A stretch of DNA of 32,896 nucleotides from Gammaproteobacteria bacterium (GTDB lineage Bacteria > Pseudomonadota > Gammaproteobacteria > Steroidobacterales > Steroidobacteraceae): contig DAIDHH010000131.1 of NCBI GenBank assembly GCA_027452045.1, positions 1-32,896 on the forward strand, in the 5' to 3' direction. This document shows, in pieces, positions 1 to 32,896 of this stretch; within the stretch, counting starts at the first letter, position 1; each line of letters begins with the position of its first letter. The notes under the pieces were generated by a model. It was not told the origin of the DNA. It made no database searches and saw only the letters and a program-made list of their open reading frames with translations. Made by a program: the position numbers and the translations under genes.

Positions 1-23
1 GGCCGGAGGCGTCCCTTTGAGAT

Positions 24-98
24 TGGTAGGCGCGAGTGGGATCGAACCACCGACCACCACCATGTCAAGGTGATGCTCTACCACTGAGCTACGCGCCT
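24..98 (-). tRNA. tRNA-Val (anticodon GAC)
   Basis: The minus strand folds into a complete cloverleaf. The acceptor stem AGGCGCG pairs with CGCGCCT. The D arm contains GCTC...GAGC, the anticodon loop is TTGACAT with anticodon GAC (valine), and the T arm has loop TTCGATC with a 5-bp stem that includes one G-T pair. The 3' ACCA is encoded in the DNA (positions 24-27). It lies downstream of uvrB on the same strand, about 110 bp away. Confidence 0.96.
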
Positions 99-209
99 GT
101 AGAGGTTCTCCCCAAGGAGGGCCGCGAACGATACAAGAGTGAGGCGGGCCGCGCAAGCCGATCCAGGCCCCGACAGGCAAGAGCGGCTTCGGCCCAAGTG
201 CTTGGCTGT

Positions 210-2252
<2,043 letters not shown>

Positions 2253-2359
2253 GCCCTTTAGCTTTGTCGCGTGAACGCGTCATCGGCCGGATGGTGGCGA
2301 TGCGCGCGATGCCTTACTATAGCGGCGCCAGTGTCTTTGGCACATCGCAAGGATCCCTA

Positions 2360-3562
2360 GTGACCGTAACCGTTTCTAGACGCGTCCAGCGCGTCAAGCC
2401 CTCGCCGACGCTCACCGTCACCGCCCGCGCCGCCCGATTGAAGGCGGAGGGCAAGGACGTGATCGGCCTCGGGGCCGGTGAGCCGGACTTCGATACGCCG
2501 CAGCACATCTGCCAGAGCGGCATCGACGCCATCAGCAGCGGCTTCACGCGCTACACCAACGTCGAGGGCATCAACGAGCTCAAGGATGCCATCATCGCGA
2601 AGTTCGCGCGCGACAACGGTATCCAGTACGAGCGATCGCAGATACTGGTTTCCTCGGGTGCCAAGCAAACCATCTACAACCTGTGCATGGCGGTGCTCGA
2701 CAAGGACGATGAAGTCATCATCCCGGCGCCCTACTGGGTGTCCTATCCCGACATGGTGCTGCTCGCCGATGGGCAGCCCGTCATCCTCACCGCCGGCGCG
2801 GCGCAGGGCTACAAGATCACGCCCCGCCAGCTCGCGGCGGCCATCACGCCCAAGACCCGACTGGTGCTGCTCAACAGCCCCTGCAACCCCACCGGCGCCG
2901 CCTACACGCGTGCGGAGCTGCGGGCGCTCGGCGAGGTGCTCATCGATCAGCCGCGCATCGTCATCGGCACCGATGACATGTACGAGAAAATCTACTGGGG
3001 CGCAGAGCCCTTCTGCAGCCTGCTCACCGCGGTGCCGGAGCTCTACCCGCGCACCGTCACCATCAACGGCGTATCCAAGTCCTATGCCATGACGGGCTGG
3101 CGCATCGGGTACTGCGGAGCACCGAAGGAGCTCATCGGCGCCATGGCCACCATCCAGGGCCAGTCGACCTCGAACGCGAGCAGCATCTCGCAAAAGGCGG
3201 CGGTGGCGGCGCTCTCGGGCGACCAGACGTGCGTCGCCAAGATGAACGAGGCGTTCAAGGCGCGGCACGACTTCGTGGTGAGCGCGCTCAACGCGCTGCC
3301 CGGGGTGAGCTGCCTGCCGGGCGCCGGGACCTTCTATGCCTTCGCAGACGTCTCTCAGGCCATGGCGGCCGCCGGCTGCGCCTCGGACACCGATTTCGCG
3401 GAACTGCTGCTCACCGAAGCCGGCGTCGCGGTGGTGCCGGGCTCGGCGTTCGGCACGCCCGGCCACATTCGCCTGTCCTTCGCCTGCAGCATGGAGACGC
3501 TGAAGGAAGCGCTCGATCGCATCGCGAGAACCCTCACCAAGGTGGGCGCCGCGGCCGCGTGA
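2360..3562 (+). CDS. Pyridoxal-phosphate aspartate aminotransferase (class I)
   Basis: A fold-type I aminotransferase, most like the AspC/AspB group that interconverts aspartate and oxaloacetate with glutamate/2-oxoglutarate. The GTG at 2360 is chosen because AAGGA lies 7 bases upstream and the resulting 400-residue protein matches family length. An in-frame ATG at 2264 would add 32 unconserved residues. Motifs visible are GLGAGEPDFDTP near the N-terminus, the NSPCNPTGA loop with the PLP-contacting Asn, the Schiff-base lysine K240 in NGVSKSYAMTGWRIGY, and a C-terminal RLSFACSMETL segment with the carboxylate-binding Arg. It is divergent from uvrB, an arrangement I recall from pseudomonads. 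Substrate preference (aspartate, prephenate or another amino acid) cannot be settled from sequence alone. Confidence 0.93.
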   Translation: MTVTVSRRVQRVKPSPTLTVTARAARLKAEGKDVIGLGAGEPDFDTPQHICQSGIDAISSGFTRYTNVEGINELKDAIIAKFARDNGIQYERSQILVSSGAKQTIYNLCMAVLDKDDEVIIPAPYWVSYPDMVLLADGQPVILTAGAAQGYKITPRQLAAAITPKTRLVLLNSPCNPTGAAYTRAELRALGEVLIDQPRIVIGTDDMYEKIYWGAEPFCSLLTAVPELYPRTVTINGVSKSYAMTGWRIGYCGAPKELIGAMATIQGQSTSNASSISQKAAVAALSGDQTCVAKMNEAFKARHDFVVSALNALPGVSCLPGAGTFYAFADVSQAMAAAGCASDTDFAELLLTEAGVAVVPGSAFGTPGHIRLSFACSMETLKEALDRIARTLTKVGAAAA

Positions 3563-3582
3563 GCGCCACGGGCGCCTGAGCC

Positions 3583-3948
3583 ATGATCTGGAGGGCGCTG
3601 GCCGATGTGCTGGTCGTCTTCCACCTCACCTTCGTCGCGTTCGTGATCCTGGGGGGCTTTCTCGCCTGGAAGTGGCCTCGGGTCGCCTTTGTGCATCTGC
3701 CGGCGCTCGCCTGGGGGGTGTGGATCGAGGTGTCGGGGTGGATCTGCCCCCTCACCCCGCTCGAGAACGACCTGCGCGGTCTTGCCGGCGAGGCGGGCTA
3801 CCGCGATGGTTTCCTGCACCACTACGTGCTGCCCGTCCTCTACCCCCCTGGCCTCACCCGGCCCAACCAATGGGTGCTGGCCGCGCTCCTGCTTGCGATC
3901 AATGGGGTGGCGTATGGGCGGGTTCTCGCGCGGTGGCGGCGGCACTGA
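3583..3948 (+). CDS. DUF2784 small membrane protein
   Basis: A 121-residue protein matching the DUF2784 family in length and composition. Three to four hydrophobic segments are visible, at about 6-28, 34-52 and 92-115. Family-typical polar motifs lie between them: the WIEVSGWICPLTPLEN region and the GYRDGFLHHYVLPVLYPPGL region. It begins 20 bp after the aminotransferase stop codon and may be co-transcribed with it. The ATG at 3583 is the first methionine; the preceding sequence has no strong ribosome site. The family has no established function, and nothing here adds to that beyond an inner-membrane location. Confidence 0.88.
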   Translation: MIWRALADVLVVFHLTFVAFVILGGFLAWKWPRVAFVHLPALAWGVWIEVSGWICPLTPLENDLRGLAGEAGYRDGFLHHYVLPVLYPPGLTRPNQWVLAALLLAINGVAYGRVLARWRRH

Positions 3949-4089
3949 TCGCTCCCGGCACCGCCCAGACGCCCCTGAGCGGACCGCAGCCGCGCCCAGG
4001 ATGGGCTGGTCCCATTTCTCGACACGGATTCCTTGACGGGGGCGGGCGCGCCCTTCAAAATTCGCGCCCTTTCGCGCATCTCGCACGGT

Positions 4090-4165
4090 TCCCCGGTAGC
4101 TCAGTCGGTAGAGCGTCGGACTGTTAATCCGTTGGTCGTTGGTTCGAGTCCAACCCGGGGAGCCA
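4090..4165 (+). tRNA. tRNA-Asn (anticodon GTT)
   Basis: A complete cloverleaf. The acceptor stem TCCCCGG pairs with CCGGGGA, the D arm is GCTCAGTCGGTAGAGC, the anticodon loop CTGTTAA has anticodon GTT, the T loop is TTCGAGT, and the discriminator G is followed by an encoded CCA at 4163-4165. It sits at the left edge of an accessory stretch (toxin-antitoxin pair, gene-poor DNA, Sel1 lipoprotein). I did not find a downstream direct repeat of its 3' end that would mark an integration site. Confidence 0.97.
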
Positions 4166-4424
4166 ATCAAATCAAGACGTTATTCAGAAGCGGTAGACGT
4201 CCCGAAGGCCTCAGCGGCCCTCCCGTTACACCATGGGAACACTATCGCCGAGCCTCGACTGCGTCGAGTGAACCACTTCGGCCACAGCAACCTCCGACAA
4301 TCAACCGGAGTTGTTCCGGGATGCGCACAGAACGCATGATCGACGGCGAGTAGAGGCTCTCCTCGCGCGACGACCCTGGCGACTTACCTCAGAGGTTCCG
4401 CCCTCATGGTGCAAGCTGCAGCCA

Positions 4425-4820
4425 TCACGTGATCAGCGTCATCCCGGCGCGCTTCGCCGCGCCCGTGTCGAAGGTCATCGTCTGTTCGCAGCCTGCAGCG
4501 GCCGCCGTACGTTCGATCAGGCAGTCCGCAAAATCTGCTGCGCTCGCGCGAAAAGTACGCAATGCCTGTGCGACTTGATCTGCACGGTCGAGTACGATCT
4601 CCTTCGTACGCAGAAGCGCATCGAGTGCCTGCGCGATCTGCTCACGCGTCAGGTCGTAGCAGGAGCTGAGCACCCAGACCAGCTCGACGAGCGCGACCAC
4701 GGTCACAAAACCGGGACTCTCCGGTGTCAATGACTCGATGAGTCTCGAGGCCTTCTCGGCCTGCCTGGGATCATCCTGCATGAGGTACCGGACGAGGACA
4801 TTAGTGTCGAGGCCAATCAT
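4425..4820 (-). CDS. vapC: PIN-domain toxin, VapC family
   Basis: A 131-residue PIN-domain ribonuclease, the toxin half of a type II toxin-antitoxin module. The acidic metal-binding residues expected of the family are present: D5 in MIGLDTNVLVRYL, E46 in VALVELVWVL, D99 (with D96) in ADFADCLI, and D118 in MTFDTGAAKRAG. All four positions are intact, so the toxin is probably active. It begins 21 bp downstream of the antitoxin stop codon on the same strand, giving the usual antitoxin-first order. VapC enzymes typically cleave tRNA or rRNA; the target of this one is unknown. Confidence 0.92.
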   Translation of the reverse strand: MIGLDTNVLVRYLMQDDPRQAEKASRLIESLTPESPGFVTVVALVELVWVLSSCYDLTREQIAQALDALLRTKEIVLDRADQVAQALRTFRASAADFADCLIERTAAAAGCEQTMTFDTGAAKRAGMTLIT

Positions 4821-4841
4821 CGGATCGCTTTCAGGAAGGCG

Positions 4842-5084
4842 CTATCGCGCCGAGGCAGCCCGCTTGGCGATCGCGGCGTTCATCTCCTCGATCGATACCG
4901 TCCGCCGCGGCTTGCCGAACATTCCCTTGAGCGCCGTCACCGAGCGCGTCGCCGGCACGATCTCAAAGCGCCCAGGCTCGACTTCGACGAATTCGACTCG
5001 ATCGCCGGCATCGAGTCGCAGCGCCTGGCGCACTTCGACCGGAATCGTTATCTGGCCCTTGCCAGTGAGCGTGGCCGTAGCCAT
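4842..5084 (-). CDS. vapB: AbrB/SpoVT-type antitoxin (VapB)
   Basis: An 80-residue DNA-binding antitoxin with an N-terminal swapped-hairpin AbrB domain (MATATLTGKGQITIPVEVRQ, then LRLDAGDRVEFVEVE). The C-terminal tail (ALKGMFGKP...SIEEMNAAIAKRA) is the part expected to wrap the toxin. The ATG at 5084 is preferred because GGAG lies 6 bases upstream at 5091-5094. The in-frame ATGs at 5099 and 5096 have the nearest AAGGA almost abutting them. It precedes the toxin gene, and the inverted repeat at 5100-5119 just upstream is the likely autoregulatory operator. Confidence 0.92.
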   Translation of the reverse strand: MATATLTGKGQITIPVEVRQALRLDAGDRVEFVEVEPGRFEIVPATRSVTALKGMFGKPRRTVSIEEMNAAIAKRAASAR

Positions 5085-5099
5085 TACATTCTCCATCAT

Positions 5100-5119
5100 T
5101 CCTTACGTTCTGGTAAGGA
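5100..5119. promoter_or_regulatory. Inverted-repeat operator upstream of the toxin-antitoxin operon
   Basis: A perfect 7-bp inverted repeat, TCCTTAC-N6-GTAAGGA, lies immediately upstream of the antitoxin gene. AbrB-type antitoxins, alone or with toxin, normally repress their own promoter at such repeats. One arm also supplies the AAGGA that sits just before the upstream ATGs. Seen directly: the symmetry. Inferred: binding by the antitoxin. Confidence 0.6.
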
Positions 5120-5704
5120 TACCACAGGCAACCACTATGGGGTAGCTACGGTCTTGAGGCGCAGGTGCTCGCTGCCCAGGCTGTATCGTCGACAGCTATC
5201 TCAGCCGTTTTGGACCTCCAGTCCATGTTGAACGCTACTTCGGCAGCCGCCAATCATGCGCCGAGATGCCACGCCACGCTGACTCCTAACGTGAGCTCGA
5301 CCCGAGGCTCCGCGCCCGGCCGCAGGCGACCTGGGTAACTCCTGATTTGCGCCGCGACGCCAAATGAGCCTGTGCGGCTGCGCGCGGCAATCCGCACTGC
5401 CCCTTCTGTTTGGATGAGCATTGCACTCCTTATGCGCCAGTCAGCAGACTTCGCGCGCGTGCTCCGCCGCATCAGCAATGGGCCGACGCAGCGACCGCCT
5501 TTGAGCAAGGTCTATTCAGCGCGACGAACCGCGCGTGGAAAACTGACAACTATCAAGAAGGTGCCGCAATCTGGTGACCGCCATCACAAAAACACGCATT
5601 GCCACGCGGCAATGCCTTCGTCCAGAAGTGCGCATCTGATAGTCTGCCGAAAAGCGCCTCCGTATGCTCGTGTCAGGCGCACCAACACGCGGCAGAGAAT
5701 CAGA
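5120..5704. other. Gene-poor stretch between the toxin-antitoxin pair and the Sel1 lipoprotein
   Basis: This stretch of about 585 bp contains no convincing gene. A plus-strand frame runs open from 5372 into the Sel1 gene, but its translation has no recognisable domain and precedes a clean lipoprotein signal peptide, so I treat it as untranslated. A minus-strand frame at 5254-5508 ends in alternating hydrophobic sequence (VELTLGVSVAWHLGA) that resembles the last strands of an outer-membrane beta-barrel. It may be the remnant of a truncated gene but is too short to call. A terminator-like hairpin on the minus strand lies at 5582-5615. Confidence 0.45.
5582..5615 (-). terminator. Terminator-like hairpin (minus strand)
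   Basis: A perfect 8-bp stem, GCATTGCC with GGCAATGC, with a 4-base loop lies at 5596-5615. Read on the minus strand, it is followed by GTGTTTTTGTG, a short U-rich tract. This is the shape of a Rho-independent terminator for leftward transcription. No minus-strand gene lies to its right before the plus-strand Sel1 gene, so it is either a relic or stops antisense transcription. On the plus strand it lies about 90 bp upstream of the Sel1 gene and could instead be an operator. Confidence 0.45.
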
Positions 5705-7264
5705 ATGATGTACAAGCGATTTTCTCTCGGTCTCCCCGTGGTGGTCGCCACCGTCCTTCTGACCTCGTGCGCGAACACCGCGCCGCACAACTTCCAGACC
5801 ATGAGCCTGCAGGAGCTGACACAGTTCGCGCAGCGGGGAAATCCCCGGGCTGAATTCGAACTCGCCAAGCGCGAAGCGAACGGCCACGGCGTACCGCAGA
5901 ATACGAACAAGGCGCTCGCGTGGGTCACCAAGGCCGCCGCTCAGGGCTATGCCAGAGCGGAGCTCCAACTGGGCAGACTCTACCAAAACGGCATTGGCGT
6001 GCCGCGCGATTACGCTCAAGCCGCGACATGGCGGGAGAAGGCGGCCAAACAGGGAAACGCCGAGGCGGAGAGTGAATTGGCCGTACTCTACGTGAGCGGC
6101 CAGGGAGTTCCGCAGGATTACCAGCGCGCCGCTGCGCTGTTCACAATGGCAGCGAAACAGGGAAACGCGAACGCCGAGTGCGACCTGGGCATCCTGTATG
6201 CGGATGGCACCGGTGTCGCGCAGAATCTCCAGAACGCATTTCATTGGTTCAAAAAGGCTGCCGAACAAGGCGACGCCGAAGGGCAAGACAAGGTCGGCAT
6301 AGCCTACGATAACGGTCAGGGCGCCCCTCTGAGTCACAAACGGGCGATAAAGTGGTACAGAAAGGCTGCGGCGCAAGGTTACGCCGGTGCCGAATTCAAC
6401 CTGGGCGTGAGCTACGACAAGGGTCTGGGCGTGGACGTGGATCACAAACGGGCAGTAAAGTGGTACGAGAAGGCCGCGGCACAAGGTGACACGGACGCTG
6501 AAAACAACCTTGGCATGGCGTATCAGAACGGGACCGGAGTTCCGCAGAACTACGAAATGGCGAATCAATGGTTTAGAAAATCCGCGGCACTTGGTTCCGC
6601 CATCGGGGAATTCGATCTCGGCGTTTCCTACGATTCCGGCCAGGGCGTACCGCAGGATCACAAGCGGGCGGCAAAATGGTACGAAAGGGCCGCAGCACGC
6701 GGCAACCGCGATGCGGAGTACAACTTAGGTAACGCCTACTATTTCGGAAATGGCCTGCAGAAGAGCTACCGGCAGGCGTCGGTGTGGTGGCGCAAGGCAG
6801 CGGAACAGGGAGACCCCAGCGCGCAAAGCAACCTGGGCGTACTGTACAAAGAAGGACTGGGCGTCCCTCAAAATTATGTCTTGGCCTATATGCTTTACGA
6901 TCTCGCCGCCGCGGGAGGAAACAAGCTTGGATTGAGCAATCGGAAGGGCCTGCAGGGCATCCTCACGCCCGCGCAAATCGCCGAAGCTCAGTCACTCGCC
7001 ACAAGCTGGAAAGTCGGCACTCCGCTTCCCACCCACACGGCAGCCTCTCAGACAGCAGCCCGCGAAACCGGAACTCCTCGAGACGGCGCGTACCGAAGTC
7101 AAGGCAGCTGCCGCCCCACGGGCTCCGATATCTCGTGCCGCTCCTATTGCACAAACTGCAGCTGCGTGGTCGTTTACCCGAACGGCTGTCGAGTTCATGT
7201 GCAGGTGCAGGCGCAATTCGACTCCCTGTCAAACCAGTGGACGTATCCAAACCCCTCCTGCTGA
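5705..7264 (+). CDS. Sel1-repeat lipoprotein with cysteine-rich C-terminus
   Basis: A 519-residue exported protein. The N-terminus is a lipoprotein signal peptide (MMYKRF, a hydrophobic core, then lipobox LLTSC), so it is probably anchored to a membrane on the periplasmic side. About ten tandem 36-residue Sel1 repeats follow, each with the pattern G-x-x-x-A-x-x-x-L-G-x-x-Y-x-x-G-x-G-V-x-x-D/N-Y and an A-x-x-W-x-x-K-A-A helix. Sel1 solenoids mediate protein-protein contacts. After a linker, the last ~53 residues hold seven cysteines (SC, ISC, SYC, TNC, SC, GC and the final SC) and no domain I recognise; disulfides are plausible. The ATG at 5705/5708 is chosen for the signal peptide. Codon choice is less GC-biased than in neighbouring genes, and the location beside a toxin-antitoxin pair and tRNA suggests transfer. 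Confidence 0.85.
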   Translation: MMYKRFSLGLPVVVATVLLTSCANTAPHNFQTMSLQELTQFAQRGNPRAEFELAKREANGHGVPQNTNKALAWVTKAAAQGYARAELQLGRLYQNGIGVPRDYAQAATWREKAAKQGNAEAESELAVLYVSGQGVPQDYQRAAALFTMAAKQGNANAECDLGILYADGTGVAQNLQNAFHWFKKAAEQGDAEGQDKVGIAYDNGQGAPLSHKRAIKWYRKAAAQGYAGAEFNLGVSYDKGLGVDVDHKRAVKWYEKAAAQGDTDAENNLGMAYQNGTGVPQNYEMANQWFRKSAALGSAIGEFDLGVSYDSGQGVPQDHKRAAKWYERAAARGNRDAEYNLGNAYYFGNGLQKSYRQASVWWRKAAEQGDPSAQSNLGVLYKEGLGVPQNYVLAYMLYDLAAAGGNKLGLSNRKGLQGILTPAQIAEAQSLATSWKVGTPLPTHTAASQTAARETGTPRDGAYRSQGSCRPTGSDISCRSYCTNCSCVVVYPNGCRVHVQVQAQFDSLSNQWTYPNPSC

Positions 7265-7396
7265 GGCAGCAGACGAGAACACTCGTTCCGTACGCAAAAA
7301 GGCGCCCGTGAAGTCTTGAGACACTGAGGACGGGGAGCCCTTCGCGGATGGCGCTTCACTCCGGTGGAGCCGATGCGGCGCGCGCTGCCCGCGTGT

Positions 7397-8527
7397 TCAC
7401 CCAGCATCGAGGGGCTCTTCGGATCGCCCCTCCTCACCCGGTCGGCCCCTGCCTGACTGTCCGAGGACGGACCGCTCCCATCTCCCCCGGCCCTTGCCGT
7501 TGACTGCGGCAGACTCTGCCATGGCCTCTCCGGCGAACGGCTCCTGTCCGAACCGCTCGATGAGCCAGGAGCGGAACAGCCCGACGGCCGCATCGGAAAG
7601 GCTTTCCGGATGGGTCACGAGGTAGCAGGCCTGGCCGGTCGCGAGCTCCTCGGCAAAGGGACTCACCAGCCGTCCGTCACGAATCTCATCGACGAACAGG
7701 CGCGGATCGAGCAGCGCAATGCCCTCGCCGCTTGCGACGTACTGGATCGCGAGCGCCGCCGAATCGAACACCGGGCCACGCTTGACCGCGAGATCCCCGA
7801 GCCCATGGTGCCGTATGAACCGGGACCAGCATTCATGGCGCGAGGAACCGTCGTTGCATACGTGCACGATCTCGCTCGCATCGATGAACGCAGCCAGGTC
7901 CTTGCCGCGATTCCGTACTGCGAACTGCGGATGACACAGCAATCGCAGCCGCACCGACCACAGCAGGTCCACCACGAAGTCTCCCGCGGAAGGCCGCGAA
8001 AACATCACGGCGAGGTCCACGTCCCGAGGGAGAGGACCTGCGGCCGAGGGGCTCACCAGATCGATCTCGGCCCCGGCTCTGCCTTGGCGGAAGTCCCGCA
8101 GAATCGGCACCGCGAGGTGGGCGGCAAAGCTGAGCGGCATCTGCACCCGCAGTGTGCGCGCCACCGGCGCCCCTCCGTTGCGGATGCCCTCGAGGGCGTG
8201 CTCCAGACGGTCGAGGGACTTGCCCACCGCCGCGAGCAAGTGCTCACCGGCACGGGTGAGCACGAGTCCCGAGTGCCTGCGCTCGAACAGCCGCACTCCG
8301 ATCAGCCCCTCGAGCGTGATGACATGCTGCGACAGAGTGCTCTGCGAGATGAGCAGCGCCTGGGCGGCGCCGGTAAAGCTCCCGTGCTGGGCGACGCACT
8401 CGAAGGCGCGAAGCGCGTTGAGCGGCAGGCAGCGTCGATCGATGCTCCTCATCTGAGGAGGGCCGCTGCGCGGGCGCAGTGCCGCGCCGGCGGTCTCCGG
8501 GGACAAGACCGATGCCCTCGGGGTCAA
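7397..8527 (-). CDS. LysR-family transcriptional regulator
   Basis: A LysR regulator: N-terminal winged HTH (LNALRAFECVAQHGSFTGAAQALLISQSTLSQHV...GVRLFERR) followed by a periplasmic-binding-protein-like effector domain of the GcvA-like type, with an extra basic tail of about 45 residues. The start is uncertain. A TTG at 8527 overlaps the stop codon of the upstream AraC-type gene (TTGA) and has GGAGG 9 bases upstream, favouring translational coupling. The ATG at 8452 gives the family-typical N-terminus (MRSIDRRCLPLNALRAF) but has no ribosome site. It is the third gene of an ALDH-AraC-LysR operon. The effector is unknown. Confidence 0.88.
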   Translation of the reverse strand: MTPRASVLSPETAGAALRPRSGPPQMRSIDRRCLPLNALRAFECVAQHGSFTGAAQALLISQSTLSQHVITLEGLIGVRLFERRHSGLVLTRAGEHLLAAVGKSLDRLEHALEGIRNGGAPVARTLRVQMPLSFAAHLAVPILRDFRQGRAGAEIDLVSPSAAGPLPRDVDLAVMFSRPSAGDFVVDLLWSVRLRLLCHPQFAVRNRGKDLAAFIDASEIVHVCNDGSSRHECWSRFIRHHGLGDLAVKRGPVFDSAALAIQYVASGEGIALLDPRLFVDEIRDGRLVSPFAEELATGQACYLVTHPESLSDAAVGLFRSWLIERFGQEPFAGEAMAESAAVNGKGRGRWERSVLGQSGRGRPGEEGRSEEPLDAG

Positions 8528-9558
8528 GGTGCGACACCTCCCGCGGCGGTGGCATTACCCGACAGACCGCGCAGCGTTCCCCGGGCAAGCCGGCGCTCAT
8601 GACTCGGCGCATGGCCGAAGAACGCGCGGTACGCGCGGCTGAAATGGCAGGCCGAACGGAAGCCGCAGGCGAGCGTCACCTCGATGACCGGCATCGGAGT
8701 CTGCTTGAGCAGTTCCCGGGCGCGGCGCAGGCGAAGCGTGATGTAGTAGCGGGCCGGCGTAAGACCGACTGAGCTGCGAAACACGCGCTGCAGCTGCCGC
8801 TGGGAAGTCCCGCTGAGGCGCGCAATGTCCTCGAGCGTCAGCGGCTCCTCGATATTGGCTTCCATGAGCTGGGCGGCCTGGGAGATCAATGGACGACTTG
8901 CGCCGATGAGACCCGCGACCGGGATGCGCTGACGCTCCGTCTCATCGCGCACGCGCTCCACGCCGAGCATGTGGGAGATGGCGGCCGCGAGCGCCCGGCC
9001 GATGCGCGGCGTGATCAGATACAACATGAAATCGAGGGCCGCCACACCTCCGGTGCAGGTGTAGCGGTCACGGTCCACAACGAAGAGATTCGGCACGCAC
9101 TCGATGCGCGGAAAGCGCTCTCTCAATCCCGGCAGGTCCTCCCAACGGGCGGCAGTTCGGTACCCATCGAGAAGCTTCGCCCCGGCAAGCGCGTACACAC
9201 CGCTGCAGAGCGCACCAAGCGCCACGCGCCGCGAGGCTACGCGGCGCAACAGCCGCGCAAGCCCCTCATCCGCTTGACACGGCGCATCCGCCCCACCGCA
9301 CACCAGCAGGAGCTCCGGGAGCGCGGTCTCATCCACGCAGCGGGTCGGCATCGCGGTGAGCCCGTCGCTCGCGATGACCGCGCCCCCCTGCATCGAGTAC
9401 ACCGACCAGCAATAGAGCTCCTCACCAGCCAGCTGATTCGCCACGCGCAGCGGCTCGATCGCATTGGTGAAGGCGATCATGGAAAATCGGGGCAGCACCA
9501 GGAACCCGAAGTGTCTGCGCGGTCCCGCTCCTCGCCGGGTGTCGGGAATTTCGATCAT
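8524..9558 (-). CDS. GATase1/DJ-1-like AraC-family regulator (GlxA type)
   Basis: A 344-residue activator. Residues ~12-190 are a DJ-1/PfpI (class I amidotransferase-like) domain, with the GALCSGVYALAGAKLLDGYR elbow around the conserved cysteine. Residues ~230-325 hold two AraC-type HTH motifs (LEDIARLSGTSQRQLQRVF and VIEVTLACGFRSACHFSRAYRAFFG). This architecture is that of GbdR, SouR and CdhR, which sense glycine betaine/dimethylglycine, sarcosine and carnitine in Pseudomonas; that is family knowledge, not proof of ligand. The ATG at 9558 is preceded by a G-rich ribosome site and lies 23 bp after the aldehyde dehydrogenase stop. Its gene overlaps the start of the following LysR gene. Confidence 0.92.
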   Translation of the reverse strand: MIEIPDTRRGAGPRRHFGFLVLPRFSMIAFTNAIEPLRVANQLAGEELYCWSVYSMQGGAVIASDGLTAMPTRCVDETALPELLLVCGGADAPCQADEGLARLLRRVASRRVALGALCSGVYALAGAKLLDGYRTAARWEDLPGLRERFPRIECVPNLFVVDRDRYTCTGGVAALDFMLYLITPRIGRALAAAISHMLGVERVRDETERQRIPVAGLIGASRPLISQAAQLMEANIEEPLTLEDIARLSGTSQRQLQRVFRSSVGLTPARYYITLRLRRARELLKQTPMPVIEVTLACGFRSACHFSRAYRAFFGHAPSHERRLARGTLRGLSGNATAAGGVAP

Positions 9559-9581
9559 GCCACCGCGCCCCCAGGCATATC

Positions 9582-11078
9582 TCAGCCGAGATGCACCCAC
9601 GCGGACTTCGTCTGCGTGTACGACAAGAGGCTCTCGAGGCATTTGTCGCGGCCCTGTCCGGATTGCTTGTAGCCCCCGAAGGGCTGGGTCATGTCGCCAT
9701 GATCGAAGCAATTGACCCAGATCACCCCCGCCTCGAGATCGCGAACCGCGAGGTGCGCGCTGCGCAGGTCGCGCGTCCACACCGAGGCGGCGAGCCCGTA
9801 GGGCGAGTCGTTGGCGACCTGCAGTGCCTCCTCGAGGCCATCGACCTCGATGGCGGCCGCCACCGGGCCGAAGATCTCCTCTCGCGCGATCGTCATCTGA
9901 TTCGTCACTTTGGAGAACAGCGTCGGGTTGAGATAGCTCCCGGGCAGATCCGGCCGATCCCCGCCGAATTCGACGCGCGCCCCTTCCTTGCGCCCGCGCT
10001 CGATATACGAGACGACCCTCGCGCGGTGGCTGGCCGTCACGAGCGGTCCGAGGTTCGTGCATGGATCGAGCGGGTCTCCGGGCCGATAGGCGTTTCGGCC
10101 GAGCTCGATGAAGCGAGCGATGAACGCCTCGGCGATGGGCTTGTCGATGAGAAGCCTCGAGCCGGCGTTGCACACCTCCCCCATGTTGCCGAAAATGCCG
10201 TTGATCGCATAGTGGACGGCGCGATCCATGTCCCCGAGATCGGCAAGGAAGATCTGCGGGGACTTGCCGCCGCACTCGAGGCTGACGCGCTTCAAGTTCG
10301 ACTGCCCGGCGTAGATCAACATGCGCTTGCCGACCTCGGTCGAGCCGGTGAAGGCGATCTTGTTGACGTCCGCATGCAAGGCAAGCGGCGCTCCGACGGC
10401 CTCCCCCAGGCCATTGACGACGTTGAATACCCCGGGAGGTCCGCCCGCCTCGACGAACAGCTCCGCCATGAGTAGCGCCGACAGGGGCGACTGCTCGGCG
10501 GGTTTCAATACGACCGAGTTGCCGGCCGCGAGCGCCGGGGCGACCTTCCAGGCGGCCATCAGCAGCGGGTAGTTCCAGGGCACGATGCAACCGACCACGC
10601 CGAGCGGCTCGCGCAGAATGTAATGCAGGGCGTCGGTGGCAGTCGCTGTGACGGCGCCCTCGATTTTGTCGCAAAGCTCGGCGAAGTACGTGAAGGTCTG
10701 CACCGCCTGGGGCACATCGATCGCCATCATGTCGCCGATCGGCTTTCCCATGCACAGCGTATCGAGCAGCCCAAAACGTCCTGCATGGCGTTCGATGAGC
10801 TGCGCGTACCGTGAGAGGATCTCGAGCCGCTCGCGCGGCGCCTTACGACGCCAGATGCCGCTCGCGAACGCCCGGCGCCCGGATGCGACGGCGCGGTCGA
10901 CGTCAGCGCTGGTGCCGGCGGCCACCTCGCACAGCGGTTCGAGGGTGGCGGGGTTGACTACGGTGAAGCGGGCCTTCGCAAGCGCCTCGACGTGCTCGCC
11001 GTCGATGAAGTGGCCGGTGGCAAAGCGCAAGGCCTTCGCTCGGGCGTGCCAATCGGAACTGCCGGGTTCACTCGTCAT
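9582..11078 (-). CDS. NAD(P)-dependent aldehyde dehydrogenase (betaine/aminobutyraldehyde type)
   Basis: A 498-residue ALDH-superfamily enzyme that oxidises an aldehyde to the acid. Catalytic residues are visible: general base E268 in LECGGKSPQ and nucleophile C303 in GEVCNAGSR, plus the IVPWNYPLLMAAWKVAPAL cofactor-site segment and GGYKQSGQGRD near the C-terminus. Sequence features place it near betaine-aldehyde and gamma-glutamyl-aminobutyraldehyde dehydrogenases (BetB/PuuC), but substrate cannot be read off. The ATG at 11078 (MTSEPGSSDWHARAKAL) is preferred over an upstream in-frame start at 11165 because it has GGAAAG upstream and family length. It is the first gene of the ALDH-AraC-LysR operon, divergent from a second LysR gene across a 190-bp intergenic region. 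Confidence 0.93.
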   Translation of the reverse strand: MTSEPGSSDWHARAKALRFATGHFIDGEHVEALAKARFTVVNPATLEPLCEVAAGTSADVDRAVASGRRAFASGIWRRKAPRERLEILSRYAQLIERHAGRFGLLDTLCMGKPIGDMMAIDVPQAVQTFTYFAELCDKIEGAVTATATDALHYILREPLGVVGCIVPWNYPLLMAAWKVAPALAAGNSVVLKPAEQSPLSALLMAELFVEAGGPPGVFNVVNGLGEAVGAPLALHADVNKIAFTGSTEVGKRMLIYAGQSNLKRVSLECGGKSPQIFLADLGDMDRAVHYAINGIFGNMGEVCNAGSRLLIDKPIAEAFIARFIELGRNAYRPGDPLDPCTNLGPLVTASHRARVVSYIERGRKEGARVEFGGDRPDLPGSYLNPTLFSKVTNQMTIAREEIFGPVAAAIEVDGLEEALQVANDSPYGLAASVWTRDLRSAHLAVRDLEAGVIWVNCFDHGDMTQPFGGYKQSGQGRDKCLESLLSYTQTKSAWVHLG

Positions 11079-11156
11079 AGGGGTCTTTCCGGTGTGGGAT
11101 CGCCGCCCGACGGGCCGCGTGCGATCGATGGGTGATTCTGGCCCTGCGCGCACTGC

Positions 11157-11177
11157 GGCCGCCACCCGGTGGTGGCC
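11157..11177. promoter_or_regulatory. Near-perfect inverted repeat in the ALDH/LysR divergent promoter
   Basis: GGCCGCCACC-C-GGTGGTGGCC: two 10-base arms match at 9 of 10 positions around a single central base. It lies about midway between the divergent aldehyde dehydrogenase (start 11078) and LysR (start 11269) genes, where a LysR operator is expected. The symmetry is seen; regulator identity is inferred. Confidence 0.45.
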
Positions 11178-11268
11178 GATGCCACGGCGCCAGTGGCTGC
11201 GCTAACATGGCGCCAGCGCCGATCAGCGGCTGCGCATCATTCGGGGCTGCATCCCGCGAGGAGGGTTC

Positions 11269-12171
11269 TTGTCCGACAAGATCGATCTGCGCAAACTTCC
11301 GCCGCTCAATGCCCTCAAGGGCTTCGAGGCGGCGACGCGACGGCAGAGCGTGCGGGAAGCCGCCGAGGAGCTGTGCCTCACGCATCCCGCGGTGAGCTAT
11401 CAGATCCAGCTGCTCGAGGAGGACTTCGGCGTCGCGCTGTTCGCCCGCGAGGGCCGCAGCATCGTCCCGACCCCCGAAGGGCGGATCTTTTACGGTTACG
11501 CGCGTCAGGCGCTCGAGCTGCTGATCCAGGGCGCCGAGACCATACGCAGCTCCCGCCGCGAGCGCCCGCTTCGCGTTCAGACCTACGTCACGGCGTCCCT
11601 GCGCTGGCTGGCGCCCCGTATCCCGGCCTTCTCCGCTGCCCATCCGGACATCAAACTGCTGCTCTCGACCTGCGCATCGGACTGGCAATTCGACGCATCT
11701 CTCGCCGATGTGGGCCTGGTGTATCGCGACTCGGCGCCCGGACCGGAGTACTGCTGGGTGCCCCTTTTCGATTACCGGCTCTTTCCGGTGTGCAGCCCGC
11801 AGCTGCGGGCGAGGCTCGGCGAGCGTCCGGAGCCGAAGAACCTGCTCGCTTTGCCCCTGGTCACCATCTACTCCGAGCCCCGACAGTGGGATCTGTGGTT
11901 CGAATCGGCGGGCGTCCCGTACACGCCGAATTCCCGCCTGGTTGTTGACACGCTCGCGCTCGCGCTCGAGTTCGCACTCGATGGCAGCGCGGTGGCGCTG
12001 GTGAACGGCCCGTTCGTCGAGCCGGAGCTGTCCTCGGGAAGGCTGGTGCGGCCGCTCGCTCACGAGGCGCAGTGCCCCGGTGGCTGGGGACTCATCTGCC
12101 GCCGCGAGGTTCGCGATATGCCACGCGTCGCGGCCTTCATCGAATTTCTGGCGGCACAGCGCACGGCCTGA
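11269..12171 (+). CDS. LysR-family transcriptional regulator (GcvA-like)
   Basis: A 300-residue LysR regulator with an N-terminal winged HTH (LNALKGFEAATRRQSVREAAEELCLTHPAVSYQI...FGVALFAREG) and an effector-binding domain resembling GcvA-group members (LRVQTYVTASLRWLAPRIPAF; VALVNGPFVEPELSSGRLV). The TTG at 11269 is taken as the start because GAGGAGGG lies 5 bases upstream at 11258-11265 and gives MSDKIDLRKLPPLNALKGFE, the usual distance to the HTH. It is divergent from the aldehyde dehydrogenase operon and convergent with the hydroxyacid dehydrogenase gene. By position, its likely target is the divergent promoter at 11079-11268. Confidence 0.92.
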   Translation: MSDKIDLRKLPPLNALKGFEAATRRQSVREAAEELCLTHPAVSYQIQLLEEDFGVALFAREGRSIVPTPEGRIFYGYARQALELLIQGAETIRSSRRERPLRVQTYVTASLRWLAPRIPAFSAAHPDIKLLLSTCASDWQFDASLADVGLVYRDSAPGPEYCWVPLFDYRLFPVCSPQLRARLGERPEPKNLLALPLVTIYSEPRQWDLWFESAGVPYTPNSRLVVDTLALALEFALDGSAVALVNGPFVEPELSSGRLVRPLAHEAQCPGGWGLICRREVRDMPRVAAFIEFLAAQRTA

Positions 12172-12191
12172 TCGCCCCAGGGCGCCGGGTC

Positions 12192-13172
12192 TCACGCGGC
12201 CGGCCGCTCGCGGCCGCGCGGCACGACCTCATGGCCGGGCTCCTTGGGGCTGTCATCGACGATCTTCGCCGGAAAGCCGCTGCCGAGCACTCGCACCGAG
12301 CAGGCGTCCTCGAGCCGGCGGATGATGTTGTCCGACAGCTCGCGTGGACCATAGCGCTTCGCCCCGTCCTCGAATATGCCGAGAACGAGTGGGGAGAGCT
12401 CGAGCGGCACGCGATGCTCGCGCGCGATCTCATCGAACAGGCCCACGTCCTTGATCACGAGGTCCATCGTGAAGCTGATGTCGCGGCTGCCGTTTAGGAT
12501 CACCTGCGACTCGGTCTCGTGGACGAAGGAATTGCCCGAGGAGATGCGGATCGCCTCGTACACCGTGTTCATGTCCATGCCGACGGCCTTCATGGTCGTC
12601 AAGGCCTCGGCGAGCGCCACCAGGTGCACCGTGCACAGGTAGTTGGTCATCACTTTGAGCACCGACGCGGAGCCCAGGGGGCCGGTGTGCAGGATGCGAC
12701 AGCCGAGAATCTTCAGGAGCGGCAGCACCCGCTCGAACGTCGCACGCGTGCCGCCGGCGAAGATCGAGATGTTGCCCGTCGCCGCGCGGTGGCAGCCGCC
12801 CGATACCGGGCAGTCCATGGCGTGCGCGCCGCGCTCCTCGACGAGCCGTGCGAGCCTGCGGACCTCGTCCTCATCGGTGGTCGACATCTCGAGCCAGACC
12901 TTGCCCGGGGCAAGTCCCGCGAGGGCCCCGTCGGCCCCCTCCATGACCGCCGCGGTCGCCGCTGGCGAGGGCAGACAGGTGATGAGGACATCGACCTGCT
13001 CGGCCATCTGCCTCGGCGAGGCGGCGCGCTTGGCGCCGCGGGAGACGAACTCCGAGACAACCCCCTCGTTGAGATCGCGCACGGTCAGATCGAGGCCGTT
13101 GCGCAGCAGATTGCCGGCGAGACTCGACCCGACGTTGCCGAGTCCAATGAAACCGATGCGCGTGCTGATCAC
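12192..13172 (-). CDS. NAD(P)-dependent beta-hydroxyacid dehydrogenase (3-hydroxyisobutyrate dehydrogenase family)
   Basis: A 326-residue member of the beta-hydroxyacid dehydrogenase family, which oxidises a 3-hydroxyacid or reduces the semialdehyde. The N-terminal Rossmann motif is IGFIGLGNVGSSLAGNLL. The substrate motif DCPVSGGCHRAATGNISIFAGG and the catalytic-lysine helix (SASVLKVMTNYLC, Lys in place of the usual GxxxKxxNN) follow. The C-terminal all-alpha domain contains KDVGLFDEIAREHRVPLEL. The start is GTG at 13172 with GGAGG 7-8 bases upstream. It is divergent from the MFS transporter gene over 232 bp that contain the shared motif at 13275-13299. Candidate substrates are a small hydroxyacid released during catabolism of the imported compound. 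Confidence 0.9.
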   Translation of the reverse strand: MISTRIGFIGLGNVGSSLAGNLLRNGLDLTVRDLNEGVVSEFVSRGAKRAASPRQMAEQVDVLITCLPSPAATAAVMEGADGALAGLAPGKVWLEMSTTDEDEVRRLARLVEERGAHAMDCPVSGGCHRAATGNISIFAGGTRATFERVLPLLKILGCRILHTGPLGSASVLKVMTNYLCTVHLVALAEALTTMKAVGMDMNTVYEAIRISSGNSFVHETESQVILNGSRDISFTMDLVIKDVGLFDEIAREHRVPLELSPLVLGIFEDGAKRYGPRELSDNIIRRLEDACSVRVLGSGFPAKIVDDSPKEPGHEVVPRGRERPAA

Positions 13173-13274
13173 TTGCGAACCTCCAACGATTGGAGCGGCG
13201 GGCGGTCCCCGGGGCGAGGGCCGCCGGGGTGGATGTCGCGCAGGCTAGCGCCCGGAAAAATTCCCGGACAAGTC

Positions 13275-13299
13275 AAATTTTTTCGCCGATCCGACAAAA
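13275..13299. promoter_or_regulatory. Motif shared with the mttB-like promoter (copy 1)
   Basis: On the minus strand this reads TTTTGTCGGATCGGCGAAAA, nearly identical to TTTTGTCGATCGGTAGAAAA at 16348-16367: one single-base indel and two substitutions. It has partial dyad symmetry around GATC with A/T flanks. It lies 103 bp upstream of the hydroxyacid dehydrogenase GTG and 106 bp upstream of the MFS ATG, in the middle of the divergent promoter. Likely a regulator site; which of the island's regulators binds is unknown. Confidence 0.5.
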
Positions 13300-13404
13300 C
13301 GGCTGTGCCGGGCGTCGCCGGCGATGGCGCCCCTTGCTCGCGAGGCTTTCAATCGCGGGGCCCCCTGGGATACGCTCGAGGCCATACGAGGGGGGCAGCG
13401 CGTC

Positions 13405-14829
13405 ATGACGGCAAAGTCACCGATCATCGAGACCGATGCGGCCCGGCACGCCTCCTCCATGGGGCTGCGCTGGTACGTGCTCGTCATTACGGTGCTCGTC
13501 TACACGCTCAGCATCGCCGATCGTTACGTGGTCTCGACGGTGCTCGAACCGATCAAGACCGACCTGCACCTCACCAATCTCGGCGTGTCGCTGGTCACCG
13601 CCTGGCCGCTCGCATTCTTCTACGTGGTGCTCGGATTTCCGCTCTCTTCGCTGATCGATCGCTACAGCCGCCGCACCATCATCGCCATCTCCATGATCGC
13701 CTGGTCGCTCATGACGACCTGCACCGGCTTCGCGCGCACTCAGTTGTTGTTCGTGCTGGCACGGACCGGTGTAGGCGTCGGGGAGGCCGGCGGCACCCCC
13801 GGGGCGAACTCGCTCCTGTCCGATTACTTCCCGGCGGCGCGACGCCCGATGGCGCTCACCGTCTTCTCGCTCGGCGCCCCGATCGGCGCATACGTCGCCT
13901 ACGACTTAGCAGGGCATCTCACCGACCTCTACGGCTGGCGTGCGATGTTCATGGTGCTCGGGGTGCCGGGAGTCCTCGTCGGTGTGCTCATGTGGCTCAC
14001 GGTGCGCGAACCACGGCGCGGGCGACTCGACCACCGCAACGAGGCGACGACCCCGCGGTTCATCGACACGATGAGGTTCATGTGGTCGCAACGCTCTGCC
14101 GTTCACGTGACGATGGGCTGCGCAGTGACCGCGCTCTGGGGCTGGGGACTCATGTACTGGACGCCGGCCTACCTGCAGCAGACCTATCACCTGAGTCCCG
14201 GGGAGGCCGGTGCGCTCATGAGCCCCATGCACCTGTGGGGCGGGGTAAGCGCGACGCTCTTTACAGGCTGGCTGCTTGCCCTCGGCCCGATGCGCGATCC
14301 GCGCCGCGTGGCGCGTCTGATGGGCTGGTGGATCGGAATTGGAACCCTCGCCTCGATCGGAGTCTACGCGACGCACTCGCTCTGGTGGGTGCGTGCGTAC
14401 CTGTGGGTATTCGTGCCGGCGATCTACTTCTACATCGGTCCGTGCTTCGGGCTGCTCAACAATCTCGCGCCGCCGCGCATGCGCGCGATCTTCTGCGCCA
14501 CCCTGCTCTTTCTCGCCAACGTCGGCAACCTGGTGATCGCCCCACCCCTGATCGGCGGCTTGAGTGACTGGTTCGCTCACCTGTACGGTCATCCCCCGCA
14601 GGCGATGCGGCTCGCGATGCTGTGCATGGCGCCAAGCGGATTCTGGGCGGCTGCGCACTATTTTCTATCGGTGCGTCGCCTCGTCGCCGACGAGGAGCGT
14701 GCGACGGGCATTCCAATCCGCCTGCGCCTCGCTGAGTCGAGCCTCGGATCCGCGGAGCTTGCGGATGCAGCCTCATCCCTGCGCGCGTCGCCGACGCGCG
14801 AACAGCTTAGACCACAGTCCCTGGAGTGA
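13405..14829 (+). CDS. MFS transporter, Spinster-like
   Basis: A 474-residue inner-membrane transporter with twelve predicted membrane spans. The first begins at LRWYVLVITVLVYTLSIADRYVVS, and the segment VLEPIKTDLHLTNLGVSL is typical of Spinster-like MFS proteins. The MFS signature loop between spans 2 and 3 is LIDRYSRRTIIAIS, and LARTGVGVGEAGGTPGANSLL is the conserved span-4/5 motif. The ATG at 13405 follows GAGGGGGG by about 9 bases; an in-frame ATG at 13324 would only add soluble residues. It is followed almost directly by an aldehyde dehydrogenase gene, so the two are probably co-transcribed. Likely imports the compound degraded by the island; the substrate is not predictable. Confidence 0.9.
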   Translation: MTAKSPIIETDAARHASSMGLRWYVLVITVLVYTLSIADRYVVSTVLEPIKTDLHLTNLGVSLVTAWPLAFFYVVLGFPLSSLIDRYSRRTIIAISMIAWSLMTTCTGFARTQLLFVLARTGVGVGEAGGTPGANSLLSDYFPAARRPMALTVFSLGAPIGAYVAYDLAGHLTDLYGWRAMFMVLGVPGVLVGVLMWLTVREPRRGRLDHRNEATTPRFIDTMRFMWSQRSAVHVTMGCAVTALWGWGLMYWTPAYLQQTYHLSPGEAGALMSPMHLWGGVSATLFTGWLLALGPMRDPRRVARLMGWWIGIGTLASIGVYATHSLWWVRAYLWVFVPAIYFYIGPCFGLLNNLAPPRMRAIFCATLLFLANVGNLVIAPPLIGGLSDWFAHLYGHPPQAMRLAMLCMAPSGFWAAAHYFLSVRRLVADEERATGIPIRLRLAESSLGSAELADAASSLRASPTREQLRPQSLE

Positions 14830-14842
14830 CATCCTGAATACC

Positions 14843-16267
14843 TTGCAGCATTACATCGACGGCCGTTTTGTCGCGCCGACCGGCGAGGCCGAACGATTCC
14901 CGGTCATCAACCCGGCGACCGAGCAACCGGTCGCCGAGATCCTCCTCGGCAGCGCAGCCGATGCCGCGCACTCGGTAGAGGCCGCCCGCCGCGCCTTTCC
15001 TGCCTGGTCGGCCGTATCGCTCACCGAACGCCTGGAGCTTTTGCAGCGCCTGCTCGCAGCCTACGAGCGCCGCCACGCGCAAATGGCCGAAGCGATCACC
15101 ACCGAGATGGGTGCGCCGCGCGAACTGTCGATGAACTCGCAGGCCGCGGCCGGCTCCGGCCACATCAGGGAAACGATCTCGGCGGCGCGCGCGCTCGATC
15201 GGGAGGTCCCGCTGCGCGGCGGCGCCATCGTGCTGCGCGAGCCCGTGGGCGTGTGCGGCCTGATCACCCCGTGGAACTGGCCGATGAACCAGGTCTGCGC
15301 GAAGGTGGCGCCGGCGCTCGCCGCCGGCTGCACCGTCGTGCTGAAGCCGAGCGAGCAGGCGCCGCTTTCGGCGCAGCTGTTTGCCGAACTCATCCACGAG
15401 GCGCGCTTCCCGGCCGGCGTCTTCAACATGGTTCATGGCACGGGCCCCATGGTCGGTCACGCGCTCGTCGGGCATCCCGACATCGACATGGTCTCCTTCA
15501 CCGGCTCGACGCGGGCGGGAATCAGCGTCGCCAAGGCCGCCGCCGACACGGTCAAGCGCGTCGCGCAGGAGCTCGGTGGCAAGTCGCCCAACATCATATT
15601 CGCCGATGCCGACCTCGAAGCGGCGGTCCGCCGCGGCATCGCCCACTGCTTCAACAACACCGGCCAGTCGTGCAACGCACCGACCCGCATGATCGTCGAG
15701 GACTCGGTGTACGAGCGCGCCCTCGAGATCGCCGCCGCTGCGGGCGCCGCGGTGCGGGTCGATGAGCCCACGAAGTCCGGCGATCACCTGGGGCCGGTCG
15801 CCTCGCGGATGCAGTTCGAGAAGATCCAGCGCTGCATCGAGCGCGGCATCGCCGAGGGGGCGCGCCTGGTGCTCGGTGGGCCGGGACGGCCGGCGGGATT
15901 CGAGGCGGGATATTACGTGCGGCCGACGATCTTCGCCGACGTGCTCAATACGATGAGCCTCGCCCGGGAGGAGATCTTCGGGCCCGTGCTCTCGATACTG
16001 CGGTTCCGCACGTTCGAGGAGGCTGTGGACATCGCCAACGACACCCCCTACGGGCTCGCAGCTTACGTGCAGAGCTCAGACCTCGACAAGGCGCGCCGCC
16101 TCGCGCGGCGGCTGCGCGCGGGAAGCATCTACCTGAACGGCGCGCCGCAGGATTATGACGCCCCGTTCGGCGGCTACAAACAGTCCGGCAATGGCCGCGA
16201 GGGCGGCGCCTACGGGCTCGCGGAATTCCTCGAGCTCAAGGTGATCAATGGATTCTACCCGGACTGA
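14843..16267 (+). CDS. NAD(P)-dependent aldehyde dehydrogenase
   Basis: An ALDH-superfamily enzyme of about 474 residues. Numbered from the TTG at 14843, the general base is E243 in QELGGKSPN and the nucleophile is C277 in GQSCNAPTRM, 34 residues apart as expected. GLITPWNWPMNQVCAKVAPAL and GGYKQSGNGREGG are also present. The start is unusual: no ATG or GTG lies near the expected N-terminus. TTG at 14843 gives MQHYIDGRFV, a family-typical beginning. CTG at 14834 has a better-spaced GGAG (14823-14826). The longer in-frame frame reading from 14564 lies inside the MFS gene. It starts within ~14 bp of the MFS stop, implying coupling. It differs clearly from the island's other ALDH, so two distinct aldehydes or two steps are likely. 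Confidence 0.9.
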   Translation: MQHYIDGRFVAPTGEAERFPVINPATEQPVAEILLGSAADAAHSVEAARRAFPAWSAVSLTERLELLQRLLAAYERRHAQMAEAITTEMGAPRELSMNSQAAAGSGHIRETISAARALDREVPLRGGAIVLREPVGVCGLITPWNWPMNQVCAKVAPALAAGCTVVLKPSEQAPLSAQLFAELIHEARFPAGVFNMVHGTGPMVGHALVGHPDIDMVSFTGSTRAGISVAKAAADTVKRVAQELGGKSPNIIFADADLEAAVRRGIAHCFNNTGQSCNAPTRMIVEDSVYERALEIAAAAGAAVRVDEPTKSGDHLGPVASRMQFEKIQRCIERGIAEGARLVLGGPGRPAGFEAGYYVRPTIFADVLNTMSLAREEIFGPVLSILRFRTFEEAVDIANDTPYGLAAYVQSSDLDKARRLARRLRAGSIYLNGAPQDYDAPFGGYKQSGNGREGGAYGLAEFLELKVINGFYPD

Positions 16268-16274
16268 CCCACGC

Positions 16275-16288
16275 GCCCGTCATCGGGC
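16275..16288 (+). terminator. Weak hairpin after the aldehyde dehydrogenase gene
   Basis: GCCCG-TCAT-CGGGC, a 5-bp GC stem with a 4-base loop, starts 8 bp after the stop codon and is followed by TCTTGC rather than a U run. It could help end the MFS-ALDH transcript before the mttB-like promoter but is weak evidence. Confidence 0.25.
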
Positions 16289-16346
16289 TCTTGCAGCGGA
16301 TGGGTTAGGCGCGCCCGTGCCCGCGCAATGAGGCGACACAACGCGG

Positions 16347-16368
16347 ATTTTGTCGATCGGTAGAAAAT
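16347..16368. promoter_or_regulatory. Motif shared with the MFS/hydroxyacid dehydrogenase promoter (copy 2)
   Basis: TTTTGTCGATCGGTAGAAAA flanked by A and T, 70 bp upstream of the mttB-like GTG start. It matches the minus-strand element at 13275-13299 apart from a one-base indel and two changes. Both copies have the same orientation relative to the hydroxyacid dehydrogenase and mttB-like genes. The outer ATTTT/AAAAT arms are symmetric. Inferred: a common activator or repressor site. Confidence 0.5.
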
Positions 16369-16437
16369 CTTCACCTTGCGACCGCGGTGTGCGTGAGAGA
16401 CTCGGGCGCACCGGGGTGTTCAGTACTGGAGAGCATC

Positions 16438-18003
16438 GTGAGCGAGTGTCAGACGAAGGCCCGGCGTTCCGGGCGGGAAGCGAGACGGGCTCTGCGCTCA
16501 GGACCGCTTCCGGATAACTTGCGTCCCGTGTGGCCCGGCATGCCCGGCGGACATTTCCGCCCGCTCAGCGACGCGGACGTGCTCGCGATCCATCGTACCG
16601 CGCTGCGGCTGCTCGCCGAGGTGGGGCTCGCGGATGCGCCCCCCTCGGGGGTGGAACTCCTCACCCGGGCGGGGTGCACCCTGAGTGAGCACAATCGGCT
16701 GTTGTTCCCTCAGGCGCTCGTCGAGGACACCGTCGCCCGGGCTGCTCGCCACTTCGTGCTGCATGCGCAGGACCCGCGCTACGACCTAGAACCCTGGGGC
16801 AAGCGCACCTATTTCGGCACCGCCGGCGCGGCGGTGAATCTGGTCCGGGCCGATGGGACCTACCGCGAGTCGACCATCCAGGACCTCTACGACATCGGGC
16901 GGGTCGTCGATGTCATGGAGCACATTCACTTCTTCCAGCGCGCGGTCGTGCCGCGCAACATTCCCGACCCGTTCGAGATGGATTTCAACACCTGCTACGC
17001 CTCGGTCTCGAGCACGACCAAGCACGTCGGCAGCAGCTGGGTGCAGCCCGAGCACCTGACGGCCTCGCTCGAGATGCTGCATGCCATCGCCGGCGGGGAG
17101 GACAGATGGCGCGCCCGGCCGTTCGTCAGCCAGTCGAACTGCTTCGTCGTTCCGCCGATGAAATTCGCGACCGACGCCTGCCGGTGCCTCGAGGTCGCCG
17201 TCCGCGGCGGCATGCCCGTGCTGCTGCTCTCCGCCGGGCAGGCGGGCGCAACCGCGCCGGCCGCCCTCGCCGGCGCCCTCGCCCAGGAAGTCGCCGAGTG
17301 TCTTGCCGGGCTCGTGTACGTCAATGCGATCCGGCCTGGCCATCCGGCGATCTTCGGCACCTGGTGCTTCGTCTCGGACCTGCGCACGGGGGCGATGTCC
17401 GGCGGCAGTCCCGAACAGGCCCTGCTCTCGGCGGCGGCCGGCCAGATGGCCCATTTCTACAACCTGACCGGCGGCACCGCCTCGGGCATGACCGATTCGA
17501 AGATCGCCGACGGCCAGGCGGGCGCCGAGAAGGCGCTGAATCACGCGCTCGTCGGCAATGCCGGCGCGAACCTCATCTACGAGTCCGCCGGCATGCATGC
17601 GAGTCTGCTCGGGTTCTCACTCGAGAGCCTGGTGATCGACAACGACATCATCGGAATGACGCAGCGAACCATCAAGGGCATCGAGGTGAGCGAGGAGCGG
17701 CTGTCCTTCGAGACCATCCGCGATGTCTGCCTGAACGGCCCGGGCCATTACCTCGGCTCCGAGCAGACGCTGCGGCTCATGCAAAGCGAGTACCTGTACC
17801 CGGCGGTCGGCGATCGCAGGAGCCCGAACGAGTGGGTCGAGCAGGGATCGAGCGATGTCATCACCCGCGCGGCGCGCAAGGTGAAGGACATCCTCGCCAG
17901 CCACTACCCGTCGCACATTCCAGAGGCGATCGATGCATCGATCCGTGCGCGTTTCCCCGTGAAGCTCGAGCGCCGGTGCATGCTCGCGGATGAGGCCGCC
18001 TGA
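16438..18003 (+). CDS. MttB-superfamily (trimethylamine methyltransferase-like) protein, non-pyrrolysine
   Basis: A 521-residue member of the trimethylamine methyltransferase family (TIM-barrel). In anaerobes, MttB moves a methyl group from a methylamine to a corrinoid protein; non-pyrrolysine relatives such as MtgB act on glycine betaine. Family landmarks are HRTALRLLAEVG near the N-terminus, FGTAGAAVNLV, the VPPMKFATDACRCLEVAVRGGMPV stretch, GGTASGMTDSKIADGQAGAEKAL, and the C-terminal VNGPGHYLG-like segment (LNGPGHYLGSEQTL). There is no in-frame amber codon, so pyrrolysine is not used. The GTG at 16438 is preceded by GGAGAG; the ATG at 16387 has no ribosome site. No corrinoid protein, MtbA or RamA gene is in the window, while folate-dependent demethylating flavoproteins follow. 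The methyl acceptor is therefore unclear. Confidence 0.9.
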   Translation: MSECQTKARRSGREARRALRSGPLPDNLRPVWPGMPGGHFRPLSDADVLAIHRTALRLLAEVGLADAPPSGVELLTRAGCTLSEHNRLLFPQALVEDTVARAARHFVLHAQDPRYDLEPWGKRTYFGTAGAAVNLVRADGTYRESTIQDLYDIGRVVDVMEHIHFFQRAVVPRNIPDPFEMDFNTCYASVSSTTKHVGSSWVQPEHLTASLEMLHAIAGGEDRWRARPFVSQSNCFVVPPMKFATDACRCLEVAVRGGMPVLLLSAGQAGATAPAALAGALAQEVAECLAGLVYVNAIRPGHPAIFGTWCFVSDLRTGAMSGGSPEQALLSAAAGQMAHFYNLTGGTASGMTDSKIADGQAGAEKALNHALVGNAGANLIYESAGMHASLLGFSLESLVIDNDIIGMTQRTIKGIEVSEERLSFETIRDVCLNGPGHYLGSEQTLRLMQSEYLYPAVGDRRSPNEWVEQGSSDVITRAARKVKDILASHYPSHIPEAIDASIRARFPVKLERRCMLADEAA

Positions 18004-18004
18004 C

Positions 18005-19087
18005 TCACATCAGGAGCACGATCTTGCCGACATGGGCCTTCTCGAGGAACGCCCGCTGAGCCTGCGGCAGCTCCTGCAGCGTGAAGGTACTGGCGAGGAC
18101 GGCACGGATCTCACCCGCCTCGATGTAGCGGACGAGGTTCGCGAATACACCGGGCTCTGGAACCGTGCAGCCGTAGAGCGTCAGGTCTTTGAGATAGAGC
18201 GTACGCAGGTCAAGCGGCACGATCGGCCCGCCGATGGCGCCTGCGACCGCGTAGCGGCCGCCGCACTTGAGAACTTCGAGCAGCGAGGTGAAGGGCGCTC
18301 CACCGACAACGTCGATGACCGCATCGATCGACTCGCGGCCGAGCCGCGCGAGGAGGTCTTCGTTTCGCGCCAAGATCTCGGCGGCACCGAGCGCCCGGAG
18401 TCTTGCGGCCTTCTGCGCCCCCGCCACTGCGATCACCCGCGCGCCCCGTCTGAGCGCAAGCTGTACCGCGGCCGTTCCCACACCACCGGATGCCCCGGTG
18501 ACGAGGACGGCGTCACCGCGGGATATGTGGGCGCGGGTCAACATGTTCTCGGCAGCCGAGTACGAGCACGGGAACGAGGCGAGTTCGGCATCCGACAGCG
18601 TGCTCTCGATGCGCACCGCGTTCGCCTGCGGCACGACGACGAATTCCGCGAACGCGCCATTGCAGTCAGAGCCCAGGTAGCGCGCCCCGCCCTCGGGGGA
18701 CTGCGGTGCGGGACCGAGGACGGGATTGACGATGACCCGCTCGCCGATGCGGGCCGAGGAGACTCCCATGCCGACCGCCGCGATCTCTCCGCAGGCATCG
18801 GCGCCCTGGATCAACGGGAAAGCCACCGACGTTCCGCTCCAGCCGCCTGGACCCGCCAGATCCCGAGGGCGAGCCGCCCCGGCTTCACCGGACTCGATCG
18901 ACCGGTTGCCCTTCGCGTACCAGCCGATGCGCAGATTGATGTCGGTATTGTTGACCGCTGCGGCCCTGACACGCACGAGCACCTCTCCCGGACCCGGCGC
19001 CGGAACCGCCACGTCGCCGCGGTACTCGAGCGCCTCGAAGTCGCCGTGACCGGTCAACAGCCAGGCACGCATACGGGTGGGCGGCAT
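18005..19087 (-). CDS. Medium-chain dehydrogenase/reductase, quinone-oxidoreductase-like
   Basis: A 360-residue MDR-superfamily enzyme with an N-terminal GroES-like fold (PAPGPGEVLVRVRAAAVNNTD) and a Rossmann domain (VLVTGASGGVGTAAVQLALRRGARVIAV). The usual catalytic-zinc GHE motif is replaced by GADACGEI, and the structural-zinc cysteine cluster is absent. This points to the zinc-free quinone reductase/enoyl reductase branch, using NADPH to reduce an activated C=C or quinone. The ATG at 19087 has AGAGG 8 bases upstream. It converges on the mttB-like gene (1 bp between stops) and is divergent from the XRE-cupin regulator gene. Its role in the island is not clear from sequence. Confidence 0.9.
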   Translation of the reverse strand: MPPTRMRAWLLTGHGDFEALEYRGDVAVPAPGPGEVLVRVRAAAVNNTDINLRIGWYAKGNRSIESGEAGAARPRDLAGPGGWSGTSVAFPLIQGADACGEIAAVGMGVSSARIGERVIVNPVLGPAPQSPEGGARYLGSDCNGAFAEFVVVPQANAVRIESTLSDAELASFPCSYSAAENMLTRAHISRGDAVLVTGASGGVGTAAVQLALRRGARVIAVAGAQKAARLRALGAAEILARNEDLLARLGRESIDAVIDVVGGAPFTSLLEVLKCGGRYAVAGAIGGPIVPLDLRTLYLKDLTLYGCTVPEPGVFANLVRYIEAGEIRAVLASTFTLQELPQAQRAFLEKAHVGKIVLLM

Positions 19088-19160
19088 GTCTCAACCTCTG
19101 GCTCAGGCGACCCGGCGCATCGGACGGGCACGCCAGCACCCTCATGAACTTTTATGGGCA

Positions 19161-19182
19161 TATCTTCACGACTGTGAATATA
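19161..19182. promoter_or_regulatory. Palindrome in the XRE-cupin/MDR divergent promoter
   Basis: TATCTTCAC-GACT-GTGAATATA: arms match at 8 of 9 positions, with a perfect TTCAC/GTGAA core. It sits in an AT-rich 126-bp divergent intergenic region. A TATACT hexamer (19179-19184) that could be a -10 element for the regulator overlaps its right arm, and a TATAAT on the minus strand (19195-19200) could serve the MDR gene. The position fits autorepression by the XRE-cupin protein. A related TTCGTGAA lies at 19200-19207. Confidence 0.55.
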
Positions 19183-19213
19183 CTTCCACTATCCATTATA
19201 TTCGTGAACCCCG

Positions 19214-19879
19214 ATGCGCGACAGATCCCCCACCATGAGACGCAGCAGCCGGCGCGCCGCTCCCCGCGGCACGGGGGCCGGTGCCGCACGGCGCCGCGCC
19301 GGCACGGCACACGCCTCCGCCATGAGCCCGCTCGGCGAGCAGATCCGTGACCTCAGGCTGGCCCGGGGCATGAGCGTCGCGGCACTCGCCAAGGCCATCG
19401 GCAAGTCGATCGGCTACGTGAGCCAGATCGAGCGCGGCCGCTCGGAGGTGTCGATCTCGACGCTCAAGGCGATCAGCGATGAGCTCGGTGTGCAGATCAG
19501 TTGGTTCTTCCAAGGGTACGATCCGCGCGTGCCGAGCGAACACGGCTACATCGTGCGCCGGGAGCACCGGCGGCGGCTTGACTTCCCGGGCACCGGCATC
19601 GAGGAGGAATTGCTCTCACCGACCCTCACCGGCGAGGCCGAGCTCATCCTCTCGACCTTCGCTCCGGGGGCGCGCAGCGGCGATGAGCCGGTATCGCGCA
19701 TGGCCGAGCAATCGGGCTACGTGATCGAAGGACAGCTCGAGCTCAGGATCGGCAGCAGGCGCTTCACGCTGCGTCCGGGCGACGCCTTCCGCATCGGACG
19801 CGGGGAGCCCTACACGGCGCGCAATCCCGGCCCCGTCAATTCCGTCTCGCTTTGGGTCATAGCCCCGCCGCGCTATTGA
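19214..19879 (+). CDS. XRE-family regulator with C-terminal cupin domain
   Basis: A 221-residue regulator. The XRE HTH lies at about residues 38-95 (LGEQIRDLRLARGMSVAALAKAIGKSIGYVSQIERGRSEVSISTLKAISDELGVQ), and a small-molecule-sensing cupin barrel occupies ~110-218 (YVIEGQLELRIGSRRFTLRPGDAFRIGRGEPYTARNPG). XRE-cupin proteins commonly control amine or amino-acid catabolic genes beside them (PuuR is an example). The start is uncertain: ATGs at 19214, 19235 and 19322 are in frame and none has a good ribosome site. The 19322 start gives MSPLGEQIRDL, directly at the HTH; the longer forms add a basic, Arg/Ala-rich tail. It lies 26 bp upstream of the first flavoprotein gene, so it probably heads that operon. 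Confidence 0.92.
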   Translation: MRDRSPTMRRSSRRAAPRGTGAGAARRRAGTAHASAMSPLGEQIRDLRLARGMSVAALAKAIGKSIGYVSQIERGRSEVSISTLKAISDELGVQISWFFQGYDPRVPSEHGYIVRREHRRRLDFPGTGIEEELLSPTLTGEAELILSTFAPGARSGDEPVSRMAEQSGYVIEGQLELRIGSRRFTLRPGDAFRIGRGEPYTARNPGPVNSVSLWVIAPPRY

Positions 19880-19905
19880 GCGGCTCATCCCCGCGAGGAC
19901 CTCAT

Positions 19906-22365
19906 ATGTCACTCCCGAGTCATGCTAGCGTGGTCATCGTCGGCGGCGGCGTCGCCGGCTGCTCCGTCGCCTACCACCTCACCCGGCTCGGCGTGACCGA
20001 TGTCGTGCTGCTCGAGCGCAAGCAGCTGACCTGTGGCACGACGTGGCACGCGGCAGGACTCGTCGGGCAGCTGCGTGCGACGCGCAACCTCACCGAGCTC
20101 GCCAAATACACCGCTGACCTCTTTCATGCCCTCGAGTCCGAGACCGGCCAAGCGACAGGCTTCCGGCAGAATGGCTCGATCAGCGTCGCCAAGACGCCGG
20201 AGCGCCTCGAGGAGCTCAAGCGCGGCGCCTCGATGGGCAAGAACTTCGGACTGGCGATCGAGCTGTTGTCTGCGGCCGAGATTCACGAGCGGTGGCCGCT
20301 GCTCGAGGTCGGCGACCTCCTCGGCGGCGTGTTTCTGCCGAAAGATGGCCAGACCAACCCCGTGGACACCACGCTCGCACTCATCAAAGGAGCCAGGCAA
20401 CGTGGCGCGCGCGTTTTCGAGAACACCGCCGTGTCACGCATTCTCATCGAGCGGGGCCGGGCGGTCGGTGTGGAGACGGTCGACGGGGCGGTTCGGGCCG
20501 ACACCGTCGTGCTCTGCGGCGGGATGTGGTCGCACCGCCTCGCAGCCGATGCGGGCGCAGCCGTGCCGCTGCATGCGGCGGAGCACTTCTACATCGTCAC
20601 CGAGCCGATTGCAGGCATCCAGCCGAATCTGCCGGTGCTGCGGGTTCAGGACGAGTGCGCATACTACAAGGAAGATGCGGGCAAGCTGCTCATGGGCTGC
20701 TTCGAGCCCATCGCCAAGCCCTGGGGGATGGAGGGCATCCCGGAGGACTTCTGCTTCGACTCCCTCCCCGAGGACCCCGAGCACTTCGAGCCCATCCTCG
20801 AGGCTGCCGTGCGGCGCGTGCCCGCCCTCGCCACGGCCGGCATCCAGCTCTTCTTCAATGGGCCGGAAAGCTTCACGCCCGATGACCGCTATTACCTTGG
20901 CGAGACTCCAGAGGTGCGCGACCTGTTCGTCGCGGCCGGATTCAATTCCGTCGGCATCGCAGCGAGCGGCGGCGTCGGCAAGGTCGTTGCACAGTGGATC
21001 GTCGATCGCCGTCCCCCGCTCGATCTCTGCGACGTCGACGTGCGGCGCGTCATGCCTTTTCAGTCCAACCGCCGCTACCTGCGTGACCGCACGGTCGAGA
21101 CGCTGGGCCTGCTTTACGCGATGCACTGGCCCTACTACCAATACACGACCGCGCGCAACGCCCGCCGCACGCCCCTGCACGACCGGCTGATCGCCGCGGG
21201 CGCGTGCATGGGCGAGACCGCCGGCTGGGAGCGTCCCAACTGGTTCGCCGCGCCGGGCTCCTCCCCCCGCTACGCATACTCCTACGGACGGCAGAACTGG
21301 TTCGAGGCCTGCCGGGCGGAGTGTCATGCGGTACGCGACCGCGTCGCGCTGTTCGACCAGAGCTCCTTTGCGAAATTCCTCGTGCAGGGCCCGGATGCGG
21401 CGACACTCCTCAACCGCCTCTCGACCGCGCAGATCGACGTGCCACCCGGGCGGATCATCTACACCCAATGGCTCAATGATCGCGGCGGCATCGAGGCGGA
21501 CCTGACCATCACGCGCATCTGCGGACACGAATACCTGGTCGTGACCTCGGCGATCAGCCAGACGCGAGATCTCGCGTGGCTGCGCCGGCACATCGCATCG
21601 GACGGCGAGCTGCGCTGCTGGGTCACCGATGTCACAGCCGGCATCGCGATGCTCGGCGTCATGGGCCCAGACAGCCGGTCGCTTCTTGAGGCCGTCTCGG
21701 GCGCAGATCTGTCCAATGCGGCGCACCCCTTCGGCTGTTCGCGTGAGATCGAGATCGGCTACGCGCGCGTGCGTGCGAGCCGCATCACCTACGTCGGGGA
21801 GCTCGGGTGGGAACTGTACATGTCCGCCGAGCACTGTCTCGATGTGTATGAGCGGCTGCTCGAGGCCGGCGAGGCCTTTGGCTTAAGACACGCGGGCTAC
21901 CATGCGATGGCCTCCTGCCGCATCGAGAAGGGCTACCGGCACTGGAGCCATGACATCGCCGATGAGGACACCCCGCTCGAGTCCGGGCTCGGGTTCACGG
22001 TCGCCTGGGACAAGACGGGCGGATTCATCGGCCGAGAGGCGCTGCTCGCGCAGCGTGACCGGGGCATTCTGCCCAAGCGCCTGGTGCAGGTCATGCTCCT
22101 CGAGGACGCACCGTCCACACCGCTTCTCTATCACGAGGAGCCGATCGTGCGAGACGGCCTCATCGTCGGCTCCATCAAGTCTGGGGCATACGGACACCGC
22201 CTCGGCAAGTCTCTCGGCATGGGCTACGTGAGCTGCCCCGAGGGGGTGAGCCGGGAGTGGCTGCGAGCGGGTCACTGGGAGGTCGAAGTGGCCTGCGAGC
22301 GCCACCCGGCCGAGGTGCGCCTAGAGCCCTGGTACGACCCGAAGAATGAGCGGATCAAGGCGTGA
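19906..22365 (+). CDS. FAD-dependent dimethylglycine/sarcosine dehydrogenase-like protein with GcvT domain
   Basis: An 819-residue flavoprotein with the two-part architecture of dimethylglycine and sarcosine dehydrogenases. Residues ~8-390 are a DAO-type FAD oxidoreductase (VVIVGGGVAGCSVAYHL, E37 for ADP-ribose). H48 in GTTWHAAG is the position of covalent FAD attachment in family members. An FAO-type linker domain follows. Residues ~450-815 are a GcvT-like folate-binding domain (FDQSSFAKFLVQGPDA; ITYVGELGWELYM; MASCRIEKGYRHWSHDI). Such enzymes oxidise an N-methyl group and pass formaldehyde-level carbon to tetrahydrofolate. The ATG at 19906 follows GAGGAC by 6 bases. The next gene starts inside its stop codon (GTGA), or 18 bp later. 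Confidence 0.93.
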   Translation: MSLPSHASVVIVGGGVAGCSVAYHLTRLGVTDVVLLERKQLTCGTTWHAAGLVGQLRATRNLTELAKYTADLFHALESETGQATGFRQNGSISVAKTPERLEELKRGASMGKNFGLAIELLSAAEIHERWPLLEVGDLLGGVFLPKDGQTNPVDTTLALIKGARQRGARVFENTAVSRILIERGRAVGVETVDGAVRADTVVLCGGMWSHRLAADAGAAVPLHAAEHFYIVTEPIAGIQPNLPVLRVQDECAYYKEDAGKLLMGCFEPIAKPWGMEGIPEDFCFDSLPEDPEHFEPILEAAVRRVPALATAGIQLFFNGPESFTPDDRYYLGETPEVRDLFVAAGFNSVGIAASGGVGKVVAQWIVDRRPPLDLCDVDVRRVMPFQSNRRYLRDRTVETLGLLYAMHWPYYQYTTARNARRTPLHDRLIAAGACMGETAGWERPNWFAAPGSSPRYAYSYGRQNWFEACRAECHAVRDRVALFDQSSFAKFLVQGPDAATLLNRLSTAQIDVPPGRIIYTQWLNDRGGIEADLTITRICGHEYLVVTSAISQTRDLAWLRRHIASDGELRCWVTDVTAGIAMLGVMGPDSRSLLEAVSGADLSNAAHPFGCSREIEIGYARVRASRITYVGELGWELYMSAEHCLDVYERLLEAGEAFGLRHAGYHAMASCRIEKGYRHWSHDIADEDTPLESGLGFTVAWDKTGGFIGREALLAQRDRGILPKRLVQVMLLEDAPSTPLLYHEEPIVRDGLIVGSIKSGAYGHRLGKSLGMGYVSCPEGVSREWLRAGHWEVEVACERHPAEVRLEPWYDPKNERIKA

Positions 22366-22382
22366 ACGGGGAGCCGATAACC

Positions 22383-24806
22383 GTGAAAACACATGCACAA
22401 GTGGTCGTCATAGGCGGCGGGGCGGTCGGTTGCAGCGCTCTCTTTCACCTGACGCAGTTGGGCGTCACCGATGTGGTCCTGGTGGAGCGGGATGAGCTCA
22501 CTGCCGGATCCACGTGGCATGCCGCAGGAAACGTCCCGACGTTCTCCACGTCGTGGAATCTCCTGAAGCTGCAGCGGTACACGACTCGCCTGTATGCCGA
22601 CCTGGCGCGCCGCACCGGCTATGAGATCAACTACCACGTCACCGGAAGCATCCGCCTCGCGCACACGCGAGACCGGCTCGATGAGTTCAGGCACATCAGC
22701 GCGCAGGCGCGGGCACAGGGGAGCGAGTTCGAGATCCTGAGTCCCGCCGACATCGCGGCGCGGTATCCCTTCATCCGCACCGAGGGTCTGCTCGCGGGCC
22801 TGTGGGATCCCTACGATGGGGACATCGACCCGGCGCAGATGACGCAGGCCCTGGCCAAGGGCGCCAGAGATCGCGGTGCGCAGATCTACCGCAATACCAA
22901 GGTCACCGCAATCGAACGCACGCCTTCCGGTGAGTGGCGCGTGGTTACGAATCAAGGCACCATCCAGGCGGCCGCGGTCATCAACGCAGCAGGTTACCGA
23001 GGGGGCGAAGTCGCCGCGATGGTCGGGCAGTACCTGCCCATCGTCACCCTGTCACACCAATACCTCGTGACCGAAGACATTCCGGAGCTCGTGGCGCGCG
23101 GCGCGGCCCGCCTGCCGCTTCTGCGTGATCCCGACGTCAGCTACTACCTGCGCCAGGAACGTCAGGGTCTGCTGCTCGGTCCCTACGAGTGGCAGGCGAC
23201 CGCACACTGGCTCGACGGACTTCCGCAGGAGTTCGCGCACCAGTTGTTCGACGATGATCTCGGGCGGCTCGAGAAGTACATCGAGGCGGCCTGCGAGCGC
23301 GTGCCCATCCTCGGCTCGGCCGGGAGCAAGACGGTGATCAACGGACCGATCCCGTATGCTCCGGACGGGAATCCCCTGATCGGGCCAGCCCCCGGACTGC
23401 CGGGCTTCTTCCACTGCTGCGCGTTCACCTTCGGCATCTCCCAGGCGGGCGGCGCGGGCAAGGTCATCGCCGAGTGGGTCGCGAACGGACAGCCCGAGTG
23501 GGACGTCTGGCCGCTCGACTCCCGTCGCTTTCTCGAATTTGCCAACTCCCGATACACGCTCGCGAAGGCCATCGAGACCTACCAGCAGGAGTACGGCATC
23601 GGTTACCCCATCGAGGAGCGCCCGGCCGGCCGGCCCGCCAAGACCTCACCGGTCTATCCGCGCCTGAAGGAAAAGGGGGCGCGCTTTGGCGCGCGAGGTG
23701 GCTGGGAGCGCGCGGTGTATTTTCCGAACCCCTCCGATCCGAGTGGCGCGCAGCCCTCCTTCAGAAGGCCCGCATGGCACGCTGCGCTCGCCCGCGAGTG
23801 CGCCGCAGTGGCGCAGCGCGTGGCGGTGCTCGATCTGCCCGGCTTCACCAAGTTCGAGGTGAGCGGCGCGGCCGCCCCTGCCTGGATCGATCACATGATC
23901 GCCGGAGCGCTGCCGCGGCCCGGGCGCTGCGGGCTCAATTACCTTTGCGCCGAACATGGCGGCATCGTCACGGAGATGACCGTGACGACGCTCACGCCGC
24001 AGCGCTACTGGCTCATCGGCGCCGCGGCCGGCGAGCGGCACGATGAGCACTGGCTCATGGAGCACCTGCCATCCGGGCAGGACGTGCGCATCGAGAACCT
24101 CTCGAGGCGCTTTGGCACGCTGATCGTCGCGGGCCCTAAGGCCCGGGAACTGCTCCAGAGCCTCACGCCGGCGGATCTGTCGAATGCGGCATTCCCCTGG
24201 CTCTCGGTGCGCACGATCGACATCGGTTACACGAAGGCTCTCGCGATACGCGTCAACTACGTAGGTGAGCTCGGCTGGGAGCTGCACATCCCGGTCGAGC
24301 ATGTGCTGTCGGTCTATGAGCTCATCTGGGAAGCGGGCGAACGCTTCGGCATCAGCGACTTCGGCCTGTATGCGATGGACAGCCTGCGGCTCGAGAAGTG
24401 CTATCGCTCATGGAAGGCCGACCTGACGAGCGAATACACCCCTTTCATGGCCTCGCTCGATCGCTTCGTGAGACTCGAGAAGCCCGGCGGATTCATCGGC
24501 CAGGAGGCGCTGCGGCGCGAGGCGGCGGCCGGTCCGAAGGAGCGGTTCGTGCCCCTCATCGTCGATGCGGCGGATGCGGATGCTTCCCCGGTATCGATCG
24601 TCTACGACGGCACGGCCACGGTCGGGCTCGTGACCTCCGGCGGCTTCGGCCATCGGCTCGGCAAGAGCATCGCCCTTGCCTACCTGCGCACCGACCTCGC
24701 CGTACCGGGCAGGACCCTTGAAGTGGAGATTCTCGGCGAGCGGCGCCGGGCAGTCGTTGCCCAGGAGCCCCTGTACGATCCCGAGAACGAGCGCCTGAGA
24801 TCGTAA
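22383..24806 (+). CDS. Second FAD-dependent demethylating dehydrogenase-like protein with GcvT domain
   Basis: An 807-residue paralogue of the preceding protein: FAD domain (VVVIGGGAVGCSALFHL; H46 in GSTWHAAG for likely covalent flavin), linker domain, and GcvT-like folate domain (VLDLPGFTKFEVSG; VNYVGELGWELHI; MDSLRLEKCYRSWKADL). Divergence between the two is strongest around the substrate face, e.g. GNVPTFSTSWNLLKLQRY here against GLVGQLRATRNLTELAKY. Together with domain-wide differences, this suggests different substrates or a heteromeric pair. The GTG at 22383 is chosen because GGGGAG lies 9 bases upstream. A GTG at 22362 overlaps the previous stop (GTGA) and would add seven residues. A convergent HD-GYP gene follows. 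Confidence 0.92.
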   Translation: MKTHAQVVVIGGGAVGCSALFHLTQLGVTDVVLVERDELTAGSTWHAAGNVPTFSTSWNLLKLQRYTTRLYADLARRTGYEINYHVTGSIRLAHTRDRLDEFRHISAQARAQGSEFEILSPADIAARYPFIRTEGLLAGLWDPYDGDIDPAQMTQALAKGARDRGAQIYRNTKVTAIERTPSGEWRVVTNQGTIQAAAVINAAGYRGGEVAAMVGQYLPIVTLSHQYLVTEDIPELVARGAARLPLLRDPDVSYYLRQERQGLLLGPYEWQATAHWLDGLPQEFAHQLFDDDLGRLEKYIEAACERVPILGSAGSKTVINGPIPYAPDGNPLIGPAPGLPGFFHCCAFTFGISQAGGAGKVIAEWVANGQPEWDVWPLDSRRFLEFANSRYTLAKAIETYQQEYGIGYPIEERPAGRPAKTSPVYPRLKEKGARFGARGGWERAVYFPNPSDPSGAQPSFRRPAWHAALARECAAVAQRVAVLDLPGFTKFEVSGAAAPAWIDHMIAGALPRPGRCGLNYLCAEHGGIVTEMTVTTLTPQRYWLIGAAAGERHDEHWLMEHLPSGQDVRIENLSRRFGTLIVAGPKARELLQSLTPADLSNAAFPWLSVRTIDIGYTKALAIRVNYVGELGWELHIPVEHVLSVYELIWEAGERFGISDFGLYAMDSLRLEKCYRSWKADLTSEYTPFMASLDRFVRLEKPGGFIGQEALRREAAAGPKERFVPLIVDAADADASPVSIVYDGTATVGLVTSGGFGHRLGKSIALAYLRTDLAVPGRTLEVEILGERRRAVVAQEPLYDPENERLRS

Positions 24807-24841
24807 GAGGCGCCGTCACACCGGGCGCACGCACAAGTCTC

Positions 24842-24864
24842 AGGCCCACTCTGGCGATGGGCCT
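24842..24864. terminator. Convergent-gene hairpin
   Basis: AGGCCCA-N9-TGGGCCT, a perfect 7-bp stem in the 74-bp gap between the second flavoprotein gene (plus) and the HD-GYP gene (minus). No U-tract follows on either strand, but the position fits a bidirectional terminator. Confidence 0.4.
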
Positions 24865-24880
24865 CGGTGCCCGCACTCCG

Positions 24881-26344
24881 CTAGGGTGAAGCGGGCGATC
24901 CCCACGGGGCGACTCTCTTCAGCGCATCGAGGCATTGGCCGTCGACCGCCGAGTCACGCTCCCTCTCCATGAGCGCAAGGGCCTGCTCAACAGGCGTTGG
25001 ACCACGATACGGGCGCTCGGCGGTGATGGCATCGAAGATGTCCGCCACGGTAATGATGCGCGTCTCGAGCCCAATCTCCCTGCCGGCGAGCCGCTTGGGA
25101 TAGCCTGTACCGTCCGGCCGCTCGTGGTGTGCCGCAGCGATCGGAGCGAGATCGCCGAAGACTCTAACCCTGCGCAGAATGTCTTCTGTGAACTGCGCAT
25201 GCCTTTTCACCGCTTCCCACTCCTGCTCATCCAGACGCCCGGGCTTGTCGAGAATCCCGTTGCTGACGCCGAGCTTGCCGATGTCATGGAGCAGTGCGCC
25301 GCGGCGCAGCCAGCGGCGGCGCGGCGCGCTCATCCCGAGCTCGAGCGCCACGGCCTCCGCGTACTGTGCCACCCGTTGACTGTGACCGTAGGTGAAGTTG
25401 CTCTTCGCATCGATGATGTCCGCGAACGCCTCGGCGATGCCATCGAGCCGCTGCTCGTCGATCAGGATCGAGCGGGCGGCGGGCTCGAGCCCCATGACGC
25501 GCTGCTCGAGCCCATCCGGATGCAGCCCCGACCAGAACGAGGGGCCGCGCGACACGCCGAGGAACGCTGTGCACAGCTGCGGATCGAACCATGATCCCGC
25601 GCGGCGGCGCACCTGGGCGCATGCGGCACGCTCACCGCCGATGGTGTTGAAGACGTCGGCCACCTGTGCAAGCAGGGCAATGCGCGAGTTCAAGGGAATG
25701 GCCGCGCCGCTCACGCCCTGCGGGCGACCCTTGCCGTTCCAGTGCTCATCGAGGCTGAATATTCCCGAAACCACCGCCTCGCCGAACCCGAGCCGCTGCA
25801 CGATGTCCGCTCCGCGCTCGCAGCGCGTATGCACCAGCTCCGTGGCGAGCTCTTGCCCGTTGCGGCACAGATTGATCAGGCGCCTGATGCGAGTGCGCAG
25901 CGCTTCGCCCGGGCCGGCGTGGCGCAGCACGAAGCCGGCGAGCTGCAGCAGGCTTTGCGAGTCGACGAGCTTGAAATCGCGCTTGGTGCGCAGCTCATCT
26001 CCGCCGTAAAGCTCCCATAGACGGGCCGCATTGCTGCTGCAGCCGGTATCCTTCAGCAGCAGCGTGTAGTAGAGGTCGGATAGCGCGCCGGCATCGAGCC
26101 CGATGGACTGCCCGATCTGCATCCCGATCCAACACGCGCGCAGGCAGTGCCCGGGAGGCTGGCCCTCCGTCAGATCGAGCGCGTAGCTCAGCGCTGCGAT
26201 GATTTCCGACAGACGCAGCGTGCTCACCGGGCTCGCCGTCGTGGGCGCCAGCCAGTCGGGGATTCCCGCCTGATGTGCCACAGCGTTCACGGTTACACGT
26301 TTGCTCGCTTCCGGGTCAGGTATCGGCGTTGTAGCAAATCCCAC
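24881..26344 (-). CDS. HD-GYP domain protein with an extra degenerate HD domain
   Basis: A 487-residue protein with two related halves. The C-terminal half (~300-475) is a cyclic-di-GMP phosphodiesterase-type HD-GYP domain: H-D in GALLHDIGKLGVSNGILDKPG, then AAHHERPDGTGYPKRLAG and VADIFDAITAERPYR. The N-terminal half (~40-240) looks like a second HD fold in which the HD pair is replaced by LLLKDTGCSSNAARL, while SLDEHWNGKGRPQG mimics the GYP motif region. The active half may therefore be only the C-terminal one. No REC, PAS or membrane segment is evident. It starts at GTG 26344, with no strong ribosome site. It is unrelated in sequence to its neighbours. Confidence 0.88.
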   Translation of the reverse strand: MGFATTPIPDPEASKRVTVNAVAHQAGIPDWLAPTTASPVSTLRLSEIIAALSYALDLTEGQPPGHCLRACWIGMQIGQSIGLDAGALSDLYYTLLLKDTGCSSNAARLWELYGGDELRTKRDFKLVDSQSLLQLAGFVLRHAGPGEALRTRIRRLINLCRNGQELATELVHTRCERGADIVQRLGFGEAVVSGIFSLDEHWNGKGRPQGVSGAAIPLNSRIALLAQVADVFNTIGGERAACAQVRRRAGSWFDPQLCTAFLGVSRGPSFWSGLHPDGLEQRVMGLEPAARSILIDEQRLDGIAEAFADIIDAKSNFTYGHSQRVAQYAEAVALELGMSAPRRRWLRRGALLHDIGKLGVSNGILDKPGRLDEQEWEAVKRHAQFTEDILRRVRVFGDLAPIAAAHHERPDGTGYPKRLAGREIGLETRIITVADIFDAITAERPYRGPTPVEQALALMERERDSAVDGQCLDALKRVAPWGSPASP

Positions 26345-26502
26345 CTGTGCCGATCGTGAGCCCGGTCACACTTCACCGGCACACCCCGGCGTGCGACAGC
26401 GCAATGACACGGCGCTCCCGCCTATGCGCGCGCCGCTCCCAGACCCGATCGGTCGATCCCCGCTCGCACCGTCTCCCCCGCACTCAGGTGGACATCGCCA
26501 CG

Positions 26503-27081
26503 CTAGCGGCACACGGCCGTGTCAGAAGGACGTGGGCCACCGGGCTCCGGCCAGCGCTGCGGGTTCCTCCTCAGCCGCGTCACGTCGTACCCCATTGCTG
26601 CCACCCGCTTCACCATCGCCCGATAGTCTTGCCGGGAGATATGCGGCGTGCGCGCCATGAGCCAGACGTAATCCCGCGCATCTCGCGCCACGATCACTTC
26701 GCTGTAATCCGGGGCAAGCCAGGCGACGAGGTACTGCAGCCGCAATAGCCAGAAGAGATGCACCCGCCACTCGGCATTGCCGGTGCCGCGCACCACGGTG
26801 GCTCTCGAGTGCACGGTATGCAGCCCTGAGGCGAAGCTTCCGTCGCGGAACCGGAATACGGTGCAAATGGATCCGTCGGCCATGCGCCGATAGTCCTCCA
26901 CCGGATCGTAGTCCTCGCGCTCGATGCGGGTCGGAATCGCGGCGATGACGTACCACCGCCCCATGTATCGGGACAGATCGACGTGGGCAACCGGCGTAAT
27001 GGGTCTTTGAGCGGCGGTGCTGGCACATGCGGCGAGGCCGAGCAAGGCGATCAGCGCCACCGCGGCGCGCGCACTCCTCAT
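26503..27081 (-). CDS. Lipocalin-family lipoprotein (Blc-like)
   Basis: A 192-residue outer-membrane lipocalin. A lipoprotein signal peptide ends at the lipobox LAAC (GLAACAS), followed by the lipocalin signature YMGRWYVIAAIPTRIER, with GxW near the start of the barrel and later barrel strands (VFRFRDGSFASGLHTV, YSEVIVARDARDYVWLMARTPHIS). The E. coli relative Blc binds lysophospholipids, so a role with membrane lipid remodelling fits the operon. The ATG overlaps the stop of the upstream methyltransferase gene (ATGA at 27078-27081). It is the last gene of the lipid operon. Confidence 0.92.
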   Translation of the reverse strand: MRSARAAVALIALLGLAACASTAAQRPITPVAHVDLSRYMGRWYVIAAIPTRIEREDYDPVEDYRRMADGSICTVFRFRDGSFASGLHTVHSRATVVRGTGNAEWRVHLFWLLRLQYLVAWLAPDYSEVIVARDARDYVWLMARTPHISRQDYRAMVKRVAAMGYDVTRLRRNPQRWPEPGGPRPSDTAVCR

Positions 27082-28175
27082 GTGCGCACTCCATCGACCC
27101 TGCGGGTGAAGCGGTAGTGGGCGATGAGCCACTCGGTTCCTTGCGCATAGCCGAACAGCTCCGCGCAGGCCATCCAGAAGATGCGCCAGCGCACGAACCA
27201 CAGCCGGGCATGCGCACCGTAGGCTCCACGCAACACTGCGAGCACCTGAGCCCGCCGCTCGTCCTGGCGCTCGAGCCAGAGATTGGCGGTGCGGCTGTAG
27301 TGCCTGCCGTCGATGAGCCAGCGCCGCTCGAGGAGGAGATCGGACTGGAAGTGCAGCAGCGTGTCGGCCGAGGGCATCAGCCCCCCGGTGAAGAAATGCC
27401 GGCCCATCCAGTTGTCTGCCCCGACGCTCACGAATGGGTACATCAGGGTCCGATGCGCGAACAGATGCGTGAACAGCTTGCCGCCGGGCTTCAGCCAGGT
27501 GGCGATGCGCCTCATCAGGGTTTCGTAGTTGCGCACGTGCTCGAACATCTCGATCGATACGCAGCGATCGAACTCGGCATTCTCCAGGTTGAGCGAGTTC
27601 ACATCGCAGGTCAGCACCTGCACGTTGGCGAGGCCGCGTGCTCGGCACTCGGCCTCGATGTGGTGACGCTGGCCGTGGGAATTTGAGACAGCGGTGATGC
27701 GCGCCCGCGGAAAACGCTCCGCCATCCACAGCGTGAGCGAGCCCCAGCCGCAACCGAGTTCGAGCACGTGCTGCCCGTCGGCGAGCTCGGCCCGCCGGGC
27801 ATAGAGCTCGAGCATCGCCTCCTCGGCCTCGGCGAGCGACTCTGCGCCGCGCGGGAAGTAGCAGCAGGAGTATTTCAGGCGCGGACCCAGGCACAGCGCG
27901 AAGAACTCCGGCGGCAGTTCGTAGTGTTGCGCGTTGGCCGCCTCGGTGTGGATCGCAACCGGACTTTGGCGCAGCGCATCGAGCCGCTCGGCGAAGCCCT
28001 CCGACTGCACCCACGCGCCCCCGCTGCGCTCGGCGCGCAACCGCTCCGCGCATAGCTGGCGTATGCCGAAGCGCACCAGGGCATCGGGCAGCAGGCCGCG
28101 CTCGGCGAGGCCGAGCAGCCCGGGGGCGGGGCGGTCCGTGTCGAGTTCGAGGGCGTGCGGCAAGACAGTGCTCAT
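27078..28175 (-). CDS. Cfa-family SAM methyltransferase, coclaurine N-methyltransferase-like
   Basis: A 365-residue class I SAM-dependent methyltransferase of the cyclopropane-fatty-acid-synthase family. Motif I is VLELGCGWGSLTLWMAERFP. Substrate-side motifs are HYELPPEFFALCLGPRLKYS followed by CCYF, and EHVRNYETLMRRIATWL. From memory these resemble plant coclaurine/benzylisoquinoline N-methyltransferases more than E. coli Cfa, so the acceptor may be a lipid amine or a fatty-acid double bond. The ATG at 28175 overlaps the stop of the DUF1295 gene (ATGA) and has AGGAG upstream; an in-frame GTG/ATG at 28211 would only add 12 residues. Shorter than classical Cfa and distinct from the Cfa synthase encoded at 29493-30767. 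Confidence 0.88.
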   Translation of the reverse strand: MSTVLPHALELDTDRPAPGLLGLAERGLLPDALVRFGIRQLCAERLRAERSGGAWVQSEGFAERLDALRQSPVAIHTEAANAQHYELPPEFFALCLGPRLKYSCCYFPRGAESLAEAEEAMLELYARRAELADGQHVLELGCGWGSLTLWMAERFPRARITAVSNSHGQRHHIEAECRARGLANVQVLTCDVNSLNLENAEFDRCVSIEMFEHVRNYETLMRRIATWLKPGGKLFTHLFAHRTLMYPFVSVGADNWMGRHFFTGGLMPSADTLLHFQSDLLLERRWLIDGRHYSRTANLWLERQDERRAQVLAVLRGAYGAHARLWFVRWRIFWMACAELFGYAQGTEWLIAHYRFTRRVDGVRT

Positions 28176-28966
28176 CTTTCGGCTCCTGGTGGCGGCGAAT
28201 GCGGAAACCATGGAAAAAAGCTCGATGTGCTGCGCTGGTAGTCCCGATAGTCCTCACCCCTCGAGCGCAGCGCCTGCTGCTCGCTCCACGGCACACCGCT
28301 CAGGTAGCGCAGAAACACGAACAGGGTGATCGGCCCGAGGCAGGCGAGCGGCGCCAGAGACGAGCCGATCGCCCAGGCGAGGTAGGCGAACCAGTGCAGC
28401 CATTCGAAGAAATAGTTCGGATGACGCGAATAGCGCCAGAGTCCCGCGCGGCAGGTGCGGCCCCGGTGCGCCGGGATCGCCCGAAAGCGCGCGAGCTGCC
28501 GGTCGGCGAGCGACTCACCGAGCATCCCGGTGAGCCAGATGGCCGCTCCCGCGATGAGCCATGCGGTAACGGGCCGACGGTTCTGCGCCACGGGCACAAA
28601 CGGCAGCGCAAACAGCGGAATCGACAGCGCCTGCATCTGGAAGAATGCAAACCAACGGCGCTGGTCTCCCGCCCAGCGCGTGCGCAGGGCCTGGTATCGC
28701 CCGTCCTCCTGCTCGCGGCTGACGCGCACGGCGAGGTGAATTGCAAGACGCACGGCCCAGGCGCCACCGAGCACCGCAAGCAGCAGGCGCGGCGCCGCGG
28801 CGCCTGTGCCGGTCGCGGCGAGTGCCCAGGCGCACGCGGCCAGCAGCGCCGACCAGAGCACATCGGCGATCCCCGCGTTGCAGCGGCTGCGCTGCCACAG
28901 CCAGCCGACCAACATGACGAGGCTCGAGAGGAGCCACAGCAGCCCGAGCGTTCCCCAGGGACTCAT
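28172..28966 (-). CDS. DUF1295 (steroid-5-alpha-reductase-like) membrane protein
   Basis: A 264-residue polytopic protein of the DUF1295/steroid 5-alpha-reductase-like superfamily. About six hydrophobic segments are visible. The conserved C-terminal part includes GLWRYSRHPNYFFEWLHWFAYL and YRDYQRSTSSFFPWFP, typical of the family's NADPH-binding region. It might reduce a double bond in a membrane lipid, which fits neighbouring lipid-modifying genes, but no bacterial member has been assigned in this setting to my knowledge. ATGA overlaps link it both to the upstream DUF2878 gene and to the downstream methyltransferase gene. Confidence 0.9.
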   Translation of the reverse strand: MSPWGTLGLLWLLSSLVMLVGWLWQRSRCNAGIADVLWSALLAACAWALAATGTGAAAPRLLLAVLGGAWAVRLAIHLAVRVSREQEDGRYQALRTRWAGDQRRWFAFFQMQALSIPLFALPFVPVAQNRRPVTAWLIAGAAIWLTGMLGESLADRQLARFRAIPAHRGRTCRAGLWRYSRHPNYFFEWLHWFAYLAWAIGSSLAPLACLGPITLFVFLRYLSGVPWSEQQALRSRGEDYRDYQRSTSSFFPWFPHSPPPGAER

Positions 28967-29496
28967 GCGGCACCGTCGGCGCCGTCAGCCATGAGCCAGC
29001 GCCGCGCCAGGCTCGTCAGCAGTGCGAGCGCCACGGCCCAGCCAAGCGCGAGGGCAAGAAGCGTCGTTTGCGGCTTTGCCGGAAAGATCACCGCCTGCCA
29101 ACCGCGCGCTGCGGCCGAATAGGACAGCGGACCGCCGAGGGCACCTAGGGCTGCGGCGAGCCATGGCCGGCCATGCAGATAACCGAAGAGCGGCACGATG
29201 GTGAGTCCAAACGAGGCCCACAGCGCAAGCAGCCACACCGGCACCGGAGCGAGCGTTCCCGCGCCCGCGTACGCGATCAGTCCGCTGCGCACCCAGCAGG
29301 TTTCGAGCACCGCACCGATGAGCAGCGCCGCCGCGAGTAGACGAATCTCCACGGCCCGCCGTCGCGCGAGCCCCATGCGCCAGCCGATGAACAGGGCAGC
29401 CGCACCGAGACCCGGCCAGGTGAGCCCCCGGCCGGCGCCGGCCACCGCGGCCAACCACACGGCTTCGTAGGCGAGGAAGGTGCCGAGTGCGGTCAT
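28963..29496 (-). CDS. DUF2878 membrane protein
   Basis: A 177-residue polytopic protein matching DUF2878 in size, with about five hydrophobic segments and family-type features VLETCWVRSGLIAY and GPLSYSAAARGWQAVIF. The ATG at 29496 is chosen because it overlaps the Cfa synthase stop (ATGA) and is preceded by GGGAGA; the longer reading frame to 29610 lies within the upstream gene. Function unknown; consistently found next to Cfa and DUF1365 genes in proteobacteria, from general knowledge of such operons. Confidence 0.87.
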   Translation of the reverse strand: MTALGTFLAYEAVWLAAVAGAGRGLTWPGLGAAALFIGWRMGLARRRAVEIRLLAAALLIGAVLETCWVRSGLIAYAGAGTLAPVPVWLLALWASFGLTIVPLFGYLHGRPWLAAALGALGGPLSYSAAARGWQAVIFPAKPQTTLLALALGWAVALALLTSLARRWLMADGADGAA

Positions 29497-30767
29497 GGCG
29501 AGATCTCCCTTGCGCCGTGGCGCCATCCGGGCTTGACGAGCTTCAGGTGAGCCACTCCAAGGGCACGTTCGCGGAAACCGCCCTCGCAGTAAGCCAGGTA
29601 GAACTCCCACAGGCGGATGAAGCGCTCATCGAATCCCAACGCGCGCGCTTCGGCGTGATGCGCCATGAAACGCTTACGCCACGCCTCGAGCGTGCGCGCG
29701 TAGGAGTCGCCGAAATCCTCGAGCGCCACCAGCGCAAGGTCGCTCGCGCGGGTCTTTGCGGCGAGCATCGCACTCACCGACGGAATGAAACTGCCCGGAA
29801 ACACGTGCCGCTTGATGAAGTCCACCGATGCGAGCGCCTGCCGGTAGCGGTGGTCTTCGATGGTGATCGCCTGCAGCAGCGCCGCGCCCTGCGGGGCGAG
29901 CAGCCGCCCTATCGTGGCGAAGTACTCCTCCAGATGCTCGGCGCCGACCGCCTCGATCATCTCGATCGACACGATCTTGTCGTAGCGCCCGGTGAGGTCG
30001 CGGTAGTCCTCTAGGCGAAGCTCGATGCGCTCCTCGAGCCCGGCGGCGCGGATGCGCTCGCGCGCAAGCTCGTACTGCTGGCGCGAAATCGTCGTGGTGG
30101 TGATGCGGCAGCCGTAGCGACGCGCGGCGTGGAGCGCAAAGCCGCCCCAACCCGCGCCGATCTCGAGTACGTGGTCGGAGCGCGTGAGCGCGAGCTTGCG
30201 GCAGACCGCTTCGAGCTTGCGCTCGGACGCCGCCTCGAGCGTATCGCCCTCCCCTGTCCAGAGCGCCGAGGAATACATCAGGTCTGGTGACAGGAACAGC
30301 GCGAAGAACGCGTTGCTCAGATCGTAGTGCGCGGCGATGTTGCGTCGGCTTCCCGTGCGGGAATTGCGCCGCGCGGCATGCCACAGGCGGCGCATCGTCC
30401 CCGCCACTGTGGCCCAGCCGGACTCGAGGCCATCGAGCAGGTCGCGGTTGCGCACCAGCAGTTGCACGAGTGCAACGAGCGCGTCTGATCCATCGAGGCC
30501 CGGCGCCGAGCAGCGCCACAGACCGTCCATGTAGGCTTCCCCGGCCCCGACGCTACCGCCGGCCGCCACGGCCCGGTAGAAGGCGGAATCGGTCACTTCG
30601 AGGCACACACCGGGCCCGCTCGAGCCGAGTGTCACGGTGCCGAGCGCATCGCTCAGCTGCACCCTGCCGTGGCGCAGGGTGGCCAGATGCGCGATCAGCC
30701 GCTCGCGCAGCAATCTGTCCACTTTTCCCATGCGCGGATGCCTCAAGAGCGCGGCGGCGGTGTTCAT
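29493..30767 (-). CDS. Cyclopropane-fatty-acyl-phospholipid synthase family protein
   Basis: A 424-residue Cfa-type methyltransferase that adds a SAM-derived methyl(ene) to acyl-chain double bonds of membrane phospholipids. The N-terminal lipid-binding part contains VGAGEAYMDGLW. The SAM domain has HYDLSNAFFALFLSPDLMYS, motif I VLEIGAGWGGFALHAARRYG, the VSIEMIEAVGAEHLEEYF motif, FIKRHVFPGSFIPS, and the C-terminal RLWEFYLAYCEGGFRER. In Rhodobacter-type systems a Cfa-like methylase (UfaM) makes methylated and furan fatty acids instead of cyclopropanes, so the exact product is open. ATGA overlaps at both ends. Confidence 0.93.
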   Translation of the reverse strand: MNTAAALLRHPRMGKVDRLLRERLIAHLATLRHGRVQLSDALGTVTLGSSGPGVCLEVTDSAFYRAVAAGGSVGAGEAYMDGLWRCSAPGLDGSDALVALVQLLVRNRDLLDGLESGWATVAGTMRRLWHAARRNSRTGSRRNIAAHYDLSNAFFALFLSPDLMYSSALWTGEGDTLEAASERKLEAVCRKLALTRSDHVLEIGAGWGGFALHAARRYGCRITTTTISRQQYELARERIRAAGLEERIELRLEDYRDLTGRYDKIVSIEMIEAVGAEHLEEYFATIGRLLAPQGAALLQAITIEDHRYRQALASVDFIKRHVFPGSFIPSVSAMLAAKTRASDLALVALEDFGDSYARTLEAWRKRFMAHHAEARALGFDERFIRLWEFYLAYCEGGFRERALGVAHLKLVKPGWRHGAREISP

Positions 30768-31561
30768 GCGGTACCTCGGGGTCGTTGCGAACGATGCGAG
30801 CGGCGTGGATGTTCATGAGTCGGCGTTCGCTTGAGCCACAAGCGCAACGCCTGCCAGTAGATCGCGCCGATCACCTGGGTACTCATGAGCGGGTAGCGCC
30901 ACAGAACGCGCGCCAGGCTCGCCCCCGTGAGCGGCCTGCGCAGCAGATCGAGACTCGCCTCGAGCTCGGGGCGCTCCCCCCGTCTGACTGACATGTGCAC
31001 TCGCAGCCGCTCCCCCGGCGCACTGAAGCGCCAGCGGTAGGAGCGCTCGAGCGGCAGGAAGGGCGAGACGTGAAAGGCCTTCTCGAAGTCCCACTGCCAG
31101 AGCGCACCGCACCGCTCGGCGCCCGAGAGCGGCAGCACGTACGCGTGCCGTTCGTTCCACGGAGTGTTCGTGATATCGGCGATCACGGCCTGCAGCGCGC
31201 CGCCGGTGTCGTGGCAGTAGTAGAAGCTGACCGGATTGAACACATAACCGGCGTAGCGCAGATGAGTCAACAGCCGCACGGGGCCACCGGGGCGCACGCC
31301 GGTGTGCCGCTCGATGAGTCCCCTGGCCGCCTCGGCGAGCGGCAGGCACTCTGGCCGCAGGTAGTCGCTGCGGCGGAACTCGGCAAGATTGGGACGCCCG
31401 AGCGACCACAGCCAGCGGCCGGCGAACACCTTCTCGAGTTCATCGAGATCCAGACACAACTGCGCGATGCGGTAGCAGAAAGCATGCCGGCGTGGCTGAA
31501 GCCGCCAATGCCGCACCGAGCCCTCATACACCGCGCTGTTGAAACTGCCCGCAGCGCTCAT
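30764..31561 (-). CDS. DUF1365 family protein
   Basis: A 265-residue DUF1365 protein. Family landmarks are YEGSVRHWRLQPRRHAFCYR at the N-terminus, LRYAGYVFNPVSFYYC in the middle, ITNTPWNERHAYVLP, and a C-terminal LARVLWRYPLMSTQVIGAIYWQALRLWLKR. The family nearly always neighbours Cfa-type synthases and amine-oxidase-like flavoproteins, and its biochemical role is unknown. The ATG at 31561 overlaps the flavoprotein stop (ATGA). A longer frame reaching 32326 lies in a shadow of the flavoprotein gene. Confidence 0.92.
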   Translation of the reverse strand: MSAAGSFNSAVYEGSVRHWRLQPRRHAFCYRIAQLCLDLDELEKVFAGRWLWSLGRPNLAEFRRSDYLRPECLPLAEAARGLIERHTGVRPGGPVRLLTHLRYAGYVFNPVSFYYCHDTGGALQAVIADITNTPWNERHAYVLPLSGAERCGALWQWDFEKAFHVSPFLPLERSYRWRFSAPGERLRVHMSVRRGERPELEASLDLLRRPLTGASLARVLWRYPLMSTQVIGAIYWQALRLWLKRTPTHEHPRRSHRSQRPRGTA

Positions 31562-32829
31562 GCGGCCGCCCTGTGCGCGAGAGCGGCGGCCGGACAGGCA
31601 CCGAGCGCCTCGGCTACGGCCACTGCACTGCGCATGCCGTCCTCGTGAAATCCCCAGCCCCAGTAGGCGCCGGCGAACCAGGTACGCCTCACGCCCTGGA
31701 TTTCCGCCTGCCGGCGCTGCGCCGCGAGTGCCTCGTGGGTGTGTACTGGATGCGCATAGCGCATCTTGCGCAGCACCTTGCTCGGATCGATCGCCGCGCT
31801 GCGATTGAGCGTGACGATGAACGGCTCGGGCGAGTCGATCCCCTGCAGCAGGTTCATGCAGTAGCTCACCGTGCAGGGTGCACCAGGTTCCCTCGGCACG
31901 TACGCGTTCCACGCCGCCCAGGCCTTGCGGTTGCGTGGCAGGAGCGATGAGTCGGTGTGCAGCACCGCCTCGTTGGGTTGGTAGGAGATTGCCCCGAGCA
32001 CGGCCCGTTCGGCCTCGTCCGGGTCCGAAAGCAGGCTCAATGCCTGGTCGCTGTGGCAGGCGAGCACCACCTGATCGAAGCGCTCTTCGCCGGCCGCATG
32101 CGACACCGTGACGGAGGACTCGTAGCGGCGCACCGCGCGCACCGGGCACCCAAGCCGCTCGCCGACGCTCCACCGCGAACGCAACGCGCGTACGTACGTG
32201 GACGAACCGCCGCGCACGACACGCCACTCGGGCCGGCCGCTCACTGCCAGCATCTGGTGATTGGCCATGAACTGCACCAGGTGGCGGGCCGGAAAGGAGA
32301 GGATCCTCTGCGGCGGCGAGGACCACAGCGCCGAGGCCATCGGCACCAGATGCTCGTCGCGAAAGGCGGCGCCGTAGCCACCTTGCCCGAGATACTCCCC
32401 GAGCGTGGGCCCCGCCCCCTCGAGCGCGAGCAGCGCCGGAGCCTCGCGGTAGAAGCGCAGCAGATCGCCGATCATGCCGAGAAAGCGCATCGAGAACAGG
32501 TTGCGCCGCTGGCAGAAGAGCCCATCGAGACCGGAGGCGTTGTATTCGAGCCCGCTCGCGGCATTGTGCACCGAGAAGCTCATGGTGGTCGGCTGTGAGG
32601 CGACCCCGAGCGCCGCGAGCAGCGCCGTGAACAGCGGGTAGTGCCGGGGGCTGAAGACGATGAAGCCGGAATCGACCGCGTACCGCCGCCCCGCCAGGCT
32701 CACCTCGTGCGTGTGCGTGTGGCCGCCGAAGTAGTCATTGGCCTCGAACAGGGTAACCTCGTGCTCTTGAGAGAGCAGCCAGCTCGAGGCAAGCCCGGCG
32801 ATGCCCGAGCCGATCACCGCGATGCGCAT
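31558..32829 (-). CDS. FAD-dependent amine-oxidase-like flavoprotein
   Basis: A 423-residue NAD(P)/FAD-binding protein of the amine oxidase/phytoene desaturase type. The N-terminal dinucleotide motif is IAVIGSGIAGLASSWLL followed by VTLFEANDYFGGHTHTH, and the C-terminal FAD-contact region is WFAGAYWGWGFHEDGMRSAVAVAEALG. Relatives sit first in operons with DUF1365 and Cfa genes; one such enzyme (UfaD of Rhodobacter) acts as a fatty-acid desaturase in furan fatty acid synthesis, so a lipid desaturase role is plausible here. The ATG at 32829 lies 4 bp after the stop of an upstream gene that is cut by the window. Confidence 0.9.
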   Translation of the reverse strand: MRIAVIGSGIAGLASSWLLSQEHEVTLFEANDYFGGHTHTHEVSLAGRRYAVDSGFIVFSPRHYPLFTALLAALGVASQPTTMSFSVHNAASGLEYNASGLDGLFCQRRNLFSMRFLGMIGDLLRFYREAPALLALEGAGPTLGEYLGQGGYGAAFRDEHLVPMASALWSSPPQRILSFPARHLVQFMANHQMLAVSGRPEWRVVRGGSSTYVRALRSRWSVGERLGCPVRAVRRYESSVTVSHAAGEERFDQVVLACHSDQALSLLSDPDEAERAVLGAISYQPNEAVLHTDSSLLPRNRKAWAAWNAYVPREPGAPCTVSYCMNLLQGIDSPEPFIVTLNRSAAIDPSKVLRKMRYAHPVHTHEALAAQRRQAEIQGVRRTWFAGAYWGWGFHEDGMRSAVAVAEALGACPAAALAHRAAA

Positions 32830-32833
32830 GAGC

Positions 32834-32896
32834 TCAGCGCTCCGCCGCTTCGAGTACCCGCGCGGGCGGCGGTTTCAGGCCGCTGATGAGCCCGAG
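32834..32896 (-). CDS. C-terminal end of an unidentified gene (cut by window edge)
   Basis: The last 20 codons and a TGA stop of a minus-strand frame, ending LKPPPARVLEAAER, lie 4 bp before the flavoprotein ATG and contain its ribosome site (GGAG). Spacing says it belongs to the same operon. Too little is present to name it; short-chain dehydrogenases are common at this position in related operons. Confidence 0.4.
   Translation of the reverse strand, partial: LGLISGLKPPPARVLEAAER

What the first reader, a model, noticed from the sequence alone, without database searches (positions are those of the whole stretch)
16438..24806. Corrinoid-free MttB-like methyltransferase beside twin folate-linked demethylating flavoproteins
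Seen: an MttB-superfamily gene with no amber codon, an XRE-cupin regulator, and two adjacent FAD+GcvT proteins, with no corrinoid protein, MtbA-type transferase or RamA in 33 kb. Known: characterised MttB-family enzymes pass methyl groups to a corrinoid protein, while DMGDH-type proteins pass one-carbon units to tetrahydrofolate. Inference: in this organism the MttB fold may work with the flavoproteins in aerobic degradation of a quaternary amine, using a different acceptor or mechanism (folate or a distant corrinoid protein). I know of no biochemical description of that combination.
Basis: partly seen in the sequence, partly recalled or inferred. Interest (0 to 1): 0.8.

Follow-up and report, generated by a model that had tools for sequence, protein, structure and literature searches.

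The report
Plug-in demethylase module, corrinoid core elsewhere
A bacterium carries a gene set predicted to strip methyl groups one by one from a small quaternary ammonium compound, possibly the taurine-derived osmolyte taurine betaine; the first step is not cobalamin-free as first thought but most likely uses a B12 protein encoded elsewhere in the same genome.

Summary
In detail: a non-pyrrolysine MttB-family gene, an XRE-cupin regulator and two FAD+GcvT (DMGDH-like) genes, with no corrinoid protein found in the window. The corrinoid-free reading does not hold. The same genome encodes corrinoid protein MtgC, DUF1638, MTHFR, MtgD and activase RACo on contig C133, and seven MttB genes. That is the published aerobic architecture, in which one MtgC core serves several MttB paralogues (Mausz 2025). 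RACo occurs in 47 of 48 genome handles searched that hold this clade. In G055 the gene lies beside mtgC; in seven other genomes core genes lie 6-30 kb away.

The MttB-flavoprotein link is real: 47 of 80 loci have flavoprotein genes downstream. New here is a substrate lead. In one genome the operon reads IclR-AptA aminotransferase-MttB-flavoprotein-flavoprotein, divergent from xsc (sulfoacetaldehyde acetyltransferase); a second shows the same up to a contig end; in a third the same locus lacks mttB. I infer that MttB removes the first methyl of a quaternary amine and the flavoproteins the other two. Taurine betaine is the leading candidate for the clade, weaker for this organism, where no xsc was found (75% complete MAG). 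Nothing was tested biochemically.

The parts
16387..18003 (+). MttB-superfamily methyltransferase gene of a distinct non-pyrrolysine clade (start unresolved; GTG at 16438 also possible)
   Evidence: PF06253 379 bits; nearest PDB chains MttB 7xcl and MtgB 2qne/9yce; Met at the pyrrolysine position, Tyr364 and Gly110 equivalents kept
18005..19087 (-). zinc-type alcohol dehydrogenase/quinone oxidoreductase-like gene; the same opposite-strand gene sits in the same module in L045, L047-L054, L057, L060, L084 and L110
   Evidence: PF00107 and PF08240; neighbour map
19214..19879 (+). XRE-HTH plus cupin regulator, upstream of the two flavoprotein genes
   Evidence: PF01381 and PF07883; XRE homologue in 13 of 80 loci
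19906..22365 (+). DM1: DMGDH-like FAD+GcvT protein (ORF from 19852; ATG at 19906)
   Evidence: PF01266, PF16350, PF01571, PF08669; DMGDH 4p9s 459 bits
22362..24806 (+). DM2: second DMGDH-like FAD+GcvT protein, overlapping DM1 by 4 bases
   Evidence: same domains; human DMGDH 5l46 661 bits
14564..16267 (+). aldehyde dehydrogenase upstream of MttB on the same strand (81% identical copy in L045 and L156, both genome G006); membership of the module uncertain
   Evidence: PF00171 532 bits
13324..14829 (+). MFS transporter upstream; possible uptake, uncertain
   Evidence: PF07690 142 bits

Best explanation
The window carries a dispersed substrate module of an aerobic, corrinoid-dependent demethylation system. 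Step 1 (inferred): the MttB-like enzyme passes one methyl group of a quaternary ammonium compound to the corrinoid protein MtgC encoded on contig C133; MtgD moves it to tetrahydrofolate; RACo/DUF1638 re-reduce the cobalt. Steps 2 and 3 (inferred): the two DMGDH-like flavoproteins oxidatively remove the second and third methyl groups, and their GcvT domains load the carbon onto tetrahydrofolate. The product is a primary amine. For the clade the leading candidate substrate is taurine betaine (N,N,N-trimethyltaurine), giving taurine, then sulfoacetaldehyde by an AptA-type transaminase, then acetyl phosphate and sulfite by Xsc. Shown: genes, positions, co-occurrence, synteny and active-site letters. 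Inferred: all chemistry and the substrate. My probabilities: corrinoid use 0.9; flavoproteins acting on MttB's product 0.8; taurine betaine 0.45 for at least part of the clade, about 0.3 for this organism.
For: Own genome: corrinoid protein (PF02310+PF02607), DUF1638, MTHFR, pterin-binding and RACo genes on C133; seven PF06253 genes. Across 48 handles holding the clade (47 distinct; G006 and G060 are one genome): RACo 47 of 48; B12-binding_2 47 of 48, stand-alone MtgC 44 of 48 by my reading of that list. Control over 60 genomes (own included): RACo in 27 of 30 MttB-positive and 2 of 30 MttB-negative. Linkage: mtgC beside the gene in G055 (L133); core genes 6-30 kb away in G061-G065, G067, G069 (places checked). 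cobS (11 loci) and/or cobT (9) upstream on the opposite strand in 12 of 80 loci (one protein of each scanned). Met at the Pyl334 position and Tyr at Tyr364 in 27 of 27 rows from the loci. Substrate: IclR-AptA-MttB-DM1-DM2 divergent from Xsc in L080; in G027 (L081 = L177) the same up to the start of DM1, where the contig ends. L149 aligns to L080 on both sides at 83-84% DNA identity with mttB absent. Xsc 1016 and 897 bits against 676 in L148 and L149 beside DM1-DM2. R. pomeroyi relative (45%) in a run with a class III aminotransferase, two FAD/GcvT genes and an Xsc-like enzyme (394 bits, below the cut-off).
Against: No Xsc over cut-off in the window's genome or in 20 further clade genomes (26 of 47 have it; G098 has a 623-bit fragment). 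Within the window's genus the xsc association is weak (6 of 18 against 0 of 8, two-sided p = 0.13). The AptA-Xsc linkage to this MttB rests on two distinct genomes, with a low-identity parallel in R. pomeroyi. DM1 orthologues (53% or more) also occur in 12 of 60 relatives in which this MttB was not found (in one, G036, the contig ends inside the dehydrogenase gene next to the regulator, so mttB may be missing from the assembly), so the coupling is not obligatory. 23 loci with at least 2.5 kb downstream lack the flavoproteins there. Four handles lack a detectable MtgC (G013, G020, G030, G093) and G093 also lacks RACo. Three of 30 MttB-positive relatives lack RACo (G005, G009, G053). Other MttB paralogues in the same genomes could by themselves explain RACo and MtgC: every handle has at least two PF06253 genes. 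MttB Gly372, which bonds the corrinoid, is Leu here (MtgB has Phe). The Met/Tyr pair is not kept in all more distant relatives (five plasmid proteins read Ile/Thr, Met/His, Ile/Tyr, Met/Tyr, Met/Cys).
Confidence: 0.75

Rival explanations
1. Same corrinoid mechanism, but the substrate is a carboxylated or other quaternary amine (glycine betaine, beta-alanine betaine, carnitine-type, stachydrine-type), not taurine betaine.
For: Own genome shows no Xsc; omega-aminotransferases of the AptA type would also suit beta-alanine (recalled); aldehyde dehydrogenase upstream in the window and in L045/L156; a relative at 45% identity lies beside a glycine betaine/proline transporter, one at 43% beside a Rieske protein and a mandelate-racemase-family gene.
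Against: Glycine betaine is better explained by other paralogues beside sarcosine oxidase genes (L124, L126, L127). AptA-Xsc synteny and the mttB-less copy of the locus favour a sulfonate, at least in part of the clade.
Confidence: 0.4
2. Corrinoid-independent MttB: the methyl goes directly to folate or to a flavoprotein partner.
For: No corrinoid gene found in the window; conserved pairing with folate-binding-domain proteins; G093 shows neither RACo nor MtgC while holding four PF06253 genes.
Against: RACo in 47 of 48 handles, mtgC adjacency in G055, cobS/cobT neighbours, several PF06253 proteins sharing one core as published. G093 is a draft assembly and the core genes usually lie together, so one missing contig would remove both (inference).
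Confidence: 0.05
3. MttB and the flavoproteins are only neighbours and act on unrelated substrates.
For: Opposite-strand gene between them in the window; DM1-DM2 occur where this MttB was not found; 23 loci lack the neighbours.
Against: 33 of 80 loci have a flavoprotein gene within 400 bp on the same strand, and the order is DM1-DM2 or DM2-DM1 in different lineages, with a further order in R. pomeroyi.
Confidence: 0.12

Closest known systems
Aerobic MtgBCD system of Ruegeria pomeroyi DSS-3 (Mausz 2025, PMC12478193; parts 1-4 of 6 of the text read)
   Same: PF06253 methyltransferase genes around one MtgC/MtgD/RamA/DUF1638 core; the paper counts up to seven PF06253 ORFs and proposes other methylated substrates
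   Different: The paper proves mtgC and mtgD for glycine betaine. The window's MttB belongs to another clade than the MtgB-like group; the word 'taurine' has 0 occurrences in the paper's main text
MttB of Methanosarcina barkeri (7xcl/7xcm/7xcn; PMC9842639, section 5 parts 1-2 of 3 read)
   Same: Fold, Gly110 and Tyr364 equivalents
   Different: Pyrrolysine 334 is Met; about 30% identity; TIGR02369 359.6 bits against a cut-off of 525
MtgB of Desulfitobacterium hafniense (2qne, 9yce)
   Same: Non-pyrrolysine MttB-superfamily member, similar score (208 bits)
   Different: Active-site letters differ: Leu/Leu against Met/Tyr at the Pyl334/Tyr364 positions
Dimethylglycine dehydrogenase (4p9s, 5l46) and oxidase (1pj5)
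   Same: Whole-length domain order and homology of DM1 and DM2
   Different: DM1 is the more divergent (459 against 661 bits for DM2); substrates unknown
Taurine dissimilation by transaminase and Xsc (pathway recalled; Xsc model TIGR03457)
   Same: AptA-type transaminase and Xsc in the same cluster in L080, L081 and L149; another class III aminotransferase with Xsc and Pta in L148
   Different: Xsc not found in the window's own genome

Membership tests
MttB superfamily (PF06253) | Profile match over the curated cut-off | tested here: met
   379 bits against 25
MttB superfamily (PF06253) | Fold of MttB/MtgB | tested here: met
   AlphaFold model pLDDT 78, pTM 0.84; Foldseek best hits 7xcl E 2.8e-32 and 2qne E 6e-30, TM 0.71-0.78, rmsd 14-15 A over whole chains
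MttB superfamily (PF06253) | Corrinoid protein and activase available in the genome | tested here: met
MttB superfamily (PF06253) | Methyl transfer to cob(I)alamin protein | not testable with these tools
   needs purified proteins
Pyrrolysine trimethylamine methyltransferase (MttB proper) | In-frame amber codon / pyrrolysine at position 334 | tested here: not met
   0 TAG codons, Met at that position
Pyrrolysine trimethylamine methyltransferase (MttB proper) | TIGR02369 equivalog cut-off | tested here: not met
   359.6 against 525 bits
Aerobic MtgBCD system | MtgC, MtgD, RACo and DUF1638 present | tested here: met
   L125 = C133
Aerobic MtgBCD system | Loss of growth on the substrate without mtgC | not testable with these tools
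   genetics
Dimethylglycine dehydrogenase family (DM1, DM2) | DAO, FAO_M, GCV_T and GCV_T_C domains in order | tested here: met
Dimethylglycine dehydrogenase family (DM1, DM2) | Oxidation of dimethylglycine or sarcosine | not testable with these tools
   enzyme assay
Taurine (Xsc) pathway | Xsc over cut-off in the window's genome | tested here: not met
   no match at E 1e-100 in G000, a 75% complete MAG
Taurine (Xsc) pathway | Xsc beside the MttB clade or its flavoproteins in relatives | tested here: met
   L080, L081 (= L177), L148, L149

The most novel reading that the evidence does not exclude
This MttB clade is the quaternary-amine entry point of a complete sulfonate pathway: a corrinoid-dependent taurine betaine demethylase plugged between a transaminase and two flavoprotein demethylases. 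Lineages gain or lose the ability to use the trimethylated osmolyte by gaining or losing the single mttB gene, as the L080/L149 pair suggests. The active site is of a new type, with Met in place of pyrrolysine but the Tyr and Gly partners of pyrrolysine kept.
Probability: 0.35. Interest if true: 0.65.

Novelty: new variant of a known kind. Interest (0 to 1): 0.5.

Why it matters
It places a conserved MttB clade of Proteobacteria, for which my searches found no described substrate, within the newly described aerobic B12 demethylation network and gives it a concrete, testable one. If right, a link between a methylated sulfonate osmolyte, vitamin B12, one-carbon metabolism and sulfite release becomes testable in cultured bacteria such as Dongia mobilis. 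It also warns against reading a missing local corrinoid gene as a corrinoid-free mechanism.

Tried and rejected
Corrinoid-free mechanism: rejected on the genome-wide evidence. Glycine betaine as the main substrate: thought less likely because other paralogues lie beside soxB/soxA homologues (L124, L126, L127). Salt bridge Glu225 and Gly372 of MttB as markers of corrinoid binding: uninformative, because neither is kept in MtgB either. Tree: the placing of MttB 7xcm and of the own C24 paralogue is unsafe (long branches flagged by the program); only the separation of the window clade from the MtgB/4yyc group is used. The 'C0' cluster wrongly merged MttB with the flavoproteins; split. L083 has MttB and DM1 in one open frame; not pursued. 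A second look at the fold with VIA-align could not be run.

Literature searches; apart from PMC12478193 and PMC9842639 only listings were seen. One search ('taurine betaine', 'N-methyltaurine', 'trimethyltaurine', 'dimethyltaurine'; 48 papers, 30 listed) listed no paper on bacterial taurine betaine demethylation by title or abstract start, and no listed paper holds the phrase 'taurine betaine'; 18 were not seen. One search (20 of 14,328 listed) showed none with that phrase either. combined 'trimethylamine methyltransferase', 'xsc', 'taurine', 'sarcosine' and 'GcvT' and listed six papers, none on this set by title. Only the open-licence PMC library was searched.

Rows dropped: searches used 40 of the 80 loci, chosen by me mostly for longer contigs, plus 8 genomes (48 handles; G006 and G060 are one genome). 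The 80 loci are themselves the best 80 of 134 confirmed. One search used 80 genomes: 47 clade genomes and 33 relatives without the clade; 19 of the 60 relatives were left out because of the limit of 80. The tree used the window, 26 of 80 loci, the L133 copy, seven own or paralogue rows, five plasmid relatives and three PDB chains. The match lists were cut by the tool; counts of genes per genome come from the genome rows.
Full report
OBSERVATION. The window lies on contig C131 of a 3.72-Mb MAG (198 contigs, 75% complete). The MttB-like ORF 16387-18003 (+) scores 379 bits to PF06253, has no in-frame TAG and ends in TGA. The XRE-cupin gene (19214-19879) and two FAD+GcvT genes (19906-22365, 22362-24806) are as described. 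A zinc-type dehydrogenase gene on the opposite strand (18005-19087) separates MttB from the regulator. No PF02607, PF14574 or PF00809 match lies on C131.

WHERE THE CORRINOID SYSTEM IS. The same genome has seven PF06253 genes. Contig C133 holds a corrinoid protein (PF02310+PF02607), DUF1638, MTHFR, a pterin-binding methyltransferase and RACo, with one of the seven MttB genes just upstream and two more further off. In R. [quoted passage not shown]). A missing corrinoid gene within 33 kb is therefore expected, not anomalous.

CO-OCCURRENCE AND LINKAGE. Of 48 handles carrying the window's clade (47 distinct), RACo is found in 47 and B12-binding_2 in 47. Reading the list, a stand-alone corrinoid protein is present in 44; G013, G020, G030 and G093 lack one, and a search with the own MtgC gave only MetH-like or weak matches in those four. 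Control over 60 genomes, the own one included: 27 of 30 with an MttB homologue have RACo, 2 of 30 without (Fisher p = 3e-11, not corrected for kinship). In G055 the clade member (57% identical) is next to mtgC and shares the locus with another MttB, DUF1638, MtgD, RACo and DMGDH-like genes (L133). The other genomes were not examined for linkage. cobS (11 loci) and/or cobT (9 loci) lie upstream on the opposite strand in 12 of 80 loci, in some with an aldehyde dehydrogenase gene between. One protein of each was scanned: CobS 596 bits over a cut-off of 559, CobT 641 bits below its cut-off of 759 but over both Pfam CobT cut-offs. Because every handle has at least two PF06253 genes, co-occurrence alone does not prove that this member uses the core; linkage adds weight.

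THE CLADE. A maximum-likelihood tree puts the window's protein with 32 relatives (100/99 support), apart from MtgB, 4yyc and five of the six other own paralogues. In 27 of 27 rows taken from loci, and in the window, Met stands where MttB has pyrrolysine, and Tyr364 and Gly110 of MttB are kept; MtgB has Leu, Leu and Tyr at the Pyl334, Tyr364 and Gly110 places. Five more distant plasmid relatives keep the Gly but vary at the other two places (Ile/Thr, Met/His, Ile/Tyr, Met/Tyr, Met/Cys). The AlphaFold model (35 sequences, pLDDT 78, pTM 0.84) matches MttB and MtgB first.

THE FLAVOPROTEINS. Both are whole-length DMGDH homologues. Of 80 loci, 47 have them downstream on the same strand within 10 kb: 31 in the order DM1-DM2, 5 as DM2-DM1 (Dongia and kin), 11 with one seen, some of these cut by a contig end. 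In 33 the gap is under 400 bp. Of the other loci, 23 hold at least 2.5 kb downstream and show none; 10 end too soon. Twelve of the 23 negatives are the Thioglobus/Arenicellales/Acidiferrobacteraceae-type loci L108 and L113-L123. R. pomeroyi has MttB (45%)-aminotransferase-FAD/GcvT-FAD/GcvT-TPP enzyme.

SUBSTRATE LEAD. DM1 orthologues at 53% identity or more also occur in 12 of 60 relatives in which this MttB was not found (for G036 the contig ends before the place where mttB would lie), so I looked at what accompanies them. In L149 DM1-DM2 follow an AptA transaminase (594 bits over 500) and IclR, divergent from Xsc (897 bits over 676). In L148 they lie beside another class III aminotransferase, a MocR-type regulator, Xsc (1016 bits) and a Pta-like gene. 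L145 has IclR-AptA-DM1-DM2 without Xsc beside it. L146, L147, L150 and L154 show DM1 with other neighbours. In L080 the operon is IclR-AptA-MttB-DM1-DM2, divergent from Xsc. G027 (L081 = L177) shows the same up to the first residues of DM1, where the contig ends. L080 and L149 align on both sides of mttB at about 83-84% DNA identity, with mttB absent from L149. The simplest reading is that mttB adds the first demethylation of a trimethylated compound to a pathway that already handles the dimethyl and monomethyl forms and ends in sulfoacetaldehyde cleavage: taurine betaine to taurine.

LIMITS. Xsc over cut-off is found in 26 of 47 clade genomes, 5 of 12 genomes with DM1 but no clade MttB, and 0 of 21 with neither (G098 and G033 have fragments below the cut-off). 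Inside the window's genus the contrast is 6 of 18 against 0 of 8 (p = 0.13), and the wider contrast (31 of 59 against 0 of 21) is confounded by kinship. In most clade genomes Xsc was not looked at for position relative to mttB. The window's genome has no Xsc match, although it is only 75% complete. Substrate assignment for this organism is therefore open; a carboxylated betaine is a serious rival.

VERDICT. Observation confirmed; corrinoid-free reading not supported; coupling of MttB with the flavoproteins supported. The system is a variant of the known aerobic corrinoid demethylation architecture, with a new substrate proposal that ordinary bench work can test.

Noticed in passing
L178 8421-14278 (G001:C11): Xsc and a class III aminotransferase lie beside a different MttB paralogue (28% to the own C133a copy), suggesting that a second MttB clade may also feed a sulfonate route.
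   Followed up: no
L179 6906-18282 (G015:C85): Xsc, aminotransferase, a DM2-like gene (40%) and soxA/soxB homologues in one cluster.
   Followed up: no
L083 2232-5090: MttB (to residue 477) and DM1 lie in one 953-aa open frame; fusion, frameshift or assembly error not decided.
   Followed up: no
G093 (genome of L109): Four PF06253 genes but no RACo and no MtgC found; incomplete assembly or a real exception.
   Followed up: partly
L128 10352-11878 (G000:C24): Seventh and most divergent MttB paralogue of the genome (243 bits to PF06253), upstream neighbour a TetR-like regulator by eye; function unknown.
   Followed up: no
L125 12255-12590: Small protein matching PF13769 ('Virulence_fact') sits inside the corrinoid core cluster between DUF1638 and MTHFR; the name is probably misleading here.
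   Followed up: no
L047-L051, L053, L054, L057, L110: A folD gene (THF dehydrogenase/cyclohydrolase) lies between MttB and DM1 in these 9 of 80 loci (a tenth, L059, has folD but its contig ends before any DM1) and not in the window.
   Followed up: partly
L143 (Leisingera caerulea plasmid): A 43% relative lies beside a Rieske protein and a mandelate-racemase-family gene, with no FAD/GcvT-type gene found in the 19-kb stretch, so the wider clade may cover several substrates.
   Followed up: no
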